From Gammaproteobacteria bacterium (GTDB lineage: Bacteria; Pseudomonadota; Gammaproteobacteria; SZUA-229): 64,000 bases of DNA. The stretch is taken from NCBI GenBank assembly GCA_026195895.1, contig JAPHRO010000024.1, positions 1 through 64,000 of the forward strand. Direction: 5' to 3'. Below are positions 1 to 64,000 of the stretch, one piece after another. Position 1 is the stretch's first letter. The number at the start of each line of letters is the position of its first letter. The position numbers and the translations under genes are program-made. The notes under the pieces were generated by a model. It saw only the letters and a list, made by a program, of their open reading frames with translations. It was not told the DNA's origin and made no database searches.

Positions 1-88
1 ACAGCATTTTTTAGTTGGGATGACAGCATTTTTTAGTTGGGATGACAGTATTTTTTAGTTGGGATGACAGTATTTTCTGGTTGGGATG
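1..88. repeat. 22-bp direct tandem repeat, four units
   Basis: Four head-to-tail units of 22 bp occupy 1-22, 23-44, 45-66 and 67-88. Each starts with ACAG and ends with GTTGGGATG. Units 1 and 2 are identical, unit 3 differs by one base, and unit 4 by a few (TTCTGG for TTTAG). The array touches the left edge, so its full copy number is unknown. There are no unique spacers, so it is not a CRISPR array. Confidence 0.9.
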
Positions 89-124
89 ACAATACAATGG
101 ACATAAAAAAGACACACGCAAAAC

Positions 125-160
125 AAAAAAGCCCCGCTCTGAAGGAGCAAGGGCCTTTCA
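125..160 (-). terminator. Rho-independent terminator of parC
   Basis: The stem GCCCcGCTC / GAGCaAGGGC lies at 131-154. On the minus strand it is followed by a run of six T (complement of 125-130). It sits just downstream of the parC stop at 188. Confidence 0.85.
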
Positions 161-187
161 AGTCAGATAAAATCCGGAAATCAAAAA

Positions 188-2446
188 CTAGTTCTTGATC
201 TCCACCTCAATCCGATCCACCTTCTGATAGCCTCTGGGCAATTTCAAACCCCGCTTGCCGCGTTCCGCCCAGTGCCCGTCCACTTCATCACCTTTCATGG
301 TTTTATGTTTCGCACCAGCATACACTTTCAGCTTCTCTCCATCCTGAATCAGATCAATGGCACAGATCCATTCCTCACCCGTTTTCAGTTTCGCCGGCGG
401 CACGTTGATAATCTTATTGCCCTTGCCTTTCGCCATCTGCGGCAGTTCCGCCAGTTCGGTCACCAGCATGTGGCCTTCGGAACTCACGGCGACAATCCAG
501 TCTTCATCCAGGCTGCGCACTTTCACCGGTGGTAAAACTTTCGCACCCGGCGGTACTTTCAAAAATGCTTTACCGGCTTTGTTGCGCGAATGCATATCGC
601 CTAATGAACTGACATAACCATAACCGAATGACGTGGCGAACAGGTACAGGTCTTTCGGATCACCCATCAGTGCGGAGACAAACACCGCGCCCGGTGGTAG
701 ATTGAAACGACCGGTTAGCGGTTCGCCCTGGCCACGGGCCGAGGGCAGCGTGTGCGACTGCAGGGTATAGGCACGGCCGGTGCTGTCGAGGAACACCGCC
801 AGTTGATTGCTCTTGCCCGGTGCCGCCGATAGCGGTCCATCGCCGGCTTTGTAATTAAGTTTCTGTGCGTCGATCTCGTGACCTTTCGCCGCACGTACCC
901 AGCCTTTCTGTGATAGCACCACGGTGATGGGTTCGCTGGGTATCAACGCGGTTTCATCCATTGCCTGTGCCGCGTCGCGAGTCACAATCGGTGAACGACG
1001 TTTGTCGCCATACTCTTCCGCCGCGTCGAGAATTTCTTTTTTGATTAAAGTTTTTAAGCGGCGATCAGAACTGAGCAGTTTTTCCAGCTTGTCTCTTTCC
1101 AGCGCCAGTTCTTCCTGCTCGGCGCGAATTTTCATTTCTTCCAGCCGTGCTAACTGACGTAATTTGGTATCCAGTACATAATCGGTCTGTACTTCGGTTA
1201 AACCAAAGCGTTGCATCAGGATCGGTTTCGGCTTATCGTTTTCGCGAATGATTTTAATCACTTCATCGATATTCAGAAACGCGATTAACAAACCATCTAA
1301 TAAATGCAGACGCTTGTTAACTTTTTCCAGTCGCCAGTCAAGACGATTGCGTACCGTGGTCACACGGTAGGTCAGCCATTCTTTTAGAATGACGCGAATA
1401 TTTTTTACCGCGGGTCGGCCATCGATGCCAATCATGTTCATGTTGACACGATAGGTGGATTCCAGATCGGTGGTGGCGAACAGATGATTCATTAACTGTT
1501 CGCTATCCACCCGGTTGGACCTTGGCACAATGACTAATCGCGTGGGATTTTCGTGATCCGATTCGTCGCGAATATCTTCCACCATGGGCAGTTTTTTCGC
1601 GGTCATTTGCTGTGCGATCTGTTCCAGTATCTTGTTACCAGAAACTTTGTAGGGCAGCGCAGTGATGACAATATCGCCGTCTTCTTTTTCATATCTGGCG
1701 CGGGCGCGGATGGAACCGGTACCCTTGTTGTACATGTCGAGAATATCGGCCCGCGGTGTAATGATTTCCGCTTCGGTGGGATAGTCCGGCCCCTGGATGT
1801 GGGTACATAGATCTTCCACTGTGGCTTTCGGTTCATCCAGTAAACGAATACAGGCGGTGGCCACTTCTTTTAAATTATGTGGTGGAATATCGGTGGCCAT
1901 GCCCACGGCTATGCCCATGCCGCCGTTGAGTAACAGGTTGGGTAAACGCGCTGGCAGGGATTTTGGTTCTTCCATGGTGCCATCAAAATTCGGCACCCAG
2001 TCGACTGTGCCCTGCCCCAGTTCGTCTAATAACACTTCGGCGTATCTGGATAACTTGGATTCGGTATAACGCATGGCGGCGAAGGATTTCGGATCATCCG
2101 GTGAACCCCAGTTGCCCTGACCATCGACCAGCGTATAGCGATAGGAAAAAGACTGCGCCATTAACACCATGGCTTCGTAACAGGCACTGTCACCGTGGGG
2201 ATGGAATTTACCCAGTACGTCACCCACGGTACGCGCGGATTTTTTATACTTGGCCGAGGCATTCAGGCCCAGCTCGGACATGGCGTAAACGATGCGCCGT
2301 TGTACCGGTTTCAGACCGTCGCCAATGAATGGCAGGGCACGGTCGAGAATGACGTACATGGAATAATCCAGGTAGGCCTTCTCGGTAAATTCGGCCAGAG
2401 GCTGGCGTTCGACGCCTTCAAAATTTAAATCTTCTTGATCGGACAT
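188..2446 (-). CDS. parC: DNA topoisomerase IV subunit A
   Basis: ParC is the DNA-cleaving subunit of topoisomerase IV, which decatenates daughter chromosomes together with ParE. The 752-residue length matches E. coli ParC. The N-terminal breakage-reunion domain has the [11 protein letters not shown] segment (about residues 82-92) and the catalytic Tyr127 in AAMRYTES. The C-terminal part (about 500-740) is the beta-pinwheel DNA-wrapping domain. Ser87 and Glu91 of the quinolone-resistance region are the usual sensitive-type residues. parE lies upstream on the same strand, separated by 225 bp that carry a palindromic repeat element. GyrA is the main alternative, but the short C-terminal domain and the parE neighbour favour ParC. 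Confidence 0.95.
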
Positions 2447-2474
2447 ATTGTTACCGTTTTTGTAAAATTTTTTT

Positions 2475-2618
2475 CTGCAAATAAACGCGAATGTATTTTG
2501 TCATCTCGACTGCAGCGATAGCGTAACGGAGAGATCTTTTTTCAACTGTTAATACACCAGATCCCTCCGCTTCGGTCGGGATGACATTTGTTCAGAACTA
2601 CTTCGCGTTCATTTGCGG
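2475..2618. repeat. Nested palindromic (REP/MITE-like) element between parC and parE
   Basis: An outer imperfect inverted repeat pairs 2475-2491 with 2602-2618 (17 bp, two mismatches). Inside it, an arm at 2499-2537 (begins TGTCATCTCGAC, ends GAGATCT) is inverted relative to 2559-2586 (begins AGATCCCTCCGC, ends GGGATGACA). The sequence is non-coding and resembles the dispersed GGGATGACA-type intergenic repeats of many proteobacteria. It could form a long hairpin in a parE-parC read-through transcript. Confidence 0.7.
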
Positions 2619-2671
2619 ACTATAAATCTTTTAGCAATTTGCATTTATTCGCGGATTAACTGTTTTAATCC

Positions 2672-4555
2672 TCAAATCTCAGCCAGGTCACCTTTCTGCT
2701 CCAGCCACTGCTTGCGATCGCCGGCGCGTTTTTTTGCCAGCAGCATATCCATCATCCGGTTGGAATCATCGCCAGCCTGCACCACTAACTGCACCAGGCG
2801 ACGGGTGTCGGGTGCGATGGAGGTTTCGCGCAATTGCAGCGGATTCATTTCACCCAGGCCCTTGAAGCGGGTGACCTGCACCTTGCCTTTTTTCTTTTCG
2901 GCGGAAATGCGATCCAGCACACCCTGTTTCTCGGCTTCGTCCAGCGCGTAAAATACTTCCTTGCCGACATCAATTCGGAACAGCGGCGGCATCGCGACAT
3001 ACACATGACCGGCTTCCACCAATGAACGGAAATGACGCAGGAACAGCGCGCATAAAAGTGTCGCGATGTGATAACCATCGGAGTCCGCATCGGCGAGGAT
3101 GCAGATTTTGCCATAGCGCAGACCGTCGAGTTTTTCGCTACCCGGATCGACGCCGATGGCCACCGAAATATCATGTACTTCCTGTGATGCCAGCACCTGA
3201 TCTGGATCGACTTCCCAGGTGTTTAATATTTTACCGCGCAGCGGCATGATCGCCTGGTGTTCGCGATTGCGCGCCTGCTTGGCCGAACCGCCGGCCGAGT
3301 CACCTTCCACTAAAAATAACTCAGTACGAGTGACATCGGTGGAACTGCAGTCCGCCAGTTTACCGGGCAGGGCCGGTCCCTGGGTGACTTTTTTACGCGC
3401 CACTTTTTTACCGGCACGCAGACGTTTCTGCGCGTTATCAATCGCCAGCAAGGCAATGCGCTCACCGTCTTCGGTGTGCTGATTCAGCCATAAGCTGAAC
3501 GCATCTTTGACCACGCCGGAAACGAAGGGCGCACATTCACGGGAGGACAATTTTTCCTTGGTCTGGCCGGAGAACTGCGGATCTTCCATTTTCACCGACA
3601 GGATATAACTCACCTTGTCCCAGACGTCTTCCGGGCTGATTTTAACGCCACGGGGAATCAGGTTGCGGAATTCACAGAACTCGCGCACCGCTTCAGTAAG
3701 GCCGGTGCGCAAGCCGTTGACGTGGGTGCCGCCCTGCGCCGTGGGAATCAGGTTGACGTAGGATTCGGTGACCGCTTCGCCACCTTCCGGCAGCCATAGC
3801 AGCGCCCAGTCCACCGCTTCGTGCTGCGCGGCCATGCTGCCGATGAACGGATCAACTGGCAGCATTTCGTAATTTTTCAGGGTATCGGTTAAATAATCTT
3901 TCAGGCCGTCTTCGTAATACCACTCTGCCGATTCACCGGTTTTTTCTTCCATAAACACCACGGTCAGACCGGGGCACAGTACCGCCTTGGCGCGCAGTAC
4001 GTGTTTCAGGCGGGTAACGGAGAATTTTGCCGTATCGAAATATCTGGCTTCGGGCCAGAAACGGATATGAGTACCGGTGTTTTTTTTACCGACCGTGCCG
4101 ATTTCTTTCAGGTCTTCCACTTTATCGCCATGGGCAAAGGCAATGGAAAATTCCTTGCCGTCTCGCTTGATCTGGCTTTCCAGTCGATACGACAGCGCAT
4201 TGACCACCGACACGCCCACGCCATGCAGGCCGCCGGAGAACTGGTAGTTTTTATTGGAGAACTTACCGCCAGCGTGCAACTTGGTGAGAATGACCTCGAT
4301 GCCGGGCACACCCTCTTCCGGGTGGATATCCACTGGCATGCCGCGACCATCATCGGCCACACCTAGCGAACCGTCTCTGTATAAGGTCACCACGATGCGA
4401 CTGGCAAAACCGGCCACCGCCTCATCAACACTGTTGTCGATGACTTCCTGGGCCAGGTGATTGGGGCGGGTGGTATCGGTATACATGCCCGGGCGTTTCT
4501 GTACGGGTTCCAGCCCGGTTAGAACCTCAATGGCTGAGGCGTCGTATGAACTCAT
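2672..4555 (-). CDS. parE: DNA topoisomerase IV subunit B
   Basis: ParE is the ATPase subunit of topoisomerase IV. Its 627 residues match the ParE length (E. coli 630) and lack the insertion of gammaproteobacterial GyrB. The GHKL ATPase motifs are VIDNSVDEAV near residue 38 and DDGRGMPVDIHP near 66. The TOPRIM motif LVEGDSAGGSAKQARNR is near residue 412, followed by the metal-binding DADSDG. The start is preceded by an AT-rich divergent region shared with the helicase-nuclease gene at 4749. Confidence 0.95.
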   Translation of the reverse strand: MSSYDASAIEVLTGLEPVQKRPGMYTDTTRPNHLAQEVIDNSVDEAVAGFASRIVVTLYRDGSLGVADDGRGMPVDIHPEEGVPGIEVILTKLHAGGKFSNKNYQFSGGLHGVGVSVVNALSYRLESQIKRDGKEFSIAFAHGDKVEDLKEIGTVGKKNTGTHIRFWPEARYFDTAKFSVTRLKHVLRAKAVLCPGLTVVFMEEKTGESAEWYYEDGLKDYLTDTLKNYEMLPVDPFIGSMAAQHEAVDWALLWLPEGGEAVTESYVNLIPTAQGGTHVNGLRTGLTEAVREFCEFRNLIPRGVKISPEDVWDKVSYILSVKMEDPQFSGQTKEKLSSRECAPFVSGVVKDAFSLWLNQHTEDGERIALLAIDNAQKRLRAGKKVARKKVTQGPALPGKLADCSSTDVTRTELFLVEGDSAGGSAKQARNREHQAIMPLRGKILNTWEVDPDQVLASQEVHDISVAIGVDPGSEKLDGLRYGKICILADADSDGYHIATLLCALFLRHFRSLVEAGHVYVAMPPLFRIDVGKEVFYALDEAEKQGVLDRISAEKKKGKVQVTRFKGLGEMNPLQLRETSIAPDTRRLVQLVVQAGDDSNRMMDMLLAKKRAGDRKQWLEQKGDLAEI

Positions 4556-4660
4556 TCAATAATCTCTGAATAGATAAGGTGTAAAAACTGTTTGCGGGGG
4601 AACTATACATGGCCTGTGTAAAAAATTGAATCTTGTTGTGGGCAGGGAGGGCAACCTCTC

Positions 4661-4697
4661 ACATAAAAAGGCCCGGTTAGTGCCGGGCTTTTGTTGT
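4661..4697. terminator. Terminator-like hairpin between divergent genes
   Basis: GCCCGG-TTAGTG-CCGGGC at 4671-4688 is followed by CTTTTGTT on the plus strand and by CTTTTTATG on the minus strand. It lies between the divergent starts of parE and the helicase gene, so it does not follow any annotated gene. It could be an attenuator in a leader or the end of an unannotated small RNA. Confidence 0.6.
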
Positions 4698-4748
4698 ATT
4701 CATAATTACATGGTAGTGGCTGCGGACTAAACACCGTAAAATGCCCCG

Positions 4749-7700
4749 ATGAGTCTCGAAGCTGCCAATCCCTTTATCAATGCCACCGTCACCGCCTCGG
4801 CCGGTAGCGGAAAAACCTATATGCTGGTCTCGCGCATTGTGCGTATTTTGCTGGAAGGTGCGGAACCCGGCGGCATACTGGCGCTGACTTTTACGCGCAA
4901 GGCGGCGGGTGAAATGCAGCAGCGTCTGGCAGAACGTCTGTACCTGCTGGCCACTATCGACGATAACAAACTGGATGCCGAATTAAGCTCACTGGGACTG
5001 GCCGCAGATGACACATACCGTGAACGCGCCCGCCAGCTATACGAATTTCACCAGTACTGCGATTATCCAGTGCGTACCCAGACTTTCCATTCCTTCTGCC
5101 AGGACGTGCTGGCCCGCTTTCCGCTGGAAGCCGAGGTGCCGCCGGGATTCGACTTGCTGGAAAGCAGCAGTTTACTCATCCAGCGGGCGGAAGAAGCCCT
5201 GTTTAGTGAAGCGGCACTGGATATGAATGGCAGGGTTGCCAGAGATTTACAGGCATTGATGCAATCAACCGAGGGGCTGTTCAATTTGCGCAAGGCGTTA
5301 AACAGTTTCCTCGATCATCGCAGTGACTGGTGGGCCTTTACCGAAAGCCAGTCGCAGGCCTGTGACTTTGCCAGCACTGTACTGGCAAAAAAACTGGAAT
5401 TTGAAAAAGACAGTGATCCGCTTACGGACTTTTTTAATGAACTGAACTTGCAGTTGATTAAAAACTTTGCCCAGTTACTGGGACAAATCGGCGGTAAAAC
5501 TAATGTAAAACATGCCGATGAGCTGGCGATGCTACTGGCCACAGACAAATGGAATGAAACCGCGTTTAAAAAAATCAGCGGCTGTTTTTTAACCCAGAAA
5601 AATACTGCCATTGTGCAGGGCCGCAAAGATACGCCTACCTTGCGTAAGAAAATCGGCGATGATGCGGCTGATAAATTTCTGCAACTGGCCGAGCTGATCC
5701 CGACTCGCATTCTGGCAACCTGGGATAACATCAATAAACAGAAAACCTTTGAACTGAATCGGTTGTGGTATCGCTGTGGTGAATATTATGTTGCCCACTA
5801 CCAGCGCCTGAAGCAGGAATTGCGCCTGCTGGATTTTACCGATCTGGAATGGCGCACCTATCAATTGCTGAAACATTCCGATAATGCCCTGTGGGTGCAA
5901 TACAAACTGGACCAGCGCATTGAACATTTTTTAATCGATGAATTCCAGGACACCAACCCCACTCAATGGCAACTCATTCTTCCCATACTGGAAGAAATGG
6001 CATCGACGGAACAGGATCGCTTGCGCAGTGTATTTTTAGTCGGTGATGAAAAGCAGTCGATTTACAGTTTTCGCCGCGCCAAACCGGAATTGCAGCAACA
6101 GGCTGCCCTCTGGCTGAAAGAACATCTGGCGGCACAGGCATTTCCGCTGAATAAATCCTGGCGATCTTCACCCGCTGTTATTAACTGTGTCAATGCAGTG
6201 TTTGAACAGGATGCATACCGGGCAATTCTGCCGGCGTTTAAAAACCATCAAACACATCAGGAAAATCTGCCCGGTGTGGTAGAACTATTCCCGCTGTTAG
6301 TAAAACAAAAAGCACTACAGGAAGAACCTGCCGAACTGACATTGCGCAATCCACTCACCGACCCCCGGCCACAGGCGCCGAGTATTTATCTGGAAGAAGG
6401 CAAACAGATTGCGCAAAAAATCCAGCAGTTGATTGCCGACAAAGCCACCACCGGCGAAGGCGATGCTGCCCGGCTGATTAACTACGATGATATTTATATC
6501 CTGCTACGTAAACGCAGCCATGTCGCCGATTATGAACAGGCATTGCGGCAGGCGGGCATTCCCTATCTGGGGGCTAACAAGGGCACCCTGTTAGACTGTG
6601 TTGAAATTCAGGACATGGAAGCCCTGCTGGATACCCTGCTGACACCGTTTAATAATCTGGCACTGGCACAGGTTTTAAAATCCCCCCTGTTTGCCGCCAG
6701 CGATGATGATCTGATGCTAATTGCTGCGCATAAAAGCCATGCCCTGTGGTTTGAGCGCATGGCCGAACTGCATACCGAACTGGCAGCCGATCATCCCATT
6801 CACCGCGCCCATCTGTGCATCAATCGCTGGCGCGCACTGGCGGATAAAATCCCGGTGCATGATTTACTTGATCGGATTTATTCTGAAGCCAATGTACTGG
6901 CCCGTTACCAGTCGTCATCACCGGATTCGTTGAAGCCTCGGGTACAGGCTAATCTGGTGCGTTTTATGGAACTGGCGCTGGATCTGGATAGTGGCCGCTA
7001 TCCCAGCCTGATGCATTTCCTGCAACATTTGCGCAGTTTAAAAGAACTGTCCAAAGATGCGCCCGATGAAGCACCGATGGAAACCGCCGAATCCCGGGTC
7101 AGGATCATGACCATTCATGCCAGCAAGGGTCTGGAAGCAGCGGTGGTTTTTCTGGCCGACGCGATCACCTCCAAACGCGACAAGTCCTCGATTTCAACCC
7201 TGGTGGACTGGCCCGCAGATCAGCCACGACCACAGACATTTCAGTTAATTCCATCCGCCAGTAATCGTGACAGCGTTTCAGACGCACTCATCGATAAACA
7301 GAAACAGGTGCAGGAGCGGGAAGATGCGCATTTGCTTTATGTTGCCATTACCCGCGCCAAACAGTATTTATTTATTAGCGCCTGTCAGCCGGATCAAGGT
7401 CCTTTTCTTGACTGGTATGCGCCAATCAAAACCGCGCTGCAATCTCTAACCGGTGATGAAGCATCCGATCATCTGGTGTATCGTTTTGGTGAAACTATTC
7501 ATGTCGCGCAACAGGCCACAACGGCAATCCCTGTCAGTGAGATTAATATACCAGCAGGACTCTCAGAACCGTTTATTAAGCCACCAAAACCCGATCGGAT
7601 CATAGCGCCCAGTAAAATTAAAGATTACCGCATCGCCGATAATAGTAGCGAAGCAAATACAGAATTAGCGGATGATGCAGATGCCCAGATCCGCGGTATT

Positions 7701-8177
7701 GCTATGCATCGCTGCCTGGATTTATTAACCCGAGAAAATGCCTTTAGTCCGGCACAAATCAGACAGACGCTGGCGGCCGAACTTGAACTGGCAATAACAG
7801 ATCCATTACTGAATGAATGCCTGCATGAATCTCAGGATCTGATTAACAACGCAACACTGAATAATATTTTCAAACCAGCAACTGGAACCCGTGCCTACAA
7901 TGAGTTGCCGCTACACTACCTGCAAAATGGCCAGATGGTGTACGGCATTATTGACCGCCTGCTGGTAAATGATAATAATATTTTACTGATTGATTACAAA
8001 AGTCACACTCAGGCGACTGCAGCGAATCTGCAGCAACTGGCAGAACCCTATTATCCACAGATGCAGTTGTATGCCGCCGGAATAAGTAAAGCATGGCCAG
8101 AAAAAAAACTGACCACTGCTTTATTGTTTACCCATTGTGCCGGCCTGCATTATCTTAACCTCACCGATATAAATTAA
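4749..8177 (+). CDS. UvrD-type helicase with PD-(D/E)XK nuclease (AddA/RecB-like)
   Basis: This is a predicted ATP-dependent helicase-exonuclease for double-strand break processing. The 1142 residues show SF1A helicase motifs: Walker A ASAGSGKT at 16-23, LALTFTRKAA near 43, DEFQDTNPTQ near 397, VGDEKQSIYSFRR near 431, and MTIHASKGLE near 787. The C-terminal RecB-type nuclease domain has GIAMHRCLD near 982 and GIIDRLL...LLIDYKSH near 1065-1086. The architecture matches AddA/RecB-like proteins. No AddB- or RecC-like partner is adjacent: upstream is divergent parE, and downstream, two bases away, a thioredoxin. ATG 4749 is chosen because ATG 4741 runs into a stop after three codons. Confidence 0.88.
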   Translation: MSLEAANPFINATVTASAGSGKTYMLVSRIVRILLEGAEPGGILALTFTRKAAGEMQQRLAERLYLLATIDDNKLDAELSSLGLAADDTYRERARQLYEFHQYCDYPVRTQTFHSFCQDVLARFPLEAEVPPGFDLLESSSLLIQRAEEALFSEAALDMNGRVARDLQALMQSTEGLFNLRKALNSFLDHRSDWWAFTESQSQACDFASTVLAKKLEFEKDSDPLTDFFNELNLQLIKNFAQLLGQIGGKTNVKHADELAMLLATDKWNETAFKKISGCFLTQKNTAIVQGRKDTPTLRKKIGDDAADKFLQLAELIPTRILATWDNINKQKTFELNRLWYRCGEYYVAHYQRLKQELRLLDFTDLEWRTYQLLKHSDNALWVQYKLDQRIEHFLIDEFQDTNPTQWQLILPILEEMASTEQDRLRSVFLVGDEKQSIYSFRRAKPELQQQAALWLKEHLAAQAFPLNKSWRSSPAVINCVNAVFEQDAYRAILPAFKNHQTHQENLPGVVELFPLLVKQKALQEEPAELTLRNPLTDPRPQAPSIYLEEGKQIAQKIQQLIADKATTGEGDAARLINYDDIYILLRKRSHVADYEQALRQAGIPYLGANKGTLLDCVEIQDMEALLDTLLTPFNNLALAQVLKSPLFAASDDDLMLIAAHKSHALWFERMAELHTELAADHPIHRAHLCINRWRALADKIPVHDLLDRIYSEANVLARYQSSSPDSLKPRVQANLVRFMELALDLDSGRYPSLMHFLQHLRSLKELSKDAPDEAPMETAESRVRIMTIHASKGLEAAVVFLADAITSKRDKSSISTLVDWPADQPRPQTFQLIPSASNRDSVSDALIDKQKQVQEREDAHLLYVAITRAKQYLFISACQPDQGPFLDWYAPIKTALQSLTGDEASDHLVYRFGETIHVAQQATTAIPVSEINIPAGLSEPFIKPPKPDRIIAPSKIKDYRIADNSSEANTELADDADAQIRGIAMHRCLDLLTRENAFSPAQIRQTLAAELELAITDPLLNECLHESQDLINNATLNNIFKPATGTRAYNELPLHYLQNGQMVYGIIDRLLVNDNNILLIDYKSHTQATAANLQQLAEPYYPQMQLYAAGISKAWPEKKLTTALLFTHCAGLHYLNLTDIN

Positions 8178-8179
8178 TT

Positions 8180-9043
8180 ATGAGCGACTCTCCTTATATT
8201 TTTAACGCAACGGCAGACAACTTTCAGCAAGGTGTCATTGAAAACTCCCACAAAGTGCCGGTGGTGGTTGACTTCTGGGCCGAGTGGTGCGAACCCTGCA
8301 AAATTCTAATCCCCATTCTGGAAAAGCTGACCGCTGAATTTGCTGGCGGTTTTGTGCTGGCTAAAGTCAATAGCGAAACCGAGCAGCAGTTAAGTACCGA
8401 ATACAGGGTACGCAGCATTCCTGCGGTGAAAATTTTCCGGCACGGCGAAGTGGTGAATGAATTCACCGGCGCTCAATCGGAAGATTTTATCAGGGAAATT
8501 ATCGCACGCTATGTGGCGACAGAAGCAGATACACTGAGGGACAAGGCCATCGAAGCCATTCGCGCGGGCGATAAAGATGCCGGACGATCAATGCTGCAAC
8601 AGGCCGCAGAACTGGATCCACGTAATGCCGCTGTACAGATTGATATTGCCCACCTGGATGCTGAACAGGGCGATTACCAGGCGGCAGCCGACCGCTTACA
8701 AAAGCTCGGCGTGGAATCACGGGAAAAACCGGCAGTGGTTGGCCTGCTATCTAAAATGGAATTTGCCGCAGCCGCCGAAAATGCCCCCGATAAAAACACC
8801 CTGCAACAACAGATTGCAGACGATGCGAAAAACTCTGCGGCACGTTATCAACTGGCGGCATTATGCGCCACCGAAGGTGATTACCAAACGGCACTGGAGC
8901 AGTTATTGCAGATTCTGATGCGCGACCGGAAATACAATGATGATGCGGGCCGCCGGGGTATGCTGGCGATTTACAATATGCTGGGGGATGACCACGAATT
9001 GACCGCCCTGTATCGGCGCAAAATGTTTAACGCCATGCATTAA
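8180..9043 (+). CDS. cnoX: Thioredoxin-domain chaperedoxin, CnoX/YbbN family
   Basis: The 287-residue protein has an N-terminal thioredoxin fold (about 1-110) with active site WCEPC (Cys37, Cys40) and a C-terminal TPR-like region (about 120-285). This is the CnoX/YbbN architecture, a holdase that protects proteins from oxidation and passes them to chaperonin. E. coli CnoX lacks the full CxxC, whereas this one keeps it, so redox activity is plausible. The start lies two bases after the helicase stop, which implies co-transcription and translational coupling. Confidence 0.85.
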   Translation: MSDSPYIFNATADNFQQGVIENSHKVPVVVDFWAEWCEPCKILIPILEKLTAEFAGGFVLAKVNSETEQQLSTEYRVRSIPAVKIFRHGEVVNEFTGAQSEDFIREIIARYVATEADTLRDKAIEAIRAGDKDAGRSMLQQAAELDPRNAAVQIDIAHLDAEQGDYQAAADRLQKLGVESREKPAVVGLLSKMEFAAAAENAPDKNTLQQQIADDAKNSAARYQLAALCATEGDYQTALEQLLQILMRDRKYNDDAGRRGMLAIYNMLGDDHELTALYRRKMFNAMH

Positions 9044-9070
9044 AAAAGGGAGCATGGCTCCCTTTTTTAA
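9041..9070. terminator. Bidirectional terminator between cnoX and dsbC
   Basis: GGGAGC-ATG-GCTCCC (9048-9062) is flanked by six A on the left and six T on the right. It can terminate cnoX on the plus strand and dsbC on the minus strand, which converge here. Confidence 0.9.
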
Positions 9071-9090
9071 TCAGCTAATAAAAATAACAG

Positions 9091-9816
9091 TTACAGACCC
9101 ATGGATTCCATTTGTTGAATCGCTCTGGCCACCGGAACGTAACCCGGATTTAATTTGCCGTTATCAAACATCATTGCCGGTGTGCCACGGATACCCAGCA
9201 CGGTTGCCAGTGCACGATGGCGTTCTACTGGATTATCACAGGTTTTTGATTCAATCGAGTCACCGGCCTTGGCTTCATCCATGGCTTTATTCTGATCTTT
9301 GGCGCACCAGACACTGACCGATGTATCAAAACTTTTCTTACCCTTGAAAGGTACAAAGATATAACGCACTTTTACACCCTGCGCCATATACTCATCCATT
9401 TCACGATGCAGACGTACACAATAGGGACAATAAATATCAGTGAATACGGTCAGCGTATGTTTGACCTCGCCTTCCGGTTTATACACCACCATATTTTCTT
9501 CGCCCAACTCATCAACCATGGCTTTACGCGCCAGGCCACGGGTTGGCTCAGTTAAATTAACACCTTTCTGGTAGTCGAAAATGTCACCATCAAAAACATA
9601 ACGCGCATCTTTGCTCATATATAAAACGCGGGCGCCGACAATAACTTCATACATGCCGGGCATGGGCGTGGTTTTAATACTTAGATTGGCGGCATCAGCC
9701 GTTTTGCTTACCAGTGCAGCTCTTAACTGTTTAATATCAGCCGATTCTTCCGCTGCCATTGCCGGGTTGATACCCATTACCAGGACTGCCAGAATCAGGT
9801 TCAGTAATAATTTCAT
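9091..9816 (-). CDS. dsbC: Thiol:disulfide interchange protein DsbC
   Basis: DsbC is the periplasmic disulfide isomerase. The 241-residue precursor has an N-terminal signal peptide cleaved near AMA-AE (about 21). A dimerisation domain follows (about 25-85), then a thioredoxin-like domain with CPYC at 130-133 and the cis-Pro loop RGTPAMMF. A second cysteine pair (VWCAKD...KTCDNP) matches the structural disulfide of E. coli DsbC. It lies downstream of xerD on the same strand, the conserved xerD-dsbC order. recJ, next in E. coli, is absent here. Confidence 0.93.
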   Translation of the reverse strand: MKLLLNLILAVLVMGINPAMAAEESADIKQLRAALVSKTADAANLSIKTTPMPGMYEVIVGARVLYMSKDARYVFDGDIFDYQKGVNLTEPTRGLARKAMVDELGEENMVVYKPEGEVKHTLTVFTDIYCPYCVRLHREMDEYMAQGVKVRYIFVPFKGKKSFDTSVSVWCAKDQNKAMDEAKAGDSIESKTCDNPVERHRALATVLGIRGTPAMMFDNGKLNPGYVPVARAIQQMESMGL

Positions 9817-9917
9817 AGTGTTATATATTCTCTTGTTAGCACGATCTCATCAATAGACCCGGCGTATTATAAATAATTCCCGAGCGTCTGGTATTGCTAA
9901 TTGTGCTGCGGCCCCGA

Positions 9918-10838
9918 TTAGCCGCGCGGATGATGCTGATGATAGATGGATTTCAGCCGCTGGTCGGCCACATGGGTATAGATCTGGGTGGTGGATATAT
10001 CCGTATGCCCCAGTAACATCTGCACTACGCGTAGATCCGCGCCATGGTTTAACAGGTGTGTTGCAAAGGCGTGGCGCAGAGTATGAGGAGACAGGGCGTC
10101 TGCCGAAATGCCGACCATCTGCGCATAGCGTTTTAATAAATACCAGAAGGCCTGACGCGTCATGCCTTTGCCGCGGTTGGTGACAAACACATCATTACAG
10201 GCCCGATGCCTGGCCAGCAACTCACCACGCGCATTATTTAAATATTGCTGTAGCCACGTCAGGGCTTCTTCGCCCAGCGGCACCAGCCGCTCCTTACCGC
10301 CTTTACCCATGATGCGCACCACGCCCGGATCAATATTGAGCTGATTAAACTGCAACTGAACCAGCTCGGTGACGCGCAGGCCTGTCGCATAGATAATTTC
10401 CAGCATGGCGCGATCCCTCAATCCCAGTGCCTGCTTTGTATCCGGTGCATGCAACAAATCTTCTACCTGCTGTTCACTCAAAGTTTTAGGCAGAGGTTTT
10501 TCCGGTTTGGGCGCTTCTATCAGGGCCGTGGGATCAATCTGGATGCGATGCTCCCGTAGCAGCCAGCGATAAAAACGCCGTAAACTGGACAATAATCTGG
10601 CCGCCGATCGATTTTTACTGCCCTGCTTAAATATATATGCGAGATACCCCTGAATATCGGACTCAGCCGCCTGCTGCAGGATCAATGACTGACTCTGCAA
10701 CCACAGGCCAAAACCCGCCAGATCATTGCGATAGGCTGACAGCGTATTGGCACTTAAGCCCTTTTCCATCCAGAGCGCATCAATGAACTGTTCGATAATC
10801 GACTGTTCATCCGGACTTAATTGATCTGTTTTTGACAT
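9918..10838 (-). CDS. xerD: Site-specific tyrosine recombinase XerD
   Basis: XerD acts with XerC at dif to resolve chromosome dimers. The 306-residue protein has the N-terminal SAM-like domain (about 10-95) and the catalytic domain with Arg155 (ATGLRVTEL), the beta-hairpin Lys in GKGGKERLVPL, His252/Arg255 (HTLRHAFATH), His278 (LLGHTDISTTQ) and nucleophile Tyr287 (IYTHV). Adjacency to dsbC separates it from XerC. The start diverges from the mobA leader region. Confidence 0.95.
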   Translation of the reverse strand: MSKTDQLSPDEQSIIEQFIDALWMEKGLSANTLSAYRNDLAGFGLWLQSQSLILQQAAESDIQGYLAYIFKQGSKNRSAARLLSSLRRFYRWLLREHRIQIDPTALIEAPKPEKPLPKTLSEQQVEDLLHAPDTKQALGLRDRAMLEIIYATGLRVTELVQLQFNQLNIDPGVVRIMGKGGKERLVPLGEEALTWLQQYLNNARGELLARHRACNDVFVTNRGKGMTRQAFWYLLKRYAQMVGISADALSPHTLRHAFATHLLNHGADLRVVQMLLGHTDISTTQIYTHVADQRLKSIYHQHHPRG

Positions 10839-10925
10839 TAAATGAGCTTAATCAAACCCTTAAACGGTATGGGTGGGTAAAAATAGCACTGTGTTAAAAT
10901 TCGCCGAATCGCCGGCTTCAGAAAA

Positions 10926-11086
10926 TTATCCTGAATTAATCAGTTGGGTGCCACAAAGTGCTCCCAGCGGCGCAATTTGTGGTGTAGCGGCAGTCATCGA
11001 AAGGGTGAACAGCGACATAGTTAGAACAGTTTATTGTTTCATGCACTTGTGAGCCTTTAAGAGGACAACTGATTAATTTAGGATAA
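10926..11086 (+). ncRNA. Potential structured leader RNA upstream of mobA
   Basis: A near-perfect inverted repeat of 21 bp (10926-10946 with 11066-11086, one mismatch) closes a 119-nt interior. The 3' arm covers AGGA at 11080-11083, the only purine-rich site close to the mobA ATG at 11097. Inside, CCACAAA (10951-10957) can pair with TTTGTGG (10976-10982), or the overlapping CACA/AGTGC (10952-10961) can pair with GCACT-TGTG (11043-11051), extending the closing stem; these are mutually exclusive. A small hairpin TCATC-GAAAG-GGTGA lies near 10993-11007. The genes downstream suggest molybdenum cofactor sensing, but the class is unassigned. The flanks show no target-site duplication, so a MITE is less likely. 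Confidence 0.55.
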
Positions 11087-11096
11087 TACGTTTTAG

Positions 11097-11672
11097 ATGA
11101 GTTTAGAATCAAACAATATTTGCACTGTCATTCTTGCCGGCGGCCGGGGCCAGCGCATGGAGGGCCGCGATAAAGGATTAATCAAATGGCAGGACAAACC
11201 ACTCATAGAGCATGTACTGTCAGCGCTCACGCCAGATACTGACAATGTCATTATCAACGCCAATCGTAATATCGATCGCTACAAAAGCTATGGTTTTCCC
11301 GTGACCAGTGATTCACTGGATAATTATCAGGGGCCATTAGCAGGTATTCTGGCTGCTATGCAAATCTGTTCCCATGATTACTTATTATGCCTACCCTGTG
11401 ATTCACCGCTGCCACCAGACAATCTGGCCGAGCGCCTGATCACCTGCATGCAGAAGAAGCAATCCGATGCCGCAATAGCCCACGATGGCAATCGAACTCA
11501 GCCATTGTTTTCATTATTGAAATGCAGTGTACAGCAAGCGCTTGCTAATTTTCTGGCTCAGGGAAATCGTAAAGTGCACGATTTTTTTAATCAGTTACCT
11601 GCCGCCGTGTGTGATTTTTCAGATCAGGCAGATCGATTCAATAATTTTAATTCGCCGGAAGACATGCAATGA
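11097..11672 (+). CDS. mobA: Molybdenum cofactor guanylyltransferase
   Basis: MobA transfers GMP from GTP to molybdopterin-Mo to form the guanine dinucleotide cofactor used by DMSO-reductase-family enzymes. The 191 residues start with the nucleotidyltransferase signature LAGGRGQRMEGRDKG (about 13-27). Further family segments are SDSLDNYQGPLAGILAAM and LCLPCDSPL. It is the first gene of a mobA-mobB-moeA operon and overlaps mobB by 4 bp. Its translation start lies just after the long-stem leader, so initiation may be controlled by RNA structure. Confidence 0.92.
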   Translation: MSLESNNICTVILAGGRGQRMEGRDKGLIKWQDKPLIEHVLSALTPDTDNVIINANRNIDRYKSYGFPVTSDSLDNYQGPLAGILAAMQICSHDYLLCLPCDSPLPPDNLAERLITCMQKKQSDAAIAHDGNRTQPLFSLLKCSVQQALANFLAQGNRKVHDFFNQLPAAVCDFSDQADRFNNFNSPEDMQ

Positions 11673-12205
11673 GCTCAGATTTTCCTAACATTACTTTTCC
11701 CCGCCCTGTCCTCGGCTTCGCTGCATTTAGCGGCACAGGTAAAACAACTTTATTAGTGCAGCTACTACCTGTCTTGCGAGAACAGGGATTACGTATCGCC
11801 ATGATCAAACATGCACATCATAAATTTGATGTGGATAAACCCGGCAAGGATAGTTATGAATTGCGGAAAGCGGGCGCTTCGCCGATGCTGATCAGTTCCA
11901 GCCGACGCATTGCCATTATGATTGATAAAGAAGAAGAACAGGAACCGGATTTACAGGATTTACTCAGTTACATAAACCCAGATAAAGTTGACCTGGTACT
12001 GGTAGAAGGCTTTAAACAATGGCCCTTCCCAAAAATTGAATTACATCGCCCTGCAACGGGCAAACCATTGCTTTTCCCCGATGACAATAACATTATTGCC
12101 ATTGCATATGATGACAAAATAAATATAACACCCGACATTCCCGTGCTGGATATTAATAATCCGCAACAAATTGCAGAATTTGTTGTCGCACAAACTAAAA
12201 GATAG
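11669..12205 (+). CDS. mobB: Molybdopterin-guanine dinucleotide biosynthesis adaptor MobB
   Basis: MobB is a small GTP-binding protein that assists MobA. The 178 residues carry a P-loop, FSGTGKTTL (20-28), and the family segments IKHAHHKFDVDKPGKDSYELRKAGA and LVLVEGFKQWPFPKIELHR. It overlaps mobA by 4 bp (ATGA) and abuts moeA. Confidence 0.92.
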   Translation: MSSDFPNITFPRPVLGFAAFSGTGKTTLLVQLLPVLREQGLRIAMIKHAHHKFDVDKPGKDSYELRKAGASPMLISSSRRIAIMIDKEEEQEPDLQDLLSYINPDKVDLVLVEGFKQWPFPKIELHRPATGKPLLFPDDNNIIAIAYDDKINITPDIPVLDINNPQQIAEFVVAQTKR

Positions 12206-13470
12206 TGACTACCATGATAGATAAACAGGCATCCTGTCAGGATGAATTTGACCCGAATTCCCTGTCATTTGAACAGGCACAGCAACGTATTCAACAAAGC
12301 GTCAGCAGTATTACTGCCCGCCGTACCGTAACCATTCGTGAAGCCGCCGGCTGTGTTTTAGCCGACGATGTGCTCTCACCGATCAATGTACCTCCTTTTA
12401 TTAATTCAGCAATGGATGGTTATGCTGTCAATAGTAATGACCTGCCCGAATCCGGTGAAAGTTCGTTAACCGTCATTGGCAAATCTTTTGCTGGCCGACC
12501 TTATGATGGCGCAATTAAAACCGGTGAATGTGTACGCATTATGACCGGCGCTGTTGTGCCCGAAGGTGCTGATACCGTCATCATGCAGGAACATGCAGAA
12601 GTTGATGGTGATTGCATAAAAATCGGTAATGAACATAAAAAAGGCCAGAATGTCCGCCATCCCGGTGATGATTTTTCGACCGGTGACACAATCATTCAGG
12701 CAGGTGAGCGTTTATCACCCGCAAAACTGGGATTATTGGCCTCGGTTGGTGTCACCGAACTTAATGTTGTACGTACGCCGGTGGTGGCATTTTTTTCGAC
12801 TGGTGATGAATTAAAAGGCGTTGGCCAGAAATTAAATCCCGGCGATATCTATGATAGCAATCGGTATATTATTTTCGGCATGCTGGAAAAAATGGGCGTG
12901 CAATGTATTGATATGGGCGTTATACCCGACATCAAACAGGAAATTGAAGACACCTTAAAACAGGCCAGCCAGTGTGCCGATGTGATTATTACATCCGGCG
13001 GTGCATCGGTGGGTGAAGCTGATTTCATCAAGGAAATTCTGGATGATATTGGTCAGGTTAATTTCTGGAAAATCGCCATGAAACCGGGCAAACCACTGGC
13101 CTTTGGAAAAATAAATGATATTTTATTTTTTGGTCTGCCAGGCAATCCAGTTTCCGCAATGGCGACCTTTTACCAGTTTGTGCAACCCAGTTTACAAATT
13201 TTATCCGGTGAAACGATGCAAAATGCAATTAAATTAACTGCACGCTGCCTGTCCAAACTTAAAAAACGCCCTGGCAGAAAAGATTTTCAACGCGGTGTTC
13301 TTAGCAATAATGAAATTGGTGAACTGGTGGTTGATACCACCGGCATTCAGGGGTCACATATGCTGAGTTCGATGGCAAAAGCCAATTGTTTTATTGTTTT
13401 ACCCGCGGATGCCGGAAATATTGCAGAAAATTCTATGGTTGAAGTGCAACCATTTAATGATTTGATCTAA
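12205..13470 (+). CDS. moeA: Molybdopterin molybdenumtransferase MoeA
   Basis: MoeA inserts molybdate into adenylylated molybdopterin. The 421-residue reading frame shows PFINSAMDGYAV near residue 66, the GGASVGEADF segment near 265, KPGKPLAFGK near 293 and FFGLPGNPVSA near 307. The start could be GTG 12205, overlapping the mobB stop, or ATG 12214 (MIDKQAS). Neither has a strong ribosome-binding site, which fits coupling to mobB. A strong bidirectional terminator follows. Confidence 0.92.
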   Translation: MTTMIDKQASCQDEFDPNSLSFEQAQQRIQQSVSSITARRTVTIREAAGCVLADDVLSPINVPPFINSAMDGYAVNSNDLPESGESSLTVIGKSFAGRPYDGAIKTGECVRIMTGAVVPEGADTVIMQEHAEVDGDCIKIGNEHKKGQNVRHPGDDFSTGDTIIQAGERLSPAKLGLLASVGVTELNVVRTPVVAFFSTGDELKGVGQKLNPGDIYDSNRYIIFGMLEKMGVQCIDMGVIPDIKQEIEDTLKQASQCADVIITSGGASVGEADFIKEILDDIGQVNFWKIAMKPGKPLAFGKINDILFFGLPGNPVSAMATFYQFVQPSLQILSGETMQNAIKLTARCLSKLKKRPGRKDFQRGVLSNNEIGELVVDTTGIQGSHMLSSMAKANCFIVLPADAGNIAENSMVEVQPFNDLI

Positions 13471-13516
13471 ATCGGGCAAACGAGGCTTTACAAAAGAATT
13501 TTTATGGCCCGAAACT

Positions 13517-13557
13517 AAAAAGGCCGCTTCCATAATGGAAAGCGGCCTTTTTTTATT
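13517..13557. terminator. Bidirectional terminator between moeA and histone-like gene
   Basis: AAGGCCGCTTCC-ATAAT-GGAAAGCGGCCTT spans about 13520-13549, with an A run on the left and a T run on the right. It serves the convergent moeA and the 13574 gene. Confidence 0.9.
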
Positions 13558-13573
13558 GCTTAAAAACCTGGAA

Positions 13574-14098
13574 TCAGGCTTTTTTCGCGCGACGTTTTTT
13601 ACGTTTCTTAGGTTTCATTGCTTTTTCAAGCTTGGCCATCTGTTGTTTAGTCCATTTTTCAACGAACTTGGCAACAGCCGCTTCTTTAGCAGCAGCCATC
13701 TTGATAATAGCCTGCTCACGTTTTGCAGCGGCCTGTAGCTCAGCTTTAGCTGCTTTTAGAGAAGCTTGCACCGCTGTCATTTTATCTTTCAGTGCTTTTT
13801 TCACTTCTGCTTGTCTGGCGGCTGCGGCTTTTTTCTTGGCTGCGGCTTCTTTTTTCTTGGCTGCGGCTATTTTGCGTTTAGCTGCTGCAGCTTTTTTCCT
13901 GGCTGCTGCGGCTTTCTTTTTAGCTGCTGCGGCTTTTTTCTTGGCTGCTGCGGCGGCTTTCTTTTTAGCTGCTGCGGCTTTTTTCTTAGCTGCTGCAGGA
14001 GCGATTTTTTTCTTAGCGACTACTTTTTTCTTAGTTGCTACTTTTCTTTTCTTGGTAGCAACTGCTTTTTTTGCTGCTTTTTTCTTAGGACGGGCCAT
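13574..14098 (-). CDS. Lys/Ala-rich histone H1-like (AlgP-like) protein
   Basis: The 174-residue protein is extremely rich in lysine and alanine. It starts MARPKKKAAKK, carries repeated AAAAKKK blocks over about residues 30-95, has a mixed Ala/Glu/Lys segment (about 95-150) that may be helical, and ends in a basic KPKKRKKRRAKKA tail. This resembles bacterial histone H1-like DNA-binding proteins such as AlgP and Hc1. A nucleoid role is inferred. The DNA is an internal repeat of 15-18 bp modules, so length may vary between strains. The long plus-strand frame over the same bases is only a mirror of this repeat. Confidence 0.8.
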   Translation of the reverse strand: MARPKKKAAKKAVATKKRKVATKKKVVAKKKIAPAAAKKKAAAAKKKAAAAAKKKAAAAKKKAAAARKKAAAAKRKIAAAKKKEAAAKKKAAAARQAEVKKALKDKMTAVQASLKAAKAELQAAAKREQAIIKMAAAKEAAVAKFVEKWTKQQMAKLEKAMKPKKRKKRRAKKA

Positions 14099-14212
14099 AA
14101 TTTTTAATCCTCGTTTATCGGGTTAACGACAAGATTATAATTCTTATTTTTTGTTTTACAAATAAATCAAGCAGTTATTTGCACTTTTTTTAAAAAAATT
14201 TAAGTTTTTTCG

Positions 14213-14248
14213 CAAAAAAAACCTGGAACGCGGTCCAGGTTTTAATTT
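14213..14248 (-). terminator. Rho-independent terminator of the TraF-like gene
   Basis: ACCTGGA-ACGCGG-TCCAGGT at 14221-14240 is followed on the minus strand by a T run (complement of 14214-14220). It lies 34 bp after the stop of the outer-membrane protein gene. Confidence 0.88.
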
Positions 14249-14273
14249 TTTTAAAATTTTTACGTATTAATAA

Positions 14274-15401
14274 CTAAAAACGAAATCCTGTTTGTACGAA
14301 TGCACCAAGAGATGAATCTTCCGCAACAACGGCTGCAACATCTAAATGAAAACCTAACCAGAAACCTAAACCAACGGATAATAAATCAGGATCAGTTGCG
14401 CCACTGGCCATATTCGTCTGATAACCTGCGCGAATCTGAACAATATCAAAGGTATCCAGTTCCAAACCTACTGACATCATTTTTGAAGGTGAATCATTAA
14501 TCGAAACAGGATCAATTTCTGTTAAATCCATATCAGCAGCAAGTGTCAAAAAACTGTTATGGTAAGAAACACCGGCACGCAGATGGGTATCAAAATTAAA
14601 AGTATTAACACCGTCGGTTAGCGATTCTTCAATCAGGTTTTTGGCAACCAGGCCTACAGTTAAGGAATCCATCAATTGAATGGCAATACCCGCATCAACG
14701 GTAGTAAAACTGCCCATATCCGTTTCAACAGCATCGTCTACAACGTTATCGGGATCGGCAATATTAATATTTTGTGAATAAACTATTGAATCTGCCTGAA
14801 CAGACTTGGGTGTGACACCAATAGCTACATCAAGTCCCATTAATGACATTTTTGTAGAAAATGAAACCGCTAATTCCTGAGTAACATAGCCGAGCGCATT
14901 GATTGTGCCATCCGGTGCTACCAGGCCTGCTACGTTACCCGGCGTAATTTCCGTATAACCCGCACTCGCCTGACCTGAGCCAAGGTATGACACGCCGATA
15001 GAAAAACTATCCGCTGCATAGACAATAGCCGCATTAGCAGCCGCATTAGCAATCACACTATCACCGTCTAACTCAGTCGTAATATCGGACATCCGTTGTA
15101 CGCTGGAAGTGGTAAGAGGCTGATCACTCAACACCTGAAACTCATCGACAAGATCAATCACACCACCATTATCAACAACCTGGAAACCTATTGCGGGAAC
15201 CAGTAAAGCAAAGGTATCGTCCTGCTCATTAATTGACATCATGGCAGGGTTTGAAAATGCCGCCGTTGTAACACTGCCGGTAGCGACACTCACATTACCC
15301 ATTGCTACCGATCTTGCGTCGTAAAAACCATAAGGAAGCGCCGCTACATTAGAAATACTTGCAGCGAACAAACCAGCCACAATCAGACTTTTCTTAAACA
15401 T
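14274..15401 (-). CDS. TraF-like outer-membrane beta-barrel protein
   Basis: A predicted secreted outer-membrane protein of 375 residues. It begins MFKKSLIVAGLFAAS with a signal peptide ending near VAA-LP. The early segment YGFYDARSVAMGNVSVATG...SNPA resembles the TraF_2/PorV-FadL type of outer-membrane barrels. The protein ends in alternating hydrophobic strands with a terminal Phe (FVQTGFRF), the usual barrel-assembly signal. The start at 15401 is chosen over 15434 because TGGAG lies seven bases upstream and the signal peptide begins there. Substrate and function are unknown; no conjugation genes are nearby. Confidence 0.7.
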   Translation of the reverse strand: MFKKSLIVAGLFAASISNVAALPYGFYDARSVAMGNVSVATGSVTTAAFSNPAMMSINEQDDTFALLVPAIGFQVVDNGGVIDLVDEFQVLSDQPLTTSSVQRMSDITTELDGDSVIANAAANAAIVYAADSFSIGVSYLGSGQASAGYTEITPGNVAGLVAPDGTINALGYVTQELAVSFSTKMSLMGLDVAIGVTPKSVQADSIVYSQNINIADPDNVVDDAVETDMGSFTTVDAGIAIQLMDSLTVGLVAKNLIEESLTDGVNTFNFDTHLRAGVSYHNSFLTLAADMDLTEIDPVSINDSPSKMMSVGLELDTFDIVQIRAGYQTNMASGATDPDLLSVGLGFWLGFHLDVAAVVAEDSSLGAFVQTGFRF

Positions 15402-15589
15402 GGGATTCTCCAGAAAATAAAATACGCTGTGCAATAATAAAGAAGTCTAGAGTAAAAACCGCTGAAAACAAGAAAATGTCTTGATGCCGCTCACATAAAT
15501 CAGTCCATTTCAGTAGTGATGACATCAAATATGCAGTTAATCTGGCATTCAGATAGAATTCAGGCTTTAAACCTTAGAAATTAACTCGT

Positions 15590-16051
15590 ATGAATGATAA
15601 TTCCGCGCAATTTATACCCGCAACACTATTCAAGCGCCTGCTGGCCATTATTTATGATCTGTTGCTGCTAACGGCCATAATATTCACCGCGGGGATTATC
15701 ATTGCGGGCATTACCACGTTTGTGATTAATGATGGCAGGGCGATTACCGAACAACATCCTTTTTATTTTTATTATCAACTTTACCTGTTGATTTGCCTGG
15801 TGTTTGTCAGTTTTATTTTTTATGGCTGGTTCTGGACCCACGGTGGTCAAACACTGGGCATGAAAACCTGGAAATTACGTTTAACCACAGCCGATGGTGA
15901 GTCTGTTAGCTGGCAACGGGCAGCCATTCGGTTTTTGGTCGCGATTTTGTCCTGGGCCTGCCTGGGATCAGGTTTTCTCTGGTCATTATTCGATCGTGAT
16001 AAACGAAGCTGGCACGATATAGTTTCCAAAACTATTTTGGTCCAGATATAA
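15590..16051 (+). CDS. RDD-family membrane protein
   Basis: A 153-residue inner-membrane protein with three hydrophobic segments (about 17-45, 58-84, 108-128). Family signatures are LFKRLLAIIYDLLLL at the N-terminus, HGGQTLGMKTWKLRL in the middle and DRDKRSWHDIVSKTILV at the end. RDD proteins are poorly defined; some are linked to ion transport. It converges with lptG. The 96 bp between them hold an 8-bp inverted repeat (16097-16104 / 16122-16129) without a T run. Confidence 0.82.
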   Translation: MNDNSAQFIPATLFKRLLAIIYDLLLLTAIIFTAGIIIAGITTFVINDGRAITEQHPFYFYYQLYLLICLVFVSFIFYGWFWTHGGQTLGMKTWKLRLTTADGESVSWQRAAIRFLVAILSWACLGSGFLWSLFDRDKRSWHDIVSKTILVQI

Positions 16052-16147
16052 GCGTGTCCAGAAATTGCTCACATCTGTGTATGAACAGTAAATTTTTTCA
16101 ATATTGTATCGGTATCAAATGATATTGAATCAATAACCCGTACTTTT

Positions 16148-17212
16148 TTAGCGCACACGTTTTAAAGCAAACAATCCGGCAATCGCAACCAGCACCACCG
16201 GGAAAGCTGCACTGAATAAGGGATAAAATCCATATACCTGCCCCAGATGATTCATGGTGCGATTTAATAAATAAAAACCTATGCCTAGCAACAGACCAAC
16301 CAGCACCCGATTACCCGCGCTGCCGGTACGTTGCGAACCAAACACAAACGGCATGGCGATCAGCAACATGACCAGGCTGGATAAGGGAGTGATGACTTTT
16401 ATCCAGAAAGCCAGTCGATAATGACTGGAATCCAGTTCATTATTCTGTAGATAAGCACTATAGCGATATAAATCTATCGCAGACATATTGCCGGGTTTTA
16501 CGCTCACCACATTAAATAATTCCGGGTTTAACAATTCGGCTATACCATCTTTGTTCAATGATTCACTCACCACACCATCAACGGTAAATGCAGTGCGTTT
16601 AACTGAAGTTAATTCCCAGGCATCATTAATATAGCGTGCTGAATCGGCATGCACGATTCGAGTAATCTTCTTTGTTTCATCGAGTTCATAGATATCAATA
16701 TCGCCCAGATATAAATCCGGATAAACGCGCCCCACATAAATATAACGCAAGCCGTCTTTGGCCCAGAAACCGTGCTGACCACCCAGTGAAATATTCTGCT
16801 GCAAGGCGCTGGCCCGAATAGTTTGTGCATGTCGCTCACTGGGTGGCACAATAAATTCACCGATCAGCGCCACAATCATCACCAGCGCCAGGCCGGCTTG
16901 CAATACGGAACGTGCCATACGGGTAATGGATATCCCCGATGCCCGCATCACCGTAAGCTCACTGTTGCCAGCCAGCGCGCCCAGACTTAACAGGCTACCT
17001 AACAATACCGCCGTTGGGAAAAGCTCATAGAGACGTTTAGGTAAAGTCAGCAACACATAGAATATGGCATCCACCAGGCTATAGTCACCTTTGCCAACAT
17101 CACCAATCTCCGATACGAAATCAACAAATGCCAGCAGCGCACCCAGCACTAACAAAGCCATCATAGTTCCGCCAATAACTGTGCGACCAATATAGCGGTC
17201 CAGGATATTCAT
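16148..17212 (-). CDS. lptG: LPS export ABC transporter permease LptG
   Basis: LptG pairs with LptF and LptB2 to extract lipopolysaccharide from the inner membrane. The 354 residues have the family start MNILDRYIGRTVIGGT, N-terminal membrane segments (to about 120), a periplasmic jellyroll (about 130-265) and C-terminal membrane segments. It overlaps lptF by 4 bp. The pair lies opposite pepA, as in E. coli. Confidence 0.92.
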   Translation of the reverse strand: MNILDRYIGRTVIGGTMMALLVLGALLAFVDFVSEIGDVGKGDYSLVDAIFYVLLTLPKRLYELFPTAVLLGSLLSLGALAGNSELTVMRASGISITRMARSVLQAGLALVMIVALIGEFIVPPSERHAQTIRASALQQNISLGGQHGFWAKDGLRYIYVGRVYPDLYLGDIDIYELDETKKITRIVHADSARYINDAWELTSVKRTAFTVDGVVSESLNKDGIAELLNPELFNVVSVKPGNMSAIDLYRYSAYLQNNELDSSHYRLAFWIKVITPLSSLVMLLIAMPFVFGSQRTGSAGNRVLVGLLLGIGFYLLNRTMNHLGQVYGFYPLFSAAFPVVLVAIAGLFALKRVR

Positions 17213-18327
17213 GCGGATTCCAGTCTCGGCTCTGGTTTGAAAAACAGGCGTTTAATACCACCGGCCCTTCTTATTAATAAAAATATAAATAATAAAACAG
17301 CCAGCCCGTGCACCCACCAGATACCGAGCCAGTAAGGTACTTTTTGCTGCTCTACCCAGGTCTGACCCACACCCAGTAAATTTGAAAAAATCAGGTAAAT
17401 CAAAATTGCCACCGCCAGCTTGGAATAGCGACCTTTACGTGGCGTGGTATAACTTAACGGCAGGGCCAGCAATGCCAGCACAAAAGTTGCCAACGGAATA
17501 GATAAACGCCACTGCATTTCTGCCCGATGTTGTGGCTCCGCCGAATTCCAGATCACACTGGTGGGCAGTCCACCACGTCGGCTAATTTGTTGCACCAGCT
17601 CAGCTTCCGGCGTGTAAATGCCATGTTTTTCATATTTTGTTATCCGATAGTTGGATTGTCCGGGTTGCCCCTGGTAATGGTAACCATCGACGAACAACAT
17701 GAACTTGCGTCCTTTTTCATCGGTATACCGTCGCGCCAGTGCAGCGGTTTCGACATTCTGTGAAACTTCGCCACTTTGATAAAAGAATACATTTTCCATA
17801 TTGCGGCCATCATCGGACTGATTTTCCAGAAACATGATCGCATCACCGTGGCGCGACTCATTAAACCGCCCGGCGGCCAGTCCACTCAGTTCAGAACGAT
17901 TTTCGATTTCTGCCTTAATCAGTTGCCCCTGTTGCGAAACCCAGGGCATGGCATAGAGCGTCATGCCCAGCATGGCAAAACACACTGGCACCACCACCAT
18001 GACAAGCGGACGATAAAGCCGACGCAGTCCGATACCACAGGCAGCCATGGCCGCCATTTCATTATCCTTATACATGCGGCTAAAACTCAGCAAAACAGAC
18101 AGATATAAACTGAGAGGTATCAACAGAATCAAATAACGCGCACTGGTAATGGCCAGTAATGGCAGCACCGCATCGCTGGGCAATGAGCCATCGGCCGCCT
18201 TACCCAGCAAACGTGCCAGGGTACTGCTCAGTAGAATGAGCATTAGCACCAGTGTTACCGCCAACCAGGTGAATAATAATTCCCGGGCTATGTAGCGATC
18301 AATTATGGAAAAGCGTTTTTGAGGCAT
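17209..18327 (-). CDS. lptF: LPS export ABC transporter permease LptF
   Basis: LptF is the partner permease of LptG. The 372 residues start IIDRYIARELLFTWLAV, with the conserved segment MYKDNEMAAMAACGIGLRRLYRP (coupling helix region, near 88-110), a periplasmic jellyroll in the middle and three C-terminal membrane helices. It is divergent from pepA, with 222 bp between the starts. Confidence 0.92.
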   Translation of the reverse strand: MPQKRFSIIDRYIARELLFTWLAVTLVLMLILLSSTLARLLGKAADGSLPSDAVLPLLAITSARYLILLIPLSLYLSVLLSFSRMYKDNEMAAMAACGIGLRRLYRPLVMVVVPVCFAMLGMTLYAMPWVSQQGQLIKAEIENRSELSGLAAGRFNESRHGDAIMFLENQSDDGRNMENVFFYQSGEVSQNVETAALARRYTDEKGRKFMLFVDGYHYQGQPGQSNYRITKYEKHGIYTPEAELVQQISRRGGLPTSVIWNSAEPQHRAEMQWRLSIPLATFVLALLALPLSYTTPRKGRYSKLAVAILIYLIFSNLLGVGQTWVEQQKVPYWLGIWWVHGLAVLLFIFLLIRRAGGIKRLFFKPEPRLESA

Positions 18328-18549
18328 TTGGTTTTGTTATCTGATGCGGACTAAATCAAGAATTTGGATATTTTACGCTGTTTTGCATATTTTTTTACAT
18401 AAGTAACTGTATATTAGGTCGATCTTTGAATAAAATTTGAAATTATCTGTATAGACACGCAAATGAAACAAACTATTCCTGTTATTAAAAAAACATTTCA
18501 AGATCCGGAAGTTTCATAATACCCACTAAATGACCCAATTGGAGCCAAT

Positions 18550-20055
18550 ATGGAATTTTCAGTAAAAAGCGGCAGCCCTGAAAAACAGCGCATTTCCTGT
18601 GTTGCAGCCGGCGTATTCGAGTCCCGCAAATTATCACATTCAGCACAAATACTGGATGAAGCCTCGGGCGGTTATATCGCCAATCTGATTCGCCGTGGTG
18701 AATGCGAAGGCAAACTGGGGCAAACCCTGCTACTGCACAACGTACCCAATACGCTCTGTGACCGTGTCTTACTGATTGGTTGTGGCCGAGAAAAAAACTT
18801 TAACGCCAAAGCCTTCCATAAAACCAATGAAATGGTTGCCCGATTTCTTGATGAGCGCGGCGCCACCGAGGTTTTCTCCTGCCTGACGGAACTCACCGTA
18901 AAAAATAAAGAGACAGCCTGGAAAGTCAGCCATGCGGTACAGGCAACGGAAGATGCCCTGTATCATTTTGACCAGTTGAAATCGAAAAAAGAAAGCAGCC
19001 GACGCCCGCTGCGCCGGGTTGTGTTCAGTGTTCCCAGTCGCCGTGAATTGCCCGAGGGAGAGCAGGCAGTGCGCAATGGAATGGCCATTGCTTCCGGCAT
19101 CACGCTGGCGAAAGACCTGGCCAATTTACCGGGCAATATCTGTACCCCTACCTATCTTGCGGAACAGGCCAAAGCACTGAATAAAACCTATCGCGAGTTC
19201 AAGGTAAAAATTCTGGAAGAAACCGATATGGAAAAACTCGGCATGGGCGCCCTGTTATCGGTTGCTCGCGGCAGTCGCCAGCCGGCAAAACTCATCGCCA
19301 TGGAGCATAAGGGCGGTGATAAAAACCAGAAACCCATCGTACTGGTAGGCAAAGGCGTAACTTTCGATTCCGGGGGTATCAGCCTTAAACCCGGTGCAGC
19401 CATGGATGAAATGAAATTCGACATGTGTGGCGCCGCCAGCGTATTTGGCGTCCTGAGTGCCTGCGCCGAATTGCAGCTACCGATAAATGTGGTCGGTCTG
19501 GTGCCCGCCACTGAAAACCTGCCCGATGGCCTGGCCACCAAACCCGGTGATATTGTCACCAGCATGTCGGGCACCACCATCGAAATTCTTAACACCGATG
19601 CTGAAGGCCGGTTAATTTTGTGCGATGCCTTAAGTTACGCGGCAAAATATGATCCCGACACAGTCATCGATATCGCCACCCTCACCGGTGCCTGCATTGT
19701 CGCACTGGGCAATCATCCAGCCGGCTTACTGGGTAACCATAGTCCACTGGTTAACGACTTATTAAGTGCCGGTAAAACCGCCAATGACCGTTGCTGGGAA
19801 CTGCCGTTGTGGGATGATTACCAGGAACAGCTCGACAGTAACTTTGCTGACATTGCGAATATCGGTGGCAAAGAAGCCGGTACGATTACTGCGGCCTGTT
19901 TCCTGTCACGCTTTACCAAAAAATACCGCTGGGCACATCTGGATATCGCCGGCGTTGCCTGGAATTCGGGTAAAGCCAAAGGCGCCACTGGCCGCCCGGT
20001 GCCATTGCTGATGCAGTATATTTTTGATCGCATGGAAGATATGGGCGCCAAATAA
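18550..20055 (+). CDS. pepA: Leucyl aminopeptidase (M17)
   Basis: PepA is a cytosolic dizinc aminopeptidase; E. coli PepA also binds DNA in Xer recombination and carAB control. The 501 residues contain Lys268, Asp273 and Lys280 in VGKGVTFDSGGISLKPG, Asp291 in MKFDMCGA, and the M17 signature NTDAEGRL near 350. A ribosome-binding site TTGGAG lies just before the ATG. It heads pepA-holC-acidic protein-valS, the usual gammaproteobacterial order. Confidence 0.95.
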   Translation: MEFSVKSGSPEKQRISCVAAGVFESRKLSHSAQILDEASGGYIANLIRRGECEGKLGQTLLLHNVPNTLCDRVLLIGCGREKNFNAKAFHKTNEMVARFLDERGATEVFSCLTELTVKNKETAWKVSHAVQATEDALYHFDQLKSKKESSRRPLRRVVFSVPSRRELPEGEQAVRNGMAIASGITLAKDLANLPGNICTPTYLAEQAKALNKTYREFKVKILEETDMEKLGMGALLSVARGSRQPAKLIAMEHKGGDKNQKPIVLVGKGVTFDSGGISLKPGAAMDEMKFDMCGAASVFGVLSACAELQLPINVVGLVPATENLPDGLATKPGDIVTSMSGTTIEILNTDAEGRLILCDALSYAAKYDPDTVIDIATLTGACIVALGNHPAGLLGNHSPLVNDLLSAGKTANDRCWELPLWDDYQEQLDSNFADIANIGGKEAGTITAACFLSRFTKKYRWAHLDIAGVAWNSGKAKGATGRPVPLLMQYIFDRMEDMGAK

Positions 20056-20060
20056 TCACT

Positions 20061-20495
20061 ATGAGCCGCGTCGATTTTTATATTCTTCCCGATCAAAGCA
20101 AAAACAGCCTGCAACATTTTGCCTGCAGGTTGACCGATAAAGCCTGGCAACAGGGCCATCGTATCCTGATTCAGACAGACTCGGCTGAGGACAGTCGTAT
20201 GCTGGACGATATGTTATGGGTATTCAGCGACGGTAGCTTTATACCCCATGCGGTTGTTGATGCCTCGGACAATAAAGCACAACCGGTATTGATCAGTCAT
20301 CTGCCACAGGGCGTTGATCAGGGAAGGTTCCAGCTTATGATCAATCTGTCATCCCGGGCGGCTGCACAGGATCAGTTCGAACGTATTGCTGAAATTCTCA
20401 ACCAGGAACCGGCACGTAAAAAAACCGGCCGCGAACATTACAAAATATATCGCGAAAAAAACTACGCGCTTAACCATCACGAGATCAAACAATGA
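20061..20495 (+). CDS. holC: DNA polymerase III subunit chi
   Basis: HolC (chi) links the clamp loader to SSB-coated DNA. The 144 residues show the family pattern: VDFYILPD at the start, LACRLTDKAWQQGHRILIQT-type helix-strand region, DDMLWVFSDGSFIPH, and the C-terminal REHYKIYREKNYALNHHEI. It begins five bases after pepA and overlaps the next gene by 4 bp. Confidence 0.9.
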   Translation: MSRVDFYILPDQSKNSLQHFACRLTDKAWQQGHRILIQTDSAEDSRMLDDMLWVFSDGSFIPHAVVDASDNKAQPVLISHLPQGVDQGRFQLMINLSSRAAAQDQFERIAEILNQEPARKKTGREHYKIYREKNYALNHHEIKQ

Positions 20496-20893
20496 ATAGC
20501 CAGCGATTTGATGACAGCATCCCAACATTGACCGAGATCGTAGCGCCGGGTGATGATTCGATGAAGAATCATTTTGATGCCAGTTGCCTGGATGATATGG
20601 ATGACAATGAAATACTGGAAACTGATTCCATCGACGACGCCATACTTAATGAAGAATTTAAAATTGATGCGGCTATCGAAACCGATGCCATGGATTCGCA
20701 CTCCATCGATATACCTGTGCGGGTAGACGAGCAGAAAACAGGCGCCGCTGCAGACATCAGCGAACTGCATGCCACCATCGAATTGCTCATCGACGACGCC
20801 CTGAAAGAAACCCTGCCCAGTATCGAACAGCAACTCAAACAGCAACTATCCGAAACGATTATTAAAAAACTGTCGCAGCAACTGGACGCATAA
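20492..20893 (+). CDS. Acidic protein of unknown function between holC and valS
   Basis: A 133-residue, Asp/Glu-rich protein with no membrane segment. Near the N-terminus it has [12 protein letters not shown], a short motif seen in several proteobacterial proteins of unknown role (including DUF2486-like proteins; this assignment is from memory and tentative). The middle is rich in D, I and E and is probably disordered. The last 45 residues ([16 protein letters not shown]...LSQQLDA) look helical and amphipathic. The 4-bp overlap with holC suggests a coupled product. Confidence 0.65.
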
Positions 20894-20922
20894 TTCCCTG
20901 CGCCAGTTATTCGCCCTACCCT

Positions 20923-20946
20923 CCGTACCGCCCCATACGGTATAAT
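20923..20946 (+). promoter_or_regulatory. Possible valS promoter -10 box and small hairpin
   Basis: A perfect TATAAT at 20941-20946 lies 34 bp before the valS ATG. Just before it is CCGTA-ccgcccca-TACGG (20923-20940). No clear -35 is visible at the standard spacing, so this is a weak call. Confidence 0.4.
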
Positions 20947-20979
20947 CCCGCTTCTTTTTCGACTGATTTTAAAGCCAAT

Positions 20980-23751
20980 ATGGAAACAACCTACAACCCG
21001 CAATCCATTGAACAAAAGTGGTATCAAACCTGGGAAGACAAGGGCTACTTCGAACCCAGAGAAAATGCTGATGGCGGCAGCTATTGCATCATGATTCCAC
21101 CGCCCAATGTCACCGGCACGCTGCACATGGGCCACGCCTTCCAGGACACCATCATGGATGCCCTGATTCGCTACCATCGCATGAAAGGTGATAACACCCT
21201 GTGGCAGGCAGGCACCGACCATGCCGGTATCGCGACACAAATGGTTGTAGAACGCCAGTTGGCGGCGGAAGGCAAATCCCGCCATGACCTTGGCCGCGAG
21301 GCTTTTATCGACCGCGTCTGGGACTGGAAAGAACAGTCCGGCGACACCATCACCAAACAGCTCCGCCGCATGGGTGGCTCACTGGACTGGGCCCATGAAC
21401 GTTTCACCATGGATGATGGTTTATCCGAAGCGGTGCATCGCGTATTTGTACAGCTTTATGATGAGGGCCTGATCTATCGCGGCAAGCGTCTGGTGAACTG
21501 GGATCCCGTACTGCACACCGCCGTATCCGATCTGGAAGTTATTGCCGAAGAAGAAACCGGTCATTTATGGCATATGCGCTATCCACTCAGCGATGGTTCC
21601 GGCCAGCTGGTGGTGGCGACAACGCGTCCGGAAACCATGCTGGGTGATACCGCGGTTGCCGTGCATCCAGACGATGAGCGCTACAAAAACCTGATTGGTA
21701 AAACCATTACGCTGCCGCTGGTGGGCCGCGAAATACCCATTATTGCCGATGATTATGTCGATCCTGAATTTGGTACCGGTTGCGTAAAAATTACGCCGGC
21801 CCATGACTTCAACGACTATGAAATGGGTAAGCGTCACGATCTACCGATGATTAACATCCTCACAGTAGACGCCTGCATCAACGATGAAGCGCCGGAAAAA
21901 TACCGTGGCTTTGATCGTTATGAAGCCCGCGACATGATTGTCCACGATCTGGACGAACTGGAATTACTGGAAAAAATTGCCGATCATAAATTAATGGTGC
22001 CGCGCGGTGACCGTTCCGGCGCAGTGGTTGAACCTTATCTGACCGATCAGTGGTATGTAAAAGTTGAACCGCTGGCCAAACCAGCGCGCGATGCAGTGAC
22101 TAATGGCGATATTAAATTTGTCCCCGAAAACTGGAACAAAACCTATTTCGAGTGGATGAATAATATTCAGGACTGGTGCATTTCACGCCAGATCTGGTGG
22201 GGCCATCGCATTCCCGCCTGGTACGACGCAGACGGCAATGTGTATGTTGCCGATAGCGAAGCCGATGCGCGTAAAAAATATAAGCTGGCTGATGAACTTG
22301 TACTAACCCAGGACGAAGATGTTCTGGATACCTGGTTCTCCTCGGCACTCTGGCCCTTCTCGACTTTAGGCTGGCCGGAAAACACCAAACGCCTGCAACA
22401 GTTCTATCCCACCAGCGTACTGGTCACCGGTTTCGATATTATTTTCTTCTGGGTTGCCCGCATGATTATGATGGGACTGAAGTTTATGGGTGATGTGCCG
22501 TTTAAAGAAATTTACATTCATGGCCTGGTGCGTGATTCCGAAGGCCAGAAAATGTCCAAGTCGAAGGGCAATGTACTGGATCCTATTGACATCATCGACG
22601 GTATCGAGCTGGAAGCGCTGGTGCAAAAACGCACCACCGGTTTGATGCAGCCGAAAATGGCGAAGAAAATTGAAAAAGCCACCCGCAAACAGTTCCCGGA
22701 GGGTATTCCTTCATTTGGTACCGATGCCCTGCGCTTCACCTTTGCCGCACTGGCAACTACTGGTCGTGATGTAGTACTGGCGCCGGAACGTATCGCCGGT
22801 TATCGAAACTTCTGCAATAAAATCTGGAATGCCACGCGCTATGTGTTGATGAACACAGAAGATAAAGACACCGGCATTAATAACAGCAATGTCGAATTGT
22901 CACTGGCAGACCGCTGGATTATTTCCCGATTACAGCACGTAACTGGGCGCATAAATAATCACATTGATACTTATCGCTTTGATCTGGCGGCCCACGACTT
23001 ATATGCCTTTGTCTGGGAAGATTATTGTGACTGGTATCTGGAATTATCCAAGCCGGTGCTGATGAAAGATCAATATGGTGAAGCTGCCAAACGCGGTACT
23101 CGCCAGACGCTGGTACGAGTACTGGAAAGCATTCTGCGATTGAATCATCCGTTTATGCCATTTATTACCGAAGAATTATGGCAACGTGTTGCGCCCTTAG
23201 CCGGTACGGAAGGCGACACCATCATGTCGCAAAACTTCCCCCAGACTGATGCAGCACAAATTGACTCCAGCGCGGAAGAAGAACTGGAATGGGTAAAAAC
23301 CTTTATTATGGGTATTCGCCGCATTCGTTCAGAAAGCGATATTCCGCCGGGCAAACCATTGCCACTGATTCTGCAAAATGCCAGCGCACAGGACAGGCAG
23401 CGCTTCGAAAACAACGAAGCATTTATCACCACCCTGGCCAAACTTGAATCAGTAAGCTGGCTAAGCAATGATGAAACGGCACCCGAATCATCCACGGCGC
23501 TGGTCGGTGAAATGAAATTACTGATTCCACTGGCCGGTCTTATTGATAAAAATGCAGAACTGGCGCGACTGGATAAAGAGATTGGCAAACTGGAATCGAA
23601 TCTGGAAAAAAGTAATGCCAAATTAAAAAATCCTGCCTTTGTCGACAAGGCACCAGCAGCCGTAGTAGATAAAGAGCGTGCTCGTGTGGCCGAAATGGAA
23701 TCAGCATTAGAAAAATTACAGGAACAGTTGAAGAAAATTTCAGCTTTATAA
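20980..23751 (+). CDS. valS: Valyl-tRNA synthetase
   Basis: A class I synthetase charging tRNA-Val. The 923 residues carry the HIGH-type motif [14 protein letters not shown] (41-54), the editing domain (about 200-340, with [13 protein letters not shown]), the KMSKS motif in [10 protein letters not shown] near 527, the anticodon-binding domain, and a C-terminal coiled coil (about 860-923). Length is close to E. coli ValRS (951). Confidence 0.96.
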
Positions 23752-23771
23752 AAAAACTGAATAGCCAGGAC

Positions 23772-23807
23772 CATTAACACAAACGATTTTTTCGTTCAGG
23801 GTTAATG
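23772..23807. repeat. Nested inverted repeat after valS
   Basis: CATTAAC (23772-23778) pairs with GTTAATG (23801-23807), and inside AACGA (23782-23786) pairs with TCGTT (23792-23796) around a T-rich loop. It lies 20 bp after the valS stop and just before the next gene's ribosome-binding site. It may be an mRNA processing or attenuation structure. Confidence 0.55.
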
Positions 23808-23834
23808 ACAACAATGACTTCGAGGGATAAATCC

Positions 23835-24389
23835 ATGAATGTAGCACCCGAAAAACAGGCCCAGATTACCCAGATTCACGCCGGACTGATTGTCACCGTG
23901 GTTAAATCACTCAGTGATCCTTCGATGATGCCAGGGCTCGAACAGGCGCTAAAAGTTTCTGAGGAAAATGGCTGGGCTAGTCTGGTAGCCGCTATACGAA
24001 AAATAATTAAGGGTAGCCGCGATGCAGGCATTATTCAGGGCCTGGATGAAGAAGACAGCATTATCGTTGATGCTATTCTGCGAGGCATACAGAATCCCGC
24101 GACATTACCCAATCCCGAACAGGAAGCGGATGCCACTCTGGCTGCCCCCATGTTTGCCCAGCTGATTCATGGCGCTGCAACCGGTGATACTAATGCCCTG
24201 TCCATGCTTGGCCAGATGGCTGAACAGATGTCCAGCACGCAAGGCGATATGGCTCGCTTCAGCACACTGATTAAACCCATGGTAGATGGTGAACGTGACG
24301 TGGATAAGCTATGCAGTAAAATTGGGCCACAGGGCGAATCGCTGGTGGTATCAATTCTGAATGAACTGGCCAAACTGGACTCGCACTAG
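23835..24389 (+). CDS. Hypothetical soluble helical protein
   Basis: I do not recognise this 184-residue protein. It is predicted soluble and mostly helical, with segments such as QITQIHAGLIVTVVKSLSDP, WASLVAAIRKIIKGSRD and DSIIVDAILRGIQNPATLP, and no catalytic motif. The start at 23835 is preferred over 23805 and 23814 because CGAGGGA precedes it by seven bases and the upstream ATG lies inside an inverted repeat. It follows valS and converges with the adenylate cyclase homologue; no terminator is evident in the 61-bp gap. Confidence 0.7.
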   Translation: MNVAPEKQAQITQIHAGLIVTVVKSLSDPSMMPGLEQALKVSEENGWASLVAAIRKIIKGSRDAGIIQGLDEEDSIIVDAILRGIQNPATLPNPEQEADATLAAPMFAQLIHGAATGDTNALSMLGQMAEQMSSTQGDMARFSTLIKPMVDGERDVDKLCSKIGPQGESLVVSILNELAKLDSH

Positions 24390-24450
24390 TTCGGATATTC
24401 TGGACGAACTGTTTAGCTGTTACAGGCTGGAATTGTCTGAATGTCCTCAG

Positions 24451-27150
24451 CTATCCGTATAGTAAATGATCGAGCCGGTTTTCAATATTGCGTTTGTATT
24501 TTAGAAAATGCACAAACTGAATATCTTCTCGATGTTCAACACCATACAGGCGCAATGGCACATCAAGATCCGTAATATAAACGGGCCGGCGACCTTCACC
24601 CCTCATACGGGCCGACAAATATTGCACGCATTCCGCCAGCACCTGATCACCGTATTCGCCATAATTGAATTCCCGGCCATCACAAATCAAATTGATCTGA
24701 TCCCCCTCTTCATGACCAACAACAGTCAGTTTTATTTCAATAAATCCCCGTTCTGCACTAATTGATTCTGCACCGATGGGATAAAACTCAAGCCCGCCTA
24801 ACTGATTAACTGAAATCTGCTGAATTTCTAATGATGGTAATTCGCGATTCTGGTAATTTATATTTTTTAATCGATTGCGAATATTGCGTATCACATACAG
24901 CCAATGCGCAACATAGGATTCTCGCTCAAACCACGGCTGTCTGTTTTTCCATAGCGAGCCTTTTTCATCCAGTACCCAGGTCGTGCAAGTGCGATGACTA
25001 AGCTGATAAAAAACCTGTACTACATTTTGTTTGTTTCTTTGAAAAATCTGCCGCAGGGGTGTTTCGGTTAATGCGAAACGCTCTAATGCATAGGGCTTGA
25101 ACTCTCTATTTGGCTGTTCCAGATAACGGTATAATGCTTTTTCATCGCCCATCCGTTGCTGCATCAGAACATCATCATTCGCTTCAACAAAATAGTAATC
25201 GGCTGCGAGCCGAACAATAAATCGACCGCTATACTGTTTCTTTATATAAAAGAATTCCACCAGTTCTTCATAGACCTGTTCTATGCGTTGCGCCAGAAAA
25301 GTGCTTTCACCTGCCGCATAGCCAAAGGCCTGCAACCCTGGTGGCTTAACTGAACTGGACAGAGGCGCATGATGAGTCCATTCACACAAACACTGTAGAA
25401 CGCCATCATTCCCACTATAGGATTGCGTATAAACATCACCCCAGCTATTCAGAATTAACTGTTCACAGTTTGTTGCCAGGTTCTCAGATTTATCTCCAAA
25501 ACTTAGAAAATCTATATCCCCCCCCATCAATTCCAGTTTTTTTCGGTGTTTTTCTTCCAGTAGTAAATTAACAAAAACTATTGACCGTAGGGGATGAACG
25601 GGATGATCAAACACATGCAGCGGAATCTGGCTAATCACATCCGGATTCATTTGCTGAATTAATATTTCCAGTACATGATGTGCCTCAATTTGCTTAACCT
25701 GTTTCATTGGGCAATCAACAGAAACCTGTGTCGAACTATCCACCAGTCGATTTAACCATGCCCAGGTAATCAGCGCCAACAGACTGCTAAAACCATGAAT
25801 AACTTTTTCTTCACCTTGTTCCAATTGCAGAACAAATGCCCACTGGCCATGGTTCCAGCCATCCATTTCATGTCGTATTAACACTCGCCCCTGCACCATT
25901 TCCTGGCGTGAACGCACATTATAAACTGGTACTCTAGACTCAGTATCGGATAGAAAAACCATCATGTTTCGAACAATACTGTTTAGATCTTCCTGCAATT
26001 CTTCAGCAGGAGACGTTTCATTATATTTGCTAACAATACGACTAAAAACCAGTCTGATTTCAGAAAACAATGCCTTGTTGATTTTAAGGTAAGCATGCAC
26101 ATCAAGTGGTTTCAATCTCAGTATTGACTGAGCACTTCCTTGCTGGGTAGACAACAGGTTTAAAAATGAATCAGATACATTTTTCACATACTGACGCAAT
26201 TGGTTAAACAATCGCATAACTGGCATCTGGTGTTCAGTATGATCGAGTTCTTTGACGGCTTGCAGAATTAGCTGCTGATAAATACGATCAGGATATGCAG
26301 CTTCTATATTTCTATCTGCGGAATATATCTGCAGTTTTAAGCGCCAGGCTGGGCCCTCAATTTCGGGCCAGTTTTTCTGCTTCACCAAAAGAAGCAATAA
26401 ATTGAGCCAGCTATTTTCTGGTTTCTGGTAAATTGAATGAATGCATTTAATAGCCTGTTTCAATACATCGTTTTGATTTGCCTGCGCCAGGCCACCAATA
26501 TCTATAAATTCTTTTTCATTTACAAACCGGGCTGATTTTATGTGCTGAACAAATTCAGTATATTTATCTTCTTTATCTGGCGGTACCAGCCACCAGACTG
26601 GATATTTACCCGCCAATAAAAAACTTTCCGCATAAAATGCATCTAAAAATATTCCTGATGAAACATACTCCGATGTTTCATCTACAAAGTCACAAACCCT
26701 GTCTGAACCAGTTAATTGTGCAGTTAGAATTAAATCTCGTGATTTTAGCCAGAGCAAAACACGCTGTAATTTGTCATTTAACTCCGTACACTGATCCGGC
26801 TTCAATCCAGGAATATGAATTAGCCATAATTTAAGCTGGCCATCAATAACATTACGCTGTATATAAATTGACTCGATTATTGTATTGCGTAGTGCTGTTT
26901 CCTGTTCATATTTGAACCGATTATTAAGCTGATTGGCTATATTTATCAGTGACTTTTCTGGTTTATACCCATAAATTCCGGCTGGGGTATCAGCCCCATT
27001 GAAACCGGGCAATAAACGATTGTTGATTTGAAATAGTAATGGGATCAACTGTAAAGCAGATTGCTGCGCTGACTCATATTGCTCATAAAAAAGCTCGAGA
27101 CACTTTTCGTTTCTTGATAAAAAAGCCTGTCGTGCGTCAGTAACTTCCAT
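24451..27150 (-). CDS. Class I adenylate cyclase homologue, probably catalytically inactive
   Basis: The 899-residue protein aligns by eye along its length with class I (enterobacterial-type) adenylate cyclase CyaA. Shared segments are LLPGFNGADTPAGIYGYKP (47-65), FLDAFYAESFLLAGKYPVWW followed by LVPPDKEDKY (168-197), FIDIGGLAQA, ITWAWLNRLVDSSTQV, and a distal DFLSFGD...NSWGDVYT region. At the site where E. coli CyaA has GSTSSVGQ...SSDLDIWVC, this protein reads IYIQRNVIDGQLKLWLIHI (96-113 region). The Gly-Ser pair and both catalytic Asp are therefore replaced, the Asp by Gln and Lys. The frame is intact and long, so this looks like a maintained pseudoenzyme, not a decaying gene. It lies three bases downstream of a double-receiver gene. 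Confidence 0.75.
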   Translation of the reverse strand: MEVTDARQAFLSRNEKCLELFYEQYESAQQSALQLIPLLFQINNRLLPGFNGADTPAGIYGYKPEKSLINIANQLNNRFKYEQETALRNTIIESIYIQRNVIDGQLKLWLIHIPGLKPDQCTELNDKLQRVLLWLKSRDLILTAQLTGSDRVCDFVDETSEYVSSGIFLDAFYAESFLLAGKYPVWWLVPPDKEDKYTEFVQHIKSARFVNEKEFIDIGGLAQANQNDVLKQAIKCIHSIYQKPENSWLNLLLLLVKQKNWPEIEGPAWRLKLQIYSADRNIEAAYPDRIYQQLILQAVKELDHTEHQMPVMRLFNQLRQYVKNVSDSFLNLLSTQQGSAQSILRLKPLDVHAYLKINKALFSEIRLVFSRIVSKYNETSPAEELQEDLNSIVRNMMVFLSDTESRVPVYNVRSRQEMVQGRVLIRHEMDGWNHGQWAFVLQLEQGEEKVIHGFSSLLALITWAWLNRLVDSSTQVSVDCPMKQVKQIEAHHVLEILIQQMNPDVISQIPLHVFDHPVHPLRSIVFVNLLLEEKHRKKLELMGGDIDFLSFGDKSENLATNCEQLILNSWGDVYTQSYSGNDGVLQCLCEWTHHAPLSSSVKPPGLQAFGYAAGESTFLAQRIEQVYEELVEFFYIKKQYSGRFIVRLAADYYFVEANDDVLMQQRMGDEKALYRYLEQPNREFKPYALERFALTETPLRQIFQRNKQNVVQVFYQLSHRTCTTWVLDEKGSLWKNRQPWFERESYVAHWLYVIRNIRNRLKNINYQNRELPSLEIQQISVNQLGGLEFYPIGAESISAERGFIEIKLTVVGHEEGDQINLICDGREFNYGEYGDQVLAECVQYLSARMRGEGRRPVYITDLDVPLRLYGVEHREDIQFVHFLKYKRNIENRLDHLLYG

Positions 27151-27153
27151 AAC

Positions 27154-27915
27154 TCAACTGACATCTCCAGTAAAATAATTATCAATTCGTTTCACAAAAT
27201 CTGCAACCTTAAACGGCTTGACAATATAGTCGTTAGCACCTGCACTCAACGAGCCTTTCACATCAGCAGCATCGGTACTTGCCGTCAACATGAGCACTGG
27301 TGTTCTTTGCCATATTTTTTTACTTCGTATATGTGACACCAGTTTTACTCCATTCATTCCTGGCAAACCAATATCCAGTAATACCAGTTTCGGAGGCACC
27401 ATCGAGTTTATTAAATTATAAGCCCGTAATCCGTCATCAGCGACTATCAGTTCCACCTGCTTTTTATAGAGCAACGACATGACCAACTGCCGAACAACCG
27501 GATCATCCTCTACCAGAAACACCGCTTTTTTATGTGCAAACAACATCAAATGCTTTATAAACTCCATACCATCGTAAGGCTTTACTGCAAAATCACTGGC
27601 CCCACTATGCCTGGCTTTTTCAATAGCAGATTTATTTTCAATACTACTAACCAGCATTATTATATAGGCACGATCACCTGATTTAGTCTGACGAATTCTG
27701 CGACATAATTCAAAACCATCACCATCATCAAGTTCACCGTCGATGACAATAAGATTTACCTCATCGACGCCGCTGGCATTGTCTTTTTCAGCAATAAAGG
27801 CCAATGCCTGCTCAGCGGTTTTTATTATATCGATACGATCAAATCCCTGTTCTCCAAATGCAGATCTTACCTGCATTTCTGAACCTGGTTTAGAATCGAT
27901 AATTAGTATGCTCAT
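27154..27915 (-). CDS. Response regulator with two receiver domains and no output domain
   Basis: The 253 residues are two REC domains in tandem. REC1 (about 2-128) has phosphoacceptor Asp59 (VIDGELDDGDG) and Lys112 (VKPYD), but its acidic pair is reduced to one Asp (IIDSKP). REC2 (about 131-250) has VEDDP at 135-139, Asp181 (LLDIGLPGMNG), Thr211 (MLTAS) and Lys233 (VKPFK). There is no DNA-binding or enzymatic output domain. It overlaps the upstream transporter gene by 4 bp and precedes the adenylate cyclase homologue by 3 bp, so a signalling partnership with the latter is likely. Confidence 0.88.
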   Translation of the reverse strand: MSILIIDSKPGSEMQVRSAFGEQGFDRIDIIKTAEQALAFIAEKDNASGVDEVNLIVIDGELDDGDGFELCRRIRQTKSGDRAYIIMLVSSIENKSAIEKARHSGASDFAVKPYDGMEFIKHLMLFAHKKAVFLVEDDPVVRQLVMSLLYKKQVELIVADDGLRAYNLINSMVPPKLVLLDIGLPGMNGVKLVSHIRSKKIWQRTPVLMLTASTDAADVKGSLSAGANDYIVKPFKVADFVKRIDNYFTGDVS

Positions 27916-29165
27916 GTTTTTGTATCCAATGCTGGCTCTTTAACATTTTTTAGCATCAGGCCACCAATCACAAATAAAATAATTATAGACAGAATCGAGA
28001 ATCGATGATTATTAGTTAATATTGCTACACCGCCCATGATTAACGGCCCGAGGATAGCCGCAGCCTTACCCATCATATTATAAACACCAAAATATTCTGC
28101 GGCCCGATCTTCAGGTATCAACCTGGCATAATATGAACGACTGAGCGCCTGCACACCACCCTGGACCAGGCCAATTAATATTGCCAGAATATAAAACTCT
28201 TCCACAGAGTCCATATAATATCCCCACAGGGTAATAAGAGCGTATATAAATATACCGGCTAACAGAGCCTTTTTAACACCTATTCTTCCGCCTATATGAG
28301 CATAAACAATCGCTGCAGGAAAGCCCACAAACTGGGTCAGCAATAATGCCAGTATCAAATCGTTAGCGGAAAACCCCAGCGCAAGACCATAATCAACAGC
28401 CATGCGGATAATAGTGTCTACGCCATCTATATAAATCCAGTAGGCCAATAGGAACAAGCGAATTTGCCTGTCTTTAAAAATATTTTTAAACGTTGTAATC
28501 GTCTCATGAAAAACACGACTGACAACTTGTTCAGTAGTGTTATCCAGTGCTCTGGACTCACTTACCCACAAACCTAAGGGTAAAGAAAAAATCAACCACC
28601 ACAAAGACACCAGCACAAATGAAAATATAACTGCATCTATAGATTCTGAAAAACCAAATATTGCGGGTTGCTGACTCATCAGCACACATAAAGCCAGTAA
28701 TATCCCGCCACCAAGATACCCCATACCAAAGCCCAGCCCTGATACTTTATCCACATTATGATTCTGACTAACATCAACTAACAATGCATCGTAAAAAATA
28801 TTTGCCCCCATGAAGGCAAACGAAGCCAGCACATAAAACATTAACACCAGCCACCAAAGGCCTGGACCAATGGTATAAAACATATATGTCGTAACAACGC
28901 CCAGAGACATAAACAACAGGAGCAGGCGTTTTCGCAAGCCGCGGCAATCAGCAATTGCACCGAGCACCGGCGCCAGCAATACAATCATCAAACTGGAAGT
29001 GGAATTTGCGGCACCTAACCAGAAAGTACTTTCTTCAGAACTCAGGCCTGAGGCCCAGTATTGTTTGAAAACAACAGGAAATAATCCGGCGATAACGACC
29101 GTAGCAAAAACTGAATTGGCCCAGTCATACAGTGCCCAGCTCCAGACTTGTTTATCCTTCAGCAC
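27912..29165 (-). CDS. UMF1/Atg22-like MFS transporter
   Basis: The 417-residue protein has about 12 membrane segments. The N-terminus WSWALYDWANSVFATVVIAGLFPVVF and the GAIADCRGLRKR loop are typical of the UMF1 (Atg22-like) branch of the major facilitator superfamily. Another family segment is GGVQALSRSYYARLIPEDRAAEYFG. The substrate is unknown. It is the first gene of the transporter-receiver-cyclase homologue operon, sharing a 4-bp overlap with the receiver gene. Confidence 0.85.
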   Translation of the reverse strand: MLKDKQVWSWALYDWANSVFATVVIAGLFPVVFKQYWASGLSSEESTFWLGAANSTSSLMIVLLAPVLGAIADCRGLRKRLLLLFMSLGVVTTYMFYTIGPGLWWLVLMFYVLASFAFMGANIFYDALLVDVSQNHNVDKVSGLGFGMGYLGGGILLALCVLMSQQPAIFGFSESIDAVIFSFVLVSLWWLIFSLPLGLWVSESRALDNTTEQVVSRVFHETITTFKNIFKDRQIRLFLLAYWIYIDGVDTIIRMAVDYGLALGFSANDLILALLLTQFVGFPAAIVYAHIGGRIGVKKALLAGIFIYALITLWGYYMDSVEEFYILAILIGLVQGGVQALSRSYYARLIPEDRAAEYFGVYNMMGKAAAILGPLIMGGVAILTNNHRFSILSIIILFVIGGLMLKNVKEPALDTKT

Positions 29166-29228
29166 AGCGCGCCTTTATTTTATTTTCTGTGAGTGAACTG
29201 GAATCAATCCAGAATTCGTTATCTGCTA

Positions 29229-29677
29229 GCTGCCAAACTGAAACAGCTCAGTTTCATTATCAACAGGCTGACAGCCTCATTTTCAGCCTATGAGCGCTCA
29301 TCGGCAACCACGGCAAAACTGCGCCCCTGTTCACCGGCGCGAGCCGCTTCGATAGCCGCATTCAACAAAATCATCTATTGCCGGGCTGTATATTTGTGTC
29401 GCATGCTGCACATCATCTGCATGGCCATCCAGATAACGCCCCATTATCAAACTTGCCCGCATCAGCATTCGATCTTTTTTCTTCTGTTACTAATATGGCT
29501 ATACTGCAGAATGGTATACGCCAGCAACAGTGAAACAGCAATGACAGCCAGTTCAGCGCCATCCAGCTGACCGACCAGAAACACCAGAATAAATACCAGC
29601 AGAGCTATCACTCCTAGCTGGAGCCCTGAAAATAGAATGTTTTGCCCTCTAGAAATTTGTTTTAATTTATTTTTCAT
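29229..29677 (-). pseudogene. Remnant of a methyl-accepting chemotaxis protein
   Basis: On the minus strand an open fragment at 29288-29374 encodes ILLNAAIEAARAGEQGRSF followed by AVVADERS, the strongly conserved hairpin tip of chemoreceptors. It is preceded by an in-frame TAG and ends in a TAG. Upstream, a 71-codon frame (29462-29677) encodes a basic N-terminus and two hydrophobic helices, as expected of a receptor membrane region. Downstream (about 29229-29270) is a short tail-like segment, KLSCFSLAASR. The normal linker, HAMP and most of the coiled coil are missing, so the gene is decayed by deletion and frameshift. The 611 bp between 29166 and 29776 hold nothing else recognisable. Confidence 0.7.
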
Positions 29678-29776
29678 TGACTTAAATAAGAACTATCTCT
29701 TGTTTTTTTATCCCCTACAGGTCTATATATAGTCTAATTATAATAAGATTTTTGACCAGCAACCAAGTAAGACATA

Positions 29777-30400
29777 ATGAATAGAACCTTCCTCATATTT
29801 CTAATGATTGGCACCGCATTAATGATTCTGGTTATTGGCGGCGAGCAATCTACGAAAAAATCAGATTACATGCCCTGGAACGTCAGTGTAGCCAGGAATG
29901 GTTCGATCAGTGCATTTGGTATCACTCTCAACAAAACCCCTATTCAGGATGCAAACCAGATTCTGGCAAGCTTCCCTGAAACACGGCTGATATCATCAGC
30001 CACACAGCCAGCGCAACTCATAGCATTTTATAGTGACGTCAACATGGCCGGATTAATGGCTGAATTCGAACTGGAATATAAGCTGTCAAAAGAAAAATTA
30101 GCGGAACTGCAACAGACTGCCGAAGCCGTTCCCGGTCAGGACTATTTTCATTTATCTAATAGCGTTGAAATGGAGTTACTCAATACCGCGGTATCCAGAC
30201 TCACCTACAAACCGCTGATTGATTACGATATGGATATTATCTTACAGCGTTTCGGACAACCGGATAGCGAATATAAAATCAGTGAAACTACCCAGGCACT
30301 GGAATATGCCAATCTGGGTTTAAGTATTTATATAAATAGCGCTGGTCAGGATATGTTTGTTTATTCGCCCATCATAAAAAATATTGCGCCTGAACGATAA
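29777..30400 (+). CDS. Hypothetical membrane-anchored protein
   Basis: A 207-residue protein with one N-terminal membrane segment (about 4-21) followed by a soluble, probably periplasmic domain of about 180 residues. No cysteine follows the segment, so it is not a lipoprotein. No domain is recognised. The region IILQRFGQPDSEYKISETTQALEYANLGLSIYI resembles a small alpha/beta fold seen in uncharacterised proteobacterial proteins. It converges with prfC, with ten bases between the stops. Confidence 0.7.
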   Translation: MNRTFLIFLMIGTALMILVIGGEQSTKKSDYMPWNVSVARNGSISAFGITLNKTPIQDANQILASFPETRLISSATQPAQLIAFYSDVNMAGLMAEFELEYKLSKEKLAELQQTAEAVPGQDYFHLSNSVEMELLNTAVSRLTYKPLIDYDMDIILQRFGQPDSEYKISETTQALEYANLGLSIYINSAGQDMFVYSPIIKNIAPER

Positions 30401-30409
30401 GATCAAAAA

Positions 30410-32008
30410 CTATTCCGTTTCGTAAACACCATGTTCGCGGGTTGCCAGGAATTTAATATCAGGCCAGCGTTCCATGGTCATATCCAAGTTAACTCGCGTC
30501 GGCGCTATGTAAACCAGGTCACCGGCATGATCCAGCGCAAGATGACTTGCTGCCTTATCCTTAAACTGCGCCAGCATTTTCTCATCACCACATTCTACCC
30601 AGCGCGCTGTTGTTACACTGACGTTTTCAAACGAGCAATCGACGTTATATTCCGCTTTCAGCCGATGCGCCACCACATCAAACTGCAACACACCGACCGC
30701 ACCCAGAATTAAATCATTATTGGTTAACGGCCGATACAACTGGGTGGCCCCTTCTTCACATAACTGAATCAGGCCTTTTTGCAGGGCTTTCATTTTTAGC
30801 GGGTCACGCAACTGCGCACGGCGGAATAATTCCGGCGCGAAGTTTGGAATCCCGGTGAACACAAGATCTTCACCCATACTAAAGGTATCACCAATACGGA
30901 TGGTGCCATGATTATGGATGCCGATAATGTCGCCAGCATAGGCCTCATCCACATGACCTCGATCAGAAGCCATAAACGTTAGGGCATCGCTGAGTTTAAT
31001 ATCCTTTTTAATGCGCACATGCCTGACCTTCATACCCCGGGTAAATTGCCCGGAGCAGACTCGCATAAACGCAACGCGATCCCGATGCTGTGGATCCATA
31101 TTGGCCTGGATTTTAAAGACAAAGCCGGTAAATTTTTCTTCTTTCGGATCAACTACTCGGGCACTGCCATCACGGGGCTGGGGAATTGGCGCATAAGCAT
31201 CCAGTGCATCGAGTAATTCCTGAATACCAAAATTATTAATCGCCGAACCAAAATAAACCGGCGTCAGCCTGCCTGCCAGATAAGCATCCAGATCAAACTC
31301 ATGACTGGCACCTTTTACCAGCTCGATTTCGTCACGTAATTCCTGCGCCATGCTGCCGAGTTTTTCATCCAGCTCGGGATTATGCAGGCCTTCGATAACA
31401 TCCCCGGCCATGATTTTTCCGCCATGGGTGGCACTGAACAAATGTACTTTGTCTTCATACAAATGGAACACGCCCTTGAAGTTTTTACCCATGCCAATCG
31501 GCCAGGTCATTGGCGCACACTGAATATCCAGCACGGTTTCCACCTCATCCAGCAAATCGATCGGGTCTTTCGCCTCCCGGTCCATTTTGTTTACAAAGGT
31601 GAGTATTGGCGTAGTACGTAGCCGACATACATCCATCAGTTTAATGGTCCGCTCCTCAACGCCCTTGGCCGCATCAATCACCATCAATGCAGAATCGACC
31701 GCAGTAAGTGTGCGGTAGGTATCTTCCGAGAAATCCGCATGGCCCGGCGTATCCAGCAGGTTAATAATGCTGTTTTTATGGGGAAACTGCATCACCGATG
31801 AGGTCACCGAAATACCGCGCTGCTTTTCCAGCTCCATCCAGTCCGATGTCGCATGACGCGCAGCCTTGCGGCCCTTAACCGTACCCGCAAGCTGAATGGC
31901 ACCACTGAATAGCAGCAGTTTTTCAGTCAGGGTCGTTTTACCTGCATCAGGATGGGAAACAATGGCAAACGTGCGACGACGCTGCATTTGCTGGAGATAT
32001 TCAGACAT
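30410..32008 (-). CDS. prfC: Peptide chain release factor 3
   Basis: RF3 is the GTPase that recycles RF1 and RF2. The 532 residues carry G1 [14 protein letters not shown]2 in [11 protein letters not shown]3 [16 protein letters not shown], and G4 [12 protein letters not shown]. The start at 32008 ([17 protein letters not shown]) is chosen by comparison with E. coli RF3; the frame remains open to a TTG at 32029, which would add seven residues. It lies 66 bp after the metallopeptidase candidate on the same strand. Confidence 0.95.
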
Positions 32009-32074
32009 AAGATCCACACTCAAAATCAAGCGCGAAATTATAACAGAATTGAGACATATTTTGCGGTAAGGAAA

Positions 32075-33154
32075 CTACCAGTCAGGATTAAAATCAATTT
32101 TGGCGGCACCCGGCTGCATCGCAGGAAGCGCCAGCATCTGGCATTTATCTGCATCCAGCCCCTCGACCCATTGCCGGTATTTCAGTAACGGCGTTGGATT
32201 CATGATGCATGCCTTTTTATTAAATGGATGCGCATAGTGATAAAACATATGGCCCAGCTCATGGGTAATTAAAGCGGCTGTATATTCAATAATTTGCTGC
32301 TCGGAATAAGCAGCATCATCGCGCAACCGAGTTAGCATGGGTGCATTGTTTATAAGCTGGAAAGTGCTGGCAAAGATATAGGCTTTGTTGGAGCTATCTT
32401 TGCTGTAACTTGTCGTCCCCGCCGTAATGCCTCCCCGCAGGGAAGAATGGGTAGCCATACCATATCTTTCTGCACTGACCACTAGCTGATTAGTAATCAC
32501 CAGCTGATACGGCAAATGGCCATAACCCAGGGAATCCCACCACACCCATTCGTTATAGGGCGATCCATCGACAACAGGTTTCCCGTCTTCCACTTTATAG
32601 TTATACCAATACTGGCCACGAACAATGAGTGTTTCTACCAGTCGGTCCGTTAACTCTTCCAGGTTATTCACCGGCAGGGTATTTATCAGGTACGGCTGTG
32701 CATAATCGATAACAGCATCCGGATTATTTCTAAACGGCTCCAACGAGGTATATATGGAATGCCACATATCATTAACATCAGCTTCCGTGACCTGATTTAA
32801 CTGAATAATTAATTTTTCTCGCGCCCTGATAACATGTTCAGGCAAGTAGGAAAACAGTGTTTCAATCGATATGTTTTCGACACGATTAAATTCAACATCA
32901 ATATTTAAATGTTGTTTAACCAGACGCTGCGTATGTTTCAGAACACCTAAATATTGCGTCTCGTTCAAAGATTGAAAACGTGGATTAATAGCATGAACAA
33001 CGTTAATTTTAACTGGCTGATTAGATAGATCGGGCAAGCTGACTCTCTGCCACGACGAAGGTACTTTATCGGTAATGACAAACAGAATAAAACCAGTGAA
33101 CAGACTTAAAATAATACCCAGTAATAACGGCTTTTCTGATTCATTAAGTTTCAT
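32075..33154 (-). CDS. Membrane-anchored HExxH metallopeptidase candidate
   Basis: The 359-residue protein has one N-terminal membrane helix (about 9-28) and a large soluble region. Near residue 297 it has HELGHMFYHYAHPF, a zinc-peptidase HExxH with extra His at +8 and +11, then CIMNP eight residues later, which recalls the Met-turn area of metzincins and archaemetzincins. The spacing fits no family I can name with confidence. Peptidase function is inferred from the motif. The first 11 bp overlap the rimI end, so translation is coupled to rimI. Confidence 0.7.
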   Translation of the reverse strand: MKLNESEKPLLLGIILSLFTGFILFVITDKVPSSWQRVSLPDLSNQPVKINVVHAINPRFQSLNETQYLGVLKHTQRLVKQHLNIDVEFNRVENISIETLFSYLPEHVIRAREKLIIQLNQVTEADVNDMWHSIYTSLEPFRNNPDAVIDYAQPYLINTLPVNNLEELTDRLVETLIVRGQYWYNYKVEDGKPVVDGSPYNEWVWWDSLGYGHLPYQLVITNQLVVSAERYGMATHSSLRGGITAGTTSYSKDSSNKAYIFASTFQLINNAPMLTRLRDDAAYSEQQIIEYTAALITHELGHMFYHYAHPFNKKACIMNPTPLLKYRQWVEGLDADKCQMLALPAMQPGAAKIDFNPDW

Positions 33155-33629
33155 TCGGTAAATTTAATGCTTTGGCAAACACCAGCGCATCTTCCCTGCC
33201 ATTATCTGAAGGATAGTAATCTTTGCGAACACCAATCTTATTAAACCCTTCCTGTTCATATAATTGAATTGCCACTGTATTCGAACCCCTGACTTCGAGA
33301 AAAATTGAATCCACTTTTTTTTCTTCGGCAACGTCCAGCAATTTATACAACATTTTTCTGCCCATGCCCTGCCCCTGCATTTGAGGGGCGACACAGAGAT
33401 TAAGAATATGGGCTTCATCGGCGGCAATTGTTATCAATCCATAGGCCTGAATAATTTCATTCACCTCATAAACAAAACAGTTGTAGCCCACGCAAATACA
33501 GTCTCTGAAAATCCCTTCCGTCCAGGGGTGAGAATAAACACTTTCTTCAATCTCAATGACTCTGGGCACGTCTTCAGATATCATAGCCCGGAAGCTGGCG
33601 ATCGGTTCTATGTCAGGATTTAAAGCCAT
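33144..33629 (-). CDS. rimI: Ribosomal protein S18-alanine N-acetyltransferase
   Basis: The 161-residue GNAT protein has the acetyl-CoA loop VAPQMQGQGMGRKML (about 86-100), the strand IFLEVRGSNTVAIQLYEQEGF and the C-terminal RKDYYPSDNGREDALVFAKAL. These match RimI, which acetylates the N-terminal Ala of S18. It lies 16 bp after udg, a common rimI neighbour. Confidence 0.9.
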   Translation of the reverse strand: MALNPDIEPIASFRAMISEDVPRVIEIEESVYSHPWTEGIFRDCICVGYNCFVYEVNEIIQAYGLITIAADEAHILNLCVAPQMQGQGMGRKMLYKLLDVAEEKKVDSIFLEVRGSNTVAIQLYEQEGFNKIGVRKDYYPSDNGREDALVFAKALNLPNET

Positions 33630-33645
33630 TTAAAAGCGCCTTTGC

Positions 33646-34473
33646 TCACAAAGAAGTTAGCTGTTTCTTTACTTGTAGCAAATCTTGCCAGGATTTGCGT
33701 TTATCTACGGGTTTTCTTAGCAAATAAGCGGGATGATAACTAACCAGCAAAGGGATACCGTTATAACTATGCTGCCTTTGTCGCATAGCACCAAGCGGCT
33801 CCTGGCTAATCAGTAAATGGTGCGCTGCAATACGCCCCAGCGCGAGTATTACTTTGGGCTGAATCAATTCGATCTGGCGCTGCAAATAAGGATCACAGCA
33901 AACAATTTCACTGGTATGGGGATTACGATTATTCGGTGGTTGGCATTTCAGCACATTGGTAATAAATACTGTTGGTCGATCCAGATCTATTGCCTTTAGC
34001 ATGGCATCGAGCAATTGACCGGCACGACCCACAAAGGGTTCCCCTTTGGCATCCTCATCTGCGCCCGGCGCTTCACCAATTATTAATAAGTCGGCTGCGG
34101 GATTACCAGCACCAAATACGGTTTGCGTGCGCGAGATATGCAATTCACATAACTGGCATTGGCTGACGGTAGTCTTTAACTGTTGCCAGTTTTGCCGGGA
34201 CACATCGGGAACTTCATTTTTTTCTTTAACTGTATCGCCTGGCGCAATATCAGTGACTGAACGAGAATCTAACTGGCTTTGCCTGACATCATTTGGCTGT
34301 AGATTATTTTCAACCGAAGATACGGGAAAATCTTCAACATCTGTTAGCGAAGACACATCAGCATAGCGCTCAAACCAGGGCTGTATACCCATGGCTTTGA
34401 GGTACTGCATACGAGTGTTTTCATCTAGCGAGCATCCATGCTCTTTAACATTGTGATCATCCCTGTCAGCCAT
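33646..34473 (-). CDS. Uracil-DNA glycosylase, family 4
   Basis: Removes uracil from DNA. Of the 275 residues, about 85 at the N-terminus are a poorly conserved extension. The catalytic domain has [20 protein letters not shown] (motif A region), [27 protein letters not shown] and the C-terminal [11 protein letters not shown] (motif B). Cysteines in CQLC, KCQPP and CCDPYL are placed to bind the 4Fe-4S cluster of family 4 enzymes. The ATG shares one base with the leuA stop. Confidence 0.9.
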
Positions 34474-36023
34474 TAAACATCACCCAGTTGTGGATGCTCG
34501 CGACTATATTCGCCATCTGAAATTTTATTCAGTGCATTAATATAGGCATTGGCAGAAGCGACAACAATGTCAGTATCTGCACCCTGACCATTTACAATAC
34601 GCCCACTTTTTGACAAGCGCACCGTTACTTCGCCCTGAGAATCGGTACCACTGGTAATATTGTTGACTGAATACAGTTGCAGTTCTGTTTCACTTTTCAC
34701 CACCTGCTCAATAGCTTTATAAGCGGCATCAACAGGACCACTACCGGTAGCGATTGAATTACGTTCTTTTCCATCGACGCTAACCACAACAGTGGCCTCA
34801 GGTATTTCACCCGTTTCCGAACAAACCCTGAGGCTAACCAGTTTAAACCGTTCGTTTTCCGACGACCATGAAGTTTCGGCAACCAGTGCCTGCAAATCTT
34901 CATCGAAAATTTCATGTTTCTTATCTGCCAGTTCCTTGAAACGAGCAAAGGCATCATTCAGCTCTTCTTCTGAATTTAATTCTATACCCAGATCATTGAG
35001 GCGGGAACGCAAGGCATTTCTGCCAGAATGTTTGCCCAGTACAATTTTATTTTCACTCCAGCCGACATCCTGAGCGCGCATGATTTCGTAAGTCTCACGA
35101 CTTTTTAACACGCCGTCCTGGTGAATACCTGACTCATGGGCGAATGCATTGGCGCCTACGATTGCTTTATTGGGCTGTACCGGAAAACCGGTAATACCGG
35201 AGACCAGACGCGAACAGGGAATGATTTGGGTTGTATCCAGCCCGGTATCACATTCGAATAAATCCTGCCGGGTACGCACGGCCATGACGATTTCTTCCAG
35301 TGCTGCATTGCCGGCACGCTCGCCCAGACCATTAATGGTACATTCCACCTGACGAGCACCATTTTGTACCGCCGCCAGCGAATTGGCCACCGCCATGCCC
35401 AGATCGTTGTGACAATGCACTGAGAAAATTGCCTTATCCGAATTAGGCACCCGTTCCCTCAAAGTATGGATCAAACTGCCAAACTGACTGGGTACGTTGT
35501 AACCCACGGTATCGGGGATATTGATCGTTGAGGCACCGGCATCAATAACAGCTTCAATGACACGACACAGAAAATCAGTTTCAGAACGCCCGGCATCTTC
35601 GGGTGAAAATTCAACATTGTCGGTAAACTTGCGCGCCATTTTCACCGCTTCCACCGCCTGCTCCAGTACGGCATCAGGCTCCATGCGCAATTTCATTTTC
35701 ATGTGAATAGGCGAAGTTGCAATAAAGGTATGGATACGTGACGAATTGGCATGCTTCAGCGCTTCACCAGCTCGGCTAATATCTTTCGCCAGTGCACGCG
35801 CCAGACCACAAACGGTACTGTCTTTTATGGCACCAGCCACCGCCTGCACCGATTCAAAATCGCCAGGACTGGCAATCGGAAAACCGGCCTCGATAATATC
35901 AACCTTCATACGTTCCAGTGCTTTGGCAATGCGCACTTTCTCGTCTTTGGTCATGGATGCGCCCGGACTCTGTTCACCGTCGCGCAAAGTTGTATCAAAT
36001 ATAATTAATCTGTCATCACTCAT
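34473..36023 (-). CDS. leuA: 2-isopropylmalate synthase
   Basis: First committed enzyme of leucine biosynthesis, condensing acetyl-CoA and 2-oxoisovalerate. The 516 residues have the catalytic TIM barrel with [16 protein letters not shown] (9-24), the metal site [12 protein letters not shown] near 202, and the C-terminal regulatory LeuA dimer domain (about 390-505) for leucine feedback. GGAGC lies before the start. A leucine-rich leader ORF precedes it. It is co-oriented with ilvBHC and pssA. Confidence 0.95.
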
Positions 36024-36094
36024 GATCTGCTCCGCAAATCGGGTATATTCTCAGGGGTATAGTTAGCTGCGTATTTCTCCTCGCCAGGAATGCT

Positions 36095-36211
36095 TTATCT
36101 GCCCAACGGCAGTAGCAGGAATAGAGCATGAAGAGCATTTAGAGACAGGCAGGACAGAACACCAGCCATGGGGCCGAAAGCATGTGCTTGTTGTGTTCTG
36201 GTTGGATTCAT
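36095..36211 (-). CDS. Leucine-rich leader peptide upstream of leuA (candidate leuL)
   Basis: A 38-codon ORF on the leuA strand ends 72 bp before the leuA start. Nine of the last 20 residues are Leu, ending LNALHALFLLLPLGR; several codons are CTA, rare in this genome's neighbouring genes by eye. The start is preceded by AAGAAG, a weak ribosome-binding site. An 8-bp inverted repeat CAGAACAC / GTGTTCTG lies within the ORF. No U-tract terminator is visible between it and leuA, so the mechanism (transcription or translation attenuation) is open. Confidence 0.55.
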   Translation of the reverse strand: MNPTRTQQAHAFGPMAGVLSCLSLNALHALFLLLPLGR

Positions 36212-36295
36212 AAAATCTTCTTAAAAATACGTTTCACAAAACTATAACGATTATTAATTCATTTGCCAAGACTAAAATACACCCTCCGTGTGGAA

Positions 36296-37072
36296 TTACT
36301 CCTCATCGGGTGATGTCCGTTTGCCTCGCTTGCGATACCAGCGAACACCACTGAGCATTGGCCCTGAAACAATATACGCCATGAAAACAATAAACAGCAC
36401 CGCCGGTGGATGAATCGATGCCAGTGCGAAGGCCAGCACAATAACAAGGATCGCCAGAAACGGTACCTTTCCTCGAAGATTAATTTCCTTGAAGCTGTAA
36501 TACAGAATATTACTTACCATCAAAATACCCGCCAGGGCGGTAATCACCAATGCGGGTATCGCCACTTCTGGGCCATTGATACCATAATCCTGACAGACCC
36601 AGACGAAGCCCGCCACTGCCGCCGCCGCCGAAGGACTGGGCAAGCCCTGAAAATAACGTTTATCCGCAACACCGATCTGGGTATTGAATCGGGCCAGTCG
36701 CATGGCGGCACAGGCGGTATAAATAAATGCCGCTGTCCAGCCAACTTTCCCCCATTGCCAGCCCCACTCGACCATTGATGATAGCGCCCACTGATACACC
36801 ACCAGTGAAGGCGCCATACCAAATGACACCATGTCAGACAGACTATCGTATTCGGCACCAAAATCGCTCTGGGTGTTGGTGAGGCGCGCGACTCTGCCAT
36901 CCAGTCCATCCAGCAGCATGGCGATAAAAATGGCGATAGCAGCTTTTCCAAAATGGCCATTCATGCCGGCGATGATGGCGTAAAACCCGGCAAATAAAGC
37001 CGCCGTGGTAAATAAATTGGGTAACAGGTAAATACCGCGACGTCGATTACCCACTTTCTTTTTAAATTCCAT
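36296..37072 (-). CDS. pssA: CDP-diacylglycerol-serine O-phosphatidyltransferase
   Basis: Makes phosphatidylserine, the precursor of phosphatidylethanolamine. The 258-residue membrane protein (about eight helices) has the CDP-alcohol phosphotransferase motif D55-GLD58-GRVAR...SDFGAEYD76-SLSD80, and is of the integral-membrane type II (Bacillus-like) class, unlike the E. coli PssA. It lies between ilvC and leuA, an arrangement also seen in other proteobacteria. Confidence 0.93.
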   Translation of the reverse strand: MEFKKKVGNRRRGIYLLPNLFTTAALFAGFYAIIAGMNGHFGKAAIAIFIAMLLDGLDGRVARLTNTQSDFGAEYDSLSDMVSFGMAPSLVVYQWALSSMVEWGWQWGKVGWTAAFIYTACAAMRLARFNTQIGVADKRYFQGLPSPSAAAAVAGFVWVCQDYGINGPEVAIPALVITALAGILMVSNILYYSFKEINLRGKVPFLAILVIVLAFALASIHPPAVLFIVFMAYIVSGPMLSGVRWYRKRGKRTSPDEE

Positions 37073-37121
37073 GATTCGATTTCTTAATTGTAAATAGCAA
37101 CTAGCATCGGTAATTTAGCAT

Positions 37122-37152
37122 AAATATCGAATTTGATATCTATTCGATATTT
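37122..37152. promoter_or_regulatory. 11-bp perfect inverted repeat upstream of pssA
   Basis: AAATATCGAAT (37122-37132) and ATTCGATATTT (37142-37152) are separated by nine bases. It lies about 50 bp before the pssA start and just after the ilvC terminator on the transcribed strand. It may be an operator for pssA or an extra hairpin. Confidence 0.45.
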
Positions 37153-37163
37153 GTATCGAACAA

Positions 37164-37194
37164 AACAAAAGGGAGGCAATATGCCTCCCTTTAT
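37164..37194 (-). terminator. Rho-independent terminator of ilvC
   Basis: AGGGAGGC-AATAT-GCCTCCCT at about 37170-37190, followed on the minus strand by TTTTGTTTTG. It separates ilvBHC transcription from pssA. Confidence 0.85.
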
Positions 37195-37217
37195 GTTTTC
37201 AGCCTGATGACAGAATC

Positions 37218-38273
<1,056 letters not shown>

Positions 38274-38285
38274 TTAAGCGTCGTG

Positions 38286-38777
38286 TTACAGACTCAGGGA
38301 TTTTTCACCACGGCAAATACCAATAGCGCCTGAGCGAACCACTTCGTAAATCGTAATGCTGGATAATGCAGTTAAAAATGCATTCAGCTTGTCACCTTTA
38401 CCCGTCATTTCAATGGTATAGGTAGTATCGGTTACATCAATAATGCTGCCGCGGAATATATCGGCCAGGCGCTTTACTTCACTGCGCGCATTGCCCGTTG
38501 CCTGCACCTTGGCCAGCATTAATTCGCGCTCGATGTGACCACTTTCAGTCAGATCAATTAGCTTGACTACATCCACCAGCTTGTTTAGCTGTTTCATAAT
38601 CTGCTCAACGATCTCTTCTGTACCGGACGTTACCAGCGTCATACGAGACAGCGTTTCATCATCTGTAGGAGCAACTGTCAGCGACTCGATATTATAGGCT
38701 CGTGCGGAAAACAGGCCGGCCACGCGAGACAGGGCACCCGATTCGTTTTCCAGAAGAATTGAAATTATATGTTTCAT
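38286..38777 (-). CDS. ilvH: Acetolactate synthase small (regulatory) subunit
   Basis: The 163-residue subunit confers valine feedback on IlvB. It has an N-terminal ACT domain beginning ISILLENESGALSRVAGLFSAR, with the GALSRV loop that binds valine, and a C-terminal ACT-like half. It starts two bases after the ilvB stop. Confidence 0.95.
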   Translation of the reverse strand: MKHIISILLENESGALSRVAGLFSARAYNIESLTVAPTDDETLSRMTLVTSGTEEIVEQIMKQLNKLVDVVKLIDLTESGHIERELMLAKVQATGNARSEVKRLADIFRGSIIDVTDTTYTIEMTGKGDKLNAFLTALSSITIYEVVRSGAIGICRGEKSLSL

Positions 38778-38779
38778 GC

Positions 38780-40477
38780 TTAAACCAGAATCATTTCATT
38801 AAGGCCTGCACCTGCAGGAATCATAGGATAAACGTTTTCTTCACGATCAATAACGAAGTCGAGGAAAACCAGTCGATCTTTATATTTTCCAACCGCATCA
38901 TCCAGTGCCTTGCGAACATCCTCCGGTTTATCAATCCGAATACCCACATGACCATACGCTTCTGCCAACGCCACAAAATCAGGATGCACGTCCATAACGG
39001 AGTTTGCATAACGTTTATCGTAAAAGAATTCCTGCCACTGGCGTACCATGCCCAGATAACCATTATTTAGATTAATAATTTTAACCGGCAAACCGTATTG
39101 CAGGCAGGTTGCCAGCTCCTGGATACACATCTGTATGCTGCCTTCACCAGTAATACAGGCAACCGTCTCATCCGGAAATGCTACCTGAACACCCATGGCA
39201 GCAGGCAAACCGAAGCCCATGGTGCCCAGACCACCAGAATTAATCCACCGGCGCGGCTTATCAAATCCGTAAAACTGTGCGGCAAACATCTGATGCTGAC
39301 CGACATCGGAAGCAACAAAAGCGTCGCCTTTAGTGGCTTCGTGCAACTGCTCCACCACATACTGCGGTTTGATGGTGTCACTATCACGATCATACTTGAG
39401 ACAATCCTGGGCACGCCATTCTTCAATTTGCTGCCACCAGGACTCCATCGCACCCGCTTCCAGATGACGCTTGTCTGCCGCCAGCAATTTATTGAGTCCA
39501 TCCATAACCTGCTTCACGTCACCCACGATCGGCACATCGACTTTGACGTTTTTGGAAATCGACGCTGGGTCAACATCAACATGGACAATTCTGGCATCCG
39601 GGCAGAATTTCTCCAGATTTCCCGTTACGCGGTCATCAAACCGTGCGCCGATCGCAATCAGCACATCACAGTTATGCATGGCCATATTGGCTTCATAGGT
39701 GCCGTGCATACCCAGCATGCCGACAAACTGTTTGTCGCTGGCGGGATAAGCACCCAGCCCCATCAAGGTATTGGTGATCGGTGCTCCCAGTGTGCGGGCA
39801 AATTCAGTCAAAGCTTCCGAGGCATTACTTAATATGACCCCACCGCCGGTGTATATCATTGGACGTTTCGCGCTGAGAATAATATCCAGCGCTTTTTTGA
39901 TCTGACCCGGATGTCCTTTAACCGTCGGGTTATAAGAACGCATTTTTATTTCACGCGGATAGGAGAACACGGCCTTGGCAGCAGTAATGTCTTTAGGGAT
40001 ATCGACAACTACCGGACCAGGGCGACCGGTTGTAGCCACATAAAAAGCTTTTTTTATAGTCGTCGCAATATCTTCAACATTCTCAATGAGAAAATTGTGT
40101 TTCACCACAGGTCGGGTAATACCAACAGAATCCACTTCCTGGAAGGCGTCATTACCAATCAGTGGCTTGGGCACCTGGCCCGTCAGCACAACCATAGGGA
40201 TGGAGTCCATATAGGCCGTAGCGATACCGGTTACCGCATTTGTAGCACCAGGGCCTGAAGTCACTAATACCACGCCTGGTTTTCCGGTGCTACGCGCATA
40301 GCCATCAGCCGCGTGCGTCGCACCCTGCTCATGACGAACCAGGATATGCTGCAGTTTGTCCTGCCTGTGAATCGCATCATAAATATGCAGGACAGCTCCG
40401 CCTGGATATCCAAAAAGATGTTCAACACCCTCTTCAATAAGAGACTGAACAACTATTTCAGCACCGGTTAATTCCAC
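38780..40477 (-). CDS. ilvB: Acetolactate synthase large subunit
   Basis: First common enzyme of branched-chain synthesis, a thiamine diphosphate and FAD enzyme. The 565 residues have the catalytic Glu in [17 protein letters not shown] near 50 and the ThDP motif GEGSIQMC...[14 protein letters not shown] near 445-480. It could equally be named ilvI; the name is a matter of convention. It is preceded by an 18-residue leader with consecutive Leu, Val and Ile codons. Confidence 0.95.
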
Positions 40478-40496
40478 CTTAATGTCTCCACCTGTA

Positions 40497-40596
40497 AAAA
40501 ACCTTATAAATCATAGACTTTTTGATCGCCATGATTTTTCGCGAGCCACGCAGTTTACCCTGATTCCCGGACTGAGTCACGATTTCAGCGAAAAAT
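40497..40596 (-). promoter_or_regulatory. Alternative hairpins in the ilvB leader
   Basis: On the minus strand, ATTTTTCGC at 40588-40596, which overlaps the last codons of the leader ORF, is complementary to GCGAAAAAT at 40534-40542. The second arm overlaps AAATCAT, which can pair with ATGATTT further on (16-nt loop), followed by ATAAGG and six T at 40492-40497 region. The two pairings exclude each other, as in attenuators. The second hairpin is AT-rich and would be weak. Confidence 0.4.
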
Positions 40597-40641
40597 TATG
40601 ATAACCAGATAACGCCTCAATGAAAATGAAGTTTCGATCAT
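40585..40641 (-). CDS. Branched-chain leader peptide of ilvBHC
   Basis: An 18-residue ORF, MIETSFSLRRYLVIIIFR, ends 107 bp before ilvB on the same strand. Five consecutive codons, CTG GTT ATC ATA ATT, encode Leu-Val-Ile-Ile-Ile, the three end products of the pathway. GGAG lies seven bases before the ATG, a good ribosome-binding site. The layout matches ribosome-mediated attenuation leaders of ilv operons in other gammaproteobacteria (E. coli ilvL, ivbL), although the sequence itself differs. Confidence 0.72.
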   Translation of the reverse strand: MIETSFSLRRYLVIIIFR

Positions 40642-40695
40642 GTCGTCACTCCAGTTTGCCGAACTTACTTTCTCAGCATCCAGTTACTAATGGCA

Positions 40696-40732
40696 TAAAA
40701 AAAGCCCCGACCAGAAGGTCGGGGCTTTTAGA
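40696..40732 (-). terminator. Rho-independent terminator of the 40753 gene
   Basis: AGCCCCGACC-AGAA-GGTCGGGGCT, about 40703-40726, followed on the minus strand by seven T. It separates the periplasmic protein gene from the ilv leader promoter. Confidence 0.92.
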
Positions 40733-40752
40733 TGCTTTCGACCTTGCTTAAC

Positions 40753-41679
40753 TTACCATTCTTCGACGTCTTTTTTACCACCTGCGACGTTCATTAGAAC
40801 TTCTTTGATCGCATCTGGAGTCGGCATAATGTTCATAAAGCTGTTATCACCCATCATGCTCAGGTCAGGGAAGTTGATTGCAATGCGGAAACGCGCATGC
40901 AGTGCTTCAGCTTCTGAACCTTTTACCAGGATCTCATAGGGTAAATGCGCTGTAGAACGCAAAGGTTTAAAATCGATTTCGCTCATGATGAAAGTTTCAT
41001 CCATGTACTTTTTACCTTCATCAGGTGCTTTCATACCCACACCAAACAGAGTCTGGTTGGTGCCTGGAATATCGATACGATAAACTTTTGAGGCGCCATT
41101 TTTTTTAGCACTCAGGTTTTTCTCGATGGTCTGAACCAGTTTGTCATGGCTGCCCGCTGTAGCAAGTTCCAGCGGCTCATCAAAATACTCCATGCCAAAG
41201 GTATAGTGGTACTTACCCAGCTTTCTTTCAGTCAGGCCTTCTTCAGGACCAAAGTCCTGAACGTAACCCAGGGCTTTTTTCAGCGCAGATGAAGTTGCAG
41301 CAAGATTGCCTTTGATGAAATAGGCTTTAGCCATGTAGAAAGGGTTAGTATAAGAAATCTGTGTTTTACCACCCATTTCAGTCAGCGAAATACGCTGTGC
41401 TGCAATATAGCCACCACGATCATGACTAGCAGCTTCTTTTTTCAGTTCTGCATTGGTAACCACAACAATGTGAGCACCTGCAAAAGGCGAATACTCACCG
41501 GCGATTTCAAAACCGTTGTCCTGTAATGCTTTTTTAGTGCCTTCCAGTTTATCTGCAATCGTGCCAGCTTCATTTGAAGCCAAAACAAAAGGCAGGTATG
41601 TTTCTGCTGCCTGAGCAACCGCTGCAGCCAGACCCAAGGTCAGTGCTAATGCATAAGAAGTTAAAGATTTAATGTTCAT
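40753..41679 (-). CDS. Periplasmic protein, possibly DUF302-like
   Basis: A 308-residue protein with a signal peptide cleaved near AQA-AE (24). The segment KKALQDNGFEIAGEYSPFAGAH and the following strand-helix pattern (IVVVTNAELKKEAA...GGYIAAQRISL, SYTNPFYMAKAY) recall the DUF302 fold; this is a tentative visual match. Function unknown. It lies between the ilv operon and a FadL-type porin, with its own terminator, so it is probably a single-gene unit. Confidence 0.6.
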   Translation of the reverse strand: MNIKSLTSYALALTLGLAAAVAQAAETYLPFVLASNEAGTIADKLEGTKKALQDNGFEIAGEYSPFAGAHIVVVTNAELKKEAASHDRGGYIAAQRISLTEMGGKTQISYTNPFYMAKAYFIKGNLAATSSALKKALGYVQDFGPEEGLTERKLGKYHYTFGMEYFDEPLELATAGSHDKLVQTIEKNLSAKKNGASKVYRIDIPGTNQTLFGVGMKAPDEGKKYMDETFIMSEIDFKPLRSTAHLPYEILVKGSEAEALHARFRIAINFPDLSMMGDNSFMNIMPTPDAIKEVLMNVAGGKKDVEEW

Positions 41680-41876
41680 TTTTGTATGACTCCGTCCCCT
41701 AATATAAGGTATTTTTAATTAACCACGCTTAAATAACGCTGGCTAAAATTAACCTTGCGCCTACATGCTTGTCAACGAAATATTGTAGTTTTTTGTATAG
41801 AAGAATTTGCTAATTTAGAGAGAGATAAACTTATTTATTATTTAAAATTACATTATTGTTTTCTGATATTTGAAAC

Positions 41877-41909
41877 CAAAAAAAGCCGTGCATTGCACGG
41901 CTTTTTTCA
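41877..41909 (-). terminator. Rho-independent terminator of the FadL-type gene
   Basis: GCCGTGC-ATT-GCACGGC at 41885-41901, with T-rich sequence on both strands (CTTTTTT on plus, CTTTTTTT on minus). It lies 21 bp past the fadL-like stop. Confidence 0.9.
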
Positions 41910-41929
41910 TCGGAACAATTGCAGTTTGT

Positions 41930-43423
41930 TTAGAATTTCATGGAATAAGTTCCCGTAAATTCATATTGATCCATTTCGATTTCGATATTGGTAGCACCTC
42001 CATCGAATGGATTCGCACCCGACACATCATTCGCCAGCGCATACATACCCGCAAAGGTGAATTCAGCATCCGCACCTAGTGGCATGGTGAAACCAAAGGT
42101 TATATGTTGCTCAATAACTGCTGGTGCCAGGATATTAAATAATACTTCATTGCTATCCATCGGCGCATCACCATGGCTGAAGCCTACACGCCAGATCATA
42201 TCATCCATGTCCCACTGGTAGCCCACTTTCAGGATGGTCATATCATCCCAGCCAAAACCGGCACCGCTGGAACCGCCCAGGCAACCAACACCGGATGCCG
42301 CTTGAGGTCCGCCATTCATAACACTATTCAGCGCATCCACACAGGAACCATTGGTTAGCTGCGAAATAGAATTTGCAATAGATGCTACATCACTGTAATA
42401 AATCTGCTGCAGGTCAACCACCAGTTTGGATTTATTATCAATATCCCAGGCAATACCTATGGATGCAGTCGCTGGAATATCAAAATCACCGCCTTCTGCG
42501 AACAAACCGGCATAGTCATCGAATTCACTCATGGACATCTTTGTCTGATAGGAAACACCAAAAGCCACATCCGGCGCCACTTTAGTCTGGTAACCCAATT
42601 TAGCACCGAAGCCTGATGACGTATCATGGCCCGAAGCATTGCTTAAGTTGTTAGGATCTAGCGAAAAACCACCGAAGCCATTCAGACCGGTCGCCTTGAA
42701 CTGCTGGTAAGCAAAGATAATACCCGCACCCCAGGAGGAGTTGGCGTCAATTTTTTTCGCATAAGACAGATTGAAGAACAACTGGGACAAATCAACTCCG
42801 GCTTCACCGGCGCCAAATGTACCTGGAGTTGTGCCAATAACATAGGCATCGCGTCCACCTGGGTCCGATGCTGATGCATTTGGAACCAGACCTGTCGCTG
42901 TCGCACCTGTCGATGTCTTGTATTCAGTATTCATACCACCGTTGCCATAAACACCCAGCGCCAGGGCGCTTTCGCTGTCCAGCCGCCAGTTATAGGCAAA
43001 ATGGGGCACCAGGAACATTTCGTTATCACTGTCAATCGACTGACCGCCGCTGCCCACTGTAAACGGTGGCTGTACGACATTTGGCGGGGTACAACCAGTT
43101 GCGTTTGTAGGCCATGGATCATCACAAAATGCACCGACCGGTGTACCATCTGGTGCTGGAGCTGAGCCAGTTGTCGTATAAGAACGCATCGGTGCAAACA
43201 AACCGGCACCCACATCCAGACGTTCACCCATAAATGCGATACCCGCCGGATTGTTGGCTACTGCCATCGCATCCTGTGAATAAGCAACACCTGCACCTGC
43301 CAGGCCTTTTTCTTTCGTACTGTATCCGTGTGCAAAATAACCATTCGTTGCATGTGCTGCTGATGACGCCAACAGCCCTGTAACTGATAAGGCGATTAAG
43401 GATTTATTAAAACCACTTGACAT
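41930..43423 (-). CDS. FadL/OmpP1-family outer-membrane transporter
   Basis: The 497-residue precursor has a signal peptide ending AHA-TNGYFAHG and the family N-terminal hatch region with GAGVAYSQDAMAVANNPAGIAFMGERLDVG. The C-terminus is barrel-like and ends in Phe (GTYSMKF). FadL-type proteins take up long-chain fatty acids or other hydrophobic compounds; the substrate here is unknown. A ribosome-binding site (TGAGGATAACA) precedes the ATG. Confidence 0.85.
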   Translation of the reverse strand: MSSGFNKSLIALSVTGLLASSAAHATNGYFAHGYSTKEKGLAGAGVAYSQDAMAVANNPAGIAFMGERLDVGAGLFAPMRSYTTTGSAPAPDGTPVGAFCDDPWPTNATGCTPPNVVQPPFTVGSGGQSIDSDNEMFLVPHFAYNWRLDSESALALGVYGNGGMNTEYKTSTGATATGLVPNASASDPGGRDAYVIGTTPGTFGAGEAGVDLSQLFFNLSYAKKIDANSSWGAGIIFAYQQFKATGLNGFGGFSLDPNNLSNASGHDTSSGFGAKLGYQTKVAPDVAFGVSYQTKMSMSEFDDYAGLFAEGGDFDIPATASIGIAWDIDNKSKLVVDLQQIYYSDVASIANSISQLTNGSCVDALNSVMNGGPQAASGVGCLGGSSGAGFGWDDMTILKVGYQWDMDDMIWRVGFSHGDAPMDSNEVLFNILAPAVIEQHITFGFTMPLGADAEFTFAGMYALANDVSGANPFDGGATNIEIEMDQYEFTGTYSMKF

Positions 43424-43618
43424 ATTGTTATCCTCAATGGAGTTATGCGCTTTTTAGCGCGTTTTATTTAATTATGTGCTCCGTTACTTTTGCTCTCGCT
43501 TGCCCTGCCCGGCGAACATTCTCAAAGCTAGCTTTCTTTGTCAAACAAAAACAATTGCAATCCAGGCAACTTCACTCCTTTTAGTCCAGTAAATATAAAT
43601 AAGCAAATATATAAGGGG

Positions 43619-43646
43619 TATATACAGCTTTATTTAACTGTATATA
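43619..43646. promoter_or_regulatory. Perfect 9-bp inverted repeat, candidate operator
   Basis: TATATACAG (43619-43627) and CTGTATATA (43638-43646) are separated by ten bases. It lies about 200 bp upstream of the FadL-type start. TACTGTATATA-like sequences are LexA-type in some bacteria, but the 10-bp spacing here differs from the LexA box, so the binding protein is unknown. Confidence 0.45.
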
Positions 43647-43784
43647 TCCAAGATCAATAAGGATGCATAAACATATTAGAATACTCTAAAGTTGGCACGC
43701 AAATTCTGGCGCCTGATACCTTCCTGTTTATTTTATGAACTTTAATAAAGTGCCTGCATAAATAGACAGAACAGAATACTGCGC

Positions 43785-43822
43785 AAAAAAAAGCCTGATA
43801 GATATAAATCCATCAGGCTTTT
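43785..43822 (-). terminator. Rho-independent terminator of the rhodanese gene
   Basis: AGCCTGAT-agatataaatcc-ATCAGGCT at 43792-43819, followed on the minus strand by eight T. It lies about 30 bp past the stop. Confidence 0.88.
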
Positions 43823-43851
43823 GCAGATATATTTTTTTGAATAATACTCGA

Positions 43852-44172
43852 TCAGGCAACCAGCGGCATGCCCTGTCTTTGCCAGGCCATGATACCGCCC
43901 TGGAGATTGTATACATTGTCAAAACCCTGAGCCGCCATGAATCCAACTCCCTGAGCTGATCTGGCGCCACTGCGGCAATACAGCACACAGAAGTCATCAT
44001 TGTTAATTTCATTCAATCTAACGGGCAAGGTATGTAAGGGTAATTTTTCTGCATTTGGGATAATACCAGCAGCCATTTCCGCCACGCTACGCACATCCAG
44101 AAGACGTACATTTTTGCCTTCATCTATATATTGTTTCAAGGTATTAACGTCTACTTCCTTTATTGAAAACAC
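43852..44172 (-). CDS. Single-domain rhodanese sulfurtransferase
   Basis: A 106-residue single rhodanese domain with LLDVRSVAEMAAGIIPNA near 24-41 and active-site loop YCRSGARS with Cys66. The six-residue loop starting CRSGAR fits sulfur-accepting rhodaneses (GlpE/PspE-like). No signal peptide is visible, so it is cytosolic. It lies divergent from the DsrE-like gene, in the sulfur gene region. Confidence 0.85.
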   Translation of the reverse strand: MFSIKEVDVNTLKQYIDEGKNVRLLDVRSVAEMAAGIIPNAEKLPLHTLPVRLNEINNDDFCVLYCRSGARSAQGVGFMAAQGFDNVYNLQGGIMAWQRQGMPLVA

Positions 44173-44589
44173 TCTGTCACCTATATAAGCAATTCATTAA
44201 ATACGAGATTCTATTATGAATAGATCAAAAAACAAAACAATTTATAGATCATATTAATATTAAAATATACCGATATACCGGCCGTCCGAATATCGCACGC
44301 CCATCAAATTGGCTAAAACGTAACTAATTAATCTTTAATTTTCAAATACTTGGAGATGCTTTCCGAAGCCTGCCACAGATAATCTTTTCGCCTGTAAATA
44401 ACAGCCATATAAAAATATTTTCACCATAACACTTGCCTTTTATTCGTATTAAAAGGTAAGGTTTAAGCTTAAAAATCATACAATCGACTAATTTTTTAAT
44501 TTACAGGTTTTTTGGGTCAGCAACAGGCACCTGACTGCATCAGCAAAAACGCCCGCTACCCCACATATTAATTCTTGAGGAGACAACAA
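44173..44589. other. 417-bp divergent intergenic region, rhodanese/dsrE-like
   Basis: AT-rich region with divergent promoters expected. A 10-bp inverted repeat with one G-U pair, CTTGCCTTTT (44432-44441) and AAAAGGTAAG (44451-44460), lies about 130 bp before the DsrE-like start. No gene or T-run terminator is seen. Confidence 0.5.
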
Positions 44590-45105
44590 ATGAGTGACAA
44601 TCGCAAGCTGACCATTATTGCAACCAAGGGCACCCTGGACTGGGCCTACCCACCGTTCATTCTGGCTAGCACCGCTGCAGCGCTGGGAATGGAATGCTCA
44701 GTTTTTTACACTTTCTATGGCCTGAATCTATTATTGAAAGACACCAGCAGCCTGAGAGTTACGCCGACTGGTAATCCTTCTATGCCAATGAAAATGCCTA
44801 TGGGACCTAAATGGCTAAAAGCTATCGATTTTGGCCCTAAAATTCCCAACATCATGTGGAATGTTCCTTTCATGGACAGCATCGCTACCACATTAATGAA
44901 GAAAACCATCTCTAATTGTGGTGTGGCTACAATTGATGAGTTACGTGAGCTGTGTCAGGAAGCCGAAGTAAAATTCCTCGCCTGCCAGATGACAGTTGAA
45001 CTTTTTGGTTATGATCACTCTCAATTTATTGATGGTGTTGACTATGTAGGTGCAGCCACTTACTTTGAAGAATCGTCAGACGCAACACAGTCACTGTTTA
45101 TCTAA
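44590..45105 (+). CDS. DsrE2-like sulfur-transfer protein
   Basis: The 171-residue protein resembles the DsrE/DsrF family, DsrE2 branch: IIATKGTLDWAYPPFILASTAAALGMECSVFYTFYGLNLL at the start, and KFLACQMTVELFGYD with Cys132, which aligns with the sulfur-binding Cys of the family; Cys110 is a second candidate. DsrE2-type proteins work with rhodanese and TusA in cytoplasmic sulfur trafficking of sulfur oxidisers. The start at 44590 follows GAGGAG by seven bases; a TTG 15 bp upstream is rejected. Confidence 0.85.
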   Translation: MSDNRKLTIIATKGTLDWAYPPFILASTAAALGMECSVFYTFYGLNLLLKDTSSLRVTPTGNPSMPMKMPMGPKWLKAIDFGPKIPNIMWNVPFMDSIATTLMKKTISNCGVATIDELRELCQEAEVKFLACQMTVELFGYDHSQFIDGVDYVGAATYFEESSDATQSLFI

Positions 45106-45130
45106 CAACAATAGATAATCAACCTAGATT

Positions 45131-45166
45131 AAAGGCTGCACTTTAAAACTGTGTAGCCTTTTTTTA
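45131..45166 (+). terminator. Rho-independent terminator of the DsrE2-like gene
   Basis: AAGGCTGCAC-tttaaaact-GTGTAGCCTT at 45132-45160, followed by a T run to 45165. Confidence 0.88.
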
Positions 45167-45239
45167 TGGCTGTGTATTATTTAATTAACCCCACTCAAAA
45201 CCCATGACTCAAATTTTAAGATACAATATCTGATACAAA

Positions 45240-46649
45240 ATGCGCTTCTTTCCTTCCAGCTTACTATCCCTGTTTTTGATGCTATCGCCATATCAGGTCA
45301 GCGGGGAACTCCCTGATTTAGGTGACCCAACCCAGTTAACTGTTTCGCCTCATCAGGAATATATGATGGGTAAAAGTTTTTTCCAGACCCTTAAAGCGAA
45401 TGTACCTTTTGTGGACACCCTGGAAGTTAACGATTATCTAAATACTCTGGGCCAGAAACTGGTATCTCAAAGTGACCAGCCCGACCAGAACTTCAAGTTT
45501 TTCATACTTAAAATACCCAGCATAAATGCATTTGCAGGGCCTGATGCACATATCGGCATACATTCTGGACTGATTTTAGCGGCTGACAATGAAAGTGAAC
45601 TGGCCGGCGTACTGGCACATGAAATATCTCATGTTACCCAGCGACATTTGGCGCGCGCGCAATCGGAAGGCACATCGCCGGCAGCAATTTTTGCGGCTAT
45701 TCTGGCAGGAATACTGGTTGGCGCTGAAAATCCTGATGCTGGTGCCGCGATCATCTATGGTGGCACCGCAGCCATGATGCAATCACAGATCAACTTTACC
45801 CGTCACAACGAATATGAAGCAGACCGCGTCGGCATCTCGATTTTAAGAAAAGCCAATATAAACCCGGATGGTATGGCTCAATTCTTTGAAACTTTACTGG
45901 AAAACACTGATTCCAATAATATTCTGTCGCAAATGGAATACCTGCGCACTCATCCACTTAGTACCACTCGCATCGCTGAAGCCAGGCATCGCATATCTGA
46001 TAAAGATGCTAATTTGCCTAAAGACAGTCTGAATTTTCAATTAACCAAAGCACAGGTAGTGATTTCTGCAAGTACGTCTTTACCGGCACAAATTAAAAAA
46101 CTGAAATCATTGCCTGCAGATAAAAAAAATATTGTCACTCGCTACATGCTTGCTATTGCCTTGACTGCCGATGATAAAGCCAGTGAAGCCATAGAAATAT
46201 TACTGCCTTTAATCGAAGAGCATGAACATCCCTGGTTCCAGTTAGCCCTTGCCAAAGCCTATATCCAGGCAAATAAACAGGAACAAGCACTGGAGATATT
46301 AAGAGTACTTGAAAAGCTGTATCCAAATTACCTTCCGGTAACTATCTATTATGTAGAAATGCTCAATCATTTTGGCCAGTATGATGAAGCAATCAAACTG
46401 TTAAAACGCTTATTGCAGTACCAGAAACAAACTATTATTTACAAAACTTTGGCCCAGTCCTATTTTTCAAATGGACAGACAGGTGCAGCACTTGAAGCCA
46501 CCAGTTATCAATATGAACTGGATGGCTACATTAAGCTGGCGGCACAGCAAATAGAAAATGCCTTAAAACAGCCTGATTTAAACCCGATCACCATACAAAG
46601 ACTGGAAAGCAGGAAAAAAGAACTCACCTCCCAGATGTCGCAAAAATAA
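45240..46649 (+). CDS. bepA: BepA-type periplasmic M48 metalloprotease with TPR
   Basis: BepA (YfgC) is a periplasmic zinc protease and chaperone for outer-membrane and LPS assembly. The 469-residue precursor has a signal peptide (about 1-22), the M48 domain with HEISH (His127, Glu128, His131) and the third ligand in NEYEADRVG near 197, and a C-terminal TPR region (about 290-450). Length fits E. coli BepA (487). It is co-oriented with soxX but 293 bp away. Confidence 0.9.
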   Translation: MRFFPSSLLSLFLMLSPYQVSGELPDLGDPTQLTVSPHQEYMMGKSFFQTLKANVPFVDTLEVNDYLNTLGQKLVSQSDQPDQNFKFFILKIPSINAFAGPDAHIGIHSGLILAADNESELAGVLAHEISHVTQRHLARAQSEGTSPAAIFAAILAGILVGAENPDAGAAIIYGGTAAMMQSQINFTRHNEYEADRVGISILRKANINPDGMAQFFETLLENTDSNNILSQMEYLRTHPLSTTRIAEARHRISDKDANLPKDSLNFQLTKAQVVISASTSLPAQIKKLKSLPADKKNIVTRYMLAIALTADDKASEAIEILLPLIEEHEHPWFQLALAKAYIQANKQEQALEILRVLEKLYPNYLPVTIYYVEMLNHFGQYDEAIKLLKRLLQYQKQTIIYKTLAQSYFSNGQTGAALEATSYQYELDGYIKLAAQQIENALKQPDLNPITIQRLESRKKELTSQMSQK

Positions 46650-46663
46650 GACATGAAGCTATA

Positions 46664-46683
46664 TTAATATTTTCTAATATTAA
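46664..46683. repeat. AT-rich hairpin after bepA
   Basis: TTAATATT-TTCT-AATATTAA is a perfect 8-bp inverted repeat 15 bp past the bepA stop. It has no T run, so terminator function is uncertain. Confidence 0.4.
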
Positions 46684-46822
46684 GTGAAGGTAACATATTG
46701 AAACAGCTCAAATTTTTCTTGCCATACGCTTTCCATGGAGTATGCTATATGCGTTGATCTGATATATATAAAAACAATAAGCTAGTACATCCATTAAAAG
46801 TAATCCCGGTTTAACAAGGTAA

Positions 46823-46844
46823 ACATCATTTTTAAAAATGATGT
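46823..46844. promoter_or_regulatory. Perfect 22-bp palindrome upstream of soxX
   Basis: ACATCATTTTT joined directly to AAAAATGATGT is self-complementary. It lies about 100 bp before the soxX start, where a regulator-binding site or promoter overlap is expected. As RNA it would leave almost no loop, so a DNA operator is more likely than a terminator. Confidence 0.5.
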
Positions 46845-46942
46845 ACTTTATAAATGGCAGTAAAGATGGAAAAATATAATCTGAGTACTATCTATAGTGA
46901 TCAGCTTTACTAACCCCACGTAAAATGTTTGAGGAGTGAATT

Positions 46943-47317
46943 ATGCGGCACACCGCAAAAGCCATATCTACAGTGACCTCGATCGCTGCACTTCTGGGCA
47001 GCTTTGCCTTATCAATACCCGTAGTATCCAATGCAGCAGAAGCTGATGATATTGCGCAGGGCAAAAAAATTGCCTTTGATAGGAAAAAAGGTAACTGCCT
47101 GGCCTGTCACTATATCGAAGGTGGCGCTCTACCTGGTAATATAGGTCCGCCACTTATTGCAATGAAAGGCCGGTTCCCGGACAAGAGTATATTACGAGCC
47201 CAGATCTGGGACTCTCGTGTTAGCAATCCTAATACCCTCATGCCTCCTTTTGGCCCACACGAAGTGATGTCAAAAAGTGAAATTGATCAGGTTGTTGAGT
47301 TTATTTACTCGTTATAA
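46943..47317 (+). CDS. soxX: SoxX, monohaem cytochrome c of the SoxXA complex
   Basis: SoxX accepts electrons when SoxXA attaches thiosulfate to SoxY. The 124-residue precursor has a signal peptide ending about SNA-AE (31), one haem motif CLACH (Cys52, Cys55, His56), and the distal Met ligand in LMPPFG. It heads soxXYZA, preceded by a strong GAGGAG site. Confidence 0.93.
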   Translation: MRHTAKAISTVTSIAALLGSFALSIPVVSNAAEADDIAQGKKIAFDRKKGNCLACHYIEGGALPGNIGPPLIAMKGRFPDKSILRAQIWDSRVSNPNTLMPPFGPHEVMSKSEIDQVVEFIYSL

Positions 47318-47340
47318 AAAATTCTCAAGGTAAAGATACA

Positions 47341-47808
47341 ATGAATACAAAACGTAGAACATTTTTGAAAAGCACTGCTGCTGTCGGCGCGGTAGGCGTT
47401 GCGGTAAGTGCTGGCTTATTAACTCCTCGTGCAGTTTTTGCCGCATGGCCTAAAGCCGCATTTGAGGCGACCAGTCTGGACAGCGCGATTACAGCCGCAC
47501 ATGGCGGATCCGCTGCTGCTAGTGGCGACATCAAGCTGAAAGCGCCAGACATTGCTGAAAACGGTGCCGTAGTACCGATTACTGTAACCAGCAAAATCGC
47601 CGGAACTGAATCAATCAGCATTCTAGTTTCCAATAACCCGACTCCTCTTACGGGCACTTTTAACCTGGGCTCCAATACTGAAGGTTTTGTCTCTAGTCGT
47701 GTAAAAATGAGCAAAACATCTGACGTGGTTGTTGTTGTTAAAGCAGGCGGCAAGCTATACAGCGCCAAGAAAGAAGTCAAAGTAACAATCGGCGGCTGTG
47801 GCGGCTAA
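47341..47808 (+). CDS. soxY: SoxY, sulfur-carrier subunit
   Basis: SoxY carries the thiosulfate-derived sulfane on its C-terminal Cys. The 155-residue precursor has a Tat signal (KRRTFLKS) and the swinging-arm end GGCGG with Cys153. It starts 23 bp after soxX. Confidence 0.95.
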   Translation: MNTKRRTFLKSTAAVGAVGVAVSAGLLTPRAVFAAWPKAAFEATSLDSAITAAHGGSAAASGDIKLKAPDIAENGAVVPITVTSKIAGTESISILVSNNPTPLTGTFNLGSNTEGFVSSRVKMSKTSDVVVVVKAGGKLYSAKKEVKVTIGGCGG

Positions 47809-47844
47809 TCCCAATCTTTGGGCAAGAATTAGAGGAATCAAATA

Positions 47845-48159
47845 ATGGCTAAATCAATTAAAGTACGCGCTAAAGTAAAAGGTGGAGTGACTGTTGTTAA
47901 AACATTAATCAGTCATCCAATGGAAACAGGTCTGCGCAAAAACAAGAAGACCGGGCAAAAAATTCCTGCTGAATTTATTCAGGAAGTAACCTGCGAACAC
48001 AATGGCAACAATGTGCTATCGGCACTTTGGGGTACAGCGATTTCAAAAAATCCTTACCTGTCATTTAAATTCAAAGGTGCCAAATCTGGCGATACCCTTA
48101 AAGTAAGCTGGGTAGATAACAAAGGCAAAAGCGATTCTGTTGAAGCAAAAATTAAATAA
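47845..48159 (+). CDS. soxZ: SoxZ, SoxY-partner protein
   Basis: A 104-residue immunoglobulin-like protein without signal peptide, with family segments ISHPMETGLRKNKKTGQKIPAEF (split: ISHPMETG, KTGQKIPAEFI), VTCEHNGN and FKFKGAKSGDTLKVSWVDNKG. It is co-exported with SoxY. Confidence 0.95.
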   Translation: MAKSIKVRAKVKGGVTVVKTLISHPMETGLRKNKKTGQKIPAEFIQEVTCEHNGNNVLSALWGTAISKNPYLSFKFKGAKSGDTLKVSWVDNKGKSDSVEAKIK

Positions 48160-48196
48160 TCGCACTCCCTGGCAGAAATCAATAAAGGTACTAACC

Positions 48197-49054
48197 ATGA
48201 AAAAAATCGCAGTCATTGCTTCCGCGTTTTGCATGCTTCTTACGCCATTAGTAAGTTCAGCAGCAAATCCGGCACAAGATCTGAAAGACTTTAGAAAACA
48301 TTACACCGAGATGTTCCCAGAAATCCCCCTGCATGATTTCGTGAATGGCGTTTATTCCGTTGATAAAGACTCCCGTGAACAATGGGAAGCATTTGAGGAA
48401 TTTCCCCCCTACGAAACCTATGTTGAAAAAGGTGAAGAACTGTTTAACAAACCATTTAAGAATGGCAAAACCTATGCAAGCTGCTTTCCAAAAGCAGAAC
48501 AGGGCATAAAACAGAACTACCCCTACTTCGATAAGAATCGAGGTGAAGTTGTGACTCTGGAGCTAGCCATCAACGAATGTCGTGAAGCTAATGGCGAAAA
48601 ACCGCTGAAATATAAAAAGGGCGCCATTGCTCATCTGTCAGCTTATATCGCCTATAAGTCTCGTGGTAAAAAAGGCAACGTGAAAATCGATAGCAGTCCA
48701 GAATCTATGCAATGGTATGCGCGCGGCAAGAAACATTTCTATGCCAAACGCGGCCAGTTGAATATGTCCTGCGCTGATTGCCATTACCACAATCCTGGTA
48801 AAAAAATCCGTGCTGACATTCTGAGTCCTGCCCTGGGTCATACCTCCCACTTCCCTGTGTTCCGTAACAAGTGGTCACAGTCAAGCAAATCAGGTGATGG
48901 TATGGGTACGCTGCAACGTCGCTACGGCGGCTGTAACAGTCAGGTGCGCGCCAAGCCATTTAAAGCTCAAAGTAAAGAGTATCGTGCTCTGGAGTATTTC
49001 CATACCTACATGAGCAATGGCCTGACTATGAATGGCCCAGGTATACGTAAATAA
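48197..49054 (+). CDS. soxA: SoxA, cytochrome c subunit of SoxXA
   Basis: SoxA is the L-cysteine S-thiosulfotransferase subunit. The 285-residue precursor has a signal peptide (about 1-22), a single haem motif CADCH (Cys192, Cys195, His196) and the active-site Cys246 in GGCNSQVRAKPF. Cys96 and Cys128 stand where the N-terminal haem of dihaem SoxA would be, so this is the monohaem type with a probable disulfide. The start at 48197 follows AAAGG and the signal peptide; a longer frame begins at 48140 inside soxZ but is rejected. No soxB, soxC or soxD follows. Confidence 0.93.
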   Translation: MKKIAVIASAFCMLLTPLVSSAANPAQDLKDFRKHYTEMFPEIPLHDFVNGVYSVDKDSREQWEAFEEFPPYETYVEKGEELFNKPFKNGKTYASCFPKAEQGIKQNYPYFDKNRGEVVTLELAINECREANGEKPLKYKKGAIAHLSAYIAYKSRGKKGNVKIDSSPESMQWYARGKKHFYAKRGQLNMSCADCHYHNPGKKIRADILSPALGHTSHFPVFRNKWSQSSKSGDGMGTLQRRYGGCNSQVRAKPFKAQSKEYRALEYFHTYMSNGLTMNGPGIRK

Positions 49055-49072
49055 TATATTTACAACATCGAA

Positions 49073-49111
49073 AACAAAAAAGCCCAACTCATTGAGTTGG
49101 GCTTTTTTTTG
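49073..49111 (+). terminator. Rho-independent terminator of soxXYZA
   Basis: AGCCCAACTC-ATT-GAGTTGGGCT at 49081-49103, followed by eight T. Confidence 0.93.
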
Positions 49112-49153
49112 ATCTTAAAATCACTTAAATACAGTGGCTTTAAGCCTGAAATA

Positions 49154-49229
49154 TGGTGGGCCGTCCGCGACTCGAACGCGGGACCATCGGATTAAAAGTC
49201 CGGTGCTCTACCAACTGAGCTAACGGCCC
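49154..49229 (-). tRNA. tRNA-Lys (anticodon TTT)
   Basis: A 76-nt tRNA with encoded CCA. The acceptor stem GGGCCGT pairs with ACGGCCC. The D arm TTAGCTCAGTTGGTAGAGC, anticodon loop CTTTTAA with TTT, and T arm with GTTCGAG are all canonical. Its place after the tol-pal-que cluster matches Pseudomonas and E. coli synteny. Confidence 0.97.
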
Positions 49230-49400
49230 GTTCTTGCGTGTGAAGATGACACGCGAATAACGTATACCCAACGGGTATTCCCTTCTACACTTCCTTTAAA
49301 TTCCATTTTGAATAGCCATCAAGATCATCAATCTCGCTGCTATTGGAAGGCGCGTATACTACCTGATTTTCGAAGAAAAACAAGTAGAATCATTTCAATT

Positions 49401-50087
49401 TTATAGCTGGTAGCTGGTTGGATCTTTGATACCAGATTCATCAAATCCCTTGATCCTTAGCCGACACGAATCACACTGTCCACAGGCTCTTCCCTGCTCG
49501 TCAGCAGCATAGCATGAGACGGTCAGTCCATAATCAACACCCTTATCCACACCCAGCCTGATAATATCGGCCTTGCTCAGGTCAATCAGCGGCGTATGAA
49601 TGTGTATAGCATGCCCCTCGGCTCCAGCGCGAGTAGCCAGGTTTGCCATCTGCTCAAATGCCTTGATGAAATCAGGTCTGCAATCCGGGTATCCTGAATA
49701 ATCCACCGCATTGACGCCGATGAAAATATCGCGCGCATCCAGCACCTCGGCCCAGGCCATGGCAAATGACAGAAATATGGTATTCCTGGCCGGCACATAA
49801 GTAACCGGAATACCTTCGGTTGGCGATGTTGGCACTTCAATACTGGTATCGGTTAAGGCCGAGCCTCCCAGAGCACCAAGATCCAGGTGCAATGTCCGAT
49901 GCTCTACAACTGAAAAGAATTCGGCTACTTCTTGGGCTGCCTTTAGTTCTGCCATGGATCGCTGGCCATACTCAAAACTCAATGCATAGCAGTCATAGCC
50001 TTCAGATTTAGCACAGGCCAAGGCAGTAGCAGAGTCGAGTCCACCGGATAGCAATATGACCGCTTTTTTAGGTGATGTATTTTTCAC
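49401..50087 (-). CDS. queC: 7-cyano-7-deazaguanine synthase
   Basis: QueC makes preQ0, a precursor of queuosine. The 228 residues carry the PP-loop [12 protein letters not shown] (13-24) and four zinc-binding Cys in [17 protein letters not shown] near 193-209. It lies 26 bp after queE. Confidence 0.95.
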
Positions 50088-50113
50088 AACAGTTTCTTCA
50101 AGCTTATTAACAG

Positions 50114-50767
50114 TTATTTTCCGGGCTCATTTCCCCAGAGATATTTATGTAGCTGGACCTGGAATCGCACAGGCAACTGATCTTCCAGAATCCAGTCGGC
50201 CAGGGTCGAAGCATTTAAATCTCCCTGTACCGGAGAAAACAGGACTTCGCAATGCTGAGATAGATCATATTTCTGCAACAGGCCTTTTGCCCATTCATAA
50301 TCATCGTGATGACATATCACAAATTTTACTTCGTCGTTAGCTGTTAACTGATCAATATTTTCATAGCGGTTTTTTTCGACTTCACCTGAACCCGGTGTTT
50401 TGATATCCATGACACGCTTTACCCGCGCATCGGCCAGTGAAATATCGATCGCACCACTGGTTTCCAACGACACCCGATAACCCTGGTCACATAATCGGAT
50501 TAATAGTTCATTACAGGCTTTCTGAGCCAGTGGCTCACCGCCGGTGACACAAACATAGGTGGTATTAAACTGTTTGATTTGATCGAGAATATTTTCCAGC
50601 GTCAATGATTCGCCACCGGTAAAAGCATAACTGGTATCACAATAACCGCAACGCAAAGGACAGCCTGTTAAACGCACAAATACAGTGGGGCAACCGACAC
50701 TGGTTGACTCACCCTGTAGCGAATAAAATATTTCAGTAATTCTTAGTTTGGTCTGGCTGGGCGACAT
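50114..50767 (-). CDS. queE: 7-carboxy-7-deazaguanine synthase
   Basis: A radical SAM enzyme of the queuosine pathway. The 217 residues have [20 protein letters not shown] and the cluster motif Cys36-x3-Cys40-x2-Cys43 ([11 protein letters not shown]). QueE and QueC are adjacent after cpoB, as in Pseudomonas. Confidence 0.93.
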
Positions 50768-50816
50768 AGAACAAAGCCAGCTATAGCTGGCTAAAAATAA
50801 TCCTGGAAATGAAAGG

Positions 50817-51611
50817 CTAGTGCCCTTCGCGTTTCATGCGCTCTAATCTTTCCTGCGCTTTTTTCGCTACCGTTGTGTTCGGGTGATTGGCTATTACTCG
50901 TTCCAGCGCTGCTCTTGCTGCAGGCCAGTCCTGCATTTCATAATAGGTATAACCAATTTTCAACTCTGCACCCAGCACCTTGTTTTTATTGCTCTCAGGA
51001 TATTTACTCAGCACATTCTGAAATCCCTGCAAGGCAGTTTTAAAGTCACGCGATGAATAATGCGCTTCTGCTAGCCAGTATTGAGCATTGGCTGAATATC
51101 TGCTTTCCGGATAGGTATTCATAAAGTTTTTAAAATCAATGATCGCCTGTTGATAACGGCCTTCTTTCAACACATTGAATGCCTGTCCATAGGCCAGCTT
51201 GCCGTCTTTATCACCGGGCGTCGCGGCTGATACGACTGAGCTTGATCCGGCTGCCCCCGGCGGCGTTACGGGGGATACCGGCTGGCTCTCTGTCGGTGCT
51301 GCCACCGGCGCAGAAGCGGTGGCCGATGAACCGGCTTCCAGATCATGCAAACGACGATCCATATCCTGATACAGATTGCGCTGGCGTTGCTTGATCAAAC
51401 CTAACTGGTGATCCTGATTTTCCACCAGCTCGCGAATCTCTGACAATTCCTGCCGGATTTGCTCCATTTGCTGCATCTGTTCGATCAGCACCTGATTATT
51501 CAATAAATTTTCAATACGAACCAGACGATCCTCCAGCGTTGGGGCTGCATGAAGGTACGTTGATACCGCCATTAATAATCCGGTAATAATTACAGGTGCT
51601 GATTTATACAT
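50817..51611 (-). CDS. cpoB: Tol-Pal associated coordinator CpoB (YbgF)
   Basis: CpoB couples peptidoglycan synthesis with outer-membrane constriction. The 264-residue precursor has a signal peptide ending LHA-AP, an N-terminal coiled coil for trimerisation (about 25-95), a Pro/Ala/Ser linker, and C-terminal TPR-like repeats (about 140-260, with YPESRYSANAQYWLAEAHY). It starts three bases after pal. Confidence 0.92.
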   Translation of the reverse strand: MYKSAPVIITGLLMAVSTYLHAAPTLEDRLVRIENLLNNQVLIEQMQQMEQIRQELSEIRELVENQDHQLGLIKQRQRNLYQDMDRRLHDLEAGSSATASAPVAAPTESQPVSPVTPPGAAGSSSVVSAATPGDKDGKLAYGQAFNVLKEGRYQQAIIDFKNFMNTYPESRYSANAQYWLAEAHYSSRDFKTALQGFQNVLSKYPESNKNKVLGAELKIGYTYYEMQDWPAARAALERVIANHPNTTVAKKAQERLERMKREGH

Positions 51612-51614
51612 GTT

Positions 51615-52187
51615 TTATCTGGCCTCATAAACAAATTCTACACGACGATTCAAACGCCAGGCTTCCTCATCATGACCCAGGGCAACGGGTTTTTCTTCAC
51701 CGAAACTCACCACTGAAATCTGACTGGCGTCTGCACCCTGGAATAATACCAGACGACGCACGGCCTGGGCACGACGATTTCCAAGCGCCACGTTATATTC
51801 ACGCGTTCCCCGCTCATCCCCATGGCCTTCAAGTTTCAGGCTCATGTCAGTATTTGCCGCCAGGTATTTGCCATGATGCGCGATTAGCTCCATGTAATCC
51901 TGAGAAATCTGATCACTATCAAAATCAAAATAAATTACTTTTTCAGCTAACACGCTATTTACATCATTGATCGCCGCTTTATCATAGGATACTACCTGTC
52001 CCGCTGATAAAGCCGTACCCTGTGCACCACTACCATCACCGATACTTCCCACCTGCGCCCCGCTCGACTGATTATCTCTACCACCATCGCTTGGAGCATC
52101 GGCAGTATCACCATCTTTTACATTGTCTGGACTACACGCCGACAGCAAAGCTGTCATTATTAAGGCGGATAATATTTTGAGTTTCAT
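51615..52187 (-). CDS. pal: Peptidoglycan-associated lipoprotein Pal
   Basis: The 190-residue precursor has lipobox LLSAC (Cys18). A Gly/Ser-rich linker follows, then an OmpA-like peptidoglycan-binding domain (about 85-190) with VYFDFDS-type strand (IYFDFDSD) and EGHGDERGTREYN, the diaminopimelate-binding loop. It anchors the outer membrane to peptidoglycan and binds TolB. Confidence 0.95.
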   Translation of the reverse strand: MKLKILSALIMTALLSACSPDNVKDGDTADAPSDGGRDNQSSGAQVGSIGDGSGAQGTALSAGQVVSYDKAAINDVNSVLAEKVIYFDFDSDQISQDYMELIAHHGKYLAANTDMSLKLEGHGDERGTREYNVALGNRRAQAVRRLVLFQGADASQISVVSFGEEKPVALGHDEEAWRLNRRVEFVYEAR

Positions 52188-52227
52188 CGTTTATTCCTCG
52201 ATCTATAGTTACACACTATAGTTTCCG

Positions 52228-53523
52228 TTACTTTTTAAAAGGCGCCCAGGTAGGTTCCCGAACATCCCCCTCTGATAACACCAGGCGTTGTTTAAATCGC
52301 CCATCTGTAGACACAGCAGCAAGCACCCCTCTACCACCCGCCTGAGCTGCATATAAAATCATACTGCCATTAGGTGCAAAACTGGGCGACTCATCCAGCT
52401 CACCATCCGTCAACACCTGCATAAAACCCGTTTCAAAATCCAGTACAGCGATTTTAAATATATTGCCATTGCCATGAACAAATGCTACCGAGCGTCCATC
52501 GGGCGCGACCTCTGCATTGGCATTGTAATTACCTTCAAAAGTGACGCGCCTGGCTTTGCCGCCATTGATGGCTTTGCGATACAACTGCGGTTTGCCAGCT
52601 CGACTGGAAGTAAATATAAGCTCAGATCCATCGGGCATCCAGGCAGGTTCAGTATCTATTCCCCAGTGCCGGGTAACCTGGCTGAGTTTTTTAGTTGCCA
52701 GATCCATTACATAAATATCGGGATTACCCTGTCTGGACAGGGTCAATGCCAGTTTCTTCCCATCAGGCGACCAGACCGGCGCACCATTAATACCTTTATA
52801 TGAAGATACTTTCTGTCGCTGATTGGTGCGCAAATTCTGGATAAAAATTTCAGAACGTCCCGCTTCAAATGAAACATATGCCAGACGACTACCATCGGGT
52901 GACCAGGACGGCGACATAATGGGCTGGGTAGACGTTAATGCCGTTGCGGGATTATAACCATCAGTATCAGCCACCTGTAATCGATAGGATGGCTGCATAC
53001 CCACTTTGCGCTCAACGGTCACATAAGCGATTTTTGTATCGAAGGCGCCTTTTTGCCCCGTGATCTGTTCGTAGATCAGATCACTGATCATATGCGCTGT
53101 ACCACGCAGATTACTATCGTCGGCGACAAACTGGTAGCCCTGCACCTGCATGCCTTTAAATACATCGATTAAACGAAAACTGACGGTATAACGTGACGGC
53201 CCGGCGACATTCACTTCACCAATCACCAGATGGTCAATGCTGGCAATGCGCCATAATTTATAATTAATTGCTTCTGGACTGTCTGGTCGAGCAATCAGCT
53301 TCTGTTCTTCGATGGGCGCAAACTTGCCGCTGCGTTGCAGATCGGCGGCTATGATGGCAGACACATTTACCGGCAAGCTGGCAGGCTTACCTTTAGCGAC
53401 AAAAGGAATAATCGCTATTGGTAACGCACCCTCAGCACCTTTGGTTATTTCCACCTGCAATACAGCATGGGCTGAATGCATCTGTAACAGAAGAATAAGA
53501 GTAATTAATACGTGTTTTATCAT
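52228..53523 (-). CDS. tolB: Tol-Pal protein TolB
   Basis: The 431-residue periplasmic protein has a signal peptide (about 1-20), an N-terminal alpha/beta domain, and a six-bladed beta-propeller with repeated SPDGSRLAYVS, SPDGKKLALTLS and APDGRSVAFVHG-type strands. It binds Pal and TolA. Confidence 0.95.
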   Translation of the reverse strand: MIKHVLITLILLLQMHSAHAVLQVEITKGAEGALPIAIIPFVAKGKPASLPVNVSAIIAADLQRSGKFAPIEEQKLIARPDSPEAINYKLWRIASIDHLVIGEVNVAGPSRYTVSFRLIDVFKGMQVQGYQFVADDSNLRGTAHMISDLIYEQITGQKGAFDTKIAYVTVERKVGMQPSYRLQVADTDGYNPATALTSTQPIMSPSWSPDGSRLAYVSFEAGRSEIFIQNLRTNQRQKVSSYKGINGAPVWSPDGKKLALTLSRQGNPDIYVMDLATKKLSQVTRHWGIDTEPAWMPDGSELIFTSSRAGKPQLYRKAINGGKARRVTFEGNYNANAEVAPDGRSVAFVHGNGNIFKIAVLDFETGFMQVLTDGELDESPSFAPNGSMILYAAQAGGRGVLAAVSTDGRFKQRLVLSEGDVREPTWAPFKK

Positions 53524-53543
53524 GATTTTATTATTTATCGAGT

Positions 53544-54428
53544 TTATGTATTGGGCCTGAAAGTAAATTGCAACTTTTTATCAAACACATCATTTGACGG
53601 CGGTTCTGGCAAAGGCGAGGCTTTACGCACAGCGCGCTCAACAGAACTCTTAAACGCTTCATTGCCGCTACACTTTAACATCTGCACCTGAAGTACGTCA
53701 CCAAAACGATTCTGTTGCACCATAACTTCACAACTCCAGCCAGCAACCATATTGAGTGGAGTTTGCCATTGACGCTCCACCTTTTGCTGAATACTAAGAA
53801 CATATTGCGCTCGTAATTTCTGCATTTCACTGCTGTGTGCTTTTTGCCGCGCCTCTTCTTCAGCCATCCTGCGTTTTAATTCAGCTTCTTCCGCCTGACG
53901 TCGCGCTTCTGCTTCTGCTGCGGCCTGTTTCTTTTGCTCTGCTGCTTCTTCCGCTTTGCGTTTAGCTTCTATGGCGGCGAGTCTTTGCTGCTCCTGCTGG
54001 CGCTGTTTTTCCAGCTTGTCCAGTTCTGCCTGTTTCTGCTTGCGTTCCTTATCCAGCCTGACCTGTTTTGCCTTTTCCGCTTTTTCTGCCTGCTTCTGTT
54101 TACGCTTTAATTCAGCCAGTCGTTTTTCTTCCTGGCGTCGTTTATCACGCGCTTTTTTCGCATCTCTTTCCAGGCGTTTTTTGCGATCCAGTTCTTTATC
54201 TTTTTTACGCTGCTCGGCCAGTTTTAACTTATTCAATTCCCTGTCAACCTGACTGGCATCAACTACCACTGCCTGCACAGTTTTCGCCTTTGGCGCGGCT
54301 GGCATTTTAGGTGCCTGGGTATGATCAAGACTTATCGTAAGAATCACTAACAGCACCAGATGCAGGACAATGGACAAGCCCAGTGCTACTGGATGATTTT
54401 TTAGTTCGTGAAAAAACCCGGTGTGCAA
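53544..54428 (-). CDS. tolA: Cell envelope integrity protein TolA
   Basis: The 294-residue inner-membrane protein has one N-terminal membrane helix (about 14-34), a long charged Lys/Ala/Glu-rich helix (about 65-205), and a C-terminal domain with two Cys (WSCEV, LKCSGN) that binds TolB. It starts two bases after tolR. Confidence 0.93.
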   Translation of the reverse strand: MHTGFFHELKNHPVALGLSIVLHLVLLVILTISLDHTQAPKMPAAPKAKTVQAVVVDASQVDRELNKLKLAEQRKKDKELDRKKRLERDAKKARDKRRQEEKRLAELKRKQKQAEKAEKAKQVRLDKERKQKQAELDKLEKQRQQEQQRLAAIEAKRKAEEAAEQKKQAAAEAEARRQAEEAELKRRMAEEEARQKAHSSEMQKLRAQYVLSIQQKVERQWQTPLNMVAGWSCEVMVQQNRFGDVLQVQMLKCSGNEAFKSSVERAVRKASPLPEPPSNDVFDKKLQFTFRPNT

Positions 54429-54430
54429 AC

Positions 54431-54853
54431 CTACTTCTCCGGCTGTTCGGTCATCAGGCCGACTTTTTCAATGCCTGCTTTCTGCAACAACACCATGACA
54501 TCGACCACACTGCCATAACCGACTTCTCGATCACCCCGTACCAGTACCGGTATATTGGGTTTCAACTGGCGCACCGCAGCCACTCGATTCACCAGCAACT
54601 GCGCATCAATCGGTTTATCCGGCGCATCACCGATATCCAGATAGAAATCACCGGTTTTATCCACCGATACCACAACGGGTTCATGCTGATCTGGCGGCAA
54701 TGGATTAGCAGCTGCCTGCGGTAACTCTATCTCTACGCCCTGCTGTAATAAAGGTGCGGTAATCATAAAAATAATCAGCAATACCAGCATCACGTCAATA
54801 TAGGGCACCACATTGATGTCAGACATAGGGCGACGTTTTTTACCCGCGGCCAT
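54431..54853 (-). CDS. tolR: Tol-Pal motor protein TolR
   Basis: The 140-residue ExbD/TolR protein has MSDINVVPYIDVMLVLLIIFM with the protonatable Asp in the membrane helix, and a periplasmic domain with PVLVRGDREVGYGSVVDVM. It starts two bases after tolQ. Confidence 0.95.
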   Translation of the reverse strand: MAAGKKRRPMSDINVVPYIDVMLVLLIIFMITAPLLQQGVEIELPQAAANPLPPDQHEPVVVSVDKTGDFYLDIGDAPDKPIDAQLLVNRVAAVRQLKPNIPVLVRGDREVGYGSVVDVMVLLQKAGIEKVGLMTEQPEK

Positions 54854-54855
54854 AC

Positions 54856-55569
54856 CTATTCCGCCTCGCTCTCTGAGGTCGCTTTTTTAGCTGCCGATTT
54901 TTTAATCGACTGACGCTGTAAAATGGTCGCGAATTCTTCGGCAAAGTTTTCATAGCGACCGACCAGACGTTCCACCAGATCGGAAAAACGGTTATAACCA
55001 ATAACCGCAGGGATCGCCGCAAACAAACCCATCGCCGTCGCGATCAGTGCCTCAGCGATACCCGGCGCAACCATCGCTAGCGATGCATGTTGCACAGCCC
55101 CCAGCGCGGTAAACGAATTCATGATGCCCCAGACCGTACCAAACAGTCCAATATAGGGACTGGTGGAGCCAATCGTTGCCAGCAGCGAAAGATTGGACTC
55201 CAGTTTGTCCTCTTCACGGGCAAGTGCCACTTTCATGCTGCGTTGAATACTGGCCATCATGAATGCCGGATCGTTGGTGGTTTTATACGAACGTGCATAT
55301 TCGGCAAAACCGGTTTCAAACACTTTTTCCATGCCTTCACGGTCAAGACGCCGCCGATTGAGTCTGGTATACAGCTCACTTAAATCACCGCCCGACCAGA
55401 ATTCGTCTTCGAATTTAAGCGCGGCGGCACTGGCCAGTTTGAGTAATTTAAATTTACGAAAAATAACGAACCAGGAAATAACCGATGCCAGCAACAATAA
55501 CAGCATCACCAACTGTACCAGCACACTGGCACCAAGCACCAAACTTACAATAGATAAATCAGTCGACAC
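54856..55569 (-). CDS. tolQ: Tol-Pal motor protein TolQ
   Basis: The 237-residue ExbB/TolQ-family protein has three membrane segments (about 15-35, 140-160, 175-195) and the signature TVWGIMNSFTALG with GIAEALIATAMGLFAAIPAV. TolQ and TolR form the proton channel that drives TolA. It overlaps ybgC by 11 bp. Confidence 0.95.
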   Translation of the reverse strand: MSTDLSIVSLVLGASVLVQLVMLLLLLASVISWFVIFRKFKLLKLASAAALKFEDEFWSGGDLSELYTRLNRRRLDREGMEKVFETGFAEYARSYKTTNDPAFMMASIQRSMKVALAREEDKLESNLSLLATIGSTSPYIGLFGTVWGIMNSFTALGAVQHASLAMVAPGIAEALIATAMGLFAAIPAVIGYNRFSDLVERLVGRYENFAEEFATILQRQSIKKSAAKKATSESEAE

Positions 55570-55966
55570 TGGCGACCTCCCTAATTTTTTCTGGAATTGC
55601 CACAGGCCTGAATGAATCTGCTTTTAAACTGGCAATACGCACAGTACCACTACACAGCAGTAGTTGATCATCTGTGCGTACTATTTTCTGTTCAAACACC
55701 ATGCTGGCTTTTTTAAACTCAATAATGCTGGCGCTGACTTCAAGCAAGTCATTAAATCGGGCCGGTTTATGATAATCCACAGTAATCGATGCCACCGCAA
55801 AAATGGTATTTTCTTTTTCTATGAGCTGATCCTGCTCAAAGCCCAGATGACGCAAAAATTCAGTGCGCGCCCGTTCCATAAATTTTAAATAATTGGCGTA
55901 ATATACAACACCGCCGGAATCTGTGTCTTCGTAATAGACACGAACAGCTAAACTAAAGTTCATCAT
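55559..55966 (-). CDS. ybgC: Acyl-CoA thioesterase YbgC
   Basis: The 135-residue hotdog-fold protein has VYYEDTDSGGVVYYANYLKFMERAR with the catalytic Asp (DTDSGG). It is the first gene of the ybgC-tolQRAB-pal-cpoB operon. Confidence 0.93.
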   Translation of the reverse strand: MMNFSLAVRVYYEDTDSGGVVYYANYLKFMERARTEFLRHLGFEQDQLIEKENTIFAVASITVDYHKPARFNDLLEVSASIIEFKKASMVFEQKIVRTDDQLLLCSGTVRIASLKADSFRPVAIPEKIREVASVD

Positions 55967-55985
55967 TTGTCATTGTCTAAACTTT

Positions 55986-56039
55986 TCACAACTTGCGATT
56001 GTATCGTTTTCCATAAATGCAATTGTGACAAAGTTGTGA
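55986..56039. promoter_or_regulatory. 9-bp inverted repeat upstream of ybgC
   Basis: TCACAACTT (55986-55994) and AAGTTGTGA (56031-56039) are perfect complements, 36 bp apart. They lie between ruvB and ybgC in the tol operon promoter region. A regulator site or leader stem is possible. Confidence 0.4.
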
Positions 56040-56116
56040 TTTATTATGTTCAATTATTGGTGATTGCACAGTTCTATATTTACTAACGTGGACATAACAC
56101 AACTGGGGTTAATTTT

Positions 56117-57172
56117 TTATTCACCATCATCAAAAAGATCAGCGCTTGCTGACAAATCCTGCTGCATATTTGTCGGCGCAATCAAGCCAAAATGACGATA
56201 GGCATTAGCGGTGGCGACACGCCCTCTCGGGGTGCGCATTAAAAAACCCTGCTGAATCAAATACGGTTCAATCACATCCTCGATGGTATCCCGTTCTTCA
56301 CCAATGGCGGCAGCCAGATTCTCAACGCCCACCGGCCCCCCGTCAAATTTTTCAATAATGGTTAATAACAGGTTGCGATCCATATTATCGAAACCATAGG
56401 AATCAACTTTAAGCATATCCAGTGCTTTACCGGCTACCTCGGCATTGACCTGCCCATCGGCCTTAACTTCTGCATAGTCGCGCACCCGGCGCAGTAAACG
56501 ATTGGCAATACGCGGCGTACCCCGTGCCCGTCGTGCAATTTCCCTGGCGCCATCATGATCAACAGGCACATCCAGTATATGTGCCGAGCGTTTTACGATG
56601 GCGGTTAAATCCTCGATATTGTAAAACTCGAGTCGTAGCACAATACCAAAACGATCACGCAACGGCGAGGTTAAGGAACCTGCTCGAGTAGTGGCACCGA
56701 TCAGAGTAAAGGGTGGCAAATCCAGTTTAATGGAACGTGCCGCCGGACCTTCACCGATCATAATATCCAGCTGATAATCTTCCATGGCGGGATACAGCAC
56801 TTCTTCCACCACCGGACTTAAACGATGAATTTCATCCACGAATAACACGTCGTGCGGTTCAAGATTAGTTAGCAAAGCCGCCAGGTCGCCGGGTCTTTCC
56901 AGCACCGGACCCGATGTCTGACGTAAATTCACGCCCATTTCGTTGGCCACTATATGGGCCAGCGTGGTTTTGCCCAGTCCGGGTGGCCCGAAGATCAGCA
57001 CATGATCCAGTGCTTCATTGCGATTGCGTGCCGCTGGTATAAAAATTTCCAGTTGTTCCGATGCCGTCGGCTGACCGGAATAATCCTGTAAAAATTTCGG
57101 CCGAATCGCATGATCAATGGCCTCTTCATCACGGGACGCGGTAGCGGTAATCAGACGATCAGAATCAGACAT
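56117..57172 (-). CDS. ruvB: Holliday junction helicase subunit RuvB
   Basis: The 351-residue AAA+ motor has Walker [10 protein letters not shown] near 66, Walker [10 protein letters not shown] near 113, sensor [17 protein letters not shown], and the C-terminal winged helix with RTPRGRVAT. Its ATG shares one base with the ruvA stop. Confidence 0.97.
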
Positions 57173-57780
57173 TACTGTTTCACCGTGCCCTGTAGACTAA
57201 GCCGAATAATGTCTTCTGTTCCCAGCCCATCAGCACCCACGGAGCGCACCATACGACTTGCTTCCTGCGGTTTGTAACCCAACGCAACCAATGCGCTCAC
57301 CGCATCGCCCGACGGGCTGCTGGCCGGCGCCGATCCCCGGGAACCGGCGGGAATTGCTGTAGAAGACTCGGGTAATGCATCTTTTAATTTGTCCCGTAAT
57401 TCAATAATCAGGCGTTCTGCGGTTTTTTTACCTATCCCCGGCAGCCGCACCAGTGCTGCCGTATCATTATCATGGACACAATGCACAAATTCTTCTGCAT
57501 TCATGCCAGACAGGATAGTTAACGCCAGTTTGGCGCCGACGCCATTGATTTTGATTAAATTACGAAATAAAGATCGCTCAGATTCCGATGCAAAACCATA
57601 GAGCAATTGCGCATCTTCACGCACCACCAGATGGGTATGCAGAATAACATCTTCACCAATATTGGGGAGCTGATAAAAAGTCGACATTGGAGCATCAACT
57701 TCATAGCCGACGCCCTGCACATCAATGAGTAACTGCGGCGGCTGTTTCTGGATTATTTTTCCACGCAGGCGGCCGATCAT
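57172..57780 (-). CDS. ruvA: Holliday junction helicase subunit RuvA
   Basis: The 202-residue protein begins MIGRLRGKI, has the OB domain, helix-hairpin-helix motifs ([27 protein letters not shown]) and a C-terminal RuvB-binding domain. The start at 57780 matches the family and overlaps ruvC by 4 bp; the longer frame to 57855 lies inside ruvC. Confidence 0.95.
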
Positions 57781-58298
57781 AACCAGCGCCCCCTGGAACG
57801 CCGACGCGCAGGCAATGGAATTTTGCCGACCAGTTGTCGATTGTGGGCATGACATAAAGCGATACCCAGTGCATCTGCCTCGTCTGCCTGTAATTCTTTT
57901 TTCATATTCAATAACATCGCCATCATATGCTGCACCTGTTCCTTGGTCGCATTACCGGTTCCCACCACCGCACTTTTCACCGCCTTGGGAGTGTATTCGC
58001 TAACCGGCAAATTCAACTGTACGCCGGCACAAATCGCCGCACCGCGAGCCTGGCCGAGCTTCAACGCGGAATCAACATTCTTGTTGACAAACACCTGCTC
58101 AATTGCCATTTCTGTCGGTTGCCACTGCTCAATAATCTCGCTGACTCGGCAATAGATATTACCCAGACGCTGGGGCAAACCATCACCTTTGACGTAAATA
58201 CAGCCACTGGCAATATGAATACTACTGGAACCATCGGATTCGATAATGCCAAATCCAGTCTGGCGGGAGCCCGGGTCTATTCCTAGAATACGTATCAC
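57777..58298 (-). CDS. ruvC: Holliday junction resolvase RuvC
   Basis: The 173-residue resolvase begins (GTG) [17 protein letters not shown] with catalytic Asp near residue 8, and has [22 protein letters not shown] and the C-terminal [14 protein letters not shown]. The GTG at 58298 is chosen over ATG 58319 because AGAGG lies five bases before it and the resulting length equals E. coli RuvC; the ATG would overlap yebC. Confidence 0.93.
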
Positions 58299-58308
58299 AG
58301 AACCTCTG

Positions 58309-59064
58309 TTATCCAGCATTCAACTGGTGCATAACTTCATCAGAAAAATCGGCATTCGAATGCACTTCCTGAACATCGTCCAGATCTTCCAGAGCATCAA
58401 TAAGCCGCATGATTTTTTCCGCATCCTCCAGCTCGACATTAATTTCAATGTCAGCTTTCTGTACGATTTCAGCCGACTCCGGCGGCTGTGTTGCAGCCAG
58501 CATGGCTTCCTTAACTACCATAAAATCTTCCGCCGTCGTTAACACATCAATACTGCCATCGGCATTGCTTGCAACATCTTCCGCACCTGCCTCCAGTGCG
58601 GCTTCCATCACCGTGTCTTCATCACTACCTGGTCCATAGTTCAATATGCCCACCGGCCTGAACATATAGGCGACCGAACCGTCCGTGCCCAGATTACCCC
58701 CCGATCTGGTAAACGCGTGACGCACTTCAGACACCGTGCGATTCCGATTGTCGGTTAAGCAGTCCACCATCACGGCAGTGCCGCCCGGGCCATACCCTTC
58801 GTAACGAATTTCTTCAAAATTGCTGTCCTCACCCTCGCCAGTACCTCGCTTGATAGCGCGATCGATGGTATCTCTGGTCATGTTGGCGCCCAGCGCCTTG
58901 TCTACGGCTAATCGTAATCGGGGATTCGCATCCACATCGCCCCCGCCTCCGCCTTTGGCCGCAACGGTAATTTCACGAATTAATTTGGTAAATATCTTGC
59001 CGCGTTTTTTATCCTGCGCCGCTTTGCGATGTTTTATATTGGCCCATTTACTATGCCCAGCCAT
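58309..59064 (-). CDS. yebC: YebC/PmpR-family protein
   Basis: The 251-residue protein begins [22 protein letters not shown] (family signature, residues 1-20 shown in part), with [21 protein letters not shown] in the middle. YebC-family proteins act as transcription regulators or relieve ribosome pausing. It lies just upstream of ruvCAB, as in E. coli. Confidence 0.93.
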
Positions 59065-59139
59065 GTTGACCTCTGATGTGCCTTCAAATTTGTCGCACAG
59101 TTTAGCACTGTGACAGAAGTAGTTGTAGGACTGGGGCTG

Positions 59140-59796
59140 TTAACCGGTGGCATCAAACAACAGGTTGGTTAGCTCGTTGCCGAATTTACCGGCCCGCAAA
59201 AAAGTGACGATCTGTATAGCAACTTCTTCTGAATACAACAGACCAAAATGGCTCACCGGCAAAGTAAGGTGATCCGTAGCCCCGCCCAGATAGGTCTCCT
59301 CTACGGATACCGTACCGTCATGCGGCCAGTCGGGACCGCCGACGATAAGCCCCAGACCCAGCGGCAAAGTGCCCGCAATAATGCCCAGGTCACGCCACTT
59401 CATCCATGCCGGTCGGCCACCCAATAGCCCCCTGTCGACACTGCGCCCAAGACTCCAGCGGGTGAACCGCGTGCTGTATAAACGCCGCGCGACTTCACTG
59501 CCGTTGACCGGTGAGCCAAGAAAAACAATCCGGCCCGGTTTACTTTGCAGATGCTTATCAAACAGGTGCAGCAACACGATGCCCCCCAGAGAATGGCAGA
59601 CAAAATGAATCACCCGCGCATCAATAGATTGCACGAAACTATTTAATAACTCTGCATTTTCTTCGGGTGATTTTTTAAAACTGGCGTACTTGAACTGATA
59701 GCAGTCGAACCCCGCCTGACGAAGACGCTGACGCAATCGCCACATTTCTGCGCCGTTCATCCAGATACCATGAACCAGTACGACTGCTTCTCTCAT
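59140..59796 (-). CDS. Alpha/beta hydrolase, lipase-like
   Basis: The 218-residue protein has the oxyanion loop VLVHGIWMNG (7-15), the nucleophile elbow CHSLGG with Ser69, and a late His in PVSHFGLL; an Asp candidate lies in GPDWPHDGTV. It resembles PGAP1/lipase-type esterases. The substrate is unknown and no signal peptide is visible. It lies between nadA and yebC. Confidence 0.8.
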   Translation of the reverse strand: MREAVVLVHGIWMNGAEMWRLRQRLRQAGFDCYQFKYASFKKSPEENAELLNSFVQSIDARVIHFVCHSLGGIVLLHLFDKHLQSKPGRIVFLGSPVNGSEVARRLYSTRFTRWSLGRSVDRGLLGGRPAWMKWRDLGIIAGTLPLGLGLIVGGPDWPHDGTVSVEETYLGGATDHLTLPVSHFGLLYSEEVAIQIVTFLRAGKFGNELTNLLFDATG

Positions 59797-59859
59797 GGAT
59801 GGAAGGATAAAGGATAAGGTTTAAAGGTTAAAGCAAAACGATTTTAGTTTATCGACATA

Positions 59860-60954
59860 CTAGGGCGATACTTCCAGCATTCTGTCCAGTGCTGCTTTCG
59901 CCTGCTCGGCGACATCGGCTGGTACCGAGATCTGGTTCACCACATGGCCATCGACCAGATTTTCCAGCGTCCATGCCAGATGCTGGGGGTCAATACGGAA
60001 CATGGTGGAACACATACAGACGGTGGGCGACATGAAATGCACATGCTTGCCTTGTGATTTGAACTGATCGTTAAGACGATTCACCAGATTCAGTTCGGTT
60101 GCCACCAGCCAGCGTGTATTCGGCTCGGCGTTGGCGATGGTATTAATAATGTATTCGGTCGAACCAACGTATTCTGCTTTCTGACACACTTCAAACGAGC
60201 TTTCCGGATGGGCAATGATTTTAGCCTCGGGGTATTTCTCCAGGAAGTTGTCGATCTGTTCCGGCTTGAACATCTGATGCACTGAGCAGAAGCCCTTCCA
60301 TAGAATCATTTTGGCGTTTTTGATTGCGTCGGCAGTCAGACCGCCCATGGGCTGGTCGTAATCCCAGATCACCATATCTTCCAGCGCTATCCCCATATTG
60401 AAACCGGTATTGCGACCCAGATGCTGATCCGGGAAAAATAGCACTTTTTCTTTCTGGCCAAACGCCCAGTCCAGCACATGGCGCGCATTGGTGGAGGTAC
60501 AGACGATGCCATCATGGCGACCACAGAAAGCTTTCAGATCAGCCGCCGAATTGATGTAGGTAACGGGTGTTATGTTTTCTTCCGGATCGAGCACTTCCGA
60601 TAATTCACGCCAGGCTTTTTCCACCTTGGCCAAATCCGCCATATCGGCCATGGAACAGCCGGCTGCCATATCGGGAATGATTGAAATCTGATCCGGACGA
60701 GACAGAATATCCGCCACTTCCGCCATGAAATGCACGCCGCAAAATACAATATATTCCGCATTGGATTGTGCTGCCTGACGGGAAAGCTTGAGGGAATCGC
60801 CGGAGAAATCCGCATGTTCAAACACTTCATCACGCTGGTAGTGATGCCCGAGAATGACCAGTCTGTCGCCCAGTTTTTCTTTGGCGGCCAGAATGCGTTG
60901 ACGGCATTCTTCATCTTCAAGCAAAGCATAAGGCTGGATTGCAACTGCATTCAT
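59860..60954 (-). CDS. nadA: Quinolinate synthase
   Basis: NadA condenses iminoaspartate with dihydroxyacetone phosphate in NAD synthesis. The 364 residues have three cluster Cys in CGVHFMAEVADIL, CTSTNARHVL and CMCSTMFRIDP, and the segment LGHHYQRDEVFEHADFSGDSL near 35-55. It is of the long NadA type. Confidence 0.95.
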   Translation of the reverse strand: MNAVAIQPYALLEDEECRQRILAAKEKLGDRLVILGHHYQRDEVFEHADFSGDSLKLSRQAAQSNAEYIVFCGVHFMAEVADILSRPDQISIIPDMAAGCSMADMADLAKVEKAWRELSEVLDPEENITPVTYINSAADLKAFCGRHDGIVCTSTNARHVLDWAFGQKEKVLFFPDQHLGRNTGFNMGIALEDMVIWDYDQPMGGLTADAIKNAKMILWKGFCSVHQMFKPEQIDNFLEKYPEAKIIAHPESSFEVCQKAEYVGSTEYIINTIANAEPNTRWLVATELNLVNRLNDQFKSQGKHVHFMSPTVCMCSTMFRIDPQHLAWTLENLVDGHVVNQISVPADVAEQAKAALDRMLEVSP

Positions 60955-61048
60955 TTTGTTGGCCCGGAGGAGAGTTTGATTTAGATACTATTTAATATAT
61001 AGCCTGAAGGATTGAATTCAACTATCTCTGATTGGGGATACAGGCTTT

Positions 61049-61076
61049 AAGCCGGGTCAGTTTGACCAACCCGGCC
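61049..61076 (-). terminator. Possible terminator hairpin after aspS
   Basis: GCCGGGT / ACCCGGC, 11-nt loop, at 61051-61075. It lies about 15 bp past the aspS stop but only TTAAA follows on the minus strand, so it is not a canonical intrinsic terminator. Confidence 0.5.
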
Positions 61077-61091
61077 AATATCCAGGCTAAT

Positions 61092-62864
61092 TTATTTCGC
61101 CGGTTTGTGTATGCGGATATTCAGATCACGCAGGGAAGCAGGAGTTACCGCGGCCGGCGCATCGGTCAACGGGCAGGCTGCCGTCTGCGTTTTCGGGAAG
61201 GCCATCACGTCACGGATAGAGCCGGCACCGGTCATCAGCATCACCATGCGATCCAGGCCAAATGCCAGACCGGCGTGCGGCGGACAACCGTATTTCAGCG
61301 CATCCAGCAGGAAGCCGAATTTATCACGGGCTTCCTCGTCACCTATACCCAGTACTTCGAAAACTTTATTCTGCATATCGGTATTATGAATACGCACCGA
61401 GCCGCCACCCAGTTCACAGCCATTCAGTACCATGTCGTAGGCGCGGGACAGCATACTACCCGCATTCGCTTCCAGCTCTGCCGGATCTTCCGTATTTGGT
61501 GATGTGAAAGGGTGATGCAGAGCATCCCAACGGTTATCACGGTCATTCCATTCAAACATCGGGAAGTCGACCACCCACAGGGGTTTCCATTCACGGGACA
61601 CCATGCCGCGGTCATGCCCCACCTGTACGCGCAGCGCACCAATGGACTCATTAACAACTTTTGCATTACCCGCGCCAAAGAACAACAGGTCGCCCGACTC
61701 TGTGCCAGTGCGCTCGATGATCGCGGTCAGTGCTTCATCGGGCAGGAATTTAACAATCGGCGATTGCAGGCCTTCGCGACCGGCGGCGACATCATTAACC
61801 TTGATCCAGGCCAGACCCTTGGCGCCATAACGACCGACAAACTCGGTGTACCCGTCAATTTCTTTCCGCGACAGCTCGGCGCCTTTAGGCACACGCAGCA
61901 CCACCAGGCGACCTTTCGGATCTTTGGCCGGCTCGGCAAATACCTTGAATTCCACATCGGCCATTAAATCACCGATATCCACCAGCTCCATGTCGATGCG
62001 TAAATCCGGCTTGTCAGAACCGTAACGGTGCATGGCTTCTTCATGACTCATACGCGGGAATGGATTCGGCAAGGCCTCTTCCAGTACATGGGCGAACAGC
62101 TCGCGAATCATATTTTCAGTAATATCCATGACTTCATTCTCATCCATAAATGAAGTTTCGATATCGATCTGGGTAAATTCAGGCTGGCGATCTGCACGCA
62201 GGTCTTCATCACGGAAACAGCGCACAATCTGGTAATAACGATCCATGCCCGACATCATCAGCAACTGTTTAAAAATCTGCGGCGACTGGGGCAAGGCAAA
62301 GAACTCACCGGGATGGGTACGGCTGGGTACCAGGTAGTCACGCGCACCTTCTGGGGTCGCCTTGGTCAGCATCGGTGTTTCAATGTCCCAGAAACCGTTA
62401 GATTCCATATAATTACGCACGAAAGCGGTAATCTGGGAACGCATGCGCATACGCTGCTGCATTTCATCACGACGCAAATCGATATAGCGGTATTTCAGGC
62501 GAATATCTTCATGGACGCCTTCGTCATCGAGCTGGAAGGGCGGTGTTTCGGCTGCATTCAGCACCGTCAGCTCCAGACCCAGCACTTCAATTTTGCCGGT
62601 TTTGAGATTGGGATTGAAGGCAGCCTCGTCGCGCAGGCGAACACGGCCTTTTAGCTTCAGCACATACTCATTACGAATACGCTCCGCAGTGGCGAACATT
62701 TCAGCTCTGTCTGGGTCGAAAACGACCTGCACCAGACCTTCTCGATCACGTAAGTCTACAAAGATAACGCCACCGTGGTCACGACGACGGTTGACCCACC
62801 CACAAAGCTCAATTTCCTGATCGACGAAGCTTTCGTCAATCTGTCCACAGTAATGACTGCGCAT
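61092..62864 (-). CDS. aspS: Aspartyl-tRNA synthetase
   Basis: The 590-residue class IIb synthetase has the N-terminal OB anticodon domain (1-105, [11 protein letters not shown]), motif 2 with [18 protein letters not shown] near 215-232, a GAD insertion (about 290-415), and motif 3 [12 protein letters not shown] near 530. Full bacterial length. Confidence 0.97.
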
Positions 62865-63009
62865 AATTCACCCAGATAGTATTTAATGTAATTAACGATA
62901 TTCACACGATTTTGACCGCCGCAGCCGAGGTAAAAAAGACACTTATTCGGCCAATAGTCAAAAGGCGGAGTATTATACCCAAATTTGCCTATCGATTCAC
63001 TGCGAATAT

Positions 63010-63861
63010 ATGAACCCTAAAAACCAGACCATACTAATCACAGGATGCTCCAGCGGTATTGGCCGCTATGTTGCCGATGAACTAAAACAACGAGGTTACC
63101 GGGTTTTTGCCACTGCTCGAAAACCTGCTGATGTCGAACAGCTAAAACAGCAGGGCCACGAGAGCCTGCAGCTAGACCTCGATGATTCTGCTTCCATTAA
63201 CACTGCGATAGCAACGATTCTAGAAAAAACCGGCGGCACACTGGATGCATTATTTAATAATGGCGCTTATGGTTTACCCGGTGCGGTCGAGGATTTGAGC
63301 CGCGATGCCTTACGCGCCCAATTTGAAACCAACGTATTTGGCTGGCTCGAGCTGACCAATCGGGTCATTCCTGTTATGCGCCAACAGGGACACGGCCGTA
63401 TTATTCAGAACAGCTCCGTGCTGGGCTTTGCCGCCATGGCATATCGTGGCGCCTACAATGCCAGTAAATTCGCCGTCGAAGGCTTGACCGATACCCTGCG
63501 CCAGGAACTGGCGGGCACAAACATTTCTATTAGCCTGATCGAACCCGGCCCGATTATCAGTCAATTTCGTAGCAATGCGCTGTCTGCATTTGAAAAATAT
63601 ATAGATGTTGAAAGCAGTGCCCACAAAACACAGTACGAGTCCATGCTAAGCAGATTAAAAAAGGCAGGCCCCGCGGCACCGTTTACCCTCGGCCCCGAAG
63701 CCGTGCTGGAAAAAGTCATCCACGCCCTTGAATCACCGCGCCCCAAAATCCGCTATTACGTCACTTTCCCAACGTATTTATTTGGCTATTTAAAACGAAT
63801 TTTAAGTTCGAGAATGCTGGATAGAATTTTGTTTACAGCCAGCGGCGGTGGCAAACGCTAA
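63010..63861 (+). CDS. Short-chain dehydrogenase/reductase
   Basis: The 283-residue SDR has TGCSSGIGRYV (11-21) for the cofactor, NNGAYG (84-89), and the catalytic Ser136, Tyr149 and Lys153 (YNASKFAVEG). The C-terminal hydrophobic segment (about 255-275) may contact membrane. Substrate unknown. It converges with the EAL fragment at the window end. Confidence 0.88.
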   Translation: MNPKNQTILITGCSSGIGRYVADELKQRGYRVFATARKPADVEQLKQQGHESLQLDLDDSASINTAIATILEKTGGTLDALFNNGAYGLPGAVEDLSRDALRAQFETNVFGWLELTNRVIPVMRQQGHGRIIQNSSVLGFAAMAYRGAYNASKFAVEGLTDTLRQELAGTNISISLIEPGPIISQFRSNALSAFEKYIDVESSAHKTQYESMLSRLKKAGPAAPFTLGPEAVLEKVIHALESPRPKIRYYVTFPTYLFGYLKRILSSRMLDRILFTASGGGKR

Positions 63862-63872
63862 ATTTAAAATTT

Positions 63873-64000
63873 TTATAGTTTAATCACGTTAGTGGTAATT
63901 TTATCGACCGCATCTGCGTAGTACTGAGAATTAATCGCGGTGGTTGGCTCGCCCAGATAATAACCCTGTATATAATCGGCACCAAACTGTTTCAGCATTT
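63873..64000 (-). CDS. EAL-domain protein, 3' end only
   Basis: The window cuts this gene; only its last 42 codons are present. They encode LKQFGADYIQGYYLGEPT, typical of the C-terminal part of EAL cyclic-di-GMP phosphodiesterase domains, then a short tail ending NVIKL. Full length and other domains are unknown. Confidence 0.8.
   Translation of the reverse strand, partial: MLKQFGADYIQGYYLGEPTTAINSQYYADAVDKITTNVIKL

Follow-up and report, generated by a model that had tools for sequence, protein, structure and literature searches.

A maintained class I adenylate cyclase homologue without catalytic residues, encoded beside a two-receiver protein in a gammaproteobacterium

Genes of the locus

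The window (the whole 64,000-nucleotide stretch of DNA analysed) carries three closely packed leftwards-transcribed genes. The first gene of this apparent operon codes for a predicted MFS/ATG22-like transporter (27912..29165, (-)) and has a 4-nt overlap with the gene for a 253 aa protein that has two receiver domains and no output domain (27154..27915, (-); two Response_reg domains, 1.4e-41). The third gene (24451..27150, (-)), identified by ORF calling and profile searches, codes for an 899 aa protein with class I adenylate cyclase homology over its whole length. Exactly three bases separate the stop of the two-REC gene from the start of the cyclase homologue (...TGA GTT ATG), and the ORFs, the Response_reg matches and the junction all agree with an earlier sequence-only reading of this DNA, which gave no strand and had placed a two-REC protein lacking an output domain three bases upstream of a cyclase-like gene. 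Inspection by eye of the window's listed ORF starts showed no recognisable histidine kinase near the operon, and in a promoter and terminator scan the site count was not above that of shuffled sequences. Elsewhere in the window there is a stretch that, going by the protein starts, resembles sulfur-oxidation (sox/dsrE-like) genes (44575-49054) and would suggest a sulfur oxidiser, and a 174 aa lysine/alanine-rich protein with a histone H1-like composition (13574-14098, (-)).

Both Pfam class I cyclase domains are present in the 899 aa protein (PF12633, 5.8e-22; PF01295, 1.1e-22) and score above their curated cut-offs (79.1 and 80.8 bits vs 27). The NCBIfam class I adenylate cyclase model matches residues 4-896 (1.3e-124) and E. 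coli CyaA matches by BLASTP at 2e-22. These matches support the intact 899-codon frame with CyaA-wide similarity reported in the sequence-only reading, and the profile search that it called for places the protein above the Pfam cut-offs and below the NCBIfam equivalog cut-off (best 417.6 bits vs 1300). It is the one class I homologue of its source genome, for which completeness is estimated at 99%; a first-pass single-sequence scan of the genome contigs gave no match. The protein resembles E. coli-type CyaA (PF12633 + PF01295) in full-length homology, domain order and modelled fold, and in keeping the structural residues P39, G51, G60, W118, K136, G195, W200 and K286. It differs in lacking equivalents of GS, DxD, E150, E185, R188 and D300, in a six-residue loop deletion, in falling far under the equivalog cut-off, in an inverted conservation profile (see below), and in the lack of EIIA-Glc in the genome.

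The second receiver domain of the two-REC protein is canonical, with E136, D137 and D138, D181, T211 and K233 invariant across orthologues, as expected of an output-less response regulator. REC1 fits that description in part, since D7-S8 stands where the acidic pair would be and, in one orthologue, the acceptor D59 is replaced by Asn.

Loss of the active site and shift of constraint

The Gly-Ser pair, the Asp pair and D300 of E. coli CyaA are catalytic according to mutagenesis and pol-beta-type modelling. The corresponding region of the window protein (residues 92-175; 26626..26877, (-)) is degenerate. Alignment with CyaA and other class I enzymes shows that G102, S103, S113, D114, D116, E150, E185, R188 and D300 (E. 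coli numbering) are all replaced (G102 by R, S103 by N, D114 by Q and D116 by K), and that the catalytic loop has lost six residues between the positions of GS and DxD. The alignment thus confirms the claim that Gly-Ser and both Asp are lost, with Gln and Lys in place of the latter, and adds the deletion. Intact GS and DxD residues elsewhere in the domain, which would have counted against that claim, were looked for and not found: GS pairs occur in the 899 aa protein only at 148, 338 and 731 with no DxD after them, ruling out relocation of the motif within the protein. The residues expected to hold the triphosphate and the metal are gone, and there is no conserved replacement acidic pair near the pocket across the clade of orthologues described below.

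All nine full-length clade members have lost the equivalents of G102, S113, D116, R188, W249, K260, Y271 and D300, and eight of the nine have lost S103, D114, E150 and E185; the one match at each of these four positions may reflect chance or retention, and no member has GS or DxD. The equivalents of W118, K136, G195, W200 and K286 are kept in all nine, and the AGKYPVWWLVPP block in all pseudo-cyclase members. Conservation reaches 90% or more across 106 canonical sequences at 62 N-domain positions. The clade keeps 26 of these, mainly structural residues (P, G, W, N, K, F and Y), and loses 21, among them the majority of those catalytic-loop positions at which real enzymes show 100% conservation.

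The predicted structure (AlphaFold2, using an alignment of homologous loci; pLDDT 84, pTM 0.75) retains the nucleotidyltransferase core. In the model, strands 92-99 and 106-112 are joined by a short turn, whereas in a canonical control model the loop from strand 104-110 to strand 123-130 is 12 residues long; the structure prediction proposed in the sequence-only reading gives a kept core with its catalytic loop reduced to a turn. The closest solved folds for the N-terminal half of the model in Foldseek are the AadA/ANT(9) nucleotidyltransferases (prob 0.91-0.99), as they are for the canonical control, with a weaker E-value for the pseudo-cyclase (6.6e-3 vs 5.6e-5). Unlike the protein modelled here, AadA and ANT(9) are active adenylyltransferases, and neither single-sequence nor profile searches of the PDB found any sequence relative of the pseudo-cyclase; the PDB copy that was searched yielded no class I adenylate cyclase chain. 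Repeated three-strand/helix units are seen in the C-terminal half (residues about 420-899) of the dead and the canonical model alike, and both models have weak Foldseek matches to actin-like proteins (PPX-type phosphatases, BT_3980 and MreB).

For the two closest ortholog pairs a simple counting method gives dN 0.17/dS 1.57 and dN 0.19/dS 1.84 (dN/dS about 0.11 and 0.10), with dS high and not saturated, and no frame is broken among full-length and partial orthologues. A pseudogene or sequencing error is ruled out, as the same state is common to independent assemblies. With intact frames, dN/dS of about 0.11, an active site lost alike in all orthologues and a fold preserved in the model, the maintained pseudoenzyme of the sequence-only reading holds up, and the orthologue comparison that it suggested shows purifying selection in place of random decay. 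There is thus a strong case, from comparison of sequences, that the 899 aa protein is a maintained class I pseudo-cyclase, in that its catalytic residues are lost and the gene is under purifying selection.

The distribution of constraint has also changed. In pairs of canonical cyclases at 30-50% identity, identity in the N part (the first 280 residues) exceeds that in the C part by 0.153 on average and in 442 of 442 pairs, whereas in the pseudo-cyclase clade the mean difference is -0.057 and is positive in 24% of 29 pairs, figures that describe a pattern and are not a test because the pairs are not independent. Conservation is among the lowest of the protein in residues 92-175 (mean pairwise identity 0.28 in the clade vs 0.55 in canonical enzymes), and the C-terminal region (residues 601-899; 24451..25350, (-)) is more tightly constrained than its counterpart in real class I cyclases (0.46 vs 0.34, at similar overall divergence). 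A shift of conservation from the N to the C half is what one would expect if catalysis was lost and the C-terminal role was retained or became stronger, and we consider it likely, because constraint has moved toward that half, that a non-catalytic role is borne mainly there.

Distribution, neighbours and cAMP signalling

Orthologues of the pseudo-cyclase are present in 10 of the 54 genomes of this family of uncultured gammaproteobacteria, from 5 of its 14 genera, at 41-48% identity to the window protein (a search by order gave the identical 54 genomes). All share the loop deletion and lack DxD, and all frames are open. A copy was not detected in the other 44 genomes, so the gene is dispensable at the family scale. 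No intact class I cyclase was found in the family, ruling out a second intact enzyme that the pseudo-cyclase might modulate. In a tree the nine full-length orthologues form a single clade (support 100/99), which is adjoined by long-branched second copies. These more diverged, fast-evolving class I homologues are found in two genomes (G023, L033:8113-10716; G009, L034:1-2250) away from the valS-prfC locus; the G023 copy has a likewise degenerate motif and in G009 the contig stops short of the motif.

The two-REC gene is present in six of the ten pseudo-cyclase genomes (three of five genera), always adjoining the pseudo-cyclase gene with 3-17 nt gaps or 11-nt overlaps and nowhere else in the 54 genomes. 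A receiver orthologue was not detectable in the other four carriers (G002, G014, G005 and G033; three genera), so the pairing is not obligate, and the conserved REC-cyclase linkage that the sequence-only reading proposed to look for is not universal. The MFS gene adjoins the pseudo-cyclase or its two-REC gene in all ten carriers. The arrangement MFS-(two-REC)-pseudo-cyclase is operon-like, its genes overlapping or standing mostly a short distance apart. The locus sits between valS and prfC in carriers whose contigs extend that far; however, the other genes there (pepA-holC-valS ... prfC) are conserved too, and synteny alone says little. An MFS relative occurs without the pseudo-cyclase in two other genera, elsewhere in the chromosome and among other genes, which weakens the idea of a strict MFS/pseudo-cyclase pair.

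The source genome has kept a true CRP, and it encodes four class III cyclases that carry the Asp pair for metal binding, so that cAMP signalling probably continues although class I catalysis is gone. It encodes no PF00358 (EIIA-Glc) protein, so the EIIA-Glc regulation of enterobacterial-type class I cyclases does not apply here; such regulation is not common to all class I cyclases. CRP is present in 40 of the 54 family genomes and does not track the pseudo-cyclase, and its co-occurrence is uninformative as a clue to function.

Possible roles of the pseudo-cyclase

We think it rather probable that a class I cyclase lost its chemistry in an ancestor of the family's carriers and has since been retained for non-catalytic signalling. 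Class III cyclases would now supply cAMP to CRP, and the class I protein would owe its survival to whatever its C-terminal regulatory half still binds. In the most likely working model the operon, with its MFS gene in every carrier and the two-REC protein in three of five genera, would provide a protein-protein switch. A histidine kinase encoded elsewhere would phosphorylate REC2, and docking of the receiver on the pseudo-cyclase would alter the binding of the C-terminal half. Candidate targets of that half are the cytosolic face of the transporter, a class III cyclase, or another partner, and where the receiver is absent the pseudo-cyclase would be driven by another input. More tentatively, the switch may be controlled by a phosphorelay and act through the formerly regulatory C-terminal half, with class III enzymes having taken over cAMP synthesis and similar losses having occurred independently in other families.

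A stronger version of receiver control, in which the pseudo-cyclase serves mainly as output module to the two-REC protein, whose phosphorylated receivers control it directly, is close to what the sequence-only reading proposed. The gene linkage on which it draws stands, as the receiver gene lies immediately upstream of the pseudo-cyclase in 6 of 54 genomes and never occurs without it, every REC2 phosphorylation residue is invariant, and there is a precedent in Pseudomonas, where a passage of PMC10519157 (citing Fulcher 2010) places PilG, a stand-alone Chp-system response regulator, upstream of the class III cyclase CyaB. PilG-CyaB likewise links an output-less receiver protein to a cyclase-family protein; however, CyaB is an active class III enzyme, and here the class I protein is dead and the link is genomic only. 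With four of ten carriers having the pseudo-cyclase and no detectable receiver, and with REC1 missing its second N-terminal acid and, in one orthologue, its acceptor Asp, we regard this version as doubtful. Receiver control cannot be the general mechanism for the pseudo-cyclase, and a facultative form, possible in lineages that have the receiver, is plausible.

The shift of constraint bears on the other explanations. A nucleotide sensor, with the NTase pocket binding ATP or cAMP without catalysis and the C-terminal half reading it out, would fit the confidently modelled NTase core and the AGKYPVWWLVPP block and W118/K136 equivalents kept in all members; however, it seems unlikely given that GS, the two Asp and further pocket residues of full conservation are lost, and given an identity in residues 92-175 (0.28, against 0.55 in canonical enzymes) unlike that of a pocket selected for a ligand. 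Some pseudoenzymes do prove active, as an excerpt of PMC10211241 describes, and purifying selection on all 899 aa could be taken to point to a different catalytic activity, arising from relocated residues or completed by residues of another protein. Such an activity is very improbable here, where neither a conserved acidic pair near the pocket nor GS...DxD elsewhere is present and constraint has left the catalytic region. Least credible is a relic slowly decaying after class III cyclases took over: most family genomes do lack a copy, and a remnant with stops is present in another family (f3, G414), but the full-length orthologues are all intact at 41-48% identity to the window protein, with dS near saturation, dN/dS is about 0.11 in the closest pairs, and the C-terminal end is more conserved than in active enzymes.

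The non-catalytic reading that we prefer has a parallel in degenerate GGDEF/EAL proteins, which serve as effectors according to work cited in PMC6416229; these too have lost catalytic residues while fold and gene are kept in a signalling context, although the fold and messenger differ from those of the pseudo-cyclase. We found no description of a class I pseudo-cyclase in the papers searched, and the comparisons point to a signalling protein without catalysis, of a type for which those papers gave no description. Class I cyclases are textbook enzymes with a large and poorly understood C-terminal half. A clade that has discarded the chemistry and tightened C-terminal constraint isolates the function of that half, suggesting that it does something selectable alone and offering a direct route to its binding target.

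In a class-wide sample a homologue is present in 109 of 369 genomes. About 106 homologues from outside the family keep GS...DxD, the exceptions among those examined being in G141 and G212, whose motifs are lost in different ways from each other. The tree places both apart from the pseudo-cyclase clade, and they seem to have lost the motif separately; because their branches are long, their position in the tree is tentative, as is any precise count of losses. The G141 protein (L203:1903-4602; LGSTGELIRPRDASFRLL), unrelated to the family clade, keeps GS and has lost DxD, and its gene lies 42 bases downstream of that for a PAS-GGDEF protein (L203:4645-5496) whose GGDEF signature (RDSDNRF) looks degenerate. 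The G212 gene (L204:7504-10125; LINPNGLLSYPERPRFELW) is flanked by purH-like and argC-like genes, and in the related genome G414 the class I cyclase is a mere remnant with stops.
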